A DNA stretch of 64,000 bases, taken from Tenggerimyces flavus (GTDB lineage: Bacteria > Actinomycetota > Actinomycetes > Propionibacteriales > Actinopolymorphaceae). Both the position numbers and the translations under genes were made by a program. Every line of letters begins with the position of its first letter. The stretch's first letter is position 1. Below, piece after piece: positions 1 to 64,000 of the stretch. The stretch lies in contig NZ_JAFBCM010000001.1 in NCBI RefSeq assembly GCF_016907715.1, forward strand, positions 372,001-436,000, in the 5' to 3' direction. The notes beneath the pieces are model-generated. The model ran no database searches. It had not been told where the DNA came from and saw only the letters and a list, made by a program, of their open reading frames with translations.

Positions 1-290
1 CGACGTGGAGCCCGTACATCAACGCCGACGGGCAACCCGTCGACCCGGGCCGGGACCGGCTGCCGTTCCCCAAGACCTTGCGGTCCGGCGAGCAGATCAC
101 GGTGTGGGTCGAGATCCGGAAGTACGAGTGCAACGGCAGCACGCAATGGCTCGACCGCATCCCGCTGCGCTGGAACGTCCTCGGTCTCCCGCGTCAGAGC
201 GACTGGATGCTCGACGACCCGCAGGACGATATGACCGCGCCGATGGTCTTCTGCTACCCGGACAGCGCCCTGAAGTACGTCGCCCGCTAG
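1..290 (+). CDS. 3' end of an unrecognised protein
   Basis: Reading in the frame of position 3, about 95 residues are open to a TAG at 288-290; the start lies before the window. The fragment is rich in Trp, Pro and Asp, with motifs such as TVWVEIRKYECNGS and FCYPDSALKYVAR and two cysteines. No family is recognised. It may be a secreted or beta-rich protein, but the signal region is not visible. Its stop shares the bases CTAG with the stop of the convergent exonuclease gene. Confidence 0.55.
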   Translation, partial: TWSPYINADGQPVDPGRDRLPFPKTLRSGEQITVWVEIRKYECNGSTQWLDRIPLRWNVLGLPRQSDWMLDDPQDDMTAPMVFCYPDSALKYVAR

Positions 291-1150
291 GCCTGCGGGA
301 GCTTGTGCGCGCCGCGCTTCGGGGCGCGTGCTGACGGGGGCGGGACCATCGGGCCGATGTCGCCGTCCGGCGCCTCGTCCAGGTCGACGATCACCGGCGC
401 GTGGTCGCTCGGCCCGGTGCCCTTGCGCGCGTGCCGGTCCACCCAGGCCGCCGCGACGCGCGCGGCCACCGGCGCCGTGGCGAGCATGAGGTCGATGCGC
501 ATGCCCAGGTCCTTGTGGAACATGCCCGCCCGGTAGTCCCAGTACGTGAACACCCGCTCCGACGGCCACCGATCGCGCACCACGTCATGCAGGGAGAACG
601 ACGACTGCAACGCTGCCAGCGCAGCACGCTCCGGCGGCGTCACGTGGGTCTGGGTGGCGTACGCCTCAGGGTCGAACACGTCGGCGTCGGTCGGTGCGAT
701 GTTCATGTCCCCACACACCATCGCGTCCGAAGGCCCGGACGAGACGACGGCCTGCAGAGCGGCGAGCCAGGCGAGCTTGTAGTGGTAGTGATCGGAGTCC
801 GGCACCCGCCCGTTCGGTACGTACACCGACGTCACCCGTACGCCACCACACGTCCCCGACACCGCCCGCGCCTCGACGTGCGGAAAGCCCGGCGCACCGG
901 CGAGTGACACGGCGGGATCCGAGAGCCCGACCCGAGACAGCAGGGCGACGCCGTTCCACTGCGCCTCCCCCGCCACCGCGATCTCGTACCCGCGCGACGA
1001 CAGCTCCGAGCCGAGCAGGTCGAGGAACGCCTCGTCAGTCAGCTTCGTCTCCTGCAGGCACACGACGTCCGGCTTGCGCTGATCCAGCCAGGGCAGCAGC
1101 CGTGGCACGCGTTGCTTCACCGAGTTCACGTTCCAGGTCGCGATCCGCAC
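287..1150 (-). CDS. xth: Exodeoxyribonuclease III (XthA-type AP endonuclease)
   Basis: This 287-residue protein belongs to the EEP (endonuclease/exonuclease/phosphatase) superfamily and should act in base-excision repair on abasic DNA. Diagnostic motifs appear in order: RIATWNVNSVKQR at the N-terminus, VCLQETKL with the metal-binding Glu, VYVPNGR, CGDMNIAPTDADVFDP with the catalytic Asp/Asn pair, the YWDYRAG...RIDLML segment, and the terminal SDHAPVIVDL carrying the catalytic Asp-His. The frame stays open upstream to 1357, but homology begins at GTG 1150, so that start is chosen. It is divergent from the WYL regulator. It ends with a 4-bp CTAG overlap with the preceding gene. Confidence 0.9.
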   Translation of the reverse strand: MRIATWNVNSVKQRVPRLLPWLDQRKPDVVCLQETKLTDEAFLDLLGSELSSRGYEIAVAGEAQWNGVALLSRVGLSDPAVSLAGAPGFPHVEARAVSGTCGGVRVTSVYVPNGRVPDSDHYHYKLAWLAALQAVVSSGPSDAMVCGDMNIAPTDADVFDPEAYATQTHVTPPERAALAALQSSFSLHDVVRDRWPSERVFTYWDYRAGMFHKDLGMRIDLMLATAPVAARVAAAWVDRHARKGTGPSDHAPVIVDLDEAPDGDIGPMVPPPSARAPKRGAHKLPQA

Positions 1151-1217
1151 CCGTCCACCGTAGTCGCGCGCGCAAAGTGCGCAGCCCGTGAGCGGTTTGT
1201 TTGCCAGACTGGACGCC

Positions 1218-2150
1218 ATGCGCGCCGACCGCCTCGTCGCCACCCTCCTGCTCATGCAGTCGCGGGGTCGCGTCACCGCGGCCGAGATCGCCACGGAGCT
1301 CGAGGTCTCGGTCGCGACCGCCCGGCGCGACCTCGAGGCGCTGTCCACCGCCGGCATCCCCGTCTACCCGCAGCCCGGACGCAACGGCGGCTGGGAGCTG
1401 GTTGGCGGCGCGCGTACGGACCTGTCCGGGCTCACCGCGAACGAGGCGCAGGCGCTGTTCCTCCTCGCCGGCCCCGCCGCGGCGATCACACCCGAGGTCA
1501 AGTCGGCCCTGCGCAAGCTGGTCAGAGCGCTGCCCGACACGTTCCGCGCCGACGCCGAGGCGGCCGCCAGCGCGGTCGTCATCGACCCCGCCCGCTGGGG
1601 CGAGCACACCCGCGAGCGCCCCGAGCTCGTCCAGCGCCTGCAGACCGCGGTGGTCCGCCGCCGCAAGGTCCGGCTCGCATATGGACGTAGCGAGCAGGAA
1701 CGCCTGGTCGAGCCGTGGGGACTCGTCGACAAGGACGAGCACTGGTACCTCATCGCCGGCACCGACGACGGCCAGCGCACGTTCCGCGTCGACCGGATCA
1801 GCGAGGCCGAGGTCACCGACGAGTCGTTCGAACGGCCCGCGGACTTCGACGTCGCCGAAGCGTGGGAGGGGGTCGTCGACTGGGTGGAGCGGCAGCGGTC
1901 GCAGACCACGGCGACCGTCCGTACGCAGGCTTGGTGCGCGCGGATCCTCGCGGACCAGTTCGGCCGCCAGTATGAGCTGGCCGAAACGCTCGAAGACGGC
2001 CGCGTACGAGTCCGTCTGTCCGCCACCGCGCCGGTGATGATCGCCCAGCTCCTCGTCGGCTGGGGCAAGCTCGTCGAGCTCGAAGGCCCCGCCGAGGTCC
2101 GCGCTGAGCTCGTCCGGCTGGCCACCGAGGCACTGGCGACCAACGGCTAG
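1218..2150 (+). CDS. WYL-domain transcriptional regulator (YafY/DeoR-like)
   Basis: The 310-residue protein starts at ATG 1218, where homology begins (MRADRLVATLLLMQ). An N-terminal winged helix-turn-helix (residues about 1-60, with VSVATARRDLEALSTAG as the recognition part) is followed by a WYL domain near residues 130-205 (EPWGLVDKDEHWYLIAG, TFRVDRI) and a C-terminal WCX-type extension. Such proteins are one-component regulators; some sense nucleic acids or nucleotides through the WYL pocket. Its neighbours are a DNA-repair nuclease upstream (divergent) and a convergent phosphotransferase. The target is unknown. Its TAG shares CTAG with the convergent gene. Confidence 0.88.
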   Translation: MRADRLVATLLLMQSRGRVTAAEIATELEVSVATARRDLEALSTAGIPVYPQPGRNGGWELVGGARTDLSGLTANEAQALFLLAGPAAAITPEVKSALRKLVRALPDTFRADAEAAASAVVIDPARWGEHTRERPELVQRLQTAVVRRRKVRLAYGRSEQERLVEPWGLVDKDEHWYLIAGTDDGQRTFRVDRISEAEVTDESFERPADFDVAEAWEGVVDWVERQRSQTTATVRTQAWCARILADQFGRQYELAETLEDGRVRVRLSATAPVMIAQLLVGWGKLVELEGPAEVRAELVRLATEALATNG

Positions 2151-3322
2151 ACCTGAGGGGCGTCGAACGCGGGATACAGCGGCAACAGGTCGATCGCCGG
2201 CCAGCGCTTCTCGAGCTGGCCGGCGATCAGGTCTGCCAGCTCGCCGAGCGGGGCGAGTTCCTTGCGTTCGGCGGCCAGCCTGGTGAGATGGGCGATCCGC
2301 AGCCGGACGACCTCCGCCGGCGCGGCGACGGCGAAGTCGACCCCCTCGAAGTAGAGGCGCTCCCCTGCCTTCGGGTCCGTGAGCGTCCGCTCGAGTTGGA
2401 AGCCGGCCGTCGTGATCGCCCAGAACGCTTGGCTGGCGGCGAATCCGGCTTCGAACTCATCCTCGTCCAGCTCCGGCCGGGCCGCGAGCAGCCGGTCGCG
2501 GTATCGCGCGACCAGCTGAGACGACAGCTCGTCAGGCAACCGTCGTAGGCACCAGCAGGTGGGCATGAACGTGCGCACGTACGACAGGTCCAGCAACGCG
2601 TGCCGGCAACCGGCGAACTCCAGGTCGAACAGCGTCACGCGACCGTCCGGCCCGACCTGGTTGTTGTCCGGGCAGCAGTCCGCGACCGTGAACGCCCACC
2701 ACCTGTCGTCCGGCGCCAGCTGCGCATCCACCCACGCGACGGCCTCCGCGAAGCCAGCGGGAAGCGGGCCGATGCCCAGCTTCGCGAACGCCTCGGCGAG
2801 GCGCGCGAAGCCGCCGTCGGAGAGCAGTTCGGTGAAGCTTCGCGGCGGGTCGTACTCGGCCCGGACCGCATCGTGCGCGGCCCGGTGACCGAACGTCGCG
2901 AGGTGCACCTCGAGCAGCGCGTCGACCCACCCCTCCAACCCCGCCCGGGCCTGCTCGGCCGTGCCGCGCAGCAGGATCTCGGCGAGGTCCGGCGAGGTGC
3001 CGATGTCCCGCGACAGCACCACCGCCTTGTCCGTGCCGACGGGACCGCCGGCGTAGAACGTGGGCACAGTCGCCGGCGGACGAGGGAGCTGGGCGAGGAA
3101 GCGCATGCCCGCCAGCTCGTTCCACAACGTCTCCTCGCGCCCGCCGTACCGGCAGATCGCGGTCTCCACCGGCGCCCCGCCGAGAGTCAGCCGGAACACT
3201 GATGTGCGCCCGCTCTTCACGTACTCCTGCGCGACGACGATCACCGCGCGATCGAAGTGCGTGCTCAACAGCCCCGCTACCTCTTCCAGCACCCCAGCAG
3301 GCAGGACGTGATCCGCGGACAT
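2147..3322 (-). CDS. Phosphotransferase family protein (APH/EcKL kinase fold)
   Basis: This 391-residue protein has the small-molecule kinase fold of the aminoglycoside phosphotransferase/ecdysteroid-kinase-like group. The catalytic loop reads VADCCPDNNQ, followed by the metal-binding LFDLEFAG. The usual His before the catalytic Asp (HxD) is replaced by Val-Ala, an uncommon variant. An N-terminal lobe with a likely ATP-binding beta-sheet (SVFRLTLGG, ETAICRYGG) precedes it. The substrate cannot be inferred. The ATG at 3322 is the first methionine, divergent from the tryptophanase genes. Confidence 0.75.
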   Translation of the reverse strand: MSADHVLPAGVLEEVAGLLSTHFDRAVIVVAQEYVKSGRTSVFRLTLGGAPVETAICRYGGREETLWNELAGMRFLAQLPRPPATVPTFYAGGPVGTDKAVVLSRDIGTSPDLAEILLRGTAEQARAGLEGWVDALLEVHLATFGHRAAHDAVRAEYDPPRSFTELLSDGGFARLAEAFAKLGIGPLPAGFAEAVAWVDAQLAPDDRWWAFTVADCCPDNNQVGPDGRVTLFDLEFAGCRHALLDLSYVRTFMPTCWCLRRLPDELSSQLVARYRDRLLAARPELDEDEFEAGFAASQAFWAITTAGFQLERTLTDPKAGERLYFEGVDFAVAAPAEVVRLRIAHLTRLAAERKELAPLGELADLIAGQLEKRWPAIDLLPLYPAFDAPQV

Positions 3323-3444
3323 CCGTCGAGGCTAGCCCAGCACCGAAAGATAGGCAGTTGGCGAGGGGTTCTACCGATACGTGGGCAGGTCCCCGGCGGC
3401 TAGGGTCTTCGTCGGGGGGTCGCACAAGATGGAAGGTCATCCAC

Positions 3445-4845
3445 GTGCGTGACAGCAGATTTCATACGGTCATCGAGCCGTTCAGGATTCACAGCATCGA
3501 ACCAGTACGACTGATCAGCCGGAGCGAACGTCAAGCACGCCTTGACGAGGCGGGTTGGAACCTCTTCGCGCTGCATGGCGACGACGTTCTCATCGACCTG
3601 CTGACCGACTCCGGTACCGGCGCTCTGTCGAACGAGCAGTGGGCCGCGATCCAGCGCGGCAACGAGGGGTACGCGGGATCGCCTTCGTGGTTTCGGTTCC
3701 GCGACGCGGTACATGAGCTGTTCCCGTTCAAGCACGTGATCCCGACCCACCAGGGTCGTGCCGCGGAGAAGATCCTCTTCGGCGTGGTCGGCGGGTCGGG
3801 CAAGGTGATCCCGAACAACACCCACTTCGACACCACTCGCGCACACGTCGAGTTCAGTGGTGCCGAAGGGGTCGACCTCGTCGTCCCGGAAGGCCTCGAT
3901 CCGCGCAATCGCCATCCGTTCAAGGGGAACGTCGACATCCCGGCCCTCTCGCGGCTGCTAGCTTCACGTGCCGAAGACGTACCGCTGGTGATGGTGACGA
4001 TCACGAACAACTCCGGTGGCGGCCAGCCGGTGTCGCTCGCCAACCTGCGCGCGGTCCGCGAGCTGTGCGACGAATACGACAAGCCGTTGTTCCTCGACGC
4101 CTGCCGGTTCGCCGAGAACGCCTGGTTCATCAAGACACGCGAGCCCGGCTACGTGAACGTCGCAGTCGCCGACATCGTGCGGGAAATGGCGGCGCTGGCC
4201 GACGGCATGACGATGTCGGCGAAGAAGGACCCGCTCGCGAACATCGGCGGCTGGCTCGCGATGAACGACGACGCGCTCGCCTCGGAGTGCCGCAACCTGG
4301 CGATCCTGACCGAGGGGTTCCCGACGTACGGCGGGCTCGCAGGTCGCGACCTCGACGCGATCGCGGTCGGGCTGCGCGAGTCCGTCGACGAGGACTACCT
4401 GCGCTACCGGATCGCCTCGACCGCCTACCTTGGCGAGGGACTGGAGCGCGCGGGTGTCCCGGTCGTCGTGCCGTTCGGCGGACACGCGATCTTCATCGAC
4501 GCCCGCGAGCTGTTGCCACACCTGCCGGCGTTGCAGTACCCGGGGCACGCGCTGGCCTGCGCGCTGTACGTCGAGGGCGGCATCCGTTCCTGCGAGATCG
4601 GCACCGTGATGTTCGGCATGGGCGCCGACGGAGTCGAGCGACCGGCGCCGATGGACCTTGTCCGGTTGGCGATTCCGCGGCGTACGTACACGCACAACCA
4701 CCTGGACTACGTCATCGAGGTGGTCACGTACGTCGCGCGGAACAGCGACCAGATCGCGGGGCTCGAGATCGTCGAGCAACCCGAGCGACTGCGGCACTTC
4801 AGTGCCCGCTTCGCCCCGTTGCGGAAGGTCGAGACGGCCGCGTAG
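3445..4845 (+). CDS. tnaA: Tryptophanase (tryptophan indole-lyase), copy 1
   Basis: This 466-residue PLP enzyme of the beta-eliminating lyase family (fold type I) is predicted to cleave L-tryptophan to indole, pyruvate and ammonia. The PLP lysine lies in MSAKKDPLANIGG, and LTDSGTGA, PTHQGRAAEKI and NNSGGGQPVSLANL match the family. Specificity positions follow tryptophanase rather than tyrosine phenol-lyase: FDTTR has Asp where the phenol-lyase has Thr, RHFSARF has His where it has Phe, and IRSCEIG has Cys where it has Arg. GTG 3445 is chosen because GGAAGG lies 8 bases upstream and homology begins there. No TnaC-like leader peptide is visible. A -10-like TAGGGT lies at 3401. Confidence 0.88.
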   Translation: MRDSRFHTVIEPFRIHSIEPVRLISRSERQARLDEAGWNLFALHGDDVLIDLLTDSGTGALSNEQWAAIQRGNEGYAGSPSWFRFRDAVHELFPFKHVIPTHQGRAAEKILFGVVGGSGKVIPNNTHFDTTRAHVEFSGAEGVDLVVPEGLDPRNRHPFKGNVDIPALSRLLASRAEDVPLVMVTITNNSGGGQPVSLANLRAVRELCDEYDKPLFLDACRFAENAWFIKTREPGYVNVAVADIVREMAALADGMTMSAKKDPLANIGGWLAMNDDALASECRNLAILTEGFPTYGGLAGRDLDAIAVGLRESVDEDYLRYRIASTAYLGEGLERAGVPVVVPFGGHAIFIDARELLPHLPALQYPGHALACALYVEGGIRSCEIGTVMFGMGADGVERPAPMDLVRLAIPRRTYTHNHLDYVIEVVTYVARNSDQIAGLEIVEQPERLRHFSARFAPLRKVETAA

Positions 4846-4854
4846 GGTCCCGGC

Positions 4855-6234
4855 ATGCGGGACATCACGTACTCGACAATTATCGAGCCCTTCCGGATCC
4901 ACAGCGTCGAGCCGATGCGGATGACGAGCCGCTCCGAACGGGCGGAGCGGCTCGCCGAGGCCGGGCGGAACCTGTTCGGCCTGCACGTCGACGACGTGCT
5001 CATCGACCTGCTCACCGACTCCGGCACCGGCGCGATGTCGAACGAGCAGTGGGCCGCGATCCAGCGCGGCAACGAGGGGTACGCGGGGGCGCCGTCCTGG
5101 TACCGCTTCCGCGACTCGGTGCGGGAGCTGTTCCCGTTCGAACACCTGCTGCCGACCCACCAGGGTCGGGCGGCGGAGAAGATCCTGTTCGGCGTGGTCG
5201 GCGGGCCGGGCAAGGTCGTGCCGAACAACACCCACTTCGACACGACGCGGGCGAACGTGGAGTTCAGCGGCGCCGAGGCCGTCGATCTGGTGATCCCGGA
5301 GGGGCACGAGCCGCGGAATCGCCATCCGTTCAAGGGGAATCTCGACGTGGCGGCGCTCGACCAGCTGCTCGCCTCGCGAGCGCCTGACGTCCCGTTGGTG
5401 ATGGTGACGATCACGAACAACTCCGGGGGCGGCCAGCCGGTCTCCCTCGCCAACCTGCGCGCCACACGCGAGGTGTGCGACAAGTACGGCAAGCCGTTGT
5501 TCCTCGATGCCTGCCGATTCGCGGAGAACGCGTGGTTCATCAAGACGCGCGAAGAGGGCTATGCCGACAAACCGGTCGCCGACATCGTCCGGGAGCTGGC
5601 GGCGCTGGCCGACGGGATGACGATGTCGGCGAAGAAGGACCCGCTGGGCAACATCGGCGGCTGGCTGGCGATGAACGACGACGCGCTGGCCGAGGAGTGC
5701 CGGACGATGGGGATCCTCACCGAGGGTTTCCCGACGTACGGCGGGCTCGCCGGCCGCGACCTCGACGCGATCGCGGTCGGGTTGCGCGAGGCTGTCGACG
5801 AGGACTACCTGCGCTACCGGATCCGGTCGACGTCGTACCTCGGCGAAGCGCTGGAGAAGGCCGGCGTCCCCGTCGTCGTGCCGTTCGGCGGCCACGCGAT
5901 CTTCATCGACGCCCGCGAGCTACTGCCGCACCTGCCGCCGCTGCAGTACCCGGGGCACGCGCTGGCCTGCGCGCTCTACGTCGAGGGCGGCGTGCGGTCC
6001 TGCGAGATCGGCACCGTGATGTTCGGCATGGGCACGGACGGGGTCGAACGTCCCGCGCCGATGGACCTTGTGCGGTTGGCGATTCCGCGTCGTACGTACA
6101 CGCAGAGCCACATCGACTACACGATCGAGGTCGTCACCCACGTGGCCAAGCACGCCGAGGAGATCGGCGGCCTGCGAATGGTGACGCAGCCCAAGCGACT
6201 GCGCCACTTCACCGCGACGTTCGAACCTGTCTAG
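4855..6234 (+). CDS. tnaA: Tryptophanase (tryptophan indole-lyase), copy 2
   Basis: This second tryptophanase of 459 residues begins 9 bases after the first one stops, so the two are almost certainly co-transcribed. By eye the proteins are alike over most of their length (roughly four residues in five). The PLP lysine segment MSAKKDPLGNIGG and the tryptophanase-type Asp, His and Cys specificity positions (FDTTRANVEF, RHFTATF, VRSCEIG) are all kept. Differences concentrate near the N-terminus and at scattered surface positions. Both copies look intact. No tryptophan permease or indole-handling gene is adjacent. Confidence 0.88.
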   Translation: MRDITYSTIIEPFRIHSVEPMRMTSRSERAERLAEAGRNLFGLHVDDVLIDLLTDSGTGAMSNEQWAAIQRGNEGYAGAPSWYRFRDSVRELFPFEHLLPTHQGRAAEKILFGVVGGPGKVVPNNTHFDTTRANVEFSGAEAVDLVIPEGHEPRNRHPFKGNLDVAALDQLLASRAPDVPLVMVTITNNSGGGQPVSLANLRATREVCDKYGKPLFLDACRFAENAWFIKTREEGYADKPVADIVRELAALADGMTMSAKKDPLGNIGGWLAMNDDALAEECRTMGILTEGFPTYGGLAGRDLDAIAVGLREAVDEDYLRYRIRSTSYLGEALEKAGVPVVVPFGGHAIFIDARELLPHLPPLQYPGHALACALYVEGGVRSCEIGTVMFGMGTDGVERPAPMDLVRLAIPRRTYTQSHIDYTIEVVTHVAKHAEEIGGLRMVTQPKRLRHFTATFEPV

Positions 6235-6487
6235 CGCCTGGTACGAAAGAGCTGATGCGACGGAGTGGCATCTCGGCATGGCCGACCGGCCGGCTGCACC
6301 GAGGTACTCCTCGATGGCTCTCCCTCGGCTCCGACTCGTCCCGGGTGGCCGCAAATGATCATGTTTACATGATCATTTGCCGCTCTACGTGGAATACACC
6401 CCGCGTAAAGCACCCACTCGCCAGGCAAAGCGATCCGGTGCCCAACGGCTCGCCGCCAGCCGGCATCGACGAGTGACGCACCAGGTC
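6235..6487. other. Intergenic region with dispersed palindrome
   Basis: The region lies between the second tryptophanase and a decayed winged-helix gene. It contains the strong 30-bp palindrome described separately. I see no credible gene in it. Confidence 0.5.
6351..6380. repeat. Dispersed palindrome, copy 1
   Basis: A perfect inverted repeat has 14-bp arms (GCAAATGATCATGT and its complement) around a central TT. The core is shared with copies at 23298 and, in variant form, 16163. Each copy has a short conserved tail to its right, here CCGCTCTACG. There is no U-tract, so this is not a classical intrinsic terminator, although a 14-bp stem in RNA could still stop or protect transcripts. It lies 116 bp past the tryptophanase stop. 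Confidence 0.85.
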
Positions 6488-6878
6488 CTAGGCGCACCGC
6501 AGCTCGAGGGCGCCGCCGAGGAACGCGGCCAGGCCTTCGGCCTCGGCGCCGACCTGGCGACGCTCGCAGGGTTGGTGAACCGCACGAGCTGGCCATCGCT
6601 CGGCGCGAAGCAGAGGTGCCCGGTGAACGACGCCAGCTCTGTGCGGGTGAGCTGGGCACCGTCGAGAGCCGTTCCGATCAGCCCTACAAGAGCGCGGAGC
6701 TCGGTTTCGTCCGCTAAGCCGAAGTGGTTGAGCACGTTCCGATCCAGTCGCGTGCTGGCACACCACAAGCCCAACTCCCGTGCCGACACGACCTGCAGCG
6801 TGGCGCGCGTCACCCACAGCGCCTCGCGTACGGGGTCGCGTTCCAGCCCGTCGATCCGAGCCCACGACCATGGACAGT
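6488..6878 (-). pseudogene. Remnant of a winged-helix DNA-binding (HTH_42/AlkZ-like) gene
   Basis: Reading leftward, one frame gives RIDGLERDPVREALWVTRA, VSARELGLWCASTRLD and ALDGAQLTRTELA. This matches the N-terminal half of the winged-helix HTH_42 family (YcaQ/AlkZ-like, glycosylase-related). A second frame then gives the family's typical C-terminal end, EAEGLAAFLGGALELRCA, with a TAG at 6488-6490. The extreme N-terminus and start codon are missing, much of the C-terminal half is deleted, and a frameshift joins the pieces. It is therefore a decaying remnant. The family assignment is by eye. Confidence 0.55.
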
Positions 6879-6881
6879 CCC

Positions 6882-7727
6882 CTAGAGGACGGCCTTCAGC
6901 GAAGCGGCAGTCTTCTCGACGACCTCCCGAGCCGGAAGTCCCTTGAGCTCCTTGCTGAACGGCTCGACCTTCACCGGGCCGTCGTAGCCGATATCGCGCA
7001 ACGCGCCGAGGAAACCGGCGACGTCGATCGTGCCGGTCGTGCCAGGCAGGCAGCGGTCGAGGTCCATCTGCTCGTCGCGCTCGCGATCGGCATGCGCGTC
7101 GTTCACGTCGACCGCCACGACCTCGTCGGCGCGCAGCGAGCGCAGGTCGTCGGGCGTCTCGGCGGAGGTGTACCAGTGGTACGTGTCGAGCACGATGCCG
7201 ACGTTCTTGCTACCGGTGGCGGCGATCAGCTCGCGGGTCTCGCGCAGCGTGTGCACGAACGGGTAGAGCTCGGTCGACCAGAACGTCTTCGGCCCGACGT
7301 ACTCCAGCCCGAACCGCAGGTTGCCGCCGCGCAGGATCTCGTCGACGAGCGCGATCCGCTCGGTGTAGCGGGCGAAGTTGCGCCGGTACGTGAGCTCGTT
7401 GTGCATCGGCCGGATCCACGTGCCCGTCCGGTCGACGCCCGCCGCCTGCAGGATCGCGACCTTGCCGGGCAGCTCGGCCAGCTGGCTGGCGAACCTCGCG
7501 GCGTCCGCGGTCAGGTCGACGGGAAGGCCGGCCGGGCCCCAGCGCAGGCCGCGCTCCCCCAGCCGCTTGCCGGCGGTGGCGAGCTGGTCCTGCGGCAGGC
7601 CAGCGAGGTACCCGAGGTCGGCCTCGACGGCGGCGAACCCGAACTCCGCCGCCAGCTCGACCGCTTCGTCGAACTCCACCTTCAGGCCGAGCGCCCCGCA
7701 GCTCAGGTTGCTCCACAGCTCGGACAC
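6882..7727 (-). CDS. Sugar phosphate isomerase/epimerase (xylose-isomerase-like TIM barrel)
   Basis: This 281-residue protein belongs to the AP-endonuclease-2/xylose-isomerase-like TIM-barrel family, whose members isomerise or epimerise sugars and inositols at a divalent metal. Visible motifs are FGLEYVGPKTFW (Glu ligand), GIVLDTYHWYTS (Asp/His ligands), VAVDVNDAH and VKVEPFS (C-terminal Glu ligand). GTG 7727 is chosen because GAGAGGGAG sits just upstream. It lies 78 bp downstream of the glycosidase gene on the same strand and is probably the last gene of the IclR-flanking leftward operon, acting on the released sugar. Confidence 0.8.
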   Translation of the reverse strand: MSELWSNLSCGALGLKVEFDEAVELAAEFGFAAVEADLGYLAGLPQDQLATAGKRLGERGLRWGPAGLPVDLTADAARFASQLAELPGKVAILQAAGVDRTGTWIRPMHNELTYRRNFARYTERIALVDEILRGGNLRFGLEYVGPKTFWSTELYPFVHTLRETRELIAATGSKNVGIVLDTYHWYTSAETPDDLRSLRADEVVAVDVNDAHADRERDEQMDLDRCLPGTTGTIDVAGFLGALRDIGYDGPVKVEPFSKELKGLPAREVVEKTAASLKAVL

Positions 7728-7805
7728 GATGCTCCCTCTCGTCGCTTCTGTTGAACGACTGTCATTCTGCCGCTCGCGAGCCACGGACCTGGAACCGTGT
7801 CCACA

Positions 7806-9911
7806 TCAGGCCGTCGCGACCGCCAGCACCTCGTGCCCGATGATCTTCGGCACCGTGACGGTCAGCGCTCCGTTCACGATCTCGGCCGGGAGGTCCTGCT
7901 CGCTGACCAGTGCACGGACGGTCGATCCCGCGGTCAGCTGCTCGTGGCGGATCCGTACATCGAACGGGCCGACCGGCACCAGCTCGTCGTGCGTACCCGG
8001 GATCGGGTCGTAGCTGCCGACGCTCACCAGGTTCAGGACGAGCCCCTCTGCCTGGGCATACAACCGACAGTCGAGCCGACCCTCGCCGTCCACCTCGAGC
8101 AGGGCGGGCGCGTCGACCGTCCACCGGACCAGCTCCCCCAGCAGCCGCAGGTGATCGGCTCGCGCGTCTCGCCCGGCCGTACGGTCGAGGTCCGCCGCCG
8201 AGTACGCGATCCGCGCGCCGCTGCTCGCGGTCCGGGTCGTCAGCACCGGGATCGAGGTCGGCTCGGGACGCAACCACGCCAGCTCCGGCGGGTACGCGGG
8301 GAACGGTTCGACGTACGTCGCGACGATCTCGGCGTCGCGTACGGCGACCCGCTCGAGCCGCCCACCCAACGGCAGGATGGCGGTGTCATCGAATCCCAAG
8401 GTCGTGCCCGGCTGGAACCGCAGATAGTCGTGCCGGCTGTAGTCGTCGATGCGGAACACCAACGGAGCGGCACTTCCCGTCGCCTCGCCGGCGAGCGAGA
8501 CGCCCAGGACGTCGTCGAGCCCGAAGTCCTCGCGCGGCTGGCCGTCCTCGTCCTTCAAGCTCGTCGAGCCGGTCGCCACGACCGAGACCCCACGGTCGAC
8601 GAGCGCGCCGATCGTGGCGCACTGCTCGTCGCTCAGCATGGCGAGGTCGGGCAGCACGATCGTCCGTACGTCGGCCGTCCGTAGATCGTCGACATGTACC
8701 GGCAGGTAAGGGATTCGTGCTCGCTGGAGGGCGGCCACGACGCCGCGATAGGGCGCGACCCCGAGGTTGTCGGCGTCCGCACGACCGTGGAAGCGCACGT
8801 TCTGCTCCGACCATACGACGCCGACCTGCGCCAACGGAGTCCGGTCGACGAGGTAGCGCTCGTTCTTCTCATGCCAGCGGAAGATCGGCTCGGCAGTCGC
8901 GTACTGCCGGCGGTCCTCGTGGAACGCGCTGATGTGATGCCACCAGGGCTGGATGCCGCCAGCGAACCCGGACGCGGCCCACGTGACCACCTCCGCGACG
9001 GGCATGCTGGTCGCGCGGAAGTAGCCGTGGCCGCCGCTGTACATCGCCATGCTCTCCGGCAGCAGCACGTCCCAGCCGACCAGACCGTGCAGCCGCGCGC
9101 CGACGTCGGCGTTGTGCGCGAACCCGTCACGGTCGTTGCGCCGCTGGTGGTCGACGAAGAAGATCCTTGCCTGCTTGGCGATCTCGCGTACATTGACGAA
9201 GCGACCAGCCATCGCGGCCTGGTCGCCGCTGATCATGCCGACCCACAGGCAGTGTGGTCCGCCGGCCTCGGTGGTGACGACATTGTTCTGCCGCCAGACC
9301 TCGGTACGGCGCTGCTCGTTCCAGCGCAGCCAGGCGCGGTATGTGGGGTCGTCGTAGTCGACGGCGCGCGGCAGGTCACCGAACGAGCTGGCGCAGTTCG
9401 CGCAGTAGCAGATCTGCGCCGCGCCGAGGCCGGTCCAGCTGTTGTCGGCGAACCCGTCGGGGTGGCTGCGTTCGACGATCTCGCGGAGGATCTCCAGCAG
9501 GTACTCGTCGTAGTACGGGCTGTTGACGCAGGCGACGTACCGTTCGCCGGCGCGGTAGGGATGTCCGTCGGCGTCGTGCGCGAACCAGTCGGGGTGCGCG
9601 CGGTAGAAGTCCTCGGTCGCGCGGTTGGAGTCCATCCGGGCGACGACCGTGAGCCCTTCCTCGCGCGCGTCGCGGACGACGTCGCCGTACAGGTCGCGAT
9701 CGCCGAGCCCGGTGGCACGGTGGTGGAGTGGGTTCGCGCTCGGGTAGTAGGCGACGATCCCGCCAGCGTTGACGATCACGCCTTGGACGCGAGTCTTTCG
9801 CCAGTGCGCGCGCCAGAACGCGGAGTCGTAGCGCGTCGGGTCGACCTCGGTGAGGTTCGTCTGGCCCCAGCGCAGCGTGCGGCGGTACCAGGGCAGGACG
9901 TCAGCGCTCAT
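7806..9911 (-). CDS. GHL6-type putative glycoside hydrolase with beta-galactosidase-trimerisation-like domain
   Basis: This 701-residue protein lacks a signal peptide. Its N-terminal half looks like the hypothetical glycosyl hydrolase 6 (alpha-fucosidase-like TIM barrel) family: VNAGGIVAYYPSA, VVARMDSNRATEDFY, a substrate-pocket stretch with CVNSPYYDEY, and DGFADNSWTG followed by a CxxC pair (CYCANC). The central region (VHVDDLRTADVRTIVLPDL onward) resembles the beta-galactosidase trimerisation domain, followed by a beta-rich C-terminus. It probably hydrolyses imported oligosaccharides in the cytoplasm. ATG 9911 overlaps the 3' end of the DapA-like gene by 11 bp, so the two are translationally linked. 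The precise substrate is not inferable. Confidence 0.7.
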   Translation of the reverse strand: MSADVLPWYRRTLRWGQTNLTEVDPTRYDSAFWRAHWRKTRVQGVIVNAGGIVAYYPSANPLHHRATGLGDRDLYGDVVRDAREEGLTVVARMDSNRATEDFYRAHPDWFAHDADGHPYRAGERYVACVNSPYYDEYLLEILREIVERSHPDGFADNSWTGLGAAQICYCANCASSFGDLPRAVDYDDPTYRAWLRWNEQRRTEVWRQNNVVTTEAGGPHCLWVGMISGDQAAMAGRFVNVREIAKQARIFFVDHQRRNDRDGFAHNADVGARLHGLVGWDVLLPESMAMYSGGHGYFRATSMPVAEVVTWAASGFAGGIQPWWHHISAFHEDRRQYATAEPIFRWHEKNERYLVDRTPLAQVGVVWSEQNVRFHGRADADNLGVAPYRGVVAALQRARIPYLPVHVDDLRTADVRTIVLPDLAMLSDEQCATIGALVDRGVSVVATGSTSLKDEDGQPREDFGLDDVLGVSLAGEATGSAAPLVFRIDDYSRHDYLRFQPGTTLGFDDTAILPLGGRLERVAVRDAEIVATYVEPFPAYPPELAWLRPEPTSIPVLTTRTASSGARIAYSAADLDRTAGRDARADHLRLLGELVRWTVDAPALLEVDGEGRLDCRLYAQAEGLVLNLVSVGSYDPIPGTHDELVPVGPFDVRIRHEQLTAGSTVRALVSEQDLPAEIVNGALTVTVPKIIGHEVLAVATA

Positions 9912-10845
9912 GGACGGGCTCCCGGATCAGTCGGGCGGCGAGCGGTAGGGCGACTGCGGCGAGCTGCTGCTGCTCCGCGATCGTGAGTGGCGCGACGGGT
10001 GCGGCGGCGGTCGGTGCGGCAAGCAGGCCGAGCTCGTGCATCACCCACTTGAGCGCGGCGATCGAGCCGATCCACTCGGCGCGTCCTGGCAGCGCGAGGG
10101 ACTGGACGAGCGACACGACGTCCGCCTGGTGCTGCCGGCTCAGCGCGAGATCGCCCGCCTTGGCCGCTTCAACCAGGTCGACGAACGTACGCGGCGCCAG
10201 GTTCGCCAACGTACACACGGCACCGTCGCCGCCCGCCACGATGCTCACGTCGATTAGCGACTCGACACCCATGAGGCAGCGGAACGGGAGGTCCTCCATC
10301 CGCAGCCGGTGCAGCAGGCCGCGGTACCAGGAGAAGTCGCCGGCTGTGTCCTTGAGCCCAACTGCCGCTCCCCTGCTTGCCAACCGCAGCACGGTCTCGT
10401 GCGTCAACGTGACCTTGACAAGCTGTGGGAGGTTGTACAACAGCAGCGGGCGATCGGTCGCCGCGGCGATGGCTTCGTAGTAGGAGGCGATCTCCGCCGG
10501 GGCGAACGACGCGTAGTAGGGCGCGACCGCGGCGACATGCGTCGCCCCCGCGACAGCAGCAGCTTCGGCCTGTGCACACGCGAGTTTGGTTGACGTGTCA
10601 CCCACATGCGCGATGACGACACCGCGACCGTCCGCGGCGAGGGCCACCGCCTCGACCACGGCGGCGCGCTCCGGCGGGGACAGGTCGTGCAGCTCGCCGG
10701 TGGACCCGTTCACCCAGATCCCGGCCACGCCCGCGGCGAAGAACCGGTCACAAAGAGCGGCGAGCTCGTCGAGCGCCGGCTGGCCGTCGGTACGCATCGG
10801 GAGGACGATCGGCACGATCAGGCCCTGCAGCTGTGCGTTGCTCAT
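9901..10845 (-). CDS. DapA/N-acetylneuraminate-lyase family aldolase or dehydratase
   Basis: This 314-residue class I aldolase-fold protein shows the family hallmarks: VNGSTGELHDLS (phosphate/carboxylate-binding GSTGE), LLLYNLPQL with the catalytic Tyr, and VGLKDTAGD with the Schiff-base Lys. A general DapA annotation would mislead. Beside an enolase-superfamily dehydratase, a sugar transporter and a glycosidase, a role in cleaving or dehydrating a 2-keto-3-deoxy sugar acid is more likely. ATG 10845 is preceded by AAGGACTGAGG. The IclR-type palindrome TCACATATGTGA sits 11 bp upstream of the start codon. It is the first gene of the leftward unit. Confidence 0.82.
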   Translation of the reverse strand: MSNAQLQGLIVPIVLPMRTDGQPALDELAALCDRFFAAGVAGIWVNGSTGELHDLSPPERAAVVEAVALAADGRGVVIAHVGDTSTKLACAQAEAAAVAGATHVAAVAPYYASFAPAEIASYYEAIAAATDRPLLLYNLPQLVKVTLTHETVLRLASRGAAVGLKDTAGDFSWYRGLLHRLRMEDLPFRCLMGVESLIDVSIVAGGDGAVCTLANLAPRTFVDLVEAAKAGDLALSRQHQADVVSLVQSLALPGRAEWIGSIAALKWVMHELGLLAAPTAAAPVAPLTIAEQQQLAAVALPLAARLIREPVHER

Positions 10846-10855
10846 CCTCAGTCCT

Positions 10856-10867
10856 TCACATATGTGA
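10856..10867. promoter_or_regulatory. Predicted IclR operator, left
   Basis: The perfect 12-bp palindrome TCACATATGTGA lies between the divergent aldolase and IclR genes, 11 bp from the aldolase start codon. The identical 12-mer recurs at 11917, before the transporter operon. Two copies flanking a regulator gene make it the best candidate for that regulator's binding site. Confidence 0.65.
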
Positions 10868-10971
10868 TTGACTTGCGCATACGCGAACCGCTTGTCAGCG
10901 TAGGCGTGCCGGAGTGGACCGACAAGGGCTGGAAGCGGACACCGCCCAGCAGACACCGAGGGGAGGGCGCG

Positions 10972-11787
10972 ATGGTTCAGGAGCTCACCGACGACGGCTA
11001 CCGACCGGTGAAGTCCGCCGACCGCGTCCTCACGATCCTCGAGGTGCTGGCGGCGAGTCCGGCCCGGCGCGGCCTGTCCGACCTCGGGCGCGAGCTCGGG
11101 ATCCCGGTGAGCAGCCTGCACGCGATCCTGCGCACGATGCAGCGGCGCGGCTGGCTGGAGGTCGACGAGACCGGGACGCGGTTCGGCATCGGCGTCGAGG
11201 CGCTGCGGGTCGGGTCGGCGTACGCGCGGGCGGACGACATCGTGTCGCGTGCCGAGCCCGTGCTCGACTGGCTGAGCGACGAGACCGGCGAGACCGTGCA
11301 CTACGGCCGGCTCGAGGGCGCGCACGTCGTCTACCTGGCCAAACGTGAGTCGCGGCACTCGTTGCGGATCTACTCCGCGATCGGCAAGCGGATCCCTGCC
11401 CACGCTGCGGCTCTGGGTAAGGCGATCCTCGCCGGCTACACCGACGACGCCGTCCGCTCGGTGCTCGGCACCGAGCTGTCCGCGCTGACCGCGCGGACCA
11501 AGACGTCGGTCGGCGCGCTGCTCACCGACCTGGCCAAGGCGCGCAAGCTCGGGTACGCGACCGAGACCGAGGAGAGCGACGAGGGCCTCGGCTGCGTCGC
11601 GGTGCACGTACCCGACCGTTCACCGCCGCGGGACGCGATCTCGTTCGCCGTCCCGACCGCCCGGCTCAAGCCGGCCCGGGTGGCCGAACTCGCGATCATG
11701 TTGCGCCGCGGCCAGACGATGCTGTCCGAGCGACTCTCGCTGCCATGGCCAGTCACACCGCAGGGCTTCCTGCAGGACCTGGACTGA
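10972..11787 (+). CDS. IclR-family transcriptional regulator
   Basis: The 271-residue protein has an N-terminal winged helix (residues about 15-75; LGRELGIPVSSLHAILRTMQ is the recognition helix region). An IclR effector-binding domain follows (YLAKRESRHSLRIYSAIGKR, IPAHAAALGKAILAG, GYATETEESDEGLGCVAV). ATG 10972 follows a GGGGAGGG ribosome site. The gene separates two operons that both bear TCACATATGTGA, and it probably represses both until a sugar-derived effector appears. That regulatory link is inferred from position and the shared palindrome. Confidence 0.9.
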   Translation: MVQELTDDGYRPVKSADRVLTILEVLAASPARRGLSDLGRELGIPVSSLHAILRTMQRRGWLEVDETGTRFGIGVEALRVGSAYARADDIVSRAEPVLDWLSDETGETVHYGRLEGAHVVYLAKRESRHSLRIYSAIGKRIPAHAAALGKAILAGYTDDAVRSVLGTELSALTARTKTSVGALLTDLAKARKLGYATETEESDEGLGCVAVHVPDRSPPRDAISFAVPTARLKPARVAELAIMLRRGQTMLSERLSLPWPVTPQGFLQDLD

Positions 11788-11859
11788 GCGCTCCGGTCGC
11801 TCTCGCTGTGCGGAGCGCGCCTCTCGGTGGGCGAAACCGGTCACGTATCCGAGGTTTGC

Positions 11860-11888
11860 TTGACCGCCCCTGGTGACGTACCTAGATT
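11860..11888 (+). promoter_or_regulatory. Putative sigma-70-type promoter of the sugar transporter operon
   Basis: TTGACC (11860-11865) and TAGATT (11883-11888) are separated by 17 bp. A transcript would start near 11895, placing the palindrome at 11917 about 20-30 bases downstream, a position suited to repression by blocking elongation. Confidence 0.5.
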
Positions 11889-11916
11889 GAGAATCACTCA
11901 CCTCCACGAAAGCCAC

Positions 11917-11928
11917 TCACATATGTGA
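11917..11928. promoter_or_regulatory. Predicted IclR operator, right
   Basis: This is the second exact copy of TCACATATGTGA, 34 bp before the ATG of the first permease gene and just downstream of the predicted promoter. Confidence 0.65.
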
Positions 11929-11961
11929 ACGCTGCGGCGCGCTCACGGGGCGGATGGTGGT

Positions 11962-12849
11962 ATGGCAGCTCAGGTTGCCAGTCGACGAACGGTCGTCGGT
12001 TGGCTCTTCATCGGGCCGGTGATCGCCGGCGTCGTCGCGTTCCAGTTCGTCCCCGTGGTCGTGTCTGTGTACGCGTCCCTCACCGACTGGAGCGGCCTGA
12101 GCGCTCCGCGGTTCGCCGGCATCGCCAACTACCTCGAGTTGTTCACCAAGGATCCGCTGTTCTACCTCACGTTGCGGAACACGGCGGTCTTCACGCTCGG
12201 CAGCGTGGTGCTGAGTGTTGGCTTCGGACTCGTCCTCGCCCTGCTGGGTAACGAGAAACTGCCCGGCATCGGCATCTTCAAGGCGGCGTTCTTCGCGCCG
12301 GTCGTGACGAACTCGGTGGCAGTCGGGTTCGTCTGGTTCTGGCTCTATCAGCCGGAGAACGGGCTGATCAACGGCTTCCTCGCGCAGGCCAACATCGAGG
12401 GCCCGACCTGGCTGACCAGCAACAGCTGGGCGATGATCGCGGTGATCATCGTCGCGGTGTGGCAGGGCGTCGGCTACCCGATGCTGATCCTGCTGGCCGG
12501 CCTGCAGTCGATCCCGGACTCGCTGCACGAGGCGGCGCGCATCGACGGCGCCTCGGCGTGGTCGCGGTTCTGGCGCGTGACGCTGCCGTTGCTCACACCC
12601 AGCCTGTTCTTCCTGACCATCATGCAATTCATCACGTCGTTCCAGATCTTCGGGATCATCTTCGTGATGACCCACGGCGGGCCGGCGAACGCGACGAACG
12701 TGTACATCTACCAGGTCTACCAAAGCGCGTTCTCGTTCGGACGACTCGGCTACGCGGCCGCCATGGGCTGGATCCTGTTCGTCATCGTCGGACTCGTGAC
12801 GTTTCTCCAATGGCGGTTGGAGAAGCGCTGGGTCTTCTACGGCGAGTAG
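11962..12849 (+). CDS. ABC sugar transporter permease, MalF/UgpA type
   Basis: The 295-residue membrane protein has six predicted helices, starting with GWLFIGPVIAGVVAFQFVPV. The conserved cytoplasmic EAA loop reads EAARIDGASAWSRFWRVTLP, the site that docks the ATPase. It belongs to the CUT1 family of carbohydrate importers (binding-protein-dependent inner membrane component). It is the first gene of a four-gene operon with a second permease, a binding lipoprotein and an enolase-superfamily enzyme. No ATPase gene is present in the operon, as is usual in actinobacteria that share an MsiK-type ATPase. Confidence 0.9.
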   Translation: MAAQVASRRTVVGWLFIGPVIAGVVAFQFVPVVVSVYASLTDWSGLSAPRFAGIANYLELFTKDPLFYLTLRNTAVFTLGSVVLSVGFGLVLALLGNEKLPGIGIFKAAFFAPVVTNSVAVGFVWFWLYQPENGLINGFLAQANIEGPTWLTSNSWAMIAVIIVAVWQGVGYPMLILLAGLQSIPDSLHEAARIDGASAWSRFWRVTLPLLTPSLFFLTIMQFITSFQIFGIIFVMTHGGPANATNVYIYQVYQSAFSFGRLGYAAAMGWILFVIVGLVTFLQWRLEKRWVFYGE

Positions 12850-12855
12850 ACGGCC

Positions 12856-13755
12856 ATGTCGACGAGCACACTGGCCCGCGGCGCCAGGTCCCACGCGTCG
12901 AATCGCATCGACGTGCGTTCCCGGCGGTCGCGTCGGCTCCGTCGCGTGGGTCGTGCGGCCTTGCTGTACGTCGTTCTCGCAGTGCTGGCGATCGCGTTCG
13001 CCGTTCCGCTGATCTGGATGGTCAGCGCTTCGTTGAAGCCCGAGAACGAAGTGATGTCGCTGCCGCCGACGTTCATCCCCTCGACTCCGCTGTGGTCGAA
13101 CTACGTCGAGGCGTTCCACACGGTGCTGCCGTTCTTCTGGAACAGCTCGAAGCTCGCGTTCCTCAACGTGGTCTTCCTGTTGCTGTTCGCGTCGCTCGCG
13201 GGCTACGGCTTCGCGCGGCTGCCGTTCCGCGGCAAGAACATCGCGTTCGCCTCCTTGCTCGCGACCGCGATGATCCCCGGCATCATCTACCTGATCCCGC
13301 AGTACATCCTCTACCGAGAGATCGGCTGGATCGACACCCACTATCCGTTGTGGATCCCGCGCGTTCTCACGCCGGTGTTCGGCACGTTCCTGCTGCGGCA
13401 GGCGTTCATGTCGATCCCGCGCGAGCTCGAGGAGGCCGCCAAGATCGACGGCGCGAACGCGTTCACGATCTACTGGCGGATCATGCTCCCGAACGTCAAG
13501 CCCGCCTTGGCAGCGGTCGGGGTGATGACGTTCATGGACTCCTGGAACGACCTGTTCGGCCCGTTGATCTTCGTCAACTCCCAAGAGCTGCAGACGTTGC
13601 CGCTCGCGCTGGCCTTGTTCCAAGGCGAGTACTTCACCCAGACCAACCTGATGATGGCCTCGGCCACCATCTCGGTCATCCCTCCCCTGGTGCTGTTCGT
13701 CGTGGCACAGAAGTACTTCGTCCAGGGTGTGACGATGACCGGCATCAGAGGCTAG
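12856..13755 (+). CDS. ABC sugar transporter permease, MalG/UgpE type
   Basis: This 299-residue CUT1-family permease is the partner of the preceding gene. After a basic N-terminal tail (RSRRSRRLRRVGRAA) there are about six helices, and the EAA loop reads EEAAKIDGANAFTIYWRIML. It follows the first permease after 6 bp and should form the heterodimeric membrane channel with it. The start at ATG 12856 is the first in frame. Confidence 0.9.
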   Translation: MSTSTLARGARSHASNRIDVRSRRSRRLRRVGRAALLYVVLAVLAIAFAVPLIWMVSASLKPENEVMSLPPTFIPSTPLWSNYVEAFHTVLPFFWNSSKLAFLNVVFLLLFASLAGYGFARLPFRGKNIAFASLLATAMIPGIIYLIPQYILYREIGWIDTHYPLWIPRVLTPVFGTFLLRQAFMSIPRELEEAAKIDGANAFTIYWRIMLPNVKPALAAVGVMTFMDSWNDLFGPLIFVNSQELQTLPLALALFQGEYFTQTNLMMASATISVIPPLVLFVVAQKYFVQGVTMTGIRG

Positions 13756-13764
13756 GAGCTTCTT

Positions 13765-15060
13765 ATGCTGAACCGACGAGACCTCCTCCGCGCCTCGGTG
13801 GCGGCGGCTGCCGGGCTTGGCCTCGCGTCCTGCTCCTCCGGTGGCAGCGGTGGGAAGACGGCGAGCAACGAACTGACGTTCCTCAACTGGGATCCGATCG
13901 AGCAGGGCTCGCCGTTGGCGACCGTTCTCGACGACTTCCAGAAGTCGGGCGACACCACGCTGAAGGTGCAGCCCGCGCCGGCTTCGGACTACGACACCAA
14001 GCTGCTCACGATCATGTCGTCGGGCTCGGTGCCGGACGTGATCCGGATCAACGACGACTTCGTGCTCGGCTACTCCCAACAGAACACGTTGCTCGATCTC
14101 AACCCGTACATCGAGAAGGACGGGCTGAAGCCGGAGTCGTTCTTCGACCACCCGTTCAACTTCCCGGTGCAGCAGGACGGCAAGCACACCGCGTGGGCGG
14201 CGGGAACCCAACCCAACATGGTGTTCTACAACGTCGACGCGTTCAAGGAGGCGGGCGTCCCGCTGCCGCCGACGACGTGGACGGACGAGGGCTGGAAGTG
14301 GGAGGACTTCCTCGCCGCGGCGCAGAAGCTGACGATTCCCGATGAGCGGTTCGGCGTTCTCACGTTCGACGACACCTCGTCGGAGACGGTCTTCACGGTG
14401 AACAACGGGACCGACGGGATCTACTCCAAGGACGGGAAGCGCTTCACGTTGGCCGATCCTGGCAGCGTCGAGGGCATCCAGTGGATCGCCGACCTGTCGC
14501 TGAAGCACAAGGTGCAGCCGCCGTGGTCGACGATCCAGGGCGGCGAGGGCAACCCGAACTTCGCGCTGAACCTGTTCACGACGGGCAAGCTCGCGATGAT
14601 GACGCGGAACTTCGGGTCGGCGGCGTACATCCGGCAGAACGCCAAGTTCACCTGGGACATCGCGCCGGTGCCGGGGCGGCTGACGCACAAGACGATCAGC
14701 ACGCTGACGGTGTGGGCGATCCCGGCCAAGGCGAAGAATCCCGATCGCGGGTGGGAGCTGCTCAAGTACTTCACGTCGGCGGAGGGCGCCGCCACGTTGG
14801 CGAAGGGCGACCTGATCCCGGCGAACCGTTCGGCCGCCGAGGTCTTCGAGAAGCCGTCGGGCGAGTCGCCGGCACATCAGGGGTTGGTGGTCGCGGCGAC
14901 GGAGAACGGCGTGAACGAGAACTTCAGCCGGAACATTCAACAGGCGCGGGCGATCTACCGGCCGCAGCTGGATCTCATCTATACCGGGCAGAAGTCCGCG
15001 GCGGACGCGCTCGGCGAGGTGAAGGAACGTGTCGAGGCCGCTTTGGCGAGCGGTTCCTGA
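13765..15060 (+). CDS. Sugar ABC transporter substrate-binding lipoprotein
   Basis: The 431-residue extracellular solute-binding protein (family 1) has a twin-arginine-like N-terminus (NRRDLLRA) leading into a hydrophobic stretch and the lipobox LASC. It is likely exported and anchored to the outer face of the membrane. The rest resembles CUT1 binding proteins (SSGSVPDVIRINDDF, ALNLFTTGKLAMM, PVPGRLTHKTISTL). It captures a carbohydrate for the two upstream permeases. Ligand identity is not visible; the operon's dehydratase and the adjacent glycosidase suggest an oligosaccharide or uronide. Confidence 0.88.
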   Translation: MLNRRDLLRASVAAAAGLGLASCSSGGSGGKTASNELTFLNWDPIEQGSPLATVLDDFQKSGDTTLKVQPAPASDYDTKLLTIMSSGSVPDVIRINDDFVLGYSQQNTLLDLNPYIEKDGLKPESFFDHPFNFPVQQDGKHTAWAAGTQPNMVFYNVDAFKEAGVPLPPTTWTDEGWKWEDFLAAAQKLTIPDERFGVLTFDDTSSETVFTVNNGTDGIYSKDGKRFTLADPGSVEGIQWIADLSLKHKVQPPWSTIQGGEGNPNFALNLFTTGKLAMMTRNFGSAAYIRQNAKFTWDIAPVPGRLTHKTISTLTVWAIPAKAKNPDRGWELLKYFTSAEGAATLAKGDLIPANRSAAEVFEKPSGESPAHQGLVVAATENGVNENFSRNIQQARAIYRPQLDLIYTGQKSAADALGEVKERVEAALASGS

Positions 15061-15071
15061 GAGGACTGAGG

Positions 15072-16157
15072 ATGCAGATTACGCAGGTCGAGTCGATCGT
15101 CTTGCTGGGCAAGTACCAACTCGTACGTATCCACACCGACGAGGGTGTCACCGGTGTGGGCGAAGTGAGCCCGATGAACGTCGCGGTGACGGACGCGCTG
15201 GTGACGAAGGCGCTTTCTCCTTTGCTGGTGGGAGAGAACCCGGCGGACATCGAGCGGTTGTGGCATCGGATGTACCACGGACCTTACAAGTTGGGGCCGA
15301 TGGGCGCGCAGCTCGAAGCGATCGCAGGTGTGGACATCGCGCTGTGGGACCTGGCCGGCAAGGTCGCGGGACTGCCGCTGTATGCGCTGCTGGGTGGGGT
15401 CTTCCGGGAGGCGCCGGAGGTGTACGCAAGCTCGATGCAGCGTGGGATGACACCGGTGGAGGAGGCGAAGCGGGCGGTTTCCTTTGCTGAGCAGGGGTAT
15501 CGGGCGTACAAGATCCACTCGGCGACGCCGTGGATGTACGACTCTGGCTTCGACCAGACGTTGGACACCGTGCGCGAGATGCGTGCTGCTGTGGGGGATT
15601 CCTTCGACATCCTCGTCGATGTGAACAACGCGTACTTCCCGCACACGGCGGTGAAGATCGCGCGGCAGCTGGAGTCGTATGGGGTGTTCCACTTCGAGGA
15701 GCCGCTGGCGGCGCACGACTACGACGGGTATGCGGCTCTGGCGGCCGCGGTGGACATTCCGATCGCGGCTGGGGAGCAAGAGTACACGCGCTGGCAGTTC
15801 CGCGATCTCATCTTGCGGGGGCAGGTGGACATCCTGCAGCCGGACGTGATCAAGTGCGGCGGCATCACCGAGTTCCGCCGCATCGCCGCACTGGCATCGA
15901 CGTTCAACAAGCCGATCACGGTGCACAACACCCAGCCCACGATCGGGACGCTCGCCCACCTGCACCTGTGGATCTCTACGCCGGGCTGCGTGTATCCGCA
16001 GGAGTACAACATCGAGCCGCACCCGCTGCGCGACGAGTACCCGATCTGGAAGGAGCCGGTGCTCGTCTCTGAGGGCCGCATGCGCGCGCTGGACGCCCCC
16101 GGCCTGGGCGTCGAACTGGACGAAGACGTGGTGCGCCGCCTCTCCGCCGCCGCCTAG
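15072..16157 (+). CDS. Enolase-superfamily (mandelate racemase/muconate lactonizing) dehydratase
   Basis: This 361-residue enzyme probably dehydrates an acid sugar. It has the N-terminal capping domain and a C-terminal barrel with the three metal ligands: DILVDVNNAY (Asp), FHFEEPLA (Glu) and IAAGEQEY (Glu). The second strand ends in Lys-Ile-His rather than the usual Lys-x-Lys, and the distal loop has ITVHNTQP. These features fit sugar-acid dehydratases of the group rather than racemases. ATG 15072 follows GAGGACTGAGG. Its product would be a 2-keto-3-deoxy acid, a natural substrate for the DapA-like enzyme of the divergent operon. Confidence 0.85.
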   Translation: MQITQVESIVLLGKYQLVRIHTDEGVTGVGEVSPMNVAVTDALVTKALSPLLVGENPADIERLWHRMYHGPYKLGPMGAQLEAIAGVDIALWDLAGKVAGLPLYALLGGVFREAPEVYASSMQRGMTPVEEAKRAVSFAEQGYRAYKIHSATPWMYDSGFDQTLDTVREMRAAVGDSFDILVDVNNAYFPHTAVKIARQLESYGVFHFEEPLAAHDYDGYAALAAAVDIPIAAGEQEYTRWQFRDLILRGQVDILQPDVIKCGGITEFRRIAALASTFNKPITVHNTQPTIGTLAHLHLWISTPGCVYPQEYNIEPHPLRDEYPIWKEPVLVSEGRMRALDAPGLGVELDEDVVRRLSAAA

Positions 16158-16162
16158 ACCCG

Positions 16163-16237
16163 GTGATCATGTACGTGATCATGAAGGCTGAGCCGCTCTA
16201 TGCGCCAGTTTGGCTTCATGATCACGTACATGATCAC
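16163..16237. repeat. Large inverted repeat related to the dispersed palindromes (copy 3)
   Basis: Two perfect 24-bp arms (16163-16186 and 16214-16237) surround a 27-base loop. Each arm carries two TGATCA cores, GTGATCATGTACGTGATCAT and its complement. The loop contains CCGCTCTATG, resembling CCGCTCTACG beside copy 1. It starts 6 bp after the dehydratase stop and could end that operon's transcript as a very stable hairpin, though no U-tract follows. Confidence 0.8.
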
Positions 16238-16302
16238 GGCGCGGGGTCGGGGGGCGTGGGCTGGGTTGCGAACTATTAACGCGGCGTGCAACTATCCCCT
16301 GC

Positions 16303-16638
16303 ATGACCGAGGAGCAGGTCGACACGGCGTTCGCCGCTCTCGCCGACCCCACCCGGCGGCGGGTCGTGCAGCTGCTGGGCGAGCGCCCGTACCGCGCTGG
16401 CCAGCTGGCCGAGGCGACCGGCACCACCGCGCCAGCGATGAGCAGGCACCTCCGGGTCCTGCTCAATGCCGGCCTGGTCACCGACGAGCGCGTCGAGGCG
16501 GACGCGCGCCACCGGGTGTTCCATCTCAACCCGCAGCCCGTCGAAGCCGTCCAGGCCTGGCTCGACCAAGTCCAGGCGCACTGGAACGAGCAGCTCGGCT
16601 CGTTCAAGCGCCACGTCGAACGCCGAGCCAAGAAGTGA
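16303..16638 (+). CDS. ArsR-family transcriptional regulator
   Basis: The 111-residue winged-helix protein reads FAALADPTRRRVVQLLGERP, GQLAEATGTTAPAMSRHLRV and LVTDERVEADARHRVFHLN, the usual ArsR/SmtB layout. It has no obvious cysteine metal site, so it is probably of the non-metal subgroup that pairs with AHSA1 proteins. Its TGA overlaps the GTG start of the next gene in GTGA, so the two are translationally coupled. Confidence 0.9.
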   Translation: MTEEQVDTAFAALADPTRRRVVQLLGERPYRAGQLAEATGTTAPAMSRHLRVLLNAGLVTDERVEADARHRVFHLNPQPVEAVQAWLDQVQAHWNEQLGSFKRHVERRAKK

Positions 16639-17459
16639 CCGAGAACTCCGCGACCGCCATCGTCGAGGTCGGTGTCGATCCGCAGACCGCGTTCGACGTC
16701 TTCACCGGCGAGATCGACCTGTGGTGGGTACGCGGTCCGATCAACTTCCACGACGCCTCGCGGCTCACCGAGCTCCGCATCGAACCCGGCGTCGGCGGCC
16801 GTGTGGTCGAGGTCTACGACGAGGCTGCCGGCGACGTGCTCGTCACGGCCGAGATCACGATCTGGGAGCCCGGCCGCCGGCTCGTTCTGCGCGGCACGAT
16901 GCAGGAGACCGAGACCGACGTCCGGTTCGAGAAGACCGCGACCGGCACCCGCGTCCAGGTCACGCAGTTCCTGCTGCCCGGCGCTGATCCGCGCAAGGGC
17001 GGCTTCGGCTGGGTCGGGAAGGCCCAGGCGTACGGGGCGTGGACCCGTCGCCGCGACGAGGCGCCGCGGCGACCGCGCGAGGTCGGACGGCTCGCGATCG
17101 TCTTGTACTACGAGGATCCGAAGGCCACCGCGCGCTGGTTGATGGACGTGTTCCAGCTCGGTTCGTGGGACGTCGACCAGCCGCCGGCGGAGGACGACAC
17201 GTTCGGCTGGACCGAGTTCCACATCGGCGACAGCAGCGTGGTGTTGCTGCCGATCAAGGGGCAACGTCCGGTTGACATGCCGATCGTCGCGATGCCGTGG
17301 GTGTACGTCGACGACCTCGAGGCGCACTACGCGCACGCCGTCTCGCGCGGGGCTCGGGTCGTGTCGAAGATCCGTTCGCACGGTTCGCGTACGTACGTCG
17401 CCGAGGACCGCGAGGGGTACCGGTGGACGTTCGCCCAGGCTAGGCCGACGATGCGTTAG
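16635..17459 (+). CDS. SRPBCC/AHSA1 domain fused to a VOC (glyoxalase/bleomycin-resistance) domain
   Basis: The 274-residue protein has two domains. Residues about 1-135 form an AHSA1-like START-fold domain (VDPQTAFDVFTGEIDLWW, ELRIEPGVGGRVVEVYD). Residues about 150-274 form a VOC domain (YYEDPKATARWLMDVFQ, WTEFHIGDSSVVLLP, YVAEDREGYRWTF). Such fusions are usual partners of ArsR regulators and are thought to bind hydrophobic or electrophilic ligands; the ligand is unknown. GTG 16635 overlaps the regulator's stop. The 3' end overlaps the convergent LtrA gene by 20 bp. Confidence 0.85.
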   Translation: MTENSATAIVEVGVDPQTAFDVFTGEIDLWWVRGPINFHDASRLTELRIEPGVGGRVVEVYDEAAGDVLVTAEITIWEPGRRLVLRGTMQETETDVRFEKTATGTRVQVTQFLLPGADPRKGGFGWVGKAQAYGAWTRRRDEAPRRPREVGRLAIVLYYEDPKATARWLMDVFQLGSWDVDQPPAEDDTFGWTEFHIGDSSVVLLPIKGQRPVDMPIVAMPWVYVDDLEAHYAHAVSRGARVVSKIRSHGSRTYVAEDREGYRWTFAQARPTMR

Positions 17460-18648
17460 CGCGCCGCAGCGTCTGGTGCGCCTGGATGACGTCGATGCTG
17501 ATCAACACCGTCGTCAAGATGCCCATGACCAGAACGGCGACCGCCAGCGACATGGGCACGGCGGCGGCAGCGAGGACGAGCACTGCCGTGACGCAGAACC
17601 TCAACAGGACAGGGCGATCCGACGACATTCGCGTCTGCAGCAAACCGGTCACGACGAGGAACACCGCGACCGGAACGGCGACAGCGAACGCCGCCGCGGT
17701 GTCGGTCACCGGTACGGCGTGCTCGATGGTCTCCGCGGCGACCTCGATGCCAGCACCGAGGGCCGCACCGGCGGCGAAGATCGCGTAGTGCCCGTACCCC
17801 CAGATGAACGCCGAGCCATCCGACAGCCGCAGGCCACCGATGGCCGGGCGTTTGAAGTACGCCCACCACATGCTGAAGATCAGGAGCAGGCCGCCGCCCG
17901 CGAGGATCAGCAACGACGACGAGACGCCGTGGTCGGTGCCGGCCGTCTGGATGGCGATGGTGCTGGCGAGAACGACCTCACCCAGCACGATGATCGTGAA
18001 CAGTCCATAGCGTTCGGCGATGTGCGCCGGGTGCCAGGACGTGGTTCTTCCGCCTGTTCGTTCGGCCCAGACGGGTACCAGCAGCTCGAGGACGACAAGA
18101 ATGGCGAAACCAGCTATGCCGATGGATTCGGGCAACGCGAGCCGAACCAGCCAGCCCACTTGGACGATCCCGATGCCGATGGCGTACCGGAGCGCGGTCT
18201 GCCGGCCCTCCGGATGCTCGATCGCGGCGCGCACCCACTGGGCGATCATGGCGGTGCGCATGATCGCGTACCCGATGGTGACGAGCAAGTAGTTGTGGTG
18301 CTCGAAGGTGGCGGGCACGCCGGCCGCGAGGACGAGGACGCCGGCGATCTGCACGAGGGTGAGGATGCGGTAGGGGACGTCGTCGGTGTCGTACGCGGAG
18401 GCGAACCAGGTGAAGTTCATCCACGCCCAGAAGATGGCGAAGAACACCATGGCATAGGCGAGAACGCCTTCCGCGGCATGGTTCTCGGCCAGCGCGTGAT
18501 GGAGACTGACCGCGGCCTGGGCGACCGCGACCACGAAGCAGAGGTCGAACAGCAGCTCCAGAGGAGTCGCCGCCCGATGCTCCTCGTCCCGATCCCGCGC
18601 CACCATCGGCATCCGCCACCGCCGCGCACCTTCGGCCATCTCCGCCAC
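17440..18648 (-). CDS. ltrA: Low temperature requirement protein A (LtrA) family membrane protein
   Basis: This 402-residue multi-pass membrane protein has the LtrA signature near its N-terminus (ATPLELLFDLCFVVAVAQ) and roughly ten to twelve predicted helices. A second family motif appears as HIAERYGLFTIIVLGE. The molecular function of LtrA is unknown; the name comes from a Listeria cold-growth mutant. The start could be any of three nearby methionines (residues 1, 4 or 13). Confidence 0.85.
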   Translation of the reverse strand: MAEMAEGARRWRMPMVARDRDEEHRAATPLELLFDLCFVVAVAQAAVSLHHALAENHAAEGVLAYAMVFFAIFWAWMNFTWFASAYDTDDVPYRILTLVQIAGVLVLAAGVPATFEHHNYLLVTIGYAIMRTAMIAQWVRAAIEHPEGRQTALRYAIGIGIVQVGWLVRLALPESIGIAGFAILVVLELLVPVWAERTGGRTTSWHPAHIAERYGLFTIIVLGEVVLASTIAIQTAGTDHGVSSSLLILAGGGLLLIFSMWWAYFKRPAIGGLRLSDGSAFIWGYGHYAIFAAGAALGAGIEVAAETIEHAVPVTDTAAAFAVAVPVAVFLVVTGLLQTRMSSDRPVLLRFCVTAVLVLAAAAVPMSLAVAVLVMGILTTVLISIDVIQAHQTLRRANASSA

Positions 18649-18687
18649 TCCGTCCGCCTACGCCGCGTCAGCCGGCATCGTAGTGCG

Positions 18688-19350
18688 TCAGAGCAGGACG
18701 TCGAGCACCTCCGCCGGACTCCCCAGCCTCCGGAAGCCGTCGACGGGTCGCCTGGTCGGCCAACGGTCGAGGAACCACCCGGCACAGTACGCGCGCATCC
18801 CGCAGGCCGCGGCCCCGCTGAGTTCGTCACTCCCGCCATCACCCACGAACACCGCGTCACGCGGTGCCACACCGAGCCGCCGGCAGGCGAGGGCGTAGAT
18901 CGCGGGATCGGGCTTCGCGCACCCCACCTGGTAGGAGAACACCGCCTCGTCGACCAGTGGGGCGAGTGCACTCCGATGCCAGGCAGCGACCTCCTCCGTC
19001 GAGCAGTTGCTGATCAGACCGATGCCCAGTCCGTCCGCCTTCAGGCGACCGAGCGTGTCAAGGATGAGTTGCTCGACGTTCAACAGTGGCGCCGCCTTGG
19101 CTGCGAGGCGCTCCTGGTAGAGCGCCTCGATCACCTGGTCGTCTGCTTCCGGGGAAAGGTCGCGCAGGATCTCGCGGAAGTCGATCGGGCGGGTCATGCG
19201 CTCGTCTCGCCGGGCGCGCCAACCCCGCTCGAAGACGTCGGCATCGACTCCGAGCCGGTCTGCCGTCGTCGGTTTGGCCTGCCATGACGGGTCGAACTCA
19301 GTGACGAGGGTCTCGTAGAGGTCGAAGACGACGGCCTGGGGACGGGTCAC
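18688..19350 (-). CDS. HAD-superfamily hydrolase
   Basis: This 220-residue HAD hydrolase (cap subclass I) shows motif I VVFDLYETLV (nucleophile Asp, with Tyr at the +2 position), motif II GLISNCST, motif III AKPDPAIYALA and motif IV VFVGDGGSDEL. A phosphatase or haloacid-dehalogenase-type role is possible, but the substrate is unknown. GTG 19350 overlaps the stop of the preceding VOC gene by GTGA, so they form a coupled pair. Confidence 0.85.
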   Translation of the reverse strand: MTRPQAVVFDLYETLVTEFDPSWQAKPTTADRLGVDADVFERGWRARRDERMTRPIDFREILRDLSPEADDQVIEALYQERLAAKAAPLLNVEQLILDTLGRLKADGLGIGLISNCSTEEVAAWHRSALAPLVDEAVFSYQVGCAKPDPAIYALACRRLGVAPRDAVFVGDGGSDELSGAAACGMRAYCAGWFLDRWPTRRPVDGFRRLGSPAEVLDVLL

Positions 19351-19733
19351 TCTTGGTGGATGCAGATCAGGTTGCCACAGGTGTCGTCGAAGACGGCATC
19401 CGTGCCGCCGTAGGGCATGGTGGTGGGTTCGAGGGTGAAGGTCACGCCGGCTGCCAGGAGGCGGTCGTAGTCCGCCTTGCAGTCTTCCGATGCCAGCGCG
19501 GTCGCCGGTTGGCCGGCGGAGTACAGCGCCTGTTGGAACGTCCGAGCGGCATCGTTCAACGGCGCCAGCTGGAGCTCGGTCCCGTCCGGGTCGTCGGCCG
19601 AGACCACGGTCAGCCACCGCGCGGTCTCGCTGTACGGCGCGTCCGTCTTCACCTGGAAGCCCAGCTTCTCTGTATAGAACGCCCGGGCACGCTCCTGATC
19701 GTCCACGAAGATCCCGGCCAGCTTGACTCTCAT
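19347..19733 (-). CDS. VOC-family (glyoxalase/bleomycin-resistance-like) protein
   Basis: The 128-residue single VOC domain reads KLAGIFVDDQERARAFYTEK, FQVKTDAPYSETARWLTVVS and AVFDDTCGNLICIHQE. The conserved terminal Glu fits a metal-binding VOC protein. It is upstream of and coupled to the HAD hydrolase. Function beyond the fold is not evident. Confidence 0.85.
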   Translation of the reverse strand: MRVKLAGIFVDDQERARAFYTEKLGFQVKTDAPYSETARWLTVVSADDPDGTELQLAPLNDAARTFQQALYSAGQPATALASEDCKADYDRLLAAGVTFTLEPTTMPYGGTDAVFDDTCGNLICIHQE

Positions 19734-19787
19734 GCCCCGATGCTAGGCCGCCGCCGTCCCCCGTTCATCTCCGATCTTGCGGCAGCG

Positions 19788-21248
19788 CTACAACGACACG
19801 TTGTCGATCTCGAACGTCTGCACCGTGTGGGCCGGGAACCAGGACCAGAACCGCTTTCCGTCCAGCACCGTGTCCGTCGGATGCGCGACGTAACGCTCCC
19901 CACCCGCGTCCGTCGTCGTCATCCACCGCCGCACGCCCCCGCCGACGGAGGAGAAGCGGGAGAGGTCGTAGTTGATCCACTGGCCGGTGTCGAAGTTCGC
20001 CGTCACCAGCACCAGCCGGCGTGCGGTGGCGTCGTAGGCGGCGACTGTGTTGCCGTCGCCCGGGTCGAGGATCCGCATGCCCGGGCGGATGTGCCGGGAG
20101 TACTGCGCGAACACGAAGTACTTCGGGTTGACCTGCCCCAACGTCCCCGCGTTCTCGTCGCAGAAGATCAGGCCCCACTCGAGCCCGTCGAGCGCCTGCC
20201 AGTACACCCACGCGGTCGGATGCAGCCAGCGCAGGTCGTACGTGAGGTTGCGCGCCAGCTTCATCCCGATGCCGTCGCCGTCGCCGTACTCCGACTGCCA
20301 CAACGGCTTGCCCGCGGCGGACACCTCGTTGAACAGCAGGTCCCGCCGGCCGCCCTCGTACTGATAGCCGTGAACGTTGACCCGACCGACCTTTGCCCTT
20401 GTGGCACTGGAGAAACTCGCCCAGGTCGACCGCGCCTGGTCGTACAGGCTCTCGTCCGACGCCGCCACGGCGACACCTGTCAACCCGCGGTTGTCCAGCT
20501 CCGAACGGAGGTGTCCGATCACCTGTGCCTGGATCGACGGGCTGACGTGACACCCCTCCTGCGTACCGTCCGCTCGCCACCAGTCGGCCGCCGGCTCGTT
20601 GAACGCGTCGACGCTGTCGAAGGCGATTCCCCAATGGTCGTGGGCATATTTCGCCACGGTCGCCATATACACAGCGTGCTGCTGGTAGTTCCACGACTGC
20701 AGGTTGTCGCCACCGTTGGCCGCGCCGGACGGGTTGTGGTTGATGCACATCCACCACAGCGGCGAGTTCGAGAACAGCTCGAGCAGGTTGGCGCCCCGGT
20801 CGCGCGCCTTCGCGAGCATCGCCCGCTGCGGCGCGTCGACGGTCCAGTTCCAGCTGGAGCTCGCTGGGTCGGCGCTGGACCAGTTGAGCCAGAAGCCCTG
20901 AATCTGCTTCCAGGACGGAATTCTAGGCGACGCGACCATCGACTCGCCGTTGATCGGGACCGTCGTGCAGCCACCAGCGTTGTAACGCGCGATGTTCATG
21001 CCGAGCCCGGGCAGTTGCTGGCCGTCGTACGGCACGGTGTCGCGGGTGAACAGGATGTCGGCGAGCAGGTCCTGCGTGCCATACACGTTGGCCCACCAGC
21101 ATAGCGACGTGCCCCAGCCCTCCCAGGTGCCCCAGTTGGACTGCGGGTTCACGTTCATCGTGTAGTCGGCGTACGCGGGCCGGAGCTGCAACGCCGAGAC
21201 CGCCGCGACGCCGGCGGCCGTCGCGAGAACTTGCCGTCTGGTCACCAT
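19788..21248 (-). CDS. Secreted GH30-like endo-beta-1,6-galactanase-type glycosidase
   Basis: The 486-residue protein begins at ATG 21248 with a Tat-like signal peptide (VTRRQVLATAAGVAAVSAL, cleavage near AYA). The mature part starts with the WGTWEGWGTSLCWWANVYG segment typical of GH30 endo-1,6-galactanases and has the GH-A clan barrel. DAFNEPAADWW offers the acid/base Glu and LWQSEYGDGD the nucleophile Glu. A C-terminal beta-sandwich follows. It probably cleaves plant arabinogalactan side chains outside the cell. The subfamily assignment is by motif recognition only. Confidence 0.78.
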   Translation of the reverse strand: MVTRRQVLATAAGVAAVSALQLRPAYADYTMNVNPQSNWGTWEGWGTSLCWWANVYGTQDLLADILFTRDTVPYDGQQLPGLGMNIARYNAGGCTTVPINGESMVASPRIPSWKQIQGFWLNWSSADPASSSWNWTVDAPQRAMLAKARDRGANLLELFSNSPLWWMCINHNPSGAANGGDNLQSWNYQQHAVYMATVAKYAHDHWGIAFDSVDAFNEPAADWWRADGTQEGCHVSPSIQAQVIGHLRSELDNRGLTGVAVAASDESLYDQARSTWASFSSATRAKVGRVNVHGYQYEGGRRDLLFNEVSAAGKPLWQSEYGDGDGIGMKLARNLTYDLRWLHPTAWVYWQALDGLEWGLIFCDENAGTLGQVNPKYFVFAQYSRHIRPGMRILDPGDGNTVAAYDATARRLVLVTANFDTGQWINYDLSRFSSVGGGVRRWMTTTDAGGERYVAHPTDTVLDGKRFWSWFPAHTVQTFEIDNVSL

Positions 21249-21288
21249 GTGTCCACATTGTCCCGGCGCCGCGGGCGTCACACCAGGC

Positions 21289-22164
21289 CTACGGCACCAA
21301 CCTGCCGGAGCCCTGGACGAGCGGGACGACCTCGCGGGCGAGGACGTCCGCCTGAGCGGCGACGTCGCCGACCGGGGACAGGCTGAAGGCGGTGAAGCCG
21401 AGCTTGGTGAACGCGTTGAGCTGGGCGGCGACCTCCTCCGGCGTGCCGCTGACCACGCCATCGCCGGGTGGCGTGGCCGGGTTGACGGCGACGGGGACGT
21501 GGTACGCACAGGTGAGCTCGTCGGAGTCGCGGCCGGCATCGGTCGCGGCCTTGAAGAGTCGGTCGCGGAGCACGGGGATCTGGTCGGGCGGCGCGGACCC
21601 GTACGACGGGATCCAGCCGTCGGCCAGCTTGCCCGTGATCGCGAGCGCGCGAGGTCCGTACGTACCGAGCCAGATCGGGATGCTCCGTTCAGGCTTGGGC
21701 TCGACGTCGGCCAACTCGGTGCGGTAGCGGTTGCCTTCGTAGGTGAACGCGCTCTCGCTCCAGAGGCCGTGCGCGATCCGGATCGCGTCCTCCATGCCGT
21801 CGACCTTCTCGCGCGGCGTCGGCACGCCGAGCCCGAACGCGCGGAACTCGTAGTCTGCCGAGCCGCCGCCGAGTCCCAGGATCAGCCGGCCGCCGGAGAG
21901 TCGGTCGAACGTCTCCGCCATCTTCGCGACCAGCGCGGGCGACCGGTACGGGACGCCGAGCACGCGTGGGCCGACGCGGATCCGGCTCGTCGCGGCGGCG
22001 ATCCAGGACAGGACGGTCCAGCTCTCGTACGTCGGATCGGTCCCGCACGGGTGGTCGGACATCCCGACGAAGTCGAACCCGAGCTCCTCGGCCTGCTGCG
22101 CGAGGCCGATGGGATCGCTGTCTTGCTCAGCGCCTGGCGGGATGGCAAGGCCGAACGTGATCAT
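21289..22164 (-). CDS. LLM-class F420-dependent oxidoreductase
   Basis: This 291-residue luciferase-like TIM-barrel protein reads MITFGLAIPPGAEQDSD, LGFDFVGMSDHPCGTDPTYE, GLGGGSADYEFRAFG and IPIWLGTYGPRALA, the pattern of actinobacterial F420-dependent LLM enzymes. The substrate is unknown. ATG 22164 overlaps the stop of the YczE-like gene (ATGA), placing both in a MarR-flanked leftward operon. Confidence 0.85.
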   Translation of the reverse strand: MITFGLAIPPGAEQDSDPIGLAQQAEELGFDFVGMSDHPCGTDPTYESWTVLSWIAAATSRIRVGPRVLGVPYRSPALVAKMAETFDRLSGGRLILGLGGGSADYEFRAFGLGVPTPREKVDGMEDAIRIAHGLWSESAFTYEGNRYRTELADVEPKPERSIPIWLGTYGPRALAITGKLADGWIPSYGSAPPDQIPVLRDRLFKAATDAGRDSDELTCAYHVPVAVNPATPPGDGVVSGTPEEVAAQLNAFTKLGFTAFSLSPVGDVAAQADVLAREVVPLVQGSGRLVP

Positions 22165-22784
22165 GCCTTCTTCCTTACTGGGTTGGGAGAATCGATCGGA
22201 ACGATCGCGAGTCTCGGCGCGAGGTGGTGGACGAGTGGACCGATCGTGAGCGCGAACAGCAGCGTGCCGATGCCGACCGTGCCCCCGAGCAGCCAGCCGA
22301 TGATGAGGACGGCGATCTCGATAGCTGTGCGGACGACGCGGATCGAGTGGCCGCGCTTGGCGAGGCCGGTCATCAAGCCGTCGCGTGGGCCGGGCCCGAA
22401 GCCGGCGCCAACGTACAGCCCGGTGGCCGCGGCGAGGCCGACGATGCCCGCGACGAGGAGGGCGATGCGGAGCGGGAGGTTGGTCTGTTCGGGGAGGACC
22501 GCGAGGGTGAGGTCGACGAACGGGCCGATCAGCAGCACGTTGCAGAGCGTGCCGATGCCGGGGCGTTCGCGGAGGGGAATCCAGGCGAGGAGGACGAGGA
22601 CGGCGGTGCCGTTCACGATCCACCCCATCGAGACGCCAGTGCGCTCGGCGAGGCCCTGGTGGAGGACGTCCCACGGGCCAAGGCCGAGGTTGGCGCGCAC
22701 CATCAGGCCGATGGAGACGCCGAACAGGAGGAGACCGCCGCCGAGGGCGACGATCCGGGGCGCGAGACGCGATTTAGGTGACAC
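22161..22784 (-). CDS. YczE/YitT-like integral membrane protein
   Basis: The 207-residue protein has five to six predicted helices and the YczE-family motifs GLMVRANLGLGPWDVLHQGL and GAGFGPGPRDGLM. Homologues are uncharacterised membrane proteins often next to regulators. The frame is open to a TTG at 22820, but GTG 22784 fits family N-termini better. That GTG lies inside a MarR-type operator and follows a plausible -10 (CAATAT, 22797-22792) by about 8 bases, so the message may be leaderless. Confidence 0.75.
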   Translation of the reverse strand: MSPKSRLAPRIVALGGGLLLFGVSIGLMVRANLGLGPWDVLHQGLAERTGVSMGWIVNGTAVLVLLAWIPLRERPGIGTLCNVLLIGPFVDLTLAVLPEQTNLPLRIALLVAGIVGLAAATGLYVGAGFGPGPRDGLMTGLAKRGHSIRVVRTAIEIAVLIIGWLLGGTVGIGTLLFALTIGPLVHHLAPRLAIVPIDSPNPVRKKA

Positions 22785-22792
22785 GTCACCTA
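22775..22792. promoter_or_regulatory. Predicted MarR operator 1
   Basis: The perfect dyad TAGGTGACACGTCACCTA (8-bp arms, 2-bp centre) overlaps the presumed start of the leftward YczE-like gene. A near-identical dyad begins 31 bp further right. Confidence 0.65.
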
Positions 22793-22805
22793 TATTGTCT
22801 CGGGT

Positions 22806-22823
22806 TAGGTGACACGTCAACTA
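22806..22823. promoter_or_regulatory. Predicted MarR operator 2
   Basis: TAGGTGACACGTCAACTA repeats operator 1 with one mismatch between arms. The 31-bp spacing is about three helical turns, so two dimers would bind the same DNA face. It covers a -35-like TTGACG for the leftward unit and lies just upstream of the MarR start. Confidence 0.6.
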
Positions 22824-22844
22824 AAGTTGGTATCGTTCGGTCGC

Positions 22845-23306
22845 ATGACAGAGCCGCGGTGGCTGGACGAGGCGGAAGACCGCGCGTGGCGTGGATTCCG
22901 CCGCATGATCGGCCTGCTCAACCTGCAGGTGTATCGGGACCTGGCGGACGGCTCGGGGCTGTCCGAGCCGGATTACGACGTGCTGTCGACCCTGTCGGAG
23001 ACGCCCGGGCAGCTCTATCGGGTGAACCGGCTGGCGGAGCGGCTGCTCTGGTCGCGGAGCCGGGTGTCGCACCAGGTGACGCGGATGGAGCAGCGCGGGC
23101 TGGTGGAACGTTCGGGCAGCGAGAGCGACGGCCGCGGCTCGACCGTCACCCTCACCCGCGCCGGCCGCCGAGCCCTCGAAGCCGCGGCACCGGGACATGT
23201 GGAGTCGGTACGGACGAACCTGATCGACCTGCTGACCAAGCAAGAGCTGGCGACACTGGAACGGATCAGCCGCAAGGTCGTCACCCACCTCACCCCCGGC
23301 CAATGA
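22845..23306 (+). CDS. MarR-family transcriptional regulator
   Basis: The 153-residue protein has the MarR winged helix (RLAERLLWSRSRVSHQVTRM as recognition helix, followed by the wing GLVERSGSESDGRGSTVTLT) between dimerisation helices. ATG 22845 is preferred; the frame is open to 22809. It is divergent from the YczE/LLM operon, with two dyads between them, so autoregulation and control of that operon are likely. The last 9 bases lie within a dispersed palindrome. Confidence 0.9.
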   Translation: MTEPRWLDEAEDRAWRGFRRMIGLLNLQVYRDLADGSGLSEPDYDVLSTLSETPGQLYRVNRLAERLLWSRSRVSHQVTRMEQRGLVERSGSESDGRGSTVTLTRAGRRALEAAAPGHVESVRTNLIDLLTKQELATLERISRKVVTHLTPGQ

Positions 23307-23329
23307 TCATGTTTACATGATCATTGGCC
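23298..23329. repeat. Dispersed palindrome, copy 2
   Basis: A perfect inverted repeat with 15-bp arms (GGCCAATGATCATGT and its complement) surrounds TT. The inner 24 bp are identical to copy 1. It overlaps the MarR stop codon and lies between convergent genes, where it might act as a bidirectional terminator or transcript-end hairpin. The flank to the right, CCCCTTTACG, parallels CCGCTCTACG at copy 1. Confidence 0.85.
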
Positions 23330-23361
23330 CCTTTACGCCGGGTAGACGCCAGGTAGAGGGG

Positions 23362-24036
23362 TCACTGGCCGTGTGAGGCACCACTGCCGCCCAGGTCGAG
23401 GGTCTCCTCGATATGGCGAGCCAGTACCGCTTCCACCTCTCCCAGGTCTCCGCCGCGGAGCGCGGCGAGGAGTTCGTCGTGGCCGTCGGCGATCTCCTCC
23501 AACGTCTCGTACCGCCCCGTGTCGCGGTGGAAGTACGCCCGGACCCGAGGAGCGATCGTGCGCCAGACCTGCAGCGCGTGCGGCTGCTCAGCCCGTTCCA
23601 ACAACAGCTCGTGGAACGCCACGTCCGTCTCCACCACCACAGCCCGATCCCCCACACGAGCCGCCGCGCGCATCGACGACGCCAACGAGGCCAGCGTCGA
23701 CAGGTCCGCGGGGGTCAGCCGGGCCAGCGCGTGCCGGACGGCGAAGCGCGCGAGGACCAGCCGGAGAGGCACCAGCAGGTGCTCGACTTCCTCGGCCGAG
23801 ATCTCCGCCACCACCGTGCCGCGGTACGGGTACGACACGACCAGCCCCTCCTGCTCCAGCTGCCGCAGCGCCTCCCGCACCGGCCCGCGGCTGATCCCCA
23901 TCCGCTCCGCGAGATCCCGCTCGACCAGCCGATCTCCCGGAGCCAGCGAGCCCACCTCGATCGCGTGCCGCAGCGCCCGGACGATCACGTGCCGCCGCGA
24001 GTCGGCCGTGATCCGGGGCAGGAAGTCGAGCGTCAT
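23362..24036 (-). CDS. GntR-family regulator with FCD domain
   Basis: The 224-residue protein has an N-terminal GntR winged helix (LAPGDRLVERDLAERMGISR, GPVREALRQLEQEGLV) and an all-helical FCD effector domain containing VETDVAFHELLLERAEQP and ADGHDELLAALRGGD with metal/ligand-binding Asp and His. ATG 24036 is chosen at the start of homology although the frame is open far upstream. It is divergent from the creatininase/enolase operon. A 19-bp dyad sits between them, so it probably represses that operon. Confidence 0.88.
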   Translation of the reverse strand: MTLDFLPRITADSRRHVIVRALRHAIEVGSLAPGDRLVERDLAERMGISRGPVREALRQLEQEGLVVSYPYRGTVVAEISAEEVEHLLVPLRLVLARFAVRHALARLTPADLSTLASLASSMRAAARVGDRAVVVETDVAFHELLLERAEQPHALQVWRTIAPRVRAYFHRDTGRYETLEEIADGHDELLAALRGGDLGEVEAVLARHIEETLDLGGSGASHGQ

Positions 24037-24057
24037 GACCGGAATCGTACAAGGAAT

Positions 24058-24076
24058 ATGGTCAACCATTGACCAT
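24058..24076. promoter_or_regulatory. Predicted GntR (FadR-type) operator
   Basis: ATGGTCAACCATTGACCAT has perfect 8-bp arms around CCA and contains the TGGT...ACCA half-sites usual for FCD-type GntR proteins. It lies in the 69-bp gap between the divergent regulator and creatininase genes. Confidence 0.65.
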
Positions 24077-24105
24077 CGTGAAGCCACCCGCCTACCGTGA
24101 AAGCC

Positions 24106-24891
24106 ATGACCGAGTACCGGTACGACCGCCTCACCTGGCCGGACGTCAAGGCCGCGGTCGCCGAGGAACGAGTCGTCCTCCTCCCCACCGGCGCCACCGA
24201 GCAACACGGTCCGCACCTGCCGCTCGACGTCGACGCGTTCCTCGCCCACACCGTCTGCCTCGAGGTCGGCAGGCGGGCGCCCGACAAGGTGCTCGTCCTG
24301 CCGCCGGTCCCGTACGGGCTCAACCAGCACCACATCGACTTCCCCGGCACGATCCACATCGAGCCCGAGACGTTCATCGCGTTCTGCACCGACATCACCA
24401 GGAGCGTCGCCCACCACGGCTTCAGCAAGATCCTGATCGTCAACGGACACGGGTCGAACACGCCGCTCGTCGACCTCGTCGCCCGCAAGACCACCTTGAC
24501 GACGAGCGCGCTCTGCGCGGCGGTGAACTACTTCGCCCTTGCCCGCAAGGAGTTCGAGCAGTTCAAGGAGACCGAGGTGGTCGCACATGCCGACGAGTTC
24601 GAGACGTCGCTCTATCTCCACGTCGCACCCGAACGCGTCCGCATGGACCAGGCCGTCGCCGACGACGACGTGCGCGGCAAGTACGTCACGTCCGACAGTA
24701 CGTACGACTTCCCCGTCCGCTTCTCCGACTACTGGTCCCGCTGGACGAGCACCGGCGTGCACGGCGATCCGACGAAAGCCACCGCGGAGAAGGGCAAACG
24801 CATCTTCGAGACCACGGTCGCGGCGCTGGTCGAGTTCGTCGACGAGTGGCGCGCCTGGCCGATCGCCGAGCGGAGAGACTTCCACCAGTGA
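24106..24891 (+). CDS. Creatininase-family amidohydrolase/lactonase
   Basis: This 261-residue metal-dependent hydrolase shows PTGATEQHGPHLPLDVDAF (Glu, His and Asp ligands), LIVNGHGSNT (His) and a downstream Glu in DEFETSLYLHV, all matching the creatininase fold. Next to a sugar-acid-type dehydratase it may open a lactone or cyclic amide rather than act on creatinine. ATG 24106 is used; a GTG 9 bases earlier is possible. Its TGA overlaps the next gene's GTG. Confidence 0.85.
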   Translation: MTEYRYDRLTWPDVKAAVAEERVVLLPTGATEQHGPHLPLDVDAFLAHTVCLEVGRRAPDKVLVLPPVPYGLNQHHIDFPGTIHIEPETFIAFCTDITRSVAHHGFSKILIVNGHGSNTPLVDLVARKTTLTTSALCAAVNYFALARKEFEQFKETEVVAHADEFETSLYLHVAPERVRMDQAVADDDVRGKYVTSDSTYDFPVRFSDYWSRWTSTGVHGDPTKATAEKGKRIFETTVAALVEFVDEWRAWPIAERRDFHQ

Positions 24892-26027
24892 GGATTCGCG
24901 AGATCCGCTGCGCCGGCCTGCGCGGCGCGACACCGGCCGGCGGCTGGGCCACCGAGCTCACGCCCGAGGACAACGTCCACACGCTCGTCGTCGTGCACAC
25001 CACCGAGGACCTGTACGGCGTCGGAAGTGTGTTCACCAGCGAGGCGCTGGTCCGAGCGTCGCTGGATGTCCTTGCCCCGTTGGCGATCGGCGAGTCCGCG
25101 CTCGAGCCGGAGCGCGTGTCCGAGAAGCTGCATCAGCACACGTTCTGGCAGGGACGCGGCGGCGCGATCACGCACACGATCAGCGGCATCGACATCGCCC
25201 TGTGGGACCTCCTCGGCCAAGCCACGCGGCAACCCGTCGGCCGGCTGCTGGGTGGCAGGCATCGCGAGCGGGTCCGCCCGTACGCGTCGCTGCTCATGAC
25301 CGATCCTCCGGCCGAGATGGTCGATCAGCTGATATCCCTACGGGAGCAGGGCTTTCGCGCGTTCAAGATTGGCTGGGGGCCGTTCGGCCGCCGCGACGCC
25401 AGGACCGACGAGTCCGTCGTACGGGCCGCCAGAGAAGCGATCGGCGACGACGCTCTGCTCGCGGTCGACGCCGGCGGCAGCGACGCGTTCTGGCGAGGCG
25501 ATCTCGCCTGGGCCAGACGGACAGCCACCATGCTCGCCGGCTACGACGTCGCCTGGTTCGAGGAAGCACTCGAACCGGACGCCGCCGAGGACTTCGCGTC
25601 ACTGCGGGCGACCTCGCCCGTGCCGATCTCCGGCGGCGAGGTGCTGACGAGAAGGCAGTCGTTCCTGCCCTTCCTGCAAGCGGGTTCGTTCGACATCGTG
25701 CAGCCGGACGTGACAAAGGTCGGCGGCCTCAGCGAGTCGCGCCGGATCGGCTGGGCCGCGCAGGACCACGGCGTGCGGCTGATCCCGCACGGCTGGAACA
25801 CCGCGGTCGGGCTCGCCGCCGACCTACACCTCGCGGCCGCGCTCCCCGAGACGGACCTGGTCGAGTACATCGGCGGTTCCGCGTACGTCGACGACCTGGT
25901 CAGCGACCCGTGGCAGCTCGACAGCGAAGGCATGCTGGCGATTCCGGCCGAACCGGGGCTCGGGCTGCGCCTCGACCCCGACGCCGTCGCCCGCTACACC
26001 GGCAACGCGGACCTCGGATTGCCCTAG
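24888..26027 (+). CDS. Enolase-superfamily (mandelate racemase/muconate lactonizing) enzyme
   Basis: The 379-residue protein has the capping domain and barrel with metal ligands in LLAVDAGGSD (Asp), VAWFEEALEP (Glu) and PISGGEVLTR (Glu). A conserved RLIPHGWNTAVGL segment supplies a His that can serve as catalytic base or acid. The second-strand Lys is in FKIGWGP. It is coupled to the creatininase-family gene by a GTGA overlap, probably forming a two-step pathway on a small acid or lactone. Its TAG shares CTAG with the convergent DUF4032 gene. Confidence 0.85.
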   Translation: MRIREIRCAGLRGATPAGGWATELTPEDNVHTLVVVHTTEDLYGVGSVFTSEALVRASLDVLAPLAIGESALEPERVSEKLHQHTFWQGRGGAITHTISGIDIALWDLLGQATRQPVGRLLGGRHRERVRPYASLLMTDPPAEMVDQLISLREQGFRAFKIGWGPFGRRDARTDESVVRAAREAIGDDALLAVDAGGSDAFWRGDLAWARRTATMLAGYDVAWFEEALEPDAAEDFASLRATSPVPISGGEVLTRRQSFLPFLQAGSFDIVQPDVTKVGGLSESRRIGWAAQDHGVRLIPHGWNTAVGLAADLHLAAALPETDLVEYIGGSAYVDDLVSDPWQLDSEGMLAIPAEPGLGLRLDPDAVARYTGNADLGLP

Positions 26028-27262
26028 GGGTCGATCTCCGCGAGCGACGGCAGGTCGTCCTCGGACGGCAGCCGCGTCTTCTCGTCCGGGCGGTTGCGCA
26101 GCACGGTCTGGATGTACGACTGGGTCGCGCGCGTCAGCGGGATCTCGGTGCCGGCGGCCTCGGAGAGGTACCAGCGGTGCTCGAGCACCTCGTGGAACAG
26201 CTCGGCCGGCTCCAGCTTGCCGCGCAGCTCATGCGGAACGGCCTGGACGACCTTCTCGAAGACGCCGGTCAACCACTCGTGCGCGACGATCTCCTCGTCC
26301 TCGCCCTGCTGATCGGTCCCGGCGCGGTAGGCGTCGAGGTCGTTGAGGAGCCGGCGAGCCTGGTTCTCCTCAACCTCCAAGCCAGTAAGGCGAAGCAGCC
26401 GTCGCGCGTGGTGTCCGGCGTCGACCACCTTGGGCTGGATGCGGATGTGCCGGCCGTCGAAGTCGGTGCTGATGTCGAGCTCGGCGACGTCGAAGCCGAG
26501 GTCGTTCAGCCGCCGGATCCGCGAGTCCAGGCGATGCAGCTCGCCGGTGTCGAACTCCTCCGCCTCGGTGAGCTCGGCCCAGAGCCGTTCGTACCGTTCG
26601 ACGACGGAGTCGGCTGGGGCGAGCAGGTCGACATCCTCCGGAACCAGCCCACCTGCTTGAAGATCGAGCAGCTCACCGAAGATGTTGGTGTGCGCGGTGT
26701 CGAGATCGTGGCTGCGCTGGCCGGGCGAGAGATCGTTGTGCAGCTCGCCGGTCTCGGCGTCGACGAGGTACGCGGCGAACGCGCCCGCATCGCGGCGGAA
26801 GAGCGTGTTGGACAGCGAGCAGTCGCCCCAGAAGAAGCCGGCGAGGTGGAGCCGGACGAGCAGGGCGGCGAGCGCGTCGATGAGCCGTTCGACGGTGTCG
26901 GCGCGGAGGCGTTGGGAGAAGACGGCGCGGTACGGCAGCGAGAAGGATAGGTGACGCGTCAACAACATCGGCTGCAGATCCTCGCCGTCCGGCGTCGTCC
27001 GGTCGAGGACGACGCCGACCGCCTCGACCGAGGGCACGTCGAGCCGGTTGAGGTCCCGCAGCAGGCGGTGCTCGCGGAGGACGTACCGCTCCTCCGCCTC
27101 CTTGAGCGCGTAGACGTGGCCGCCGAGCCGGATGAACCGGACGACGTGTCGCGAGATGCCCCGGGGCAGCGAGACCAGATGCTCGTCCGGCCAGTCCATG
27201 AGCGGCGTGCTCCACGGCAGGCGGATGATGCCGGGATCGGCGGGTACGGAAACGAAGCGCAC
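26024..27262 (-). CDS. DUF4032 protein with kinase-like N-terminal fold
   Basis: The 412-residue protein is conserved in actinobacteria. The N-terminal half looks like a lipopolysaccharide-kinase/protein-kinase fold: HVYALKEAEERY supplies the ATP-binding Lys, FFWGDCSLSNTLF the catalytic loop with Asp and Asn, and AYLVDAETGEL the metal-binding Asp. The C-terminal half, with NRPDEKTRLPSEDD near the end, is the DUF4032 part. Phosphorylation of an unknown target is plausible. The only suitable start is GTG 27262 (family N-termini read MRF), and no clear ribosome site precedes it. Confidence 0.8.
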   Translation of the reverse strand: MRFVSVPADPGIIRLPWSTPLMDWPDEHLVSLPRGISRHVVRFIRLGGHVYALKEAEERYVLREHRLLRDLNRLDVPSVEAVGVVLDRTTPDGEDLQPMLLTRHLSFSLPYRAVFSQRLRADTVERLIDALAALLVRLHLAGFFWGDCSLSNTLFRRDAGAFAAYLVDAETGELHNDLSPGQRSHDLDTAHTNIFGELLDLQAGGLVPEDVDLLAPADSVVERYERLWAELTEAEEFDTGELHRLDSRIRRLNDLGFDVAELDISTDFDGRHIRIQPKVVDAGHHARRLLRLTGLEVEENQARRLLNDLDAYRAGTDQQGEDEEIVAHEWLTGVFEKVVQAVPHELRGKLEPAELFHEVLEHRWYLSEAAGTEIPLTRATQSYIQTVLRNRPDEKTRLPSEDDLPSLAEIDP

Positions 27263-27365
27263 GATTCATCATGGCAAACACCTGTCAACCCTGACGAACG
27301 TCCAGGTGCCAACTTGGTCGTTCGGCTCGGGTTCGGGGCGGCTGGCGTTCCTAGCGTCCCACCCC

Positions 27366-28196
27366 ATGACGAAACGACTGCTTGGCGCCATCGCCGTCCT
27401 GGCCGGTGGCGGGACGGCCATCGCGCTGCTGGCCCAGGGACCGGCCAGGGAGGGCCTGAGCGTGGACCTGTATCGGGCGCTCCTCCTCGGAACGGCCTGG
27501 GACCACGCCGCGGACGCCCTGCTGGTCTTCCTCGGCCTGCTGCTGACCTGGACCGGGTGGTCCGTCCGGCGGAACGTGCCCGCGATCGTTCGCGTCGCGT
27601 GGGTCGGCGCGGGAACCGCGGTCGCGTACGGCCTCAGCGAGGGGCTCAAGCTCGTCGTCGACGAGGAACGGCCGTGTCGCGCCGTCCTCGAGCTCGCCGG
27701 CTGCCCACCCGTGGGCGACTGGTCGTTTCCGAGCAACCACGCCACGCTGGCAGCGGGGATCGCCGTCGGGTTGGCCATGCTCCGGCCTCGGCTCGCCGCC
27801 GTCGCGCTACCGCTGGGCCTGCTGGTGGCGCTCGCCCGCGTCGTCGCCGGCGTCCACTATCCGCACGACGTGGTCGCGGGCGCGGCCCTCGGCGCCGCCG
27901 TGGTCGCCGCGGGCTTGCTGCTCCTCGGGAAGCAGCCCGGCCTCGTACGCGACGACGGCCGCGGCGGCCCGGTTGCCGACGCCGAGCCGGGTCAGGACGG
28001 CGCTGACGTGCGCTTTCACCGTTCCCTCGACCACCCCGAGGCGGCGGGCGATTTGCCCGTTGGTCGAGCCGGCGGCGAGGAACGCGAGCACCCCGCGCTC
28101 CCGCGGCGTGAGCGCGGCGACGCGCCGGCGGGCGGTCGCGCCGCCCGCTCCCCCGGCGGTGAGGTGGTGGACGACGCGGGCGGCGACCGTCGGTGA
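27366..28196 (+). CDS. PAP2-superfamily phosphatase, with run-on C-terminus
   Basis: This membrane phosphatase shows the three acid-phosphatase motifs: KLVVDEERP (K-x6-RP), FPSNHATLAAG (PSxH) and RVVAGVHYPHD (R-x5-H-x3-D), within about five to six helices. It probably dephosphorylates a lipid or undecaprenyl-type pyrophosphate. The normal protein would end about residue 189 (LLLLGK). Here the frame runs on for another 87 mostly charged residues, antisense to the response-regulator gene, until TGA at 28194. The run-on tail is unlikely to be functional sequence. Confidence 0.8.
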   Translation: MTKRLLGAIAVLAGGGTAIALLAQGPAREGLSVDLYRALLLGTAWDHAADALLVFLGLLLTWTGWSVRRNVPAIVRVAWVGAGTAVAYGLSEGLKLVVDEERPCRAVLELAGCPPVGDWSFPSNHATLAAGIAVGLAMLRPRLAAVALPLGLLVALARVVAGVHYPHDVVAGAALGAAVVAAGLLLLGKQPGLVRDDGRGGPVADAEPGQDGADVRFHRSLDHPEAAGDLPVGRAGGEEREHPALPRRERGDAPAGGRAARSPGGEVVDDAGGDRR

Positions 28197-28571
28197 GAGG
28201 TACGCGGCGCCGCCAGCCACCGCGCGGACACCGGCGATGAGCTCCTCCGGCTCGCCCGACTTGACCAGGAAGCCCGCGGCGCCGTCGCCCAACGCGCGCA
28301 GGATGTTGTCGTCCTCGCCGAACGTCGTCAGCATCACCACGCCCGTCGCCGGGACGGTCCGGCGGATCTCGGCGGCGGCGCGGAGGCCGTCGACGCGGGG
28401 CATGCGGATGTCGAGGACGGCGACGTCGGGGCGGTGCCGGTGGGCGAGGTCGACCGCCTGCCGGCCGTCGGCGGCCTCGGCGACCACCTCGAGGTCGGGC
28501 GCCGTCGCGAGAACGGAGTGCACGCCGCGGCGGACCATCGGCTCGTCGTCGGCGACAAGGACGCGGATCAC
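27807..28571 (-). CDS. NarL/LuxR-type response regulator, with run-on C-terminus
   Basis: The receiver domain reads VLVADDEPMVRRGV, VAVLDIRMPRVDGL (phospho-acceptor Asp) and VVMLTTFGE, ending with the Lys of FLVKSGEPEE. The C-terminal HTH is LTPRERGVLAFLAAGSTNGQ...VKAHVSAVLTRLG. The usual length is about 214 residues; here 40 further residues are read antisense to the PAP2 gene before TGA at 27807. GTG 28571 overlaps the kinase stop (GTGA), so kinase and regulator form one operon. Confidence 0.88.
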   Translation of the reverse strand: MIRVLVADDEPMVRRGVHSVLATAPDLEVVAEAADGRQAVDLAHRHRPDVAVLDIRMPRVDGLRAAAEIRRTVPATGVVMLTTFGEDDNILRALGDGAAGFLVKSGEPEELIAGVRAVAGGAAYLSPTVAARVVHHLTAGGAGGATARRRVAALTPRERGVLAFLAAGSTNGQIARRLGVVEGTVKAHVSAVLTRLGVGNRAAAAVVAYEAGLLPEEQQARGDHGGAEGRARDHVVRIVDAGDDAGERHQQAQR

Positions 28572-29455
28572 GCGGCGCTCACCTGCTTGGAGACGAGTCG
28601 GCCTGCCGCGAAGCAGAGCTGGTAGGTGTCGCCGTAGCGGTCAGCGAACGGGTTGGCCGTGATCGCGTGACGCACGCAGCCGTCTGGGTGAGCGCTGGCC
28701 TGGCCGACTGTGAGGGCCTCGTACGCGGCGGCATCGAGCACGGTCGCGCTGAGCTGGTGGGCTTCCCAGGCTCGGGTGCCGACACCGATCAGCGCGGTGA
28801 CGGCGAGGGGTACGGCGACGGCGGCGCACGCGAGCCGCCCGAGTCGCGGCCCGTTCGGCTCCGGCGGCGGGGTGGCGGGAACGCGCGCGGTGAGGTGGAA
28901 GCCGCCGCCGCCGGCTCCGTACGCGAGCTCGCCGCCCGCGGCTTCGACGCGTTCGGTCAACCCTGGAAGGCCGTTCGTCACCCTGACTTCGCTCCGGCGG
29001 ACTCGTACGATGACCGGCGCGCCCGGCGCGTGCTTGACCGCGTTCGTCAGCGCCTCCTGCACGACCCGGCGCGCGACCGGGCCGTCCGCCCCGGGCTCGG
29101 CGTCGAGGCTGACGTCGAGCCCGGCCCTTCGCGCGCCGTCGACGAGGGCAGCCGTGTCGTCCGTACGCAGAACGCCGACCACCTCGCCGAGCCGTTCGAC
29201 CGCGGCGGCGGCTCGGGCGCGGACCTCGTGCGCGGCCGACCGGTGCTCGTCGGGCACGGTGAGCTTCAACGTGCCAGCGGACAACGCGATCAGGTTGAGG
29301 TCGTGGCCGAGCTGGTCGTGCAGGTCCTGCGCGATGCGGGCCCGTTCCCGCCCCACGATCTCCCGCTGTCGTTGCCGAAACCGGCGGGCGAACCACCAGA
29401 ACGCCGCCAGGCCCACCGCCAGTGCGATCGCATCCCCGTAGAACACTGTCCGCAC
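28568..29455 (-). CDS. Two-component sensor histidine kinase (HisKA_3 type) with C-terminal extracytoplasmic part
   Basis: The 295-residue kinase starts with a single hydrophobic segment (ALAVGLAAFWWFARR), then the HisKA_3 phosphorylation helix RIAQDLHDQLGHDLNLIALS and an ATPase domain with VVQEALTNAVKHAPG. After the ATPase a second hydrophobic segment (CAAVAVPLAVTALIGVG) is followed by about 75 residues with two cysteines (DGCVRHAI, YQLCFAAG). This suggests a sensor part outside the cell at the C-terminus, an unusual order for this family. The start is GTG 29455 or GTG 29446. The cognate regulator follows by GTGA overlap. Confidence 0.85.
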   Translation of the reverse strand: MRTVFYGDAIALAVGLAAFWWFARRFRQRQREIVGRERARIAQDLHDQLGHDLNLIALSAGTLKLTVPDEHRSAAHEVRARAAAAVERLGEVVGVLRTDDTAALVDGARRAGLDVSLDAEPGADGPVARRVVQEALTNAVKHAPGAPVIVRVRRSEVRVTNGLPGLTERVEAAGGELAYGAGGGGFHLTARVPATPPPEPNGPRLGRLACAAVAVPLAVTALIGVGTRAWEAHQLSATVLDAAAYEALTVGQASAHPDGCVRHAITANPFADRYGDTYQLCFAAGRLVSKQVSAA

Positions 29456-29517
29456 GATACGAGGATGCGCCCGCGACCCGAATCCGCCGCAGGTCGCATC
29501 CCGTATCAACCTTCGGA

Positions 29518-30144
29518 CTAGGCCACCTCGGCGAAGCAGAGCAGGTTGCCGTCGGGATCGGCGACGATGAAGTCGCTCGTGCCCCAAGGCTGCGGTCGCA
29601 GCGGTTGAACCAGCTCGACGCCGGCCGCCTGGTACTCGAGGAACAGCTCCTTCACCCCGGTCACCGGGATGTTGGCCGCGAGCAGGCTGTCGTGCACGAG
29701 CGTCTCGCGGTCGAAGACCGGTCGATCGGTGAAGCGGAGGTTGAGCGCGGCGCCGCCGCGGCGGACGAGGGCGTAGAACGGCGGGTCGCCGTACTTGTAC
29801 GCGACCTCGAAGCCGAGGCGTTCGGCGAAGAACGCGCAGGACGCGGTGACGTTCCGCACGAACAGCTGCGGGTAGGCGGCGACGAGTGCTGGCGTCGCCT
29901 GGGAGGTGGTGGACTCGGACATGGCGTTCCCTTCGGCCACGAGCGCCGCCCAGCTGTCGAACCCGTGCTCGCGGGCGAGCAGCTCCTGCGCCTGGGCGAG
30001 CGTGAACGGGGCGGCGAGGATCTCCCCGTCGCTCACCGACGCGTACCGCGGCAGCGCGATCCGGAGGCGCTGCGCCACCGGGTGATAGCCCTGCCGGTGC
30101 CAGCGCAGCAGCTGCTTGGCCTGCTTCTTGAGGTTCTCGATCAT
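29518..30144 (-). CDS. VOC-family protein with N-terminal ankyrin-protein-like leader domain
   Basis: The 208-residue protein has an N-terminal region (residues about 1-73: LKKQAKQLLRWHRQGYHPVA, LAREHGFDSWAALVAE) of the kind found before ankyrin repeats. It is joined to a C-terminal VOC domain (LFVRNVTASCAFFAERLGFE, FIVADPDGNLLCFAE). ATG 30144 is chosen. The fold suggests binding or conversion of a small molecule; function is unknown. Confidence 0.8.
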   Translation of the reverse strand: MIENLKKQAKQLLRWHRQGYHPVAQRLRIALPRYASVSDGEILAAPFTLAQAQELLAREHGFDSWAALVAEGNAMSESTTSQATPALVAAYPQLFVRNVTASCAFFAERLGFEVAYKYGDPPFYALVRRGGAALNLRFTDRPVFDRETLVHDSLLAANIPVTGVKELFLEYQAAGVELVQPLRPQPWGTSDFIVADPDGNLLCFAEVA

Positions 30145-30249
30145 GGGGCGCGCTCTCGTTCGGACATCGGACGGTGGGTGGGCATGGCCCCTCCGGCCCG
30201 AACTGGCCGTTGCGCCCCATCGGCGACACTCCGCAGTGTGCCAAGACGA

Positions 30250-30280
30250 AGGGCCCGGAGGCAAGCTGCCTCCGGGCCCT
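30250..30280 (-). terminator. Intrinsic-terminator-like hairpin after the sugar ATPase gene
   Basis: A perfect 14-bp stem (arms AGGGCCCGGAGGCA and TGCCTCCGGGCCCT) with a 3-base loop lies 28 bp past the stop of the leftward ATPase gene. The sequence after it on that strand (TCGTCTTGG) is only weakly U-rich, as is usual for high-GC actinobacteria. Confidence 0.7.
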
Positions 30281-30307
30281 GTCGTTCGTGCCAGTGCTTA
30301 CACCGGC

Positions 30308-31405
30308 TTACACCGTGAGGCGCTCACCAGTCGACGTGGAGAACAGGTGGATCCGCTCGGCGTCGGCGGCCAACTTGACCGAGACGCCCTTCTCCGGAGG
30401 ACGACGCGCGTCGATCCGGGCGATGATCTCCTTCTGGTCCTCGGCGGTGCCGGAGCCGTCCAGCAGGCCGTAGAGGTACGCGTCCGCGCCGAGCTCCTCG
30501 ACCACCGCGACCTCGACCTTCAGACCGTTGTCGCCGGAGCCGACGATCCGGAACGCCTCGGGACGGATCCCGACGGTCACGGTCGAGTCGCCGCCGATCT
30601 TGCCGCGGACCGAGGACTCGATCGGGATCGTGTAGCCGCCCACGTCGGCACCGGTGTCGGTGACCTTGCCCTCGAGCAGGTTCATCGCGGGGGAGCCGAT
30701 GAAGCCGGCGACGAAGACGTTGTTGGGCTTGTCGTACAGGTTGAGCGGGGTGTCGGTCTGCTGCAGCAGGCCGTCCTTGAGCACCGCGACGCGGTCGCCC
30801 ATCGTCATGGCCTCGGTCTGGTCGTGCGTGACGTAGACCGTGGTGATGCCGAGACGGCGCTGGAGCGCGGCGATCTGCGTACGGGTGGAGACACGCAGCT
30901 TCGCGTCCAGGTTGGACAGCGGCTCGTCCATGAGGAAGACCTTCGGCTCCCGGACGATCGCGCGGCCCATCGCGACCCGCTGGCGCTGACCACCGGAGAG
31001 CGCCTTCGGCTTGCGGTCGAGGAACTCTTCCAGGCCGAGCAGCTGGGCGGCCTCACGTACCTTCTTGAGGCGCTGGTCCTTGGCGACACCCTGCATCTTG
31101 AGCGCGAAGCCCATGTTCTCCGCGACGCTCATGTGCGGGTAGAGCGCGTAGTTCTGGAACACCATCGCGATGTCCCGGTCCTTCGGCGGCAGGTGCGTGA
31201 CGTCGCGCTCGCCGATCCGTACCGCGCCGTCGTTGATCTCCTCCAGGCCCGCGAGCATGCGCAGGGACGTGGACTTGCCACATCCGGAGGGGCCTACCAG
31301 GACCATGAACTCGCCGTCGTTGATCTCGAGATCGAGCTTGTCGACGGCCGGCTTGTCGGAACCTGGATAGGTCCTCGACGCCTTGTCGAACGTGACTGTT
31401 GCCAT
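30308..31405 (-). CDS. msiK: Sugar ABC transporter ATPase, UgpC/MsiK type
   Basis: The 365-residue ATPase has Walker A GPSGCGKST, Q-loop VFQNYALYP, signature LSGGQRQRVAMGRAI, Walker B VFLMDEPLSNLDAKLR, H-loop VYVTHDQTEAM and a C-terminal TOBE/MalK-type regulatory domain. Actinobacterial MsiK proteins energise many CUT1 sugar importers that lack their own ATPase. It stands alone here and is the only ABC ATPase in the window, so it is the likely partner of the permeases at 12-13.8 kb. A strong hairpin follows it. Confidence 0.9.
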   Translation of the reverse strand: MATVTFDKASRTYPGSDKPAVDKLDLEINDGEFMVLVGPSGCGKSTSLRMLAGLEEINDGAVRIGERDVTHLPPKDRDIAMVFQNYALYPHMSVAENMGFALKMQGVAKDQRLKKVREAAQLLGLEEFLDRKPKALSGGQRQRVAMGRAIVREPKVFLMDEPLSNLDAKLRVSTRTQIAALQRRLGITTVYVTHDQTEAMTMGDRVAVLKDGLLQQTDTPLNLYDKPNNVFVAGFIGSPAMNLLEGKVTDTGADVGGYTIPIESSVRGKIGGDSTVTVGIRPEAFRIVGSGDNGLKVEVAVVEELGADAYLYGLLDGSGTAEDQKEIIARIDARRPPEKGVSVKLAADAERIHLFSTSTGERLTV

Positions 31406-31486
31406 GCTGTAGCCATCCCTTCACCGGCAGGAACGTGCCGGACGGTCCGAGCAAAGGGCTCTGTTTCCGCGTGACCCGTGTGGGTC

Positions 31487-31506
31487 CACAGTGTTAACGC
31501 ATTGTG
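31487..31506. promoter_or_regulatory. Dyad in the msiK-LacI divergent gap
   Basis: CACAGTG and CATTGTG, separated by TTAACG, form an inverted repeat with one mismatch, 82 bp upstream of the ATPase start. It could be an operator for the adjacent LacI-family protein, but the half-sites lack the central CG usual for that family. Confidence 0.3.
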
Positions 31507-31628
31507 TCGTGAGATCGCTCCCATGTCACGGCTGGGGCCGAACCCGGTCGCTACGTTTTGACTCAGTCGTGACGTGTTTCTGACGTGCTTTGCCCGAACC
31601 TTGCTGACTTTGCGGCAGGATTGCGGTT

Positions 31629-32627
31629 GTGAAGCGGGCGCGTCTTGCCGACATCGCGGCTCAGGCCGGAGTCTCGGAGGCCACGGTCTCGCGGGTGCTG
31701 AACGGACGTTCCGGCGTCAGTGCGGCGACCGGCCAGGCGGTGCTGACGGCTTTGGACGTGCTCGGGTACGAGCGTCCGCTGAGGTTGCGCCAGCGCTCGG
31801 CGGGGCTCGTGGGGCTGGTCGTACCGGAGCTCGACAACCCGATCTTTCCGGCGTTCGCGCAGGTCATCGAGACCGCGTGCGCGCAGCACGGCTACACGCC
31901 GGTGCTGTGCACTCAGACGCCGGGCGGGGTGTCGGAGGACGAGTACGTCGAGATGCTGCTCGACCGGGGCGTGTCGGGGATCGTGTTCGTGTCAGGGCTG
32001 CACTCCGACGTTCACACCGATGTCGCGCGCTACCAGAAGCTGACGGGGCGGCGGCTGCCGATCGTTTTCGTGAACGGGTACGTGGAGGCCGTGTCGGCGC
32101 CGTTCGTGTCGAACGACGACACGGTGGCGATCGAGCTGGCGGTCGGACATCTGTCGTCGTTGGGGCATCGGCGGATCGGCTTCGCCTGTGGGCCGGATCG
32201 GTACACGCCGGTGCGGCGGAAGCTCGCGGCGTTCCGGTCCGCTGTGGGTGCTGGGGCCGACGACTTCGTGGAGATGTCGCTGTTCTCCGTGGAGGGTGGG
32301 CAGGCGGCGGCCGTTCGACTGCTGTCCAAGGGCGTGACGGGAATCGTGTGCGGGTCGGACCTGATGGCTCTCGGGGCTGTGTTGGCTGTGCGGCAGCGCG
32401 GGTTGTCGGTGCCTGGCGACGTGTCGGTGGTGGGGTACGACGACTCGCCTTTGATCGCGTTCACCGATCCCCCGTTGACGACGGTGCGGCAGCCGGTGCA
32501 CGCGATGGGGATGGCGGCTGTGCGGGCGTTGATCGACGAGATCAACGGGCAGGGCGCGCCGCACGCCGAGTACGTCTTCCGGCCGGAGCTGATCGTGCGT
32601 GGCTCTACCGGGTCTGCTTCGCGCTGA
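31629..32627 (+). CDS. LacI-family transcriptional regulator
   Basis: The 332-residue repressor has the N-terminal HTH RLADIAAQAGVSEATVSRVL and hinge region, then a periplasmic-binding-protein-like effector domain (GLVVPELDNPIFPAFAQVIE, GVTGIVCGSDLMALGAV, VVGYDDSPLIAFTDPPLTTV). GTG 31629 is the only sensible start. It is divergent from the MsiK-type ATPase and may control it in response to sugar. Confidence 0.9.
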   Translation: MKRARLADIAAQAGVSEATVSRVLNGRSGVSAATGQAVLTALDVLGYERPLRLRQRSAGLVGLVVPELDNPIFPAFAQVIETACAQHGYTPVLCTQTPGGVSEDEYVEMLLDRGVSGIVFVSGLHSDVHTDVARYQKLTGRRLPIVFVNGYVEAVSAPFVSNDDTVAIELAVGHLSSLGHRRIGFACGPDRYTPVRRKLAAFRSAVGAGADDFVEMSLFSVEGGQAAAVRLLSKGVTGIVCGSDLMALGAVLAVRQRGLSVPGDVSVVGYDDSPLIAFTDPPLTTVRQPVHAMGMAAVRALIDEINGQGAPHAEYVFRPELIVRGSTGSASR

Positions 32628-32634
32628 CCTTTCT

Positions 32635-32654
32635 CCCCGGTTCTGCCTCCGGGG
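32635..32654 (+). terminator. Weak hairpin after the LacI gene
   Basis: A 6-bp GC stem (CCCCGG/CCGGGG) with an 8-base loop lies 7 bp after the LacI stop. No U-tract follows. It may end or attenuate the transcript before the next gene. Confidence 0.35.
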
Positions 32655-32736
32655 TGGGTGTTGAGCGCCTACCGTTGCTTTGAGGCACTGCTTCGTCACT
32701 GTGAGGCATGGCCGCGGTTCCTGGGGAGGGGCAGGT

Positions 32737-33879
32737 ATGGCGTTGCTGGAGCGGTTGCGGCGTTGGCGTACTCAGCAGTCCTCTCCGCCGAGCATGGCGA
32801 AGTTCTACTGGGGCGAGGAGTCGCTCGAGGTCGTCGGGGAGAGCAACTACCAGGATGCGTTGTGGTCGCTCTGTGGTGGTGTGCCCGGCGGTGAGCGGGT
32901 GCGGCACGCGGTGGTGGCGGTGCTCGTTCCGGAGCCGGAGAACCCGTACGACGAGAACGCGATCTCGGTCCGCATCGAGTCGCACCGCGTGGGCTACCTC
33001 GACCGTGCGACGGCCGCTTCGTACATTGGCGGGCTTCGGGCGCTGGTCAGCGCGACCCGGCACCACGTCGCGCTCGGCGGCGTCATCGTCGGCGGTGGCC
33101 TGCGTACCGACGGCCTCGGTCTGCTCGGCGTCTGGCTCGACCACAACCCTTCGGACTTCGGCGTGCGGCGGCGTGCGTTTGATCCTGCTGCTCTGCGGAC
33201 GGGCTTCAGCGAGGCGTGGCTGACCGATGTGGACGACGACTCGTACGACCTGTCCTGGTACGACGCGCTGCCGGAGAACGATGTCGATGCGATCGCTCTG
33301 CTGCGCGATCTGCTCGCTTCCGATCCGGACCCGATCGATCGGCACTTCCAGTTCGCGGAGCTGGGGTCGCGGCTGTATCGGCGGCGAGAGCGGGACCCGA
33401 GCGCGCTGCACGCGTACGACGTGACGTGTGGGCAGCACGACGCGGAGATGGAGTCGATCTGCGCCGCGTTCCTGGAGAAGTGGGGCAAGGTGCCGCTGCT
33501 CGAGACGTACCGGCAGATGGCGATCCGGCAGCAGAAGCGGCGGGACTGGCCGGCCGTGGTCTGGTGGACGACCCGCGGCCTGGAGCTGTACGGAGCGGCG
33601 GCGGCCCGTTCGGACTCCGTCGAGGATTTGCTGAAGCGGCGCCACCAGGGGCTGGCGAAGCTCGATGCCGCAGCCGCCGCTCAGCGCCCAGCGACGCGGC
33701 CCCCGCTGGTCGCCGTACCGTCCGTCGACGGCTCCGCACCGCCGGCCGACCCCACCGGCGGCGTTTCGCGTCCCCTCGAGACCCTGACCTGCACCCAGTG
33801 CACGACCCCGTTCGACCGCCTGGTGGTCCGCGGCCGCAAACCATCCCTCTGCCCGTCCTGCCGGCTCGGCCGACCGTGA
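32737..33879 (+). CDS. HIRAN-like domain protein with C-terminal zinc ribbon
   Basis: The 380-residue protein starts at ATG 32737, preceded by GGAGGGGCAGG. Residues about 28-125 resemble the HIRAN domain (VVGESNYQDALWSL, VLVPEPENPYDENAISVRI, VGYLDRATAASYI), which in helicases binds DNA 3' ends. A helical middle region (LLRDLLASDPDPIDRHFQFA, TYRQMAIRQQKRRDWPAVVW) looks TPR-like. The C-terminus carries a four-cysteine ribbon (CTQCTTPFDR ... LCPSC). No enzymatic domain is seen. It might be an accessory repair or nucleic-acid-sensing protein; that role is inference. Confidence 0.65.
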   Translation: MALLERLRRWRTQQSSPPSMAKFYWGEESLEVVGESNYQDALWSLCGGVPGGERVRHAVVAVLVPEPENPYDENAISVRIESHRVGYLDRATAASYIGGLRALVSATRHHVALGGVIVGGGLRTDGLGLLGVWLDHNPSDFGVRRRAFDPAALRTGFSEAWLTDVDDDSYDLSWYDALPENDVDAIALLRDLLASDPDPIDRHFQFAELGSRLYRRRERDPSALHAYDVTCGQHDAEMESICAAFLEKWGKVPLLETYRQMAIRQQKRRDWPAVVWWTTRGLELYGAAAARSDSVEDLLKRRHQGLAKLDAAAAAQRPATRPPLVAVPSVDGSAPPADPTGGVSRPLETLTCTQCTTPFDRLVVRGRKPSLCPSCRLGRP

Positions 33880-33905
33880 CCGATATCCTGGACCCGCACC
33901 TCCCA

Positions 33906-33978
33906 GCCGGTGTGGCGCAATTGGCAGCGCAACCGCCTTGTAAGCGGTAGGTCGCGGGTTCGAATCCCGCCACCGGCT
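33906..33978 (+). tRNA. tRNA-Thr (anticodon UGU)
   Basis: The cloverleaf is complete: acceptor GCCGGTG pairing with CACCGGC, D stem GCGC/GCGC with AATTGGCA loop, anticodon stem ACCGC/GCGGT with loop CTTGTAA (anticodon TGT at 33939-33941), and T arm GCGGG-TTCGAAT-CCCGC. Only CC of the 3' CCA follows the discriminator base. It lies 26 bp past the HIRAN gene. No integrase or attachment-site repeat is seen beside it. Confidence 0.95.
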
Positions 33979-34001
33979 CCCCTCCGACCCGGCAGGCCTG
34001 G

Positions 34002-34496
34002 TCAACGGTAGAACGGGTCGCCGGGGCGGTGGTCTTCGTTGTCGTCCCAGCCGTCGTGGTCGCTGTCCGGGGTCCCGTACACGACCTGGCCGGTCTCCTC
34101 GGCGAGGTCGAGGATGAGCTGGGAGATCGGGTCGCGGTTGGTGACTGGACCGATGAGCATGTCGGCGGCCGCTTCTTCGCGGTCGTCCATGCTGTTGCCG
34201 TTGGCGTCGATCTTCATGGAGTCGACCACGCCGTCGTTGTTGGTGTCGACTGTCAGGGTCTCGAGTACGCCGTCGTTGTCCTGGTCGACGTTGATCTGGT
34301 CGATCTGGCCGTTCTCGTGGTAGTCGAACACGCGAATCTCGGCGTCGCCGGACAGGTCGGTGTCGTAGTCCATGATCTCGATTCGGCCGTCTTGATCGGC
34401 GTCGTACGCCAGCGCTTCGTTGAAGCCGTCGTTGTTGGTGTCAACGCGCAGGTGGTCGACGATGCCGTCGTTGTTGTAGTCGAATGTCTCGGTCAC
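34002..34496 (-). CDS. Calcium-loop-like repeat protein linked to the chaperone/dynamin operon
   Basis: This very acidic 164-residue protein consists mostly of tandem D-x-D/N-x-D-G loops (FDYNNDGIVDHL, VDTNNDGFNEAL, DADQDGRIEIMD, VDQDNDGVLETL, VDTNNDGVVDSM, IDANGNSMDD). They resemble dockerin or thrombospondin-type-3 calcium loops; the last lies near the C-terminus (DSDHDGWDDNED). It has no signal peptide. GTG 34496 is chosen because GAGGAG lies 6 bases upstream. It opens with VTETFD, a motif also present in the C39-like protein at 37850-39043, so the two are probably paralogous modules of one system. Confidence 0.7.
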   Translation of the reverse strand: MTETFDYNNDGIVDHLRVDTNNDGFNEALAYDADQDGRIEIMDYDTDLSGDAEIRVFDYHENGQIDQINVDQDNDGVLETLTVDTNNDGVVDSMKIDANGNSMDDREEAAADMLIGPVTNRDPISQLILDLAEETGQVVYGTPDSDHDGWDDNEDHRPGDPFYR

Positions 34497-34584
34497 GATG
34501 GCTCCTCGGTGGAACGGCCGCACCTTGCGGCACCTGTGAGTTGGAGCTACCTGGACCCGACTTTGTTCCCCTAGGCAAGGCGAG

Positions 34585-35124
34585 TCACGAGCGTTCCTTC
34601 TCTGTCAGCGCGGCGAGGATAGCGGTCCGCGCACGGTTCAGACGGCTCTTCACGGTCTGGACCGGAACGCCCTGGTGCGCGGCGATCTCCTCGTAGGTCA
34701 GGTCGCCGTACTCGCGCAGGACGATTGCCTCTCGGAACTGCTCGCCGAGACCGGCCAGCGCGGTGGCGATGCGATCACGATCGGCCATTCTGTCGGTGAA
34801 GTCCTGCCTGTCCGGCTGGTCGAGCTCGTCGAGCAGATCAGTGGGGACGTCACGGCGGCGGCGCAGTACGGCCAATGCCGCGTTGGCGGCGATTCTGTAA
34901 GCCCACGTGCCGAAACGGGCATCGCTGCGGAACTTCCCCAGGTGCAGCCAGGCGGCAGTCAGTGCCTCCTGGAGCGCGTCCTCGGCATCGTATTCATTGC
35001 CGGTGATGCGGAGGCAGACCGACCACAGGCGAGTGCGATGCCGGCCGACGAGCTCGGCGTACGCGTGCTCGTCACCGGCCTGTGCCCGACCGATGAGCTC
35101 GGCCTCGACCAGTGTGGAAGTCAT
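34585..35124 (-). CDS. ECF-type RNA polymerase sigma factor
   Basis: The 179-residue sigma factor has region 2 (DEHAYAELVGRHRTRLWSVC, NEYDAEDALQEALTAAW) and region 4 (FREAIVLREYGDLTYEEIAA, VPVQTVKSRLNRARTAI). ATG 35124 fits family length. No anti-sigma gene is adjacent. It lies 102 bp downstream of the NADAR gene on the same strand and may be the dedicated regulator of the chaperone/dynamin operon. GGGAAC, a -35-like ECF motif, occurs upstream of the operon's first gene and of the calcium-loop gene. Confidence 0.88.
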   Translation of the reverse strand: MTSTLVEAELIGRAQAGDEHAYAELVGRHRTRLWSVCLRITGNEYDAEDALQEALTAAWLHLGKFRSDARFGTWAYRIAANAALAVLRRRRDVPTDLLDELDQPDRQDFTDRMADRDRIATALAGLGEQFREAIVLREYGDLTYEEIAAHQGVPVQTVKSRLNRARTAILAALTEKERS

Positions 35125-35226
35125 GGGGTTCCTGGCCTTTTCGTCCGGCCCACTGCCGGTTCCTGAAGTGAAGCACGCAGAGGAACACCGCGTCCTGAGG
35201 TTGGACAAGGACGACAACGCCCTGAG

Positions 35227-35679
35227 TCAGCTCGCCGCGACGCGCAGTTGCTCGCGAACCTCCATGAGCAGAAGGCCAAGCCGGTTGCGGCCGGATCCAT
35301 CGCCGCCGTCGCCCCAGTAGCGGTCGTTCTTGGTGTGCTCGACGAGGAGCGCGTCGCCGGTAGACAGCAGCAGAGCACGAAGGTCGCCGTGCTGGGTGAA
35401 CTTCGCGAGCAGCGCCTTCTTCATGACCGCGTCGCGCACTCCGTACCAGTCCCTACGCATCCCTCGGGTGTGGTCACGCCCCAGGCGCGCCGCCTCCATC
35501 GGGTTCGGTGCCCGACGGATCTCCTCGGCATAAGGCGTATCGGCGAACTTGCTTGCCTGGAAGAGGTGCTCGCTTGTCGGCCACTCGACGGCGTCGATCA
35601 GCAGCGGGTAGGGCGCGAAGTTCGACAGCTCGCCCCACGGGTCGGTCGGTCGATAGAAGTGGATGACGTCCAGAGTCAT
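35227..35679 (-). CDS. NADAR-family protein (YbiA/RibX-like N-glycosidase)
   Basis: The 150-residue protein carries the NADAR signature: IHFYRPTDPWGELSNFAPYP, WPTSEHLFQASKFAD and YWGDGGDGSGRNRLGLLLME. Members cleave N-glycosidic bonds, for example in riboflavin intermediates, and some remove ADP-ribose from modified guanine as antitoxins to DarT1-type toxins. ATG 35679 overlaps the dynamin stop (ATGA), so it is translated with the IniC-like GTPase. No DarT-like toxin is seen nearby. It is the last gene of the main operon. Confidence 0.85.
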   Translation of the reverse strand: MTLDVIHFYRPTDPWGELSNFAPYPLLIDAVEWPTSEHLFQASKFADTPYAEEIRRAPNPMEAARLGRDHTRGMRRDWYGVRDAVMKKALLAKFTQHGDLRALLLSTGDALLVEHTKNDRYWGDGGDGSGRNRLGLLLMEVREQLRVAAS

Positions 35680-37112
35680 CCACCCGCGTCGGAACGGAGC
35701 CGGCGGGCGAGCAGTTGGTACGAACGCGCGAGAACGCGCCCAGCGTCGGCCTCTGCCGGGAAAACTGCGAGTGCGGCCGTACGAGTCGCTTCCGCTGATC
35801 GGCGCCGCGCCGCGAGCGCGAGCTCGTCGGGTCCGCCGGCCTCAATGCCCAACAGTGCAACGGGATCCGGGTCGTCGACGAAGCGGCTCAACTGCGCTAC
35901 GAGAGGGGAGCCGGGCACCTCGCTGGTCAACGCGTGCAGGGCACGCAGCTCCTGCAACGGATGCAGGTCGGGATCGAACGTCGCGGTCTCCACCAGAGCG
36001 AGCGCCTTCTCGGCGTCGTCCGCGCGTCCGGCAGCAGTCGCGAGCACCCCGAGGGCACGGTTCGCCTTGAGCAGGTCGGCGCGCGGTACCAGCCGACTAC
36101 GTACGACGTTCTCGAGGTCCGCGATGCCGGAGACCTCCTGGCACCAGGACTTCAACCGTGCGGCCCCGTTGGCAGCCTGGTCGCGTCCGGCGCCGACGCC
36201 GTACGGGCCGAAGAACCGGTAGAGATCCTGCAACGCGGGGTCCTGCCGGCGGAGCGACAGTGCCAGGACCTCCTCGCCGGCGAGATCGGCGACGCGACGG
36301 GCCAGTGACTCCGAGATCCGCCCAGTGCGTGCCGTCTCGGCGAGAAGACCCGACACCGGCAGGACGTCGGCCAGCTCGGCTCGGTGGGTGGTCGCGAGCC
36401 CCTGCGCCACCTCGCGGGCGACGTCGAAGGGGTCGCGCGGGTCGAACGGGCCGCTTCCGAAGCGGTCGGCCTGAGCCAGCAAGCCGACAGCGTTCAGGGC
36501 GGTCGCGGACTGCCGTCCCGCGGAGGCCCGGAAGTCGGCCAAGAAGTCGACGTCGCTGCGTCGTGCCGCATCGCCGATGAGGAAGAGCAGAGCATCGGCC
36601 GCACCGGCCGCACGTTGGGACGCCTTCCCCGCACCGAGGATCGCGCGCCGGGTCGCAGCATCGTTCGCAGCGGTCAGCGTGTCCAGGCCGGGAGTGTCGA
36701 TGAGCGTGAGGTCGCGCAGCGGACCCGAGGCGAGGTGAACGACGAGCCGGGACACCTTCTCTGCCGGAACATCGAGCTCGTTGGGGAGGCCCTGGCCGGC
36801 GAGGCGGACGGGACGCATGCTGCCATCGACGAGCTCCAGGTCGGCGCGATCCGGCGCGCCGAAGCGGTACCAGGTGACCACGCGGGTGCATTCCCCCGCG
36901 CTGGTGGGCGCGATGCGGCGACCGACGAGTGCGTTGACGAGCGTCGACTTGCCCGAACTGACTCTGCCCACCACCGCGAGGCGCAAGGGTTCGGCCAAGG
37001 ATGCCCGGGCATCCTCCGTGGCACTCGGGTCGTCGCCGGACAGCAGCGGGACAACGTCGTCGTACAGGCGGTGCAACCGTGCCAGCACGGCGGACCGAAG
37101 GGAAGGCGTCAT
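35676..37112 (-). CDS. Dynamin-family GTPase, IniC-like
   Basis: This 478-residue protein closely resembles mycobacterial IniC (about 493 residues). LAEPLRLAVVGRVSSGKSTL gives the P-loop, VGRRIAPTSAGECTRVVTW follows as in IniC, and LTLIDTPGLDTL is G3. GLLAQADR stands where G4 is expected, with Ala-Gln-Ala-Asp instead of the usual Asn/Thr-Lys-x-Asp. The C-terminal helical region (LKANRALGVLATAAG, LQELRALHALTSE) matches too. Bacterial dynamins remodel or guard membranes; IniC supports tolerance to cell-wall stress in mycobacteria. It overlaps both neighbours by ATGA. Confidence 0.82.
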   Translation of the reverse strand: MTPSLRSAVLARLHRLYDDVVPLLSGDDPSATEDARASLAEPLRLAVVGRVSSGKSTLVNALVGRRIAPTSAGECTRVVTWYRFGAPDRADLELVDGSMRPVRLAGQGLPNELDVPAEKVSRLVVHLASGPLRDLTLIDTPGLDTLTAANDAATRRAILGAGKASQRAAGAADALLFLIGDAARRSDVDFLADFRASAGRQSATALNAVGLLAQADRFGSGPFDPRDPFDVAREVAQGLATTHRAELADVLPVSGLLAETARTGRISESLARRVADLAGEEVLALSLRRQDPALQDLYRFFGPYGVGAGRDQAANGAARLKSWCQEVSGIADLENVVRSRLVPRADLLKANRALGVLATAAGRADDAEKALALVETATFDPDLHPLQELRALHALTSEVPGSPLVAQLSRFVDDPDPVALLGIEAGGPDELALAARRRSAEATRTAALAVFPAEADAGRVLARSYQLLARRLRSDAGG

Positions 37113-37396
37113 GCCAGCCAGCCGGCGTCGTCGTCTCCCGGACCATCCACGTGCTGCTCGAGGTCAGGACCCTCTTCGGCGGCCCACTCCGGCTCATCGG
37201 CAACCAGGTCGCCGGGCTCCTCGTCGAGGGCCTCGGCTGGCAGCACCTCGGGGGTCGCGGCCTCCGAATCGGGTACGAGCGCGGCGAGCTCCCCCGCCTC
37301 ACGCGGATCGTCCAGCGCACCCGCGAGGGCAGCCGCCCAGACGTCCTCGGGCGGTTCGACCGGGGGGCCTAGGAGTGGCCTCAGCTCGCCGTCCAC
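37109..37396 (-). CDS. Small acidic protein between GrpE-like and IniC-like genes
   Basis: This 95-residue, strongly acidic and Ala/Pro-rich protein is probably disordered apart from a short predicted helix with PPEDVWAAALAGALDD. It starts with GTG 37396, overlapping the GrpE-like gene by 16 bp, and ends overlapping the dynamin start by ATGA. Tight packing on both sides supports it as a real gene. No known domain is recognised. It may be an adaptor or a substrate-like linear motif for the operon's Hsp70 or dynamin. Confidence 0.6.
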   Translation of the reverse strand: MDGELRPLLGPPVEPPEDVWAAALAGALDDPREAGELAALVPDSEAATPEVLPAEALDEEPGDLVADEPEWAAEEGPDLEQHVDGPGDDDAGWLA

Positions 37397-37842
37397 ACGA
37401 CCACCTCCGCTGGGCGTACCACGGTCCCGTGGCTGCTCCAGCCGGTGCGAACCTGGTGCGCCACCTGCCCCAAGTGTCCCGGAGCGGCCGGCTCGGTGCC
37501 CACAGCGAGATGCTCGGCGGGGTCGAACGGCATACCCGGCGAGGCGTCGAGCGGAACGACGCCCGCGCGGCGAAGGACCTGCTCGACGTGGGCACGGACC
37601 GCAGGCGAGGAGGTCGCCAGGTCATACGCTCCGATCAGGCCCTCGGTGAGCAGGGTGGCGTCCGCGTCCGGCGCCGCCTGAGGTGCCGGCACCTCAGGAT
37701 CCCGCAGTTGGGCGGGAGCCGCCCCGGACTCGTCGGGCCGGGAACGCCGGGTGCTCACCATGGCGAGGGCGGTGATGCCGGCAGCGGCTATCAGCGCGAG
37801 TACGGCCTGCCACCACGCGACGGTGAGCTCCCCGGTCCACAT
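37381..37842 (-). CDS. Membrane-anchored GrpE-like nucleotide exchange factor
   Basis: This 153-residue protein begins with one transmembrane helix (AVLALIAAAGITALAMV), then a Pro/Ala-rich linker. Residues about 63-153 match the C-terminal part of GrpE: a short helix (AVRAHVEQVLRRAGVVPLD) leading to the beta domain with GMPFDPAEHLAVG, a paired Gly-Trp turn and GTVVRPAEVVVW. The long coiled coil of housekeeping GrpE is largely missing and replaced by the membrane anchor. It should promote ADP release from the operon's own Hsp70 at the membrane. It starts 7 bp after the C39-like gene. Confidence 0.75.
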   Translation of the reverse strand: MWTGELTVAWWQAVLALIAAAGITALAMVSTRRSRPDESGAAPAQLRDPEVPAPQAAPDADATLLTEGLIGAYDLATSSPAVRAHVEQVLRRAGVVPLDASPGMPFDPAEHLAVGTEPAAPGHLGQVAHQVRTGWSSHGTVVRPAEVVVWTAS

Positions 37843-37849
37843 GGCCCGA

Positions 37850-39043
37850 TCACTTCTTCCGAGCGCCGACGACCAGCCGGGCGCCGAGGAGGATCGGGAG
37901 GATCACCCACGGGTTGTCGAGTGCCCAGTCGACCGCCGACTCGAACGGGTTGGTTTCGCCGCTGGACTCGAACCCGGGCACGGCACCGTTCAACGTAGCC
38001 GCGGTCTCGACCACCGGCTCCATGTCCGCGGAGACGCCGGCCGCGGTGGCCGCGAACTCCTCCGGCGTCACGTCGCACACCACAGCGGCGTAGCCGGAGT
38101 CGGCCCAGGCACCGACGAGAACGTCGATCGGGTACTCCTTGCCGTCGCCCTCGGGGTCGCCCGGGTCACTGACGACCACGACCCCGCGCTCGACGTCGAC
38201 TCCGGTGACCACGATGGCGTGGTCAGGCGCGTTGTCCTCGGTCGTCTCGCCCGTCCAGATCTCGCCGCTGTCCACGGCGAGCATCACGCTGCGACCTTCG
38301 TCCAGGTACTCCACGAGGGTCTCGACGCCGGTGCCGAACTCGATGGATGCGGGAACGCCGGCGTCCTCGAGCAGCGCGAGCGCGCCATCGACGCCGATGC
38401 CGGGCACGCCGTTCGGGCCGACCTCGAAGACCTTCAGCTCGTTCGCTCGCTCCACGAACTGCTGCTCGTCGCCATTGTGCTCCCCGGTGTACTCCGACAC
38501 GATCTGCGCGATGCTCGCCGGTACGCAAAAACCGTTGGCCGCTTGCTCAAACCAGTGCTCGGAGTCGCCCACCGGGTCGCCGACAAGCTGGCCGTCGACG
38601 ACGAAGGGGCTCTCGGGCACGGGATCGGTCGCCGTCTGTGCCGAGTCCCCGAACTGCAGGTCGAGGGCCTCGACTACTCCCGGGTCGATCTGCTGCATCT
38701 CCTCGCGGTTTAGGTCCAGCTCGGACTCGAAGACGCCGTCGGCGCCCTGGTCCACGCTCACGTGGTAACCGTCGGCGGTCCGGGTGACCATCAGCTCGAA
38801 GACGCCGTTGCCGTCGAGGTCGACACCCATGGTGTCGGCGAGCCGGTCGCCGTTCTCGTCGCTCACCGCGACGAGTGACCCGTCGGTGAGGCGCTCGAGA
38901 ACCAGGTCGGGAACGCCGTTGCCGGAGTTGTCGAAGGTCTCGGTGACGCCACCGTCGGTCAGGGGCTCGCCGGCTATGGTCGCGGACTCCGGAGCCTGCG
39001 CCGCAGGGTCCAACTCTGTGTCGAAGCCGGTGGTCTCGGTCAT
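37850..39043 (-). CDS. C39-like cysteine peptidase with calcium-loop repeats and C-terminal membrane tail
   Basis: The 397-residue protein has no signal peptide. Residues about 30-115 hold repeats like those of the 34002 protein (VTETFDNSGNGVPDLVLE, DENGDRLADTMGVDLDGNG, SVDQGADGVFESELDLN). Residues about 160-300 look like a C39-like papain-fold peptidase: a Gln followed by NGFCVPASIAQIV (catalytic Cys), then NAPDHAIVVTGVD (His) and VVVSDPGDPEGDGKEYPI (Asp). The C-terminus is one hydrophobic helix (NPWVILPILLGARLVVG) and a short basic end, a tail anchor. ATG 39043 overlaps the IniA-like stop (ATGA) and follows AGAGGAG. It probably cleaves proteins at the inner membrane face. Confidence 0.7.
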   Translation of the reverse strand: MTETTGFDTELDPAAQAPESATIAGEPLTDGGVTETFDNSGNGVPDLVLERLTDGSLVAVSDENGDRLADTMGVDLDGNGVFELMVTRTADGYHVSVDQGADGVFESELDLNREEMQQIDPGVVEALDLQFGDSAQTATDPVPESPFVVDGQLVGDPVGDSEHWFEQAANGFCVPASIAQIVSEYTGEHNGDEQQFVERANELKVFEVGPNGVPGIGVDGALALLEDAGVPASIEFGTGVETLVEYLDEGRSVMLAVDSGEIWTGETTEDNAPDHAIVVTGVDVERGVVVVSDPGDPEGDGKEYPIDVLVGAWADSGYAAVVCDVTPEEFAATAAGVSADMEPVVETAATLNGAVPGFESSGETNPFESAVDWALDNPWVILPILLGARLVVGARKK

Positions 39044-40890
39044 GATCTGCTCCTCTGTCTGGTACTCGTTGGAGGCGCGGCGATGGCCGAATGTTCCGCG
39101 GGCGCGAGCCTTGCCAGTCGCTGCTCGAGCGCGCGACGTCTCGCCTGCACTGCCTCCATGCGGAGTTCGAGACGCTGTCCGGTCGACTCCCGCGTGGCCT
39201 CGTCCTCGCGCGCAGCCCGGTCCGCCTCGGCCAGGACTGCGCGTACGGCGGCAAGAGAACGCTTCAAGTGGTCCTCGAGCGCGATGTGCAGCTCCGGTCG
39301 CAGCTCGCGCAGCCACGAGTCGACCGCGGCGGTGAGATCCTGACGCGCGCCGGCGATCGAGTCGTACAGCGTGCCGGCGAGTTCCTGCTGACCCTGCCGG
39401 ATGCTCCGGAAGCCGAGGTTGATCGCGACCATGGCGGCACCGCCCAGCAGCAGGCCGACAGGCCCCGCGACGCCGAGGAGCCCGACGAGGTGCGAGCCCA
39501 TGAACGCCGTGCCCGCCACCGACGGGTCCAGCAGGGGATTCATGGTGACGGTCTCGCGTTGGCGGATCCGCATGCGGATGTCCGCCAGCCCTACGGAGAT
39601 GTCGGCGCCGGGGATGTCGGCGTCGGCGTCGAACAACGCGCCGAACGCCGATCCGACCAGGTCGGTGACCCGCCCAGCGGTGTCGGCCCGGACCTCGTTG
39701 GCCAGGATGGCGAGCTCCGCGGCCAGGTCGGCGGCGAACTGGGCTTTGGCCGCGTTGCCCATGCCTCGCTTCTCCTGCTGGATGCGTCGCGACATCCGCG
39801 CGGTGAGCTCGTCGGCCCGCTCGTTGAGGTACTCCAGAGCCGACTGGCGGACGCGACCGAGGTCTCGTTCCAGGTCGAGCCTGCCGCGGCGCTGCTGCAG
39901 TTGGAGGGCTGCGAGCCGCTGCTGCTCGGACTCCAGTCCCGCGCGCACCTCACCACTGGAGAGCGCACGGATCTCCAACGAGACGCGCTCTTCGAGACGT
40001 TCGAGCCCGGAGTGTCCGGCGCGCAGCGCGTTGACGACTGCGACGTGTCGTTGGTCGCCCACGAGCCGGCGAAGGGTGTCGGCGAGCAAGGGAATACCGG
40101 ACGCCTCGTTGAGTGCCTTCGCCACGTCGGCCGGCTGCGAACGGGCGTGCGCGGCGTACGCCGCGCTGACCGGATGCATCAGCACAGCGCCGAAGCGGGG
40201 GGCGTGCTTTCGCAGCAGGGCGCGGTTCTCGTCGCGTACCTGCTCCCAGCCACCGGGGTTGCGGTCGATCTTGGTCATCGCGATGACGACGTTCTCTGTG
40301 TGGTCGGTGACCTCGCGCAGGAACTCGAGCTCGGGTGCGGTCAGCGTCTGTCCACCGTCGATGACGAACAGCAGCGCGGTCGCGTCGGCCGCGGCCCGGC
40401 GGGCCTGCCGACCGTGGGCTGAGGAGAGCCCGCCGACGCCAGGGGTGTCGACGAGCGCGACGCCAGGCACCCAGAGGCTTGTCACCGCGAACCGGACGCC
40501 GAGCGGTGTGCTGTGCTCTCCTCCCGGGACAAGCATCGAGGTCGCCTGCTCGACCGGTACGCCGTCGCGGTGATCGGCGTAGAGGACCTCGGCACGACCT
40601 TCAGGCAGGGAAGGCGAGGGGGGAACGATGGCCACCACGCTCGCCGTCACGACCTCCGCACCGGTCGGGCTCACGTCGGCGCCGGTGAGCGCGTTGACGA
40701 GCGTGCTCTTGCCGCGCTTCACCTCGCCCACCACGACGACAGCCGGTGCTCCCGAGGTACCCCGTAGTCTCCGGTCGATCAACTGGACGTCGTCGCTCTG
40801 CCCGTACTGGTTGAGCATCCGCCGCGCCTGGAGCACGGGAACCGCGTCGGCTGCGGTCAGCCTCGGGCGACGCGGCACCTCGTCGCTCAT
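39040..40890 (-). CDS. Dynamin-family GTPase, IniA-like
   Basis: The 616-residue protein resembles mycobacterial IniA (about 640 residues). It has P-loop VVVVGEVKRGKSTLVNAL, switch region TGAEVVTASVV, G3 VALVDTPGVGGLSSAH, G4 VIAMTKIDRN, long helical stalk segments, a hydrophobic membrane-binding stretch (HLVGLLGVAGPVGLLLGG) and a terminal coiled coil. ATG 40890 overlaps the DUF1795-like stop by ATGA. With the IniC-like gene it forms a dynamin pair; such pairs often form hetero-assemblies on membranes. Confidence 0.82.
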   Translation of the reverse strand: MSDEVPRRPRLTAADAVPVLQARRMLNQYGQSDDVQLIDRRLRGTSGAPAVVVVGEVKRGKSTLVNALTGADVSPTGAEVVTASVVAIVPPSPSLPEGRAEVLYADHRDGVPVEQATSMLVPGGEHSTPLGVRFAVTSLWVPGVALVDTPGVGGLSSAHGRQARRAAADATALLFVIDGGQTLTAPELEFLREVTDHTENVVIAMTKIDRNPGGWEQVRDENRALLRKHAPRFGAVLMHPVSAAYAAHARSQPADVAKALNEASGIPLLADTLRRLVGDQRHVAVVNALRAGHSGLERLEERVSLEIRALSSGEVRAGLESEQQRLAALQLQQRRGRLDLERDLGRVRQSALEYLNERADELTARMSRRIQQEKRGMGNAAKAQFAADLAAELAILANEVRADTAGRVTDLVGSAFGALFDADADIPGADISVGLADIRMRIRQRETVTMNPLLDPSVAGTAFMGSHLVGLLGVAGPVGLLLGGAAMVAINLGFRSIRQGQQELAGTLYDSIAGARQDLTAAVDSWLRELRPELHIALEDHLKRSLAAVRAVLAEADRAAREDEATRESTGQRLELRMEAVQARRRALEQRLARLAPAEHSAIAAPPTSTRQRSRS

Positions 40891-41303
40891 CGACGGGCCT
40901 CGGCGCTCAGCAGGACCTCGACGAGAGTCGTCCTGCGTCGCTCGAACTCCGTCTCCACGGACGTCGCCGTCGCTGTGTAGCCACGGCCTTCGATCACGCA
41001 GTACCACTGGACCTGCCGCACGCGGACCCCGTCCGGCGGGGTCCAGGAGAACTCTCGGAGCATCCCGACGTGCTCGCCAAAGAGGAGCACCCCCTCGTAC
41101 CGATGCTCTGTGTAGTGAGGGAACTCGGTACTCAGGAGCCGTCCCTGCGCGTCGGCGTAGCTCGACGTGGTGAAGGTCGGCGAGACTGCCTCGCTCGAGA
41201 CGATCACGTTGGCCTGATTTTCCGGCGCGGACAACGTGATGGTCTCCTTGAACAACCACTCGGGAGGTGCGGAGGCGCCGAGCGTCGGGCGGTTCAACCG
41301 CAT
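40887..41303 (-). CDS. DUF1795/DcrB-like protein
   Basis: The 138-residue protein has the short mixed alpha/beta layout of DUF1795 (DcrB/PsbP-like, also the fold of Eag chaperones of type VI effectors): PPEWLFKETITLSAPENQAN, VIVSSEAVS, YADAQGRLLSTEFPHY, a WTPPDGVRVRQVQWY strand pair and YTATATSVETEFERR. It lacks a signal peptide. Eag proteins shield transmembrane segments of clients before membrane insertion; a comparable role here is inference. It sits between Hsp70 (21-bp gap) and the IniA-like GTPase (ATGA overlap). Confidence 0.62.
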   Translation of the reverse strand: MRLNRPTLGASAPPEWLFKETITLSAPENQANVIVSSEAVSPTFTTSSYADAQGRLLSTEFPHYTEHRYEGVLLFGEHVGMLREFSWTPPDGVRVRQVQWYCVIEGRGYTATATSVETEFERRRTTLVEVLLSAEARR

Positions 41304-41324
41304 GAGATGTCCTCTCTGTTCCGG

Positions 41325-43442
41325 TCAACGACCGAGGCGGCGTCGCAGCAGTCCAGCCAGGTCGGGTTCTGAGCTCATGATCAGGTGCACCTCCGCCGCC
41401 GATGGCGGATCCGTGGCGCCAGGTCTCTGCGTGGTTTGGACGATCGCGCGGCGCGGGAACGAGGCGACCGGGTCCTTCCAGTAGACCCGGAACTTGGACC
41501 TGACAGCGGTCACGACGTCCGGAGTGAGCACCAGCAATCTCTTGGAGGCAACGAGGACAAGAGCGAACTGAGCGATCGGGCCGACTGACAGGAAGATCTC
41601 TCCGAAGAGATCCGCAGAAGTGCCGCCGACCTTTCCGTTCACGACTCGCACCAGCACGGTGCCGTGTGAGGCCAAGTAGGTTCTTGCCTCGCTGAGCTTG
41701 CGCCGGAATCGCCTGTCGTCCTCGAAGGCGTCCAGCTGTTCGAGCCAGGACAGCACCGCCTCCTGCTGCGGCGTCGAGTGGAAGGGCCGCGGGAATCCCA
41801 CTGGGGGGTCGTTCGCTTCAACGGACGCCGGCTGTGCAGGTGCTTCGCGTTCCCTCGATGCGATCCAGACCGAGCCCTCGTCCACGTCAGTGTTCAGCCA
41901 GTCCGGCCATTCCTCGGAGTTGCCGGCGGTCCACGTCGGGTCGGCAAGTGCGGTACGACGGCCGTCCTGGGCGAGCTTGTCCCAAGCCACCGTGACGTTA
42001 GCCGCCCAGAAGAGCCCACCGGTCTCCCACTCGACGAAAGACTTTCGCCAGGTGGCGACGTTCAAGGCTTGACTCCAGGCGAGCGAGTCGGCGAAGAAGA
42101 TTCGGACGGGCAGCAGGGCGGTGTCCTCGGCCTCGGGTACGACGAACAACTCACCGTTCGCGCCGCTGCCTAGCTCGGCGAGTCTCGCCGGGCGTTCGAC
42201 GATCTCCTCGAGGAGCCCGGGTACGCCGAGCACGGCCGTGAGCACGGCGCGATCATCGAGCAGGTGAGGGCCGTTGGGCAGGCTCTCGACCGCCGCGAGC
42301 AAGGAAGGCTGTGCGGTCAGGAGCCGGGCGGCGCCAGCGGAGATGCCGGGAGGCAACGCCCTGACCAGTCCGGCCGTCGCGGCTTCGTGGGCGCCCAGTG
42401 CGACGACGAGTTTCGGATCGCCGAGCGTCGCGGGACGTCCCCCTAGGAGCTCGGCCAACGAGGCATGAACGGCGCGCAGGTGTGAGGACCCGCCCGTGAG
42501 GTACAGAGCCTCCAAATCGTTCGCAGCGACTCCGGCGTCGCGCAGGACACGTTCGGTCAGGTGATGCGCCTTGCTCACCTCGTCCTCGATCAGCCGGTCG
42601 AACTCCTCGGCAGTGATCGAGAGTGAGCAGGAGTGTGGTCCGACCGCGATGGGGATCGCCGCGTCCGACCACTCGCTGAGGGCCTCTTTGGCCAGCCGTA
42701 CCTCGTCCTGCACCGTGCGCAGGGCAGCGAGATCCGCGTCCAGGGCCTCGGCGACCTCGCTGTTGCCCAGTCGTTCCAAAGTCTCGCGGACCCAACGCAG
42801 CAGGATCAGATCGATGGCCGCACCACCGACATCACCGCGTCCACCGTGCGCGAGTACGGCCCAGGGCTGGTCGTTCGACTCGGCACGGCGAAGTACGGCG
42901 ACGTCGCACGTTCCGCCGCCGTAGTCGAGCACGCCGATCGTCGCCCCGTCGGCCAGGTTGGTCTCGGTTGCCAGCCAACTGGCGGCGGCTATCGGTTCGG
43001 AGACCAGGCGAACGTCGTCGACCGCGACTCCGGTGGCCGCCCAGGCTGCCAGCAACGCTTCGCGTCGAGGCGTCGCCCAGTCCTGCGGATGCGTGAGCAC
43101 GACCCGTTGCGGCACGTCGCTGCCGGCATAGCGGGCGGCCGTCCGTACGACATGGCCGAGCACTCTCGCGACCAGCGTGGTCACCGGGATCTCGTTGTCC
43201 CCGAGCATCATCGCGTCTTGCCCGACCGCCAACTTGGGGGACTCGACGAAGCACTCCGGTCGCAGCCGGCGCGACCGGATGGCCTCGACGCCGACCAGCA
43301 GGCCGGTGGGACCCGCCAGAACGGCGGACGGGATCGTGTCCGCGGCGCTCGACAGCCGAACCGGGCGCGGCGGCTGCCCATCCAGGGCGTAAGCCGCGGC
43401 CGTGTTCGTGGTGCCGAAGTCGATCGACAGTGTCCAGCCCAT
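41325..43442 (-). CDS. Divergent Hsp70-family chaperone
   Basis: This 705-residue protein begins with the actin-fold ATPase of Hsp70: SIDFGTTNTAAAYALDG (phosphate 1), IGVLDYGGGTCDVAVL (phosphate 2) and ALYLTGGSSHLRAV (adenosine motif). The region after about residue 380 does not show the canonical DnaK substrate-binding domain and is instead a long unrecognised segment, with DRRFRRKLSEARTYLA and LVASKRLLVLTPDVVTAV near the end. It is thus a specialised Hsp70, not the housekeeping DnaK. ATG 43442 shares one base with the TGA of the upstream gene. A GrpE-like exchange factor lies in the same operon; no J-protein is visible. Confidence 0.85.
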   Translation of the reverse strand: MGWTLSIDFGTTNTAAAYALDGQPPRPVRLSSAADTIPSAVLAGPTGLLVGVEAIRSRRLRPECFVESPKLAVGQDAMMLGDNEIPVTTLVARVLGHVVRTAARYAGSDVPQRVVLTHPQDWATPRREALLAAWAATGVAVDDVRLVSEPIAAASWLATETNLADGATIGVLDYGGGTCDVAVLRRAESNDQPWAVLAHGGRGDVGGAAIDLILLRWVRETLERLGNSEVAEALDADLAALRTVQDEVRLAKEALSEWSDAAIPIAVGPHSCSLSITAEEFDRLIEDEVSKAHHLTERVLRDAGVAANDLEALYLTGGSSHLRAVHASLAELLGGRPATLGDPKLVVALGAHEAATAGLVRALPPGISAGAARLLTAQPSLLAAVESLPNGPHLLDDRAVLTAVLGVPGLLEEIVERPARLAELGSGANGELFVVPEAEDTALLPVRIFFADSLAWSQALNVATWRKSFVEWETGGLFWAANVTVAWDKLAQDGRRTALADPTWTAGNSEEWPDWLNTDVDEGSVWIASREREAPAQPASVEANDPPVGFPRPFHSTPQQEAVLSWLEQLDAFEDDRRFRRKLSEARTYLASHGTVLVRVVNGKVGGTSADLFGEIFLSVGPIAQFALVLVASKRLLVLTPDVVTAVRSKFRVYWKDPVASFPRRAIVQTTQRPGATDPPSAAEVHLIMSSEPDLAGLLRRRLGR

Positions 43443-43957
43443 CAACGCCCCCCGGCTGTCGGGGCCGCGGCCGGGTTTACAGCCGCGGCTGCGGCGAACC
43501 GACCGACGACGTCGATCATCGTGCACACCTGCTGACCGGTGAGCACGAACTCACCCGGCGCCGCGACGTCCCCCTGGCCATCGTCAAGCGACTCGATGAT
43601 CCGAAGGTCCACAACCAGTACTCGGATCGCCGCTGGCAAATCGAGCAGCGCCGTCGCATCCCATGGGCTTTGCGCATAAAGGGCGGAGGCGATCTGGAGC
43701 ACCAGCCCGCGTCGGCCGTCGAACCACGCCGGTTGCGACCGCAAGGTCACTACCGGGAACTCCTCCACCGTGATCCCCCAACGATGCGCCGCCTGGGTGA
43801 CCACCTCGGCCAGCTCGCCGGCGACACGGCGCAACTCGCCCGCGACAGCCTGGTCCGAATGCACGAACAACCGGCCATCCCTGAGCGGCACCAAGTCGAT
43901 CTCGGCACACTCATCGGCAAGCTGCTCGATCAGGTCGCTGGGTCTGATCGGCGTCAT
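43442..43957 (-). CDS. Unrecognised 171-residue protein, first gene of the chaperone/dynamin operon
   Basis: No family is recognised. The protein is soluble, with alternating helices and strands (DLIEQLADECAEIDLVPL, LRRVAGELAEVVTQAAHRWG, IRVLVVDLRIIESLDDG) and an Ala/Pro-rich C-terminal tail. It is translationally coupled to the Hsp70 gene (TGATG). As first gene it may be the J-like or client-recognition partner that is otherwise missing, but no HPD motif is present. A GGGAAC motif lies 54-59 bp upstream of its start. Confidence 0.65.
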   Translation of the reverse strand: MTPIRPSDLIEQLADECAEIDLVPLRDGRLFVHSDQAVAGELRRVAGELAEVVTQAAHRWGITVEEFPVVTLRSQPAWFDGRRGLVLQIASALYAQSPWDATALLDLPAAIRVLVVDLRIIESLDDGQGDVAAPGEFVLTGQQVCTMIDVVGRFAAAAAVNPAAAPTAGGR

Positions 43958-44105
43958 CGCGCGGCTCCTCGAAGTCGTCTCACCCCTTCGAGTCGGTCCA
44001 CACCGCGGATGTTCCCGGCCGATCGTCCGCAGCGCGGTGACGTTCCGGCGCTGCTTCAGGAGTCAGTTCGACGCGTCAGTCGGTCCGTGTGCTTGCTGGT
44101 CCACC

Positions 44106-44648
44106 ATGGGAGCCGTGAACTCCGTGATCCTCGAGGCAACAGCGGCGCGGGGCGGTTCCGCGCTCGTGCTTCGCCCGTGGGGGCCGGATGACCTTGCGGC
44201 GCTGGTCGGGCTGCCCCGGGACCCTGCTCTGGTTCGCTGGACCAGTTCCTGGCCGGACAGTCCCGCCGCCTGGATGCGATGGCTCGACGTGCAGCAGCAG
44301 GCTTGGGCGGCTGGACACCGGTTCGCCTTCGCCGTGCTCGAGAGCTCCCTACAGGTGGTGGGCAACGTCGTCGTCAAGGACCTCGCGGCCGACACCCCGG
44401 CCGCCGCGGTCGGATACTGGACGCTCCCCCACGCACGAGGACGCGGTATCGCCTCCCGCGCTCTGGAGACACTCACCAGCTGGGCGTTCGACACGTTCAG
44501 GTTGGAACGGCTGGAACTCCTGCACCAGGTCGACAACGTCGCCTCCTGCCGGGTCGCCGAGAAGACCGGCTACACGTTCGACAAGACCCTCCCTGCCATG
44601 CCACCCGCCTACCCCCTCGACGGCCATCTGCACGTTCGCTGCGAATAG
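44106..44648 (+). CDS. GNAT-family N-acetyltransferase (RimJ/RimL-like)
   Basis: The 180-residue acetyltransferase reads LVLRPWGPDDLAALVGLPRD at the start and has the acetyl-CoA loop in GYWTLPHARGRGIASRALET, followed by LERLELLHQVDNVASCRVAE and KTGYTFDKT, the pattern of the RimJ/RimL group. ATG 44106 is used; GTG 44115 is an alternative. It is divergent from the chaperone/dynamin operon. Whether the two share regulation is unclear. Confidence 0.85.
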   Translation: MGAVNSVILEATAARGGSALVLRPWGPDDLAALVGLPRDPALVRWTSSWPDSPAAWMRWLDVQQQAWAAGHRFAFAVLESSLQVVGNVVVKDLAADTPAAAVGYWTLPHARGRGIASRALETLTSWAFDTFRLERLELLHQVDNVASCRVAEKTGYTFDKTLPAMPPAYPLDGHLHVRCE

Positions 44649-44694
44649 CGCGGATCGCCCGACGGGTTAGGCAACTTCGGCGCAGACTGCTGGT

Positions 44695-47646
44695 GTGGCT
44701 GCGCGGCAGACGGAGTTCGCCGGGCGCGAGGCGGAACGCAGGGTTCTCGCGGCGGTGATCAATGCCGCTGAGGCGGGGCGGCCGGGCGGGGTGTTTGTGC
44801 GCGGCGAGGCCGGTGTCGGCAAGACCTGCCTGGTACGGGTGGTTTGCGACAAAGCGACGTCGAACGGCGCGGAGATTCTGTGGGCGCGGTGCATGCGGTT
44901 CGGCGCGGCGGACGCCCCTTACGTCGCATTGATCGGCGGCCTCGAGGGTTGGCTGGAAGCGGCCGAGCCTTCCGAACGCGCGGACGTCCTCGCCGCTGTT
45001 CCGGCCACCTCCGAGCTCCTGCCATCGTTGGGCGGGCACCCCGAGCGGAGCATGGTTCGGCTGATGCCGGTGGTCGATGGGTTGATCCAGGCGATCGCCT
45101 CACTCCGGCCTGTGGTGCTCGTTGTCGATGACGTGCAGTGGGCGGACTCGGCCACGCGCGATGCTCTCACCTACCTGGTCGCGGGGTTCCGCAGTCAGCG
45201 CCTCGCGATCTTGGCGACCTACCGCGACGAGGAACTCGCGCCCGGAGATCCGCTGCACGTCTGGCTGGCCGACCTCGTGCGTCTACCCTCTGTCTCCACG
45301 CTCCGGCTGGATCGGATGAGTCCGAACGAGACCGAGGGGCAGGTGACGCTTCTGCTCGGCGGTCGATCTGAGCCGCACCTGCTTGCCGAGGTCACGCGGC
45401 TCGCCGACGGCAACCCGTATCTCAGCGAGCTGCTCGTCCATGGCCTGACGGCGGCCGACGAAGAGCTTCCCACCGATCTGCCGGACGAGTTGACCGACGC
45501 GCTACTGGCCGCGTGGCATCGGTTGTCGGTGCCGTCACGGGAGGTGATGCGGCTGCTGGCGATCGGCGGGCGTCCCGCGACAGCAGACGTCCTGGTCGAG
45601 GTCGCCGCGACACGAGGCATCGCGTTCGACGTCGTGACCGCGGCGTTGGTCGAGTCGACACAGAACGGGATCTGCGTGGCTTCCGACGCCGAGACGTGCT
45701 GGTTCCGGCATCCGCTGCTGGCGGAGGTGCTGGAGGCATCCTTCGTGCCCGGCGAGGCAGTCCCGGTCCACGCGGCTTGGGCCGCGACTTTGGAGCACCG
45801 GATGGGCACGGGGGTTGAGGAATTGCGTCGCGTCGGCGATCTTGCGCGCCACTACGAGGGCGCCCACGACCCGGCCGCGAGTCTGGAGGTGTCGCTGCGA
45901 GCCGTCGACCTGGCCAAGGGACTCAAGGCGCTGTCTGAGGAGGCCGTCCACCTCCGTCGCGCCCTCCGCCTGTGGCCGGCCGAGGAGACTGACGGCGAGC
46001 TGGACCTGCTCGACCGGCTCGCCACCGTGAATTGGCTGGCCGATGATGGCGACGAGGCCCTGGCGGCGATGACCCGATCGCTCGAGCTGGTCGACGAACA
46101 CAGGGATCCGCTACGCGCGAGTTGGATCCTGAGATGTGTGGCGGAATCTGAGTACACCACCGGACGTCGTGCCGAAGGCGAAGACGTCGAGGCAGTCCGG
46201 CGTGCCCTCGAGCTCGCCACGCCATACCCTGACAGCCCCCAATATGCGCAAGCCCTCGCCGACCTCAGCGGGACCTACTTCTGGGTCGATGAGATGGAAG
46301 CCGCGCGACAGTACGCCGATGAAGCCATCGAAGCCGCCCATCGGGCCGGGTCACATCGGGCCTTGATGCGCGGGTACACCGTTGCGGCCTACGCGTACCA
46401 GTTCGAAGATCGTGCCGGCCACGACTCCGTCGAAGCTATGCGTCATGCCCGGCTCTTTGGCGATCCGAGAGGTGTGTGGGGCGCTGGGTGGGCCCGAAAG
46501 GTATGGCTCAACTGGCACGGTCGACTCTCGGAGGCGATTCCCGACGACGTGGCGGCGCTGAGCGAAGCGCTCGACGCAGGTGCGACGAACGTCGCCGCCC
46601 TCTACTTTGGCGATCTCGCCCGGATACGGCTCGTCATCGGCCAGCATGCCGAAGCCGAGCAGGAGATCCGGCAGGGACTGGCCCTGGCGCGAGTTCCGTA
46701 TTCCGCGGCAAACGTCCGTCTGGCCGCGGCTCTGCTCGCGACCCGGCAGGGCGACCTCGCCGCGGCTCGGCTGCATCGGCGCAGGGCGTACGAGCTGATC
46801 CCGGACCTCGAGACCCGCCCGTCGCAGATGGCACCGCCCACGCTGGCAGAGATCCTGATCGCCGAAGGTCGCCCGGCCGATGCGCTTGACCTGCTCGCGC
46901 GGACGATGGAGGTCCAGATCGTTGACCCGCGCATTGCCGACGAAATGCTGGTACTCAGCGCACGTTCGGCTGCCGACCTGGCCGAGCATGCGCGGGACCT
47001 ACGCGACCTTCACCGTGTGTCGCATGCTCGGCAGCTCCTGGACAGCGTCGACGAACTGCGACGGAAGCTGCTGCCTCCTCCGTTCGCTACCCTCACGGCC
47101 GAGAATCTGATCCAACCAGCGTTCAAAACGCTGTACGTCGCCGAGACAGCAAGGTGCTGGGCACAACCGAACACGTCGGAGCTGTGGGAGGAAGCCACTC
47201 ACCGCTGCGCCTCCGCCGGACTGCGATGGGACGAGGCGATCGCCCGCTACCGCTGGGCACAGGCCTTGCTCCACGAACGAGCCGGGAAGGCCGCCGTTGC
47301 CGTGCCCCTCCGAACGGCCTACAAACTCACAGACGAACTGGGCGCCGGCCCACACAGGCACCTGGTCGAGGAACTCGCCGCGCTCGCCCGGATCTCCCTC
47401 TCCGAGCCTGACGTCGCAGCGATCGATCTCCCGGCAGCATTCCGTTCCCTTACTCACCGCGAACGGGAGGTTCTTTCCCACCTGGTCGTCAATCGGACCT
47501 ATGCCGAGATCGCCCGTGCGCTGTTCATCAGCGAGAAGACCGTCAGCGTGCACGTCTCGAACCTGCTCCGCAAGACCGGAGCCACGTCCAGCCGCGAACT
47601 CGCCGCCGTCGCACAGCGGATCAAGATCCCTATCGAGCCCGCGTAA
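44695..47646 (+). CDS. LAL-type LuxR-family regulator with AAA/STAND ATPase
   Basis: The 983-residue regulator starts at GTG 44695. It has an N-terminal ATPase (Walker A VRGEAGVGKTCLVR, Walker B VVLVVDDVQWADSATRDAL), a long helical TPR-like middle (AALYFGDLARIRLVIGQHAE, LAEILIAEGRPADALDLL) and a C-terminal LuxR HTH (FRSLTHREREVLSHLVVNRT, ISEKTVSVHVSNLLRKTG). LAL proteins are large ATP-dependent activators of local genes. It precedes a small secreted/membrane protein, with a perfect palindrome between them. Confidence 0.88.
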   Translation: MAARQTEFAGREAERRVLAAVINAAEAGRPGGVFVRGEAGVGKTCLVRVVCDKATSNGAEILWARCMRFGAADAPYVALIGGLEGWLEAAEPSERADVLAAVPATSELLPSLGGHPERSMVRLMPVVDGLIQAIASLRPVVLVVDDVQWADSATRDALTYLVAGFRSQRLAILATYRDEELAPGDPLHVWLADLVRLPSVSTLRLDRMSPNETEGQVTLLLGGRSEPHLLAEVTRLADGNPYLSELLVHGLTAADEELPTDLPDELTDALLAAWHRLSVPSREVMRLLAIGGRPATADVLVEVAATRGIAFDVVTAALVESTQNGICVASDAETCWFRHPLLAEVLEASFVPGEAVPVHAAWAATLEHRMGTGVEELRRVGDLARHYEGAHDPAASLEVSLRAVDLAKGLKALSEEAVHLRRALRLWPAEETDGELDLLDRLATVNWLADDGDEALAAMTRSLELVDEHRDPLRASWILRCVAESEYTTGRRAEGEDVEAVRRALELATPYPDSPQYAQALADLSGTYFWVDEMEAARQYADEAIEAAHRAGSHRALMRGYTVAAYAYQFEDRAGHDSVEAMRHARLFGDPRGVWGAGWARKVWLNWHGRLSEAIPDDVAALSEALDAGATNVAALYFGDLARIRLVIGQHAEAEQEIRQGLALARVPYSAANVRLAAALLATRQGDLAAARLHRRRAYELIPDLETRPSQMAPPTLAEILIAEGRPADALDLLARTMEVQIVDPRIADEMLVLSARSAADLAEHARDLRDLHRVSHARQLLDSVDELRRKLLPPPFATLTAENLIQPAFKTLYVAETARCWAQPNTSELWEEATHRCASAGLRWDEAIARYRWAQALLHERAGKAAVAVPLRTAYKLTDELGAGPHRHLVEELAALARISLSEPDVAAIDLPAAFRSLTHREREVLSHLVVNRTYAEIARALFISEKTVSVHVSNLLRKTGATSSRELAAVAQRIKIPIEPA

Positions 47647-47648
47647 CA

Positions 47649-47664
47649 CCCTCAGATCTGAGGG
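47649..47664. promoter_or_regulatory. Perfect 16-bp palindrome after the LAL regulator
   Basis: CCCTCAGATCTGAGGG is a gapless perfect palindrome starting 3 bp after the regulator's stop and 75 bp before the next gene. It is too tight to form a good RNA hairpin loop and may be a protein-binding site. Confidence 0.35.
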
Positions 47665-47738
47665 GCAGATCCCGATTCGTCGCCTTCCCCTTAGCTCGCA
47701 CCCTCCTGGTGTAGGCCCACTCACATCAGGAGAAGGTC

Positions 47739-48113
47739 ATGAATCGTGTTACCAGCATCAACATCGCGAGCGGCCTCGCTGTCTTCGGCGTGACCACCAT
47801 CGCCCTCGCCGCGCCAGCGGCCGCGAGGCCGTACGATCCGGAGTCGCGATTCACCCATTCCACCAAGTGCATCGGCGACGAGCCCCTCAACGCCCATCTA
47901 CAGGAGTATCTGCCGCTCTGCCCGCCCGACGACCTCGCTGCCGAGACACCGCCCGGATGGGATCCGGTCCACGTTGCCGCAGGTGCCGGTGGCGGAATCG
48001 TCATCACCTGCCTCGCCTTCACCGGGGCGCTGACCATCCGCCGCAACAGACGGCACCAGCTGCTCGTACCGAGCGCGTCGGACTCCAATGGCATGGACGT
48101 CCTGGAGCGGTAG
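47739..48113 (+). CDS. Small secreted/membrane protein
   Basis: The 124-residue protein has a signal peptide (ASGLAVFGVTTIALAAPAAA), a short external part with two cysteines (STKCIGDE, LPLCPPDD) and a C-terminal transmembrane helix (AAGAGGGIVITCLAFTGALT) followed by a basic tail (RRNRRHQ). No family is recognised. AGGAGAAGG lies just before ATG 47739. It may be controlled by the upstream LAL regulator. Confidence 0.65.
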   Translation: MNRVTSINIASGLAVFGVTTIALAAPAAARPYDPESRFTHSTKCIGDEPLNAHLQEYLPLCPPDDLAAETPPGWDPVHVAAGAGGGIVITCLAFTGALTIRRNRRHQLLVPSASDSNGMDVLER

Positions 48114-48123
48114 GAGCTGAGCC

Positions 48124-49005
48124 CTAGCGGCGGTAGTTCTCCGCCAGGGAGTCGACTTGTTGCCAGTCGGAGTGCGACGCGTCGGGGAAGTCGACGGAGC
48201 GGGCTACCGAATCCCAGGCGGCGTCTTCGGTGGCGCGGCGGGTGGCCACGACGGCGGCTATGTCGGCTGCGTCGGTGCCGATCAGCAACCGCAGGGGTGG
48301 GTTGTCTGCTGTGGTCAGGTGCACGATCGCGCGGGCGGCGAGCTGAGGGTCGATTGGCTCTCGGCCGTTGACTCGGCGGAGGTGGGCGGCGAGTTGGCCG
48401 ACTGTCGCCTCGTACTCCGCCGGCAGCGGGTCGATCCGCATCGAGGAGCCGGCCCAGTCCGTACGCATCGCGCCCGGCTCGACGATGGTCAGCTTCACGC
48501 CGAACGGCGCCACCTCGGCGGCCAGGGCTTCGGAGAAGCCCTCCACGGCCCACTTCGCTGCCTGGTAAGCCGAAACTCCCGGCGCACCGGCGCGGCCGCC
48601 GATGGAGGAGATCTGCAGGACGTGGCCCGAGCGCTGGGCTCGCATGGTCGGCAGCACGGCGCGGGTTACCGACACTGTGCCGAAGAAGTTCGCCTCGAGC
48701 TGCGCCCGGAAGTCGGCCGGGTCCATGGTCTCGACCGGCGCGATGTTGGCGTAGCCCGCGTTATTGACCACCACGTCCACGCGCCCGTGCCACGACAGCG
48801 TTGTGGCGATCGCCGCCGAGACTGCCGCCGGGTCGGTGACGTCCAATGCCAACGTGCGCAGGGAGTTCGGGTACAGAACGGCGAGCGAGTCCAGCTGCGC
48901 CGGCGTGCGGGCCGTCGCCACGACGTCGTGGCCGGCCTCGAGAGCTGCGGCTGTGAGGGCGCGGCCGAGGCCGCGGGATGCTCCAGTGACAAACCAGATA
49001 GACAT
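48124..49005 (-). CDS. Short-chain dehydrogenase/reductase
   Basis: The 293-residue SDR has the NAD(P)-binding FVTGASRGLGRALT, DVVVNNAGYAN, the catalytic Ser in ISSIGGRAG and the YQAAK catalytic pair, in classical SDR order. The substrate is unknown. ATG 49005 is divergent from the TetR gene, and two GCAAC-N3-GTTGC dyads occupy the 64-bp gap, so TetR control is very likely. Confidence 0.88.
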   Translation of the reverse strand: MSIWFVTGASRGLGRALTAAALEAGHDVVATARTPAQLDSLAVLYPNSLRTLALDVTDPAAVSAAIATTLSWHGRVDVVVNNAGYANIAPVETMDPADFRAQLEANFFGTVSVTRAVLPTMRAQRSGHVLQISSIGGRAGAPGVSAYQAAKWAVEGFSEALAAEVAPFGVKLTIVEPGAMRTDWAGSSMRIDPLPAEYEATVGQLAAHLRRVNGREPIDPQLAARAIVHLTTADNPPLRLLIGTDAADIAAVVATRRATEDAAWDSVARSVDFPDASHSDWQQVDSLAENYRR

Positions 49006-49019
49006 GCCAACCAAGTTAA

Positions 49020-49034
49020 CGCAACAGAGTTGCG
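49020..49034. promoter_or_regulatory. Predicted TetR operator 1
   Basis: CGCAACAGAGTTGCG has 6-bp arms around AGA in the SDR-TetR gap. A second GCAAC-N3-GTTGC dyad lies 23 bp away. Confidence 0.55.
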
Positions 49035-49043
49035 CAACACAAG

Positions 49044-49056
49044 GCAACGGCGTTGC
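49044..49056. promoter_or_regulatory. Predicted TetR operator 2
   Basis: GCAACGGCGTTGC has 5-bp arms around GGC and repeats the half-sites of operator 1, 14 bp before the TetR start codon. Confidence 0.55.
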
Positions 49057-49069
49057 GTAAAGTGTGACC

Positions 49070-49735
49070 ATGCAGACACCGGCCTTCCAGCGCGCGCGGA
49101 GCGTCGAGCACAAGCAACAACGCCGCGACGAGATGCTTGCTGCCGCGCGCGACCTCGCGGCGGCGCACGGTGTACGCGCGGTCACGATGACCGACATCGC
49201 GAACGAGGTCGGCGTCCACAAGTCCGGCGTCCTCCGCTACTTCGAGACCCGCGAGGCCGTCTTCCTCGAGCTCCTCACCGAGGGCTGGACGGAGTGGATG
49301 GACGCCTGCGTCCCCGCGATTTACCAGGCCAACGGCAACCCGGCCAAGGTGGCAAAGGCGATCGCGGGCACGCTCGCCAAGCGCCCGCTGTTCTGCGACC
49401 TCCTCGCCCACGCCCCGATGAACCTCGAGCGTGGCGTCTCCGTCGAGGCCGTACGCGAGTTCAAGGCGTCCGCGTTCCGCCAGATCGACCGGTTCGAACG
49501 CGCCGTCACCACGGCACTTCCGAAACTCACCAAGGCCGACGCAAGAGCACTGATCTCGGCGGCGAACGCGTTCGCCTCAACCCTGTGGCAGATCAGCCAC
49601 CCCACGGCCGCCGTGGCCGAGCTCTACCGCACCGATCCGCACCTGGCCCACGCCGTCGTCGACTTCGCACCGAGCCTGCGCCGCCAGACCGAGACCACGA
49701 TCCTCGGCCTGCTCACCCGCCGGCAGAACGGTTGA
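49070..49735 (+). CDS. TetR-family transcriptional regulator
   Basis: The 221-residue regulator has the TetR HTH (RRDEMLAAARDLAAAHG, VTMTDIANEVGVHKSGVLRY) and a helical ligand domain. ATG 49070 is preferred over GTG 49064. It is divergent from the SDR gene with paired dyads between, and is probably an autorepressor of both. Confidence 0.9.
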   Translation: MQTPAFQRARSVEHKQQRRDEMLAAARDLAAAHGVRAVTMTDIANEVGVHKSGVLRYFETREAVFLELLTEGWTEWMDACVPAIYQANGNPAKVAKAIAGTLAKRPLFCDLLAHAPMNLERGVSVEAVREFKASAFRQIDRFERAVTTALPKLTKADARALISAANAFASTLWQISHPTAAVAELYRTDPHLAHAVVDFAPSLRRQTETTILGLLTRRQNG

Positions 49736-49794
49736 CTCCCTGCCCGTTGGCTGCGATCCTCTTCCAGTGCGGGCAGGGTAAACCGACGGCGCCG

Positions 49795-50610
49795 ATGATG
49801 CGCTGGGTCGCCGAGGATTTCGGCGACGTGCTATCTGTGCAAGCTCTCCATGACGATGCCGCTCCATGGCTCGTCCGGACGAGCAAAGGGAACGCCGTCC
49901 TCCGATCCGTGACCGACCGCATCGGCGTGTCGATGGTCGCCACCGGCGCCGCCGCACTGCTGGCGGCGGAGGAGTACGGGTTGCCGGCCCCGAGGCTGTT
50001 GGCCAGCGAGCTGAACGAGCTCCACGTGACGCTCGAGACCATCGCCGAAGGCTCGACGCGATGGCCACAGAACGCGTCGCCTGCCTTGCTCCGCGACGCG
50101 GGCGCCGCGCTGGCCCGCATCCATGCGCATACGAGAGCGCCGCAGCAGCAGCTTCCGTACAGACCTCGACCCATCGCCGTCGACGACTTCGCCCGAGACC
50201 GGCGACAAGGTCTGATGCCGACAACGCCCTTACTACAAAAGGCAGACGAGATCATCCAAGGCATCGCCGCGCCCTCAGGAGAGACCGTCTTCCTGCACGG
50301 CGACGTCTGGCCCGGCAACGTCATGATCGACGGCGAACGCTGCGTCGCGCTGATCGACTGGAAGACCGCCGGCGTCGGCCAACCCGGCGTCGACGTCAGC
50401 GAGCTTCGCAAGCAGGTCGCGCTCACGTACGGACCGGACGCGCCAGCGCACGTTCAAGCGGGCTGGGAAAGCGAGGCCGGTCGCCCGGCGGAGGACGTCG
50501 CCTACTGGGACGCGACCGCCGCACTGAACACCCGCACCCAGCTGGACGAACCTGAGCTGACGATCCGGCGCGACGCGTTCCTCAGCCGAGCGCTCAGCAA
50601 GCTGACCTAG
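49795..50610 (+). CDS. Aminoglycoside phosphotransferase-family protein
   Basis: The protein (about 271 residues) has the APH catalytic loop FLHGDVWPGNVMID and metal-binding VALIDWKTAG, within the kinase fold. Family N-termini usually start somewhat earlier; upstream codons without ATG or GTG are in frame to about 49748, so the true start may be a TTG there. The substrate is unknown and need not be an antibiotic. Its TAG shares CTAG with the convergent DUF1479 gene. Confidence 0.78.
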   Translation: MMRWVAEDFGDVLSVQALHDDAAPWLVRTSKGNAVLRSVTDRIGVSMVATGAAALLAAEEYGLPAPRLLASELNELHVTLETIAEGSTRWPQNASPALLRDAGAALARIHAHTRAPQQQLPYRPRPIAVDDFARDRRQGLMPTTPLLQKADEIIQGIAAPSGETVFLHGDVWPGNVMIDGERCVALIDWKTAGVGQPGVDVSELRKQVALTYGPDAPAHVQAGWESEAGRPAEDVAYWDATAALNTRTQLDEPELTIRRDAFLSRALSKLT

Positions 50611-51890
50611 TCGAGCCCGAGCCCGCGACGCCCGGTGGAGTTGAGCCGAGCGGGCTGGAAGCGGTTCGCCCAGGAACGTTCGTAGTGCTCCGCGGGGAAG
50701 TCCGAAGGGCTCGACCCGCTCTCGAACGCCGACCGCACCAGCGGCGCGTACCGCTCGTTCCGCGGGCACCAGGGCGCGGCCGGGATGTACATCACGTTGC
50801 CCCAGCCCTGCTGGTCCGTCACCGGCGCGACGCTGTGGATCATGTCGCAGTGCCACCACACCGAATCCCCAGCCCGCACGGAAGGAATGCCGGACAGGGC
50901 CTCGAGCAAAGGTCCGTGCCACCGAGACGAAGCCGGGAAGACCTGGTTCACCGTCACGCCGCACATGTCGTCGTCCGGCACGTCGGGCAGCAGCGGCCGC
51001 AGCAGCAGGTACGCCATCGCGCCCGCGATCGGGACGGTGTGCAGCACGCCCTGGTCGTGGTCCATGTCCGACAGCGCCGTCCAGCCCTGGAATGTACGGA
51101 ACACCGAGCACATCGTGCTGCCCGGGTACTGCGGCCCGCTCGTGCGATGCGCCGCGTCCCACGGGTCGTACTCCTCGACCGTCCCGTCGAACAGATGCCG
51201 GAACGCCTGCTGGTATGCCGAGGTCATCCACAGATCGAGCGTGCCCGGGTCGAGATGCGTCCCCAGTCCCTGAGAGTTCGTGCCCGGAGGCCGGCGGCGG
51301 ATCCGGTCCGGGTACAGCGAGTCGCGGTCCGGATCGAACCACCGCTGCCCGTCGGAAGACGAGGACTTCCATAGCCCGTTGAGGAAAGACTGCACCCGAG
51401 CCATCCGGTCGCTCTGCCGCGCCTCCATCTGCGCCGACGACCAGTAGAGCGGATAGATCTCCGGCTTCGACCCGACCGAGCCGAAGAAGTCGTCGCCCGG
51501 GCCGCGGTAGTTCTCGAAGAACTGGTTGCTCTCGACGTACTCGACGATGTCCTGGTCCCACCTCAGCGCCTGCGAGCTCTCGAAGTGCCCGCGCACTACG
51601 AGGCAGCCGCGACGCCGCAGCAACGCCAGCGTCGAGGCCGGGACGGTGCCCGCCTCGAGGTCCGCGTACTCCAGCACCGGCCAGATCGCCTCGCCGCGCG
51701 AACGAGCCGCGACGATCTCGTCGACCTCGGCCTGGATGCCGCGCTCGACGACCGCGAACACCTCCTCGACACTGCGGCCGGACGCGGCGATCCGCGCCCG
51801 CAGCGCGGCCTTGACTTCGCGGATCGCGCCGGGCAGATCGTCGGGCGTCTGCTCCCAGTGCGGGAGGGCGGTCGGCAGTACGGACGTCAT
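50607..51890 (-). CDS. DUF1479 (YbiU-like) putative Fe(II)/2-oxoglutarate dioxygenase
   Basis: The 427-residue protein matches the DUF1479 family. The candidate iron ligands are the His and Asp in GLGTHLDPGTLDLW and the distal His in VWWHCDMIHSVAPV; nearby basic residues could bind the keto acid. The substrate is unknown. ATG 51890 is preferred to an upstream in-frame GTG. It is divergent from a ROK regulator, with a large palindrome in between. Confidence 0.8.
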   Translation of the reverse strand: MTSVLPTALPHWEQTPDDLPGAIREVKAALRARIAASGRSVEEVFAVVERGIQAEVDEIVAARSRGEAIWPVLEYADLEAGTVPASTLALLRRRGCLVVRGHFESSQALRWDQDIVEYVESNQFFENYRGPGDDFFGSVGSKPEIYPLYWSSAQMEARQSDRMARVQSFLNGLWKSSSSDGQRWFDPDRDSLYPDRIRRRPPGTNSQGLGTHLDPGTLDLWMTSAYQQAFRHLFDGTVEEYDPWDAAHRTSGPQYPGSTMCSVFRTFQGWTALSDMDHDQGVLHTVPIAGAMAYLLLRPLLPDVPDDDMCGVTVNQVFPASSRWHGPLLEALSGIPSVRAGDSVWWHCDMIHSVAPVTDQQGWGNVMYIPAAPWCPRNERYAPLVRSAFESGSSPSDFPAEHYERSWANRFQPARLNSTGRRGLGLD

Positions 51891-51920
51891 CGCGATCACC
51901 ACTTCTAGTTAGGCTCCCTT

Positions 51921-51952
51921 ACTAGGAAGGTAGGCGCGCCTCCGTTCCTAGT
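51921..51952. promoter_or_regulatory. Predicted ROK operator
   Basis: A 32-bp palindrome has outer arms ACTAGGAA/TTCCTAGT and a centre AGGCGCGCCT; 14 of 16 pairs match. It lies between the divergent DUF1479 and ROK genes, 30 bp from the former. Confidence 0.6.
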
Positions 51953-51978
51953 CAAGAGCCCTGTCTAGAATCGATCTC

Positions 51979-53100
51979 GTGGATCATGCGAAGCCGTCGC
52001 TGGAGCTGGTGAGCTCGCTCACCGACGAGCACGTCCTGCGCGCGCTGATGGAGCACCGGCGCCTGACCAGGGCCGAGCTCGCCGCGCGGATCGGCATCTC
52101 CAAGCCGACGGCAGGCGAGAGCGTCCGGCGGCTGGCCGAGCGCGGGCTGGTGGTCGACACCGGCGAACGGACGCAGGGCGGGCGCGGCCGCGGCAGGGTC
52201 GGCTCGTACTACGCGCTGACCGAGAACGCCGGCACCGCGTTGACCGTCAGCATCGCGCCCGAAGGGGTGGTCGCGGAGTGCGTGGACGCGTACGGCGACA
52301 CCCGCGCGCGGGCAACCCGAGCACTCGACAGGCCCGCAAGGCCGGAGGACATCGCCGCGGCCGTGCGGGCTGCCGTGGAGGAGGTCGCCACCGAACCCCG
52401 CCTGGCCGTCGTCAGCGCCGCCGACCCGGTGGACCGCGCCACCGGACGGCTGATCCAGCTGCCCGACGCCCCGTTCCTGCTCGGCGAGCTCGACCCCGCC
52501 GACGTCCTCGCGCCATACGTCGACGGCCCGGTCGTCGTGGACAACGACGTCAACTGGGCGGCGCGCGCGGAGGAGGCCGGCGACGACTTCGCCTACCTGT
52601 TCCTCGGCGAGGGACTCGGCTGCGCGATCGTCCACGACGGCGAGGTACGCCGGGGTGGCAACGGCCTGGCCGGCGAGCTCGCGCACGTCATCACCGTGGG
52701 CGAGGACGGGAGCGCGACCCCGTTCATCGAGGTGTTCGGCCAGCTCGGTCTCCGCCGGCCGGGCTCCACGGCCATCGACCCCGCCCGCCTGATCGGGATG
52801 ACGGTGTGGCACCGAGCGATCGGCGAGGCCGTCAGCGGCGTCCTCGCCGCGATCGTCGCCCTCGCCGACCCGGCGAAGGTCGTCGTCGGAGGCGACTGGG
52901 GCCCGGCGCTCCTGCCCGCGATCGGCAAGGCGTTCGACGCCCACCGGCGCCGCGTCCCGCTCCAAGCGGCGAGCGTCACCGACGAGCCCGCCCTGAACGG
53001 CGCGCGCGGAGACGCCCTCAACCGCCTCCGCGCGGACATCGTCAGCCCAGGTCGGACAGGTCGATCCGAGCGAGCCGCTCCGGGTCGCCCATCACGTTGA
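51979..53100 (+). CDS. ROK-family transcriptional regulator
   Basis: The 373-residue protein has an N-terminal MarR-like HTH (LTRAELAARIGISKPTAGES) and a ROK sugar-kinase-like domain (VVVDNDVNWAARAE, YLFLGEGLGCAIVHDGEV, GNGLAGELAHV). The Cys-rich zinc site of typical ROK kinases is not evident. GTG 51979 is used. It is divergent from the DUF1479 gene. The last 59 bp overlap the convergent sigma-factor gene, and the final 20 or so residues look like run-on sequence. Confidence 0.85.
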   Translation: MDHAKPSLELVSSLTDEHVLRALMEHRRLTRAELAARIGISKPTAGESVRRLAERGLVVDTGERTQGGRGRGRVGSYYALTENAGTALTVSIAPEGVVAECVDAYGDTRARATRALDRPARPEDIAAAVRAAVEEVATEPRLAVVSAADPVDRATGRLIQLPDAPFLLGELDPADVLAPYVDGPVVVDNDVNWAARAEEAGDDFAYLFLGEGLGCAIVHDGEVRRGGNGLAGELAHVITVGEDGSATPFIEVFGQLGLRRPGSTAIDPARLIGMTVWHRAIGEAVSGVLAAIVALADPAKVVVGGDWGPALLPAIGKAFDAHRRRVPLQAASVTDEPALNGARGDALNRLRADIVSPGRTGRSERAAPGRPSR

Positions 53101-53926
53101 GCTCCACGATCCGACCGGCGGAGACGGTGAGCCCGATGATCGCGACCACCCGTTCCTCCTGGGTCACGACAACCCCGGCGGCCCCGTTCACCAACGCCGG
53201 TTGAAGTTCCGTACCCGGTCGGTGGAACAGCAGCGCCTGACCCGCGACGTTCTCCGCGCCCTGGACGACCATCGTCGCCTCCGGTCGCGCCGTACCGCCG
53301 TCGGCCCGCAGCACCGCGTCCGGGTGCAGCGCCGCGACGAGGCCCTCGAAGTCACCGCGATGCGCCGCGTCGAAGAACGCGGTCACAACCTCGCGCTGGC
53401 GGGCGATATCGGGCTCGGGAACGTGGACGTCCCCGCCCCGTACGCGCCGCCGCGCCCGGCTGGCGAGCTGCCGCGCCGTCGCCGGCGTCCGCCCCACCAT
53501 CGGCGCGATCTCGTCGAACGGCAGGTCGAACAGGTCATGCAGAACGAACGCCAACCTCTCCGCCGGCGTCAGCGTCTCCAGCACCACCTGCAACGCGAGT
53601 CCGACCGAGTCGGCGAGTAGCGTCTCCTCCTCCGGCGTCGTCCCCTCGTCGCGGCTGACCACCGGGTCGGGCAGGTGCACGCCCATCAGGCTCTCGCGCC
53701 GCGCCTTGCGGGACCTCAGCATGTTCAGGCACACCCGGCCGACGATCGTCGTGAGCCAGGCGCCGAGAGAGTCGACGCCGTCCGCTCCGGCGCGGCTCGC
53801 GCGGATCCAGGTCTCCTGCACGGCGTCGTCGGCCTCGGCGAACGAGCCGAGCATCCGGTACGCGACCGCGCGCAGGCGCTGGCGGTTCTCCTCGAACCCC
53901 TCGGTCAGCAGGTCGGGCTCGGTCAT
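53042..53926 (-). CDS. SigJ-like ECF sigma factor with SnoaL-like C-terminal domain
   Basis: The 294-residue sigma factor has region 2 (RLRAVAYRMLGSFAEADDAV, QETWIRASRA), region 4 (LTPAERLAFVLHDLFDLPFD, RTPATARQLASRARRRVR) and a C-terminal SnoaL/NTF2-like domain (VVTAFFDAAHRGDFEGLVAA, HPDAVLRADGG). In this group the extra domain modulates the sigma activity instead of a separate anti-sigma. It is divergent from a SnoaL-like gene that it may transcribe. Confidence 0.9.
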   Translation of the reverse strand: MTEPDLLTEGFEENRQRLRAVAYRMLGSFAEADDAVQETWIRASRAGADGVDSLGAWLTTIVGRVCLNMLRSRKARRESLMGVHLPDPVVSRDEGTTPEEETLLADSVGLALQVVLETLTPAERLAFVLHDLFDLPFDEIAPMVGRTPATARQLASRARRRVRGGDVHVPEPDIARQREVVTAFFDAAHRGDFEGLVAALHPDAVLRADGGTARPEATMVVQGAENVAGQALLFHRPGTELQPALVNGAAGVVVTQEERVVAIIGLTVSAGRIVELNVMGDPERLARIDLSDLG

Positions 53927-54001
53927 CGGTCACATCCCTCCGTCGTGGCGTGTCGTACGGATGACACCTCAACTCCGTCCGATGTGACGAGGAGACAGTT
54001 C

Positions 54002-54445
54002 ATGCAAGCCTTTCAAGACCTTGCCGACCGCGTCGAGATCGAAGCGCTCCGCAGCGAGTTCACCGACGCCGGGATGATGGGCGACTACGACCGGATGGCC
54101 TCGCTGTTCACGACCGACGCCGTGTGGCGGGTGCCCGCGGTCGACGCCGCGTTCACCGGGCGCGACGAGATCCGCGCCGGGATCGAGCAGCTCAAGGAGA
54201 ACGTCTGGACGTACCTCCTGCAAGCCCCGCATCCCGGCGTGATCGAGCTCGACGGCGATACCGCGACCGGTCGGTCGTACGTCCTGACGTTCGGCGAGCT
54301 ACGCGAAGCCGGCTCGCACCTGAACTACTCCGTCTACTACGACCGCTACCAGCGCACCGACGAAGGCTGGAAGTTCCGCGAACGGGTCGACGAGGTCAAG
54401 TACCTCGACACCACCCCGCTGGGCGGTCACCAGCCCGGCCGGTAG
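54002..54445 (+). CDS. SnoaL-like (NTF2-fold) protein
   Basis: The 147-residue NTF2-fold protein (IEALRSEFTDAGMMGDYDRM, SLFTTDAVWRVPAVDAAFTG) resembles polyketide-cyclase or limonene-hydrolase-like small-molecule enzymes. ATG 54002 is chosen, with ACGAGGAG 7 bases upstream. It is divergent from the SigJ-like factor. The 3' end overlaps the convergent acylase gene by 19 bp. Confidence 0.82.
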   Translation: MQAFQDLADRVEIEALRSEFTDAGMMGDYDRMASLFTTDAVWRVPAVDAAFTGRDEIRAGIEQLKENVWTYLLQAPHPGVIELDGDTATGRSYVLTFGELREAGSHLNYSVYYDRYQRTDEGWKFRERVDEVKYLDTTPLGGHQPGR

Positions 54446-56586
54446 CTCCGTTCGACATGTCCCCTGAGGTCGTCGGGGTAGAAGTACACGCGCCGGAGGT
54501 TGCCGCTGGCGTGGCGTTCGACCTGGTCCTTGAAGTGCGGCGAGTCGGGATGCCCGCTCTCGCCGCCTTCGCGGACGGCCCAGGCGCGCAGTCTTCGGCC
54601 GAACTCGACGACCGCGACGAACGTGTTGCCGCTGGTGCCGTAGAAGCGCTTCGTTCCCGGTTTCCGCGACGCTCCGAACGAGGCGATCGAGCCCCAGGAC
54701 GCGGACGTGAACGGCACCGGGCTGCTCGGCTTCGCGTCGTCGAAGACCTGGTCGATCGCGCCGTCGTTGCGCTGGAAGCGGTTGATCTCGCCCCACGGCA
54801 CCTGCCAGCTGCCGAAGTCGTCGGTCAGCCGCTGCACGGCCGCGTCGAGAGAGGCGAGCCGTTCGGCATCGGTGGAATGCGGCCCCGCGCCCCAGAAGAT
54901 CGCGAGCGACGTCTCCGTCGAGGACGCGCTCCAGCGGAAGTCCCAGCCGCGGAGCAGGCCGATCGGCCCGGCAAGCCGCAGCTTCTGCGGGTCTCCGTCG
55001 GGCAGCCGGTCCCACGCGGCGGCGAGCTCCGGCACCATCCGGGCGAAGGCGGGCAGGAACGAGTCGAACGCCGTGTCGCGCAACGCCTTTGGGGTGAAGT
55101 CGTCCCGCGCGGACAGCACCTGCACGACGTGCGGCCCCCGCTCGTTCTCACCGGCGCGGTCGAAGTAGCGCGGATAGTCGGCGGCGTCCGGGCTGTCCGG
55201 GCCGGCGCAGGTCCACGGCCAGTTGTTGGAGTTGAACGCCCAGCCGCTGTCCGGGTTCACGGCCTGCGGCATGCTCGCGAGGCTGTGCAGCCCGTGCCAG
55301 TCGGTCGCCGGATCGCTGCCGTCGACGGGCTGCAGATAGTCGAAGCGGTTGTCGCGGATCGGCATGAACTGCGGCATCAGGAACGCGATGTTGCCGCTGG
55401 AGTCCGCGTACAACGTGTTGTTGGAGCTGTTCGCCTTGAGCCCTGCCACCTTGAGGTACGAGCGGTAGTCCTTCGCCTTGGTCCGCAGGAAGCTCTGCTG
55501 CAGGGCTTCGATCGGCTTGTTCATCAGGGCGAACGCGATCCACCTGCCGTCCAGCTCGCGCACGATCGGGCCGTGGTGCGTGGCGTACGTGGTGAAGCTG
55601 CGCTTGGCCTGCCCGCCGTCGGCCGTCCGGTACGACAGGGTGATCGTCTTCGTCGACACCGGCCGCCGCCCGTCGCCGTACCGGTAGAACAGCTTGCCGT
55701 TCGACCCGATGACGATCGTCTCCGCGAACTCGTCCACGTTGTCGACGCCAGCGGAGGTGTGCATCCAGCCCGCGTTCTCGTTGAAGCCCTGGTAGATGAA
55801 GAACTGTCCCCAGGTCGCCGCGCCGTAGACGTCGAGTCCCTCGTCGCTGGTCATGTGCAGCTCGGAGCGGAAGAAGAAGCTGGTGTGCGGGTTGATCAGC
55901 AACAGCGCCTTGCCGTCCCGCGTGTAGTGCGGCGCGATCGCGATACCGTTGGAGCCCCTCGGCTCTTCGTCCGGCTCGTCGGCAGCGGCCGCCACAGCCG
56001 GGGCGGCGTCGTCGTAGAACGCCCTGAGCTGGGTGAGCGACACCCGTTCGATGTCTCCGCCGATGCTGCCTTCGGTGAAGCTGAGCGCCATCCACGGTTC
56101 GAACCGGGTGAGGACGCGCGGACGTACGTCACGATGCGTCGCGAGGAAGTAGTTCAGCCCGTCCGCCCAAGCCTGCATCAGCTTGCGCAGCCAGGCCGGG
56201 CTGCGCCGATAGAGGTTCCGCCTCAGCACCTCGGGATCGACGTACAACCGCTGCCGCAGGTCCCGCCAGAGCTCGGCCTCACCCTCGGCCTCGGCGAGGC
56301 GGCCGAGACTGATCAGGTAGTTCCGCTCGATCCGGTTGAAGTCGTCCTCGGCCTGGGCGTAGATCATCCCGAAGACCGCGTCGGCGTCGGCCCGGCCGAC
56401 CACGTGCGCGATTCCCCAGTCGTCGCGGGTGATCCGTACGCGCTTGGCCTGCGCACGCCAGCGGGTCAGGTCGGGCGAGGTGTGGGCGACGGCTGTGCCC
56501 GTTGGAAGACCAGCCGTGACGACGGCGGCAGCCGCCACGCCGACGACGCGACGCCGACTCAGACCTTCGTGCTGCGGGTGGCTCAT
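54427..56586 (-). CDS. Secreted penicillin-acylase-family Ntn hydrolase
   Basis: The 719-residue precursor starts with a Tat-type signal (LSRRRVVGVAAAAVVTAGL, cleavage near AVA). An alpha chain begins ITRDDWGIAHVVGRADADAV, followed by a spacer rich in acidic residues, and the beta chain starts at the nucleophile Ser of EEPRGSNGIAIAP. LLLINPHTSF and NNTLYADSSGNIAF follow the family. Such enzymes cleave amide bonds in beta-lactams, acyl-homoserine lactones or lipopeptides. It may act in quorum quenching or lipopeptide turnover; the choice is open. Confidence 0.85.
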   Translation of the reverse strand: MSHPQHEGLSRRRVVGVAAAAVVTAGLPTGTAVAHTSPDLTRWRAQAKRVRITRDDWGIAHVVGRADADAVFGMIYAQAEDDFNRIERNYLISLGRLAEAEGEAELWRDLRQRLYVDPEVLRRNLYRRSPAWLRKLMQAWADGLNYFLATHRDVRPRVLTRFEPWMALSFTEGSIGGDIERVSLTQLRAFYDDAAPAVAAAADEPDEEPRGSNGIAIAPHYTRDGKALLLINPHTSFFFRSELHMTSDEGLDVYGAATWGQFFIYQGFNENAGWMHTSAGVDNVDEFAETIVIGSNGKLFYRYGDGRRPVSTKTITLSYRTADGGQAKRSFTTYATHHGPIVRELDGRWIAFALMNKPIEALQQSFLRTKAKDYRSYLKVAGLKANSSNNTLYADSSGNIAFLMPQFMPIRDNRFDYLQPVDGSDPATDWHGLHSLASMPQAVNPDSGWAFNSNNWPWTCAGPDSPDAADYPRYFDRAGENERGPHVVQVLSARDDFTPKALRDTAFDSFLPAFARMVPELAAAWDRLPDGDPQKLRLAGPIGLLRGWDFRWSASSTETSLAIFWGAGPHSTDAERLASLDAAVQRLTDDFGSWQVPWGEINRFQRNDGAIDQVFDDAKPSSPVPFTSASWGSIASFGASRKPGTKRFYGTSGNTFVAVVEFGRRLRAWAVREGGESGHPDSPHFKDQVERHASGNLRRVYFYPDDLRGHVERSYRPGW

Positions 56587-56778
56587 GAGGTGGTTCGCCT
56601 TCCTCGGGACGTCAGGGGAGTCATGCGAGGTGCGCGATCGACGTACTCCTGGCTGCCTACCACCCGGCTCCGCGAGTGACAAGGCGGTTTCGCCGCGCTG
56701 GGAGGGAGTTTCGGGCACGCTGTGCTCAGGCGTCCCGGCGAGCTGAGCCGGACGGACCGCTCGAGGGTGGGTGGGCAC

Positions 56779-57864
56779 ATGAGTGCTGAACCGGTCAGAT
56801 CGCGACGAAAGCTGCTGGCAGGCGGGGCGGCGGTGGTCGGCTCGGCGACGGGTGCAGTACTGCTCGGCGCCACCCCGGCGCAGGCGGCGAACGGCGACCC
56901 GGTACTCGCGGGCCGGGCGAACGCGGCGTCCAACACCACGGCACTCGCCAACTCCGCGCCGGTGCCATCGCTGCAGGTCAGCAGCACCCACGCCACGTCC
57001 GGCGCCGCGCACGGGCTGGTCATAGCGGCGCGGAACGGGTACGGCCTGGCCGCGACCTCGGCCGGCAACCACGCCGTCTCCGGCGCCACCTCCGCGCCCG
57101 CCAAGTCCGGCGTGATCGCCACCCACAACGGCGCGGTCGGGACCGGCGCCGCGTTGATCGCGAACGGACGCAAGAACACCGGCGCGTACGTCTACAACAC
57201 CGACGCCACCAAGCCCGCGCTGCTCGTCCGCTCGTCCCGGCCCGGCGAGCTGGGCCCGTTCACCGAGGCCGTCCGCGTCGACGCCGAGAACGGCCTCGCC
57301 ACCGCGTTGAACGCGAACGGCAAGGTCACCATCCGCGCCCGCGGTGCGGGGACTGCGCTGTCGATCGACGTGCGTGACCGTACGGTCGGCGCCGAGATCA
57401 ACGCATTCACGCTCGACGCGGCCGAGGTCCCGACCGCGCTGCGGCTGAGCGCGACCGCGGTCGTGCAGGACCCCGAGGAGCCGACGTTCTACAACGGCTA
57501 CGCGATCGACGCGACCGGGCACGCGATCTTCGAGGGCGACGTCACCTGCTGGAGCATCACGACCCGGACGACCGACCCGACGGACCCCAATCGTTTCCTC
57601 ATCCTGCACTCGCTCGAAGGCACCGAACGGCGTAGCGTGGTCGACGGCGTGGCGACCGCGACACCAGCCGGAGTGGCGACCGTCGAGGTGCCGGAGTGGT
57701 TCCCGGCGCTCAACGAGAACTTCCGGTACCAGCTGACACCTCTCAGCGTCGCGGCACCGAACCTGCATGTACAGAACGAGCTCGCGAACGGCACGTTCAC
57801 GATCGCCGGAGCGGGCGCGAACCAGAAGGTGAGCTGGCAGCTCACCGGCAGCCGCAAGGGCTGA
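56779..57864 (+). CDS. Secreted repeat-rich protein of unknown function
   Basis: The 361-residue protein has a Tat signal (RSRRKLLAGGAAVVGSATG, cleavage near AQA). The mature part is made of short repeated Ala/Gly/Asn-rich strands (GLVIAARNGYGLAATSAGNH, SGVIATHNGAVGTGAALIAN) suggesting a beta-solenoid, then a globular C-terminal region (FEGDVTCWSITTRTTD, YQLTPLSVAAPNLHVQNE) like tail-fibre-type or adhesion modules. ATG 56779 is preferred to an upstream in-frame codon. It is divergent from the acylase gene. Confidence 0.65.
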   Translation: MSAEPVRSRRKLLAGGAAVVGSATGAVLLGATPAQAANGDPVLAGRANAASNTTALANSAPVPSLQVSSTHATSGAAHGLVIAARNGYGLAATSAGNHAVSGATSAPAKSGVIATHNGAVGTGAALIANGRKNTGAYVYNTDATKPALLVRSSRPGELGPFTEAVRVDAENGLATALNANGKVTIRARGAGTALSIDVRDRTVGAEINAFTLDAAEVPTALRLSATAVVQDPEEPTFYNGYAIDATGHAIFEGDVTCWSITTRTTDPTDPNRFLILHSLEGTERRSVVDGVATATPAGVATVEVPEWFPALNENFRYQLTPLSVAAPNLHVQNELANGTFTIAGAGANQKVSWQLTGSRKG

Positions 57865-57884
57865 GCTGGACTCGGGGGAAGACG

Positions 57885-58607
57885 ATGCGACGAACTATCC
57901 GGACCGCGGTGGGAGTCGTGGCGGGCGTGCTGGTGCTCGCCACCGCGGCGTCGGCGTCTCCGCCTTCGACGGTGGCTTTCGTCAAGCGGGCAACGGAGTC
58001 GTACGAGCCGCGTACCACGATCGTCCCGGCCACGACCGACAGCCCGCAGACCCCCTCAGCCGACGAGCTCCAGGACCTCGGCACCCTCGCGGAGTCGAGG
58101 GGGATGTCGCTCGACGAGGCAGTCGCCAAGTGGGGCTGGCGCGGTGCGTTCGGCCAGGTCGCCAGCGATCTGAGCTACGCGTACCCCGGCTCCTATTCCG
58201 AAGCGGCATCGCAGGACGGGCTCGCCCGCATCTCGTTCAAGGGCGACGCTCCAGCGGACGTCGCGACGAGGATGGCCGCGGCCAGATTGCCCGTCCCCGT
58301 GCACATCCGGGACCGGATGGGGTGGAGCGAACCCGACATCGTCGAGGCCATGCAGCGCGTGTTCTACGCGATACCGGATGAGCTGGTCCGTGGCCTGTCG
58401 GGCGATCCGGGTGCCGACCGAGGCGAGATCCGGGTGACAGCGGGACCCGCAGACGGACTGACGATGGAAGAAGCGCGGCTTCGGCTCCGCGCGGCCGCCA
58501 CCTCGCCGGGCCCGTTGCGAGACGCGATCGACCGCGTCCCGCCCCCGGTGAGCCTGGTGATCGAGGTCGTCAGTCGGGAGAACGCGCCCATCGTCGTTCT
58601 CGAGTGA
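57885..58607 (+). CDS. Secreted protein of unknown function
   Basis: The 240-residue protein begins with a signal peptide (GVVAGVLVLATAASA). The mature protein resembles uncharacterised actinobacterial exported proteins, with SRGMSLDEAVAKWGWRGAFG reminiscent of the N-terminal part of some secreted peptidase pro-regions, and RISFKGDAPADVATRMAAAR. No catalytic motif is seen. It follows the previous secreted protein after 20 bp and is probably co-transcribed. Confidence 0.6.
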   Translation: MRRTIRTAVGVVAGVLVLATAASASPPSTVAFVKRATESYEPRTTIVPATTDSPQTPSADELQDLGTLAESRGMSLDEAVAKWGWRGAFGQVASDLSYAYPGSYSEAASQDGLARISFKGDAPADVATRMAAARLPVPVHIRDRMGWSEPDIVEAMQRVFYAIPDELVRGLSGDPGADRGEIRVTAGPADGLTMEEARLRLRAAATSPGPLRDAIDRVPPPVSLVIEVVSRENAPIVVLE

Positions 58608-58688
58608 TCCACCTCTTCACCACCGACCGGGTGCAGACTGCGTCCTAATCTCTGGAGAGCCCGGCGAGTGGACGAAGGGAGTGGCGGC

Positions 58689-59519
58689 GTGGGGGGACTC
58701 CGGTTCGGTGTCGTTCAGCTCCTGCGGTTCGGGTGGATGGAGGCGTTGTCCTGCCTGTTCCCGGCCGCCCTGTTCGCCGGGCTCGCCCTCTCGCGGGTCG
58801 TGCCGCTGCCGTTGCCGCGGTACGACCTGTTGCTGATCTTCTGCGTCGTTCTCACGCTCTTCTTCTGGCTGATCGGGCTGGAAACCTGGCGCGAGGTGCT
58901 GGTGATCGCGGGCTTCCACCTGCTCGGGCTCGGCCTGGAACTGTTCAAGGTCAAGGTGGGCTCGTGGTCGTACCCGGGCGACGCGTACACGAAGTTCGCT
59001 GGCGTCCCGCTGTTCGCCGGCTTCATGTACGCGGCGGTCGGCAGCTACATCTGTCAAGCCTGGCGGCGGTTCGACCTCGGCGTGACCGGCTACCGTCCGC
59101 TCCTCACCTCGGCGTGCGCGCTGCTGATCTACGCGAACTTCTTCACCCACCACTGGCTTCCGGACTTCCGGATCCCGATCGCCCTGCTGCTGTTGTTCGT
59201 GACGCGGCGTACGTGGGTGCACTTCACAGTCGGCCCGCGGCGCTACAAGATGCCGCTCGCGGTGTCGTTCGTGCTGATCGGCTTCTTCCTCTGGCTCGCC
59301 GAGAACGGCGCGACGTTCCTGGACGCCTGGAACTACCCCGACCAGGTGAACGTGTGGCAGCTGGTGCACCCGGCGAAGTTCGGCGCTTGGTCGCTGCTCG
59401 TCTGCCTGAGCTTCGCGCTCGTCGCCACGACCAAGGCGTTGACCGACCCGCTCACGATGTCGAAGGGGCCGCTACTGCCGCGGGCGACGCACCGGGTCAG
59501 ATCCACTTCTGGTGCTTGA
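58689..59519 (+). CDS. DUF817-family integral membrane protein
   Basis: The 276-residue protein has about eight predicted helices and family-typical stretches GLGLELFKVKVGSWSYPGD, VPLFAGFMYAAVGSYICQAW and FLWLAENGATFLDAWNYPDQ. Its function is unknown. GTG 58689 is chosen because GAAGGGAG lies 7 bases upstream. It overlaps the convergent CorA gene by 23 bp. Confidence 0.82.
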   Translation: MGGLRFGVVQLLRFGWMEALSCLFPAALFAGLALSRVVPLPLPRYDLLLIFCVVLTLFFWLIGLETWREVLVIAGFHLLGLGLELFKVKVGSWSYPGDAYTKFAGVPLFAGFMYAAVGSYICQAWRRFDLGVTGYRPLLTSACALLIYANFFTHHWLPDFRIPIALLLLFVTRRTWVHFTVGPRRYKMPLAVSFVLIGFFLWLAENGATFLDAWNYPDQVNVWQLVHPAKFGAWSLLVCLSFALVATTKALTDPLTMSKGPLLPRATHRVRSTSGA

Positions 59520-60576
59520 ACACCCGGTGCAGGATGACCGCGACGACCAGCATGAGCACGACCGCCAGCGGATAGCCGATCGGCCAGCTGAGCTCGGGCA
59601 TGTGGGTGAAGTTCATGCCGTAGATCGTGCCGATCAGCGTGGGCGCGAACAGGATCGCGGCCCAGGCGGAGATCTTCTTGACCTCCTCGCTCTGGGCGTA
59701 CGTCGCCTCGGTCTGCTGGTACGTCGCCTGGGTGAGCGCGGTGATCTCCTCGTTCTGGCGCTGTGAGACGAGCGCGGCGTTCAGCGTGAGAACGTTGGAG
59801 ATCAGCTCGCGGAAGCCGGCGACCTGGTCGGCGATCCGCGTCGCGTGGTCCTGGACGTCGCGGAGCAGCCGCTGGAGCTCCAGCTCCACGCCGTACTTCT
59901 CGAAGCCGGCGACCAGCGCGTCGAGGACGTCCCGCAGCGGTTGGCAGGCGCGGGAGAACTCGATCACCTCGCGGGACAGCGAGTAGATCCGCTTCTCCGC
60001 GCCCGGTTCGCCCCCGAAGACCTGCGCCTCGATCTCGTCGAGGTCGGTCCGCAGCCCCTCGACCACGGGAAAGTAGTCGTCCACGACCTGGTCGAGGACG
60101 GCGTACAGGACGGCTTCGGGGCCGAGGGCGAGCAGCTTGGGGTTGGCCTCGAGGCGCTCGCGTACGGGGCCCAGGCCGGGTGTCTCGCTGTGCCGGATCG
60201 TGACGACGAAGTCCTTGCCGAGGAAGACGTGGATCTCACCGACCTCGACCATCTCGGTGGAGTCGACGTAGCGAGCGGGCCGCAGAACGACGAACAGCGT
60301 GTCGCCGTACCGTTCGAGCTTCGGCCGCTGGTGGGCGTGGACGGCGTCCTCGACCGCCAGCTCGTGCAGGCCGAACTCGTTCGCGACCTGCATCAGCTCC
60401 TCGGTGTCGGGCCGGTACAGCCCGATCCAGCCCAGGCCGCGGCGATCCCGGATGAGCTCGAACGTCTGGTCCAGCGAGTCGGGCTCGACGCGCTCCCCAT
60501 CGGCATAGATCGCGTTCGTCACCACCGACACGCACGAACCTCCAGCTCTGGCCTCTGACGCTGCTGTCCCGGGCAT
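59497..60576 (-). CDS. corA: CorA-family magnesium/cobalt transporter
   Basis: The 359-residue protein has the large cytoplasmic domain and two C-terminal helices with the pore signature YGMNFTHMPE. Upstream, the stalk helices (NVLTLNAALVSQRQNEEITA) are clear. ATG 60576 follows GGGGAGG at 3 bases; GTG codons at 60531, 60525 or 60522 are alternatives. It mediates passive divalent cation uptake as a pentamer. Confidence 0.9.
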   Translation of the reverse strand: MPGTAASEARAGGSCVSVVTNAIYADGERVEPDSLDQTFELIRDRRGLGWIGLYRPDTEELMQVANEFGLHELAVEDAVHAHQRPKLERYGDTLFVVLRPARYVDSTEMVEVGEIHVFLGKDFVVTIRHSETPGLGPVRERLEANPKLLALGPEAVLYAVLDQVVDDYFPVVEGLRTDLDEIEAQVFGGEPGAEKRIYSLSREVIEFSRACQPLRDVLDALVAGFEKYGVELELQRLLRDVQDHATRIADQVAGFRELISNVLTLNAALVSQRQNEEITALTQATYQQTEATYAQSEEVKKISAWAAILFAPTLIGTIYGMNFTHMPELSWPIGYPLAVVLMLVVAVILHRVFKHQKWI

Positions 60577-60652
60577 TATCCTCCCCGCTCGGATCCGCAC
60601 GCGGCGTGGGAGAGTACTGACGAAGGCGCCCACCCCATACGCCGGAGGACCG

Positions 60653-61795
60653 ATGCCCGTCGACCGGTTGCTTCCCACCCCCGAAGCACACGAGCTGATC
60701 GGCCTGACTCGCGAGATCGTCGCGGCTGAGCTCGCCCCGCGAGCCGCCGAGGCCGAAGCCGAGTCACGCTTTCCCCGAGAGGTGTTCAGCCTGCTCGGCA
60801 AGACCGGGCTGCTGTCGCTGCCGTACCCCGAGGAGTACGGCGGGGGCGGGCAGCCGTTCGAGGTCTACCTGCAGGTGTTGGAGGAGATCGCGTACGGCTG
60901 GCTCAGCGTCGGCGTCGGTACGTCGGTGCAGTCGCTGTCCTGCTACCCCCTGCACACGTACGGGTCTGACTCGCAGAAGGCGGAGCATCTGTCGCGGCTG
61001 CTCGCCGGCGACCTGCTCGGCGCGTACTGCCTGTCCGAGCCGCAGGCCGGGTCGGACGTAGCCGCGATGACGACGCGGGCTGCGTTGTCCGGCTCCTCGT
61101 ACGTGCTCAATGGCACCAAGGCGTGGATCACCCATGGCGGTGAGGCGGACTTCTACACGCTGTTCGCGCGGACGTCTTCGGACCGGTCGAGCGGGATCTC
61201 TTGTTTCCTGCTGGACGCGCCATTGGAGGGGCTGTCGTTCGGGGCGCCGGAGCACAAGATGGGTATGACAGCCTCGTCGACGACGCAGGTGCATCTCGAC
61301 GACGTGCGCGTTCCTGCTTCGCGGCTGATCGGCGACGAGGGTGTCGGGATGAAGATCGCCCTTGCCGCGTTGGACTCTGGGCGTCTCGGCATCTCGGCGT
61401 GTGCGGTCGGGCTGGCGCAAGCGGCGCTTGACACCGCGGTCTCGTACGCTTCGACGCGGACGCAGTTCGGCAAGGCGCTCGTGGAGTTCCAGGGCTTGTC
61501 GTTCCTGCTGGCGGACATGGCGGCTTTGGTGCAGTCGGCGCGCGCGACGTACCTCGACGCCGCCCGCCGGCGTGATGCCGGCCTGCCGTTCGGCACCCAG
61601 GCGGCGATCGCGAAGCTCGTGGCGACGGACGCGGCGATGAAGGTGACGACGGATGCGGTGCAGGTGCTCGGCGGGTACGGCTACACGCGGGACTACCCGG
61701 TGGAGCGGTACATGCGCGAGGCAAAGGTGCTGCAGATCTTCGAAGGCACCAACCAGATCCAGCGTGTGGTGATCGGTCGCTCGCTTTCGCGTTGA
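60653..61795 (+). CDS. Acyl-CoA dehydrogenase
   Basis: The 380-residue flavoprotein shows the family motifs AYCLSEPQAGSDVAAM and NGTKAWITHGGEADFY (FAD and substrate binding), and TKFGKAL-like TQFGKALVEFQ, QVLGGYGYTRDYPVERYMRE and KVLQIFEGTNQIQRVV, where the Glu of FEGTNQ is the catalytic base of most short- and medium-chain members. It is divergent from corA. It probably acts in beta-oxidation or amino-acid breakdown. Confidence 0.9.
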   Translation: MPVDRLLPTPEAHELIGLTREIVAAELAPRAAEAEAESRFPREVFSLLGKTGLLSLPYPEEYGGGGQPFEVYLQVLEEIAYGWLSVGVGTSVQSLSCYPLHTYGSDSQKAEHLSRLLAGDLLGAYCLSEPQAGSDVAAMTTRAALSGSSYVLNGTKAWITHGGEADFYTLFARTSSDRSSGISCFLLDAPLEGLSFGAPEHKMGMTASSTTQVHLDDVRVPASRLIGDEGVGMKIALAALDSGRLGISACAVGLAQAALDTAVSYASTRTQFGKALVEFQGLSFLLADMAALVQSARATYLDAARRRDAGLPFGTQAAIAKLVATDAAMKVTTDAVQVLGGYGYTRDYPVERYMREAKVLQIFEGTNQIQRVVIGRSLSR

Positions 61796-61844
61796 CATTG
61801 CCCGATTGGGCAGCCCTGAATTAACTGTTCGCGTACGGATGGTT

Positions 61845-61856
61845 TCGCATATGCGA
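61845..61856. promoter_or_regulatory. 12-bp palindrome upstream of the O-antigen-ligase-like gene
   Basis: TCGCATATGCGA is a perfect palindrome in the 169-bp gap before the polymerase/ligase-like gene. It may be an operator, but nothing links it to a particular regulator. Confidence 0.3.
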
Positions 61857-61922
61857 CGCTCTCACGCTGCACGCATGCACCGGCACCGTCCGTTGTGAGT
61901 TTCTTCTGAAGTACGTCGCGAA

Positions 61923-61967
61923 CACCCCTCCCCTTGGCTAGCTTCTGTTCTGGCGGGGGGAGGGGTG
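61923..61967 (+). promoter_or_regulatory. Inverted repeat overlapping a ribosome binding site
   Basis: The 11-bp arms CACCCCTCCCC and GGGGAGGGGTG match perfectly across a 23-base loop. The right arm contains the Shine-Dalgarno sequence and first start codon of the O-antigen-ligase-like gene. If both arms are transcribed the site would be hidden. However, a -10-like TAGCTT lies at 61939-61944, which would start the RNA after the left arm. Confidence 0.35.
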
Positions 61968-63293
61968 GTGAAGCGGGGAAGTCCCAGGGAATGGTCGTGG
62001 CGTGATGTCTGCGTACCCATTGCCCTTGTGTTGTTGCTTTTCGCCGGCTATGTGAAAGGCACGTCCGCGCTCGCGTGGATGCCCATCGACCTCACGCTTG
62101 CCGCCGGGGTGGTCACTACTCTCGGCATTGTCGCGGTCGCACTGCGGAAACCTGGTTGGATTCCGCGCGGAGCTTTGCTTGTCGTGACCACGTGGGTGAT
62201 GTTCGCCCCCGCGACCATTTTCGTCGCCAGTAACGAATACGGCTCCGAAAAGGTCGCGAAGTTCTGGACCATCACCTTGCTCGCCGCGGTCGCTCCGTTG
62301 TTCCTGCTGCAGACCAAGCTGCGCCGCCAGATCGCGGCTGGGGCCGTGGTCGGCATGGGTGCGGCGTCCGCGGCGTTGGCGTTCCTCGTACCGGACGAGT
62401 CCCAGTACGGCAGGCTGTCCGCGCTAGGGTCGAACACGATCTCGATGGGCCGGATCGCCGGCGCTGCCGCGCTCGTGCTGGTGGCGTGGGGAATGTTCGC
62501 GCACGGGCGACGGCGTTGGTTCGCGTTCGCCGGCGCCGCCTTGGCCGCGGCGGCGATGGTGCAGTCGGGCTCGCGCGGGCCGCTGGTCGCGGCGACCGCC
62601 GCGGTGGGCGTCCTCGCGATCCTCGGTGCCGTCGACCGCCGGAGCAGGCTCCGCCGCATGCTCGTGATCGCCGTGGTCGGGGCGGCGGGCTGGTGGATGG
62701 CGTCGACGTTCGCCGGCTTCGGCGCGGAACGGATCACGGCAACCCTGCAAGGCGGTCCGGACGCCTCGATCGGCGCGCGCCTCCGGCTCATCCTCGCGTC
62801 GTTGCAGCTGATCAGTGAACACCCGTTGGGCATCGGCTTCGGCGCTTTGTACGACAACCTGCCGCTCGGCATCGCGCTCGACAGCAGCGGCTGGCGGCAG
62901 TACCCGCACAACATCCTGATCGAGGCGCTGACCGACGCGGGCTGGCTCGCCGGTGTCGCGCTCGTCGTGCTCATCATCGCCGGGCTCGCGCAGATCCGCC
63001 GTACCGCGCACACCGCTGACGGCGCGGTCTGGTCCGGGCTCGCGATCTTCTTCGTCATCAACGCGATGGTGTCGGGCGACCTCAACGACAACCGGACGAT
63101 GTTCGCGGCGTTGTCCATGGTGTGGGTGATCGGCACCGGCCTCATTCGTACCGCCGAGGACGACGAGAAGGTCACTTCCATCACGTCGCGACTGAAGCGG
63201 CCGGCGCCGGAGCGGATCGGTACTCGAGTTGCCCGCAACGGAGTCGCCTCGCTGCACCGCAGTCGGACGTCTCGGCTTCCGCTCGCGCGTTGA
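61965..63293 (+). CDS. O-antigen ligase/polymerase-like (Wzy_C) membrane protein
   Basis: The 442-residue protein has about eleven to twelve predicted helices. A large external loop near residues 280-310 contains HPLGIGFGALYDNLP and WRQYPHNILIEALTDAGW; the conserved PHN/HxxxxE pattern is that of O-antigen ligase and polymerase proteins. It likely joins or polymerises lipid-linked exopolysaccharide units. The start is GTG 61965 or 61968 behind GGGGGGAGGG. The basic C-terminal tail is probably cytoplasmic. Confidence 0.78.
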   Translation: MVKRGSPREWSWRDVCVPIALVLLLFAGYVKGTSALAWMPIDLTLAAGVVTTLGIVAVALRKPGWIPRGALLVVTTWVMFAPATIFVASNEYGSEKVAKFWTITLLAAVAPLFLLQTKLRRQIAAGAVVGMGAASAALAFLVPDESQYGRLSALGSNTISMGRIAGAAALVLVAWGMFAHGRRRWFAFAGAALAAAAMVQSGSRGPLVAATAAVGVLAILGAVDRRSRLRRMLVIAVVGAAGWWMASTFAGFGAERITATLQGGPDASIGARLRLILASLQLISEHPLGIGFGALYDNLPLGIALDSSGWRQYPHNILIEALTDAGWLAGVALVVLIIAGLAQIRRTAHTADGAVWSGLAIFFVINAMVSGDLNDNRTMFAALSMVWVIGTGLIRTAEDDEKVTSITSRLKRPAPERIGTRVARNGVASLHRSRTSRLPLAR

Positions 63294-63366
63294 TGATTTC
63301 GCCTTGCCAGGTTGAACAAAGAGGTATGTGCGTCCAAATCGCTGACGGTTGGACTACTGTGCGGCC

Positions 63367-64000
63367 ATGGCATCGAGTGGAGGCTGGGCCGGGGCCGCGC
63401 TCGTCGCGACAGCGGTGCTGTTGTGCGCATGCTCGCCAGAAGCTCCAGAGCTGGAGCAATCGGGCGAAAACGAAGGCCCACAACCTTCATATCCGTTGAC
63501 GATTGCGACATCTGCGCCGCAACCGCTCGAGGCGGTCGTGGCGAACGACTCCACCGCGGTTTCGTTCACGCTGCCGGTCGGATTCTCGGTGTCGCGGACG
63601 AGTCCGGGTGAGGTGACGTACGCCGACGCGTCCGGCTCGCGGATCAGTGTGGCGGTGTCGCGCCTTCGTGGCACGCTGCGGCCCGAGTCGGCGACGCCGA
63701 TTCTCGGTGGGTCCGCGCGGTCGGGTTGCTACGTACCCGGCTCGGTGCCGGCGTTCGGGGCGTTCTCGTTGTCGCAGGCAGTCGAGTCGCCTTGTGTGAC
63801 GCCGGGGATGCGGCCCGTGGTCGCTGCTGCTTCCGCCCCTTCTGGGGTTGCTCCGGTGGCGAAGGCGGATCCCTCGTCGGTGTTGCGACATGAGGTGCTC
63901 GGCGGGGTGTCATCGTCGCGCGATCTGGTGTTGCTGGACTTCGCTTCGTTGAAGTCGTCGTACCCGTCTGCCGCGTCGTCGTCGTTCCTGTCGTCGGTGC
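63367..64000 (+). CDS. Putative lipoprotein, truncated by the window end
   Basis: The frame from ATG 63367 stays open to the last base (211 codons seen). The N-terminus has a lipoprotein signal (AALVATAVLLCACSPE, lipobox Cys after LLCA). The mature part is Ser/Val-rich with TAVSFTLPVGFSVSRTSPGE and two later cysteines (RSGCYVPG, ESPCVTPG). No family is recognised. It follows the polysaccharide gene by 73 bp. Confidence 0.6.
   Translation, partial: MASSGGWAGAALVATAVLLCACSPEAPELEQSGENEGPQPSYPLTIATSAPQPLEAVVANDSTAVSFTLPVGFSVSRTSPGEVTYADASGSRISVAVSRLRGTLRPESATPILGGSARSGCYVPGSVPAFGAFSLSQAVESPCVTPGMRPVVAAASAPSGVAPVAKADPSSVLRHEVLGGVSSSRDLVLLDFASLKSSYPSAASSSFLSSV

Follow-up and report, generated by a model that had tools for sequence, protein, structure and literature searches.

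A convergent coding overlap between a PAP2-family phosphatase gene and a response regulator gene, with a conserved stop codon inside the regulator frame

Described antisense overlaps and the layout of the locus

Bacterial genes whose coding frames overlap at length on opposite strands are usually put down to misannotation, and selection on the second frame is seldom convincingly supported. The dmdR1/adm pair of Streptomyces coelicolor (Tunca et al. 2009) resembles the one described here, since it too is a Streptomyces case of antiparallel coding frames, one of them belonging to a regulator gene. In that pair, adm is reportedly a separate open reading frame antisense to dmdR1; in ours, it is the 3' end of a conserved membrane enzyme gene that runs tail-to-tail into the gene of a response regulator. 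A survey of long overlaps (PMC2478687) judged most of them to be misannotations, with 54 of 178 convergent overlaps longer than 60 bp possibly real, and found the convergent ones mostly conserved in very close species only. The PAP2/regulator pair is likewise a tail-to-tail 3' coding overlap reached by 3' extension of a gene, but it covers about 300 bp, is found in several genera and has its stop held by one rare codon, so that the depth of its conservation is notable against the surveyed cases. The laoB and ano genes of E. coli O157:H7 (PMC5810103, PMC5960689) also code antisense to a known gene, but these are small new genes that lie largely within it and were detected by RNA-seq and Ribo-seq, whereas the PAP2 tail is a C-terminal extension of an established enzyme and is supported here by comparison of loci. 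Excludons and noncontiguous operons (PMC7154746) would share with our locus the converging or opposed overlapping transcripts and the potential for mutual repression; however, they are defined by transcripts that are mostly untranslated in the overlap, whereas the PAP2 and regulator genes overlap as coding frames with apparent selection on a stop codon.

The window, a stretch of 64,000 nucleotides of Tenggerimyces flavus DNA, carries on its forward strand a gene for a PAP2-family membrane phosphatase (27366-28196; Pfam PF01569, E 3.9e-20), which likely starts at ATG 27366, although ATG 27132 lies in the same open frame, and ends at TGA 28194-28196. Facing it on the reverse strand is a gene for a response regulator (28571-27807) with a GTG start and a TAG stop at 27807-27809. 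The regulator consists of a receiver domain and a LuxR-type helix-turn-helix, and its matches to PF00072 (E 1.7e-27) and PF00196 (E 8.8e-17) are both above the cutoffs, which places it in the NarL/FixJ group. Both frames thus lie in recognisable conserved genes. The two coding sequences overlap by 390 bp (27807-28196), and a terminator scan at the junction found no terminator-like site between the genes. On the far side of the regulator from PAP2, and on the same strand as the regulator, lies a partner histidine kinase of the HisKA_3 type (28568-29413, start approximate; PF07730, E 3.3e-11), which overlaps the regulator start by 4 bp. The open reading frames, the overlap and both stops are as an earlier note on this DNA had placed them, and so are the residues that it had counted beyond the conserved cores: 87 in PAP2 after position 27932 and 40 in the regulator after its core ends at 27930.

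The PAP2 and regulator frames are exactly antisense, the first base of one codon lying opposite the third base of the other, and therefore any stop codon of one gene is read by the other as CTA, TTA or TCA. Accordingly, the TAG of the regulator is read as CTA (Leu148) by PAP2, and the TGA of PAP2 is read as TCA (Ser126) by the regulator. In this high-GC genome the three codons together make up 3 of 1707 codons in the neighbouring genes; because they are so rare, a tail of 87 antisense codons is expected to stay open in this register (P ~0.86). We therefore rejected the long open tails as evidence on their own. Judged by sequence comparison, it is the conservation of the arrangement and of the PAP2 stop codon that goes beyond chance, and not the openness of the tail.

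The catalytic core of PAP2 (27366-27932, forward strand; residues 1-189) is a six-helix membrane domain, with helices predicted by AlphaFold up to residue 187. It has the three signature motifs of the PAP2 phosphatase superfamily: KX6RP, PSNH (PSxH in the general form) and RX5HX3D are invariant across 30 homologues, and the catalytic residues K95, R102, P103, P122, S123, H125, R158, H164 and D168 are all invariant in the homologue alignment, which argues that PAP2 is not a decaying gene. The protein resembles lipid and undecaprenyl pyrophosphate phosphatases, and it reached the cutoff of no specific model; with the nearest equivalog, the undecaprenyl-diphosphatase SepP model (NF047884), it scored 44.7 bits against a curated cutoff of 250. 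In the AlphaFold model the blocks around the motifs are mostly above 90 pLDDT, and behind the mostly confident helical core the confidence falls to a pLDDT of about 45 from residue 190 on. These 87 residues (27933-28193, forward strand), antisense to the DNA-binding half of the regulator, would thus form a disordered tail, probably cytosolic. A fold search of the PDB with PAP2 returned weak PAP2-type matches only, probably because the disordered tail lowers the scores.

Relatives sharing the overlap and the regulator extension in the window

Relatives were collected from a scan of one genome per species and from searches of whole genomes. Pairs with the same tail-to-tail layout, and usually with the same kinase on the far side of the regulator, were found in Streptomyces and Kitasatospora, in further genera of the Streptomycetaceae and in Nocardia sienata; two Streptomyces plasmids carry one as well. 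Together these gave 76 distinct overlap loci, mostly from Streptomycetaceae, with Nocardia sienata and the window genome in addition. A first sample comprised 40 distinct loci, in all of which PAP2 reads into the regulator in one and the same register; the shared stretch measures 297-324 bp, or 390 bp in the window. This register was also seen in 36 further loci, two of them plasmid-borne, of a later sample that was gathered after the pattern had been noticed. The regulator stop in the relatives lies just past the regulator core, and the invading gene is PAP2. On the tree the overlap regulators form one clade of 44 (support 100/99) in which only four members lack the overlap. The coding overlap is therefore conserved across species, with few losses from a single clade; the loci are mutually related, and their counts are not numbers of independent events.

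The regulator of the window continues for 40 residues past its core, compared with 5-29 in the first-sample relatives. This C-terminal extension (27810-27929, reverse strand) is antisense to the last helices of PAP2 and is specific to the lineage. The nearest regulator relative on the tree is locus L071 (support 94/83), and in comparison with it the window lacks 54 bp at 27923/27924, in a DNA alignment from which the row L128x was disregarded. The missing piece contains the regulator stop of L071, and this is why the window regulator runs 40 residues past its core; the alignment thus supports a deletion that removed the regulator stop in the window lineage. Six genomes of the same family have a PAP2 match, and none of the loci read in them showed a PAP2-regulator neighbourhood. 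No PAP2 core was seen beside the closest regulators from the same order, most of which come from one genus. Given the result with the six genomes, the locus was likely passed horizontally to the window genome from a member of the Streptomycetaceae.

The regulator serine codon opposite the PAP2 stop

The TGA of PAP2 (28194-28196) lies opposite regulator Ser126, in the motif YLSP, and the serine codon was TCA in all 40 first-sample overlap loci. All 36 overlaps of the later sample also had TCA, giving 76 of 76 (in L268 the codon was read by hand and the motif is WLSP). By comparison, 93 related regulators without the overlap used TCG (47), TCC (38), TCA (6) and TCT (2) at this position, and elsewhere in the 40 overlap genes TCA accounted for 2 of 283 serine codons (<1%). 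Among 99 four-fold sites compared over the 76 loci, Ser126 was the sole invariant one: it never changed on the tree, whereas the other sites averaged 11.7 changes and none of them had fewer than 3. When the set was thinned to 13 loci less than 80% identical, two of 94 sites were invariant, Ser126 among them, and of these two Ser126 alone was fixed on A.

The codon was then compared with the state of the PAP2 frame in eight loci of the clade where the PAP2 gene is missing, cut short by an early stop or out of phase. In seven of them Ser126 is no longer TCA: the codon is TCG in L174 and TCC in L084, L086 and L267, where PAP2 is out of phase, GCA in L260, where the tail is lost, CCG in L265, where PAP2 is absent, and TCG in L266. 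In the last of these an earlier PAP2 stop lies inside the overlap, 24 codons before the usual one, so that the PAP2 stop has apparently moved within the overlap. The sole exception is L072, which lost the tail through an early PAP2 stop and retains TCA. These rows are in part one event, since L084 is the sister of L086 and L260 looks much like L267, and L246 was left out of the count, its contig ending there. When supported branches were compared in a paired test, only about two pairs were informative, with two for the association and none against.

The phase of the PAP2 frame is also maintained. The linker, defined as the stretch from the PAP2 motif HYPHD to the end of the regulator core, varies widely in length among the overlap loci, from 69 bp in the window upwards, and at least 27 length changes are required on the tree, all of them in frame; all 74 measured lengths are multiples of three. 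Some of these indels are repeat expansions in multiple-of-three units, so that the nominal P of 1e-13 is too small, but the direction is clear. Similarly, CTA, TTA and TCA were found at none of 1027 Leu/Ser positions inside the overlap. The part of these genes before the overlap had such codons at 6 of 1017 positions (p 0.015), and regulators without the overlap had them at 10 of 1319 (p 0.003). The fixed stop and the in-frame linker changes together point to selection on the phase and the stop of the second frame.

No such signal came from the residues of the tail. A functional tail sequence was sought through synonymous constraint and none was found: the ratio of observed to expected codon identity was 1.13 inside the overlap and 1.10 outside it, the same stretch in regulators without the overlap gave 1.13, and the numbers of tree steps were 11.4 and 12.1 (p 0.21). 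Selection on tail residues, which is usual but not required for a coding overlap, was thus not detected by these measures, and the lack of extra third-position constraint indicates that the tail residues are mostly dictated by the code of the regulator. As shown by comparison of the loci, what is selected is the PAP2 frame, open and in phase, together with its fixed stop, and not the tail sequence, whose amino acids drift as the regulator allows. A rare codon that alone of 99 comparable sites never varies, the decay of this codon on loss of the frame and the in-frame linkers together constitute unusually direct comparative evidence that the second frame matters.

Origin and possible role of the overlap

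From these comparisons we consider it very probable that the locus is an old, selectively kept convergent coding overlap, a judgement that covers its age and upkeep and leaves aside the reason for which it is kept. PAP2 is very probably translated to the TGA inside the regulator gene and would carry the predicted disordered tail. In the ancestor of the Streptomycetaceae regulator clade, PAP2 would have lost its own stop and run in frame into the antisense of the DNA-binding half of the regulator, the read-through coming to a halt at a TGA whose complement is the Ser126 codon of the regulator. The window genome probably gained the locus horizontally, and its lineage would then have lost 54 bp and with them the regulator stop, which would have produced the 390-bp overlap. 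The two mRNAs would be complementary over at least 300 bases and, more speculatively, RNA duplexes or polymerase collision may couple PAP2, a phosphatase of the lipid-pyrophosphate type, to the neighbouring two-component system, with the stop perhaps limiting how far PAP2 translation extends into the regulator. Antisense coupling of this kind would fit the geometry of the locus and, by analogy, the known systems of overlapping transcripts.

The earlier note had instead proposed a newly arisen overlap, in which a deletion removed both stops and the terminator region between the genes, with mutual silencing of the two as a possible result; in that case, as in that of an assembly error, the tails would be meaningless run-on. 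The 54-bp gap relative to L071 does remove the regulator stop, and the 40-residue extension is found only in the window, so that for the regulator the proposed deletion is supported, provided that the assembly is correct there. For PAP2 the proposal is refuted by the kind of finding that the note itself had named as contrary to it, since 75 other loci, in several genera and on two plasmids, share the same long tail and a homologous stop, and the loss of the gene's own stop must therefore be ancient; as an account of the whole locus, a recent accident is very improbable. About as improbable is the notion that the regulator carries TCA at this serine as a frozen rare codon, or as a DNA or RNA signal of its own unrelated to PAP2, with the open frame a passive result of high G+C. 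High-GC genes are indeed nearly free of antisense stops in this register, which makes openness uninformative, and TCA survives in L072 despite the lost tail. However, the third positions neighbouring Ser126 vary freely, which speaks against a wider signal, the linker indels remain in frame, and TCA decays once the PAP2 frame is lost, as in L266, which has gained both an earlier antisense stop and TCG at Ser126.

If the overlap is indeed old and kept, the question becomes what the stop is kept for. It may be kept purely against harmful run-on, the tail being tolerated ballast; if the TGA were lost, PAP2 would gain about 170 junk residues in the median case, the run-on past it is at least 130 codons in 38 of the 40 first-sample loci, the tail residues are unconstrained and several lineages tolerate loss of the tail. 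This explanation, which we regard as a serious candidate with a less than even chance of being right, leaves the open, in-phase frame unexplained (27 in-frame linker changes and no internal stops), since earlier stops would serve equally, and TCA is fixed also in L071 and L135, where the run-on would be just 20 and 31 residues. It is also possible, if somewhat doubtful, that the locus is an excludon-type device in which the converging transcripts silence each other and the PAP2 stop sets the end of translation, and hence Rho-type termination, inside the regulator. The complementary 3' ends of 300-390 bp and the lack of a terminator-like site between the genes would suit such a device, and overlapping transcripts are known to control one another in a comparable way by means of RNase III and polymerase collision (PMC7154746), but silencing of this kind is possible without a coding overlap. 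A more specific version, in which PAP2 translation to the fixed stop is itself a control element and the position of the stopped ribosome decides how far the antisense transcript or duplex reaches into the two-component operon, seems to us unlikely; if true, one rare serine codon of the regulator would set the expression balance of both genes. The locus offers a simple test bed for such questions, as a one-base silent change in the regulator abolishes the PAP2 stop.

Genes of this kind can be missed by annotation, and two Streptomyces plasmid records have no PAP2 gene at the match. For these plasmids (L228, NZ_CP108443.1, and L229, NZ_CP107864.1), the PLSDB table, which omits pseudogenes and is incomplete, lists the regulator and the kinase, with no CDS and a gap in the locus tags at the PAP2 match; the source records may lack an annotation for PAP2 or treat it as a pseudogene. 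Immediately upstream of PAP2 in the window is a divergent DUF4032 gene (26024-27262, reverse strand) with a Kdo/WaaP-kinase-like N-terminal part. The kinase at 28568-29413 is retained next to the regulator in most relatives. Its ATPase part is followed by a membrane segment at the C-terminal end and by a small domain (YEALTVGQ...YQLCFAAGRLVSK), for which Pfam gave no match. The C-terminus is an unusual location for a sensor domain, and by eye the small domain looks homologous to the C-terminus of an Amycolatopsis arida kinase (L076).
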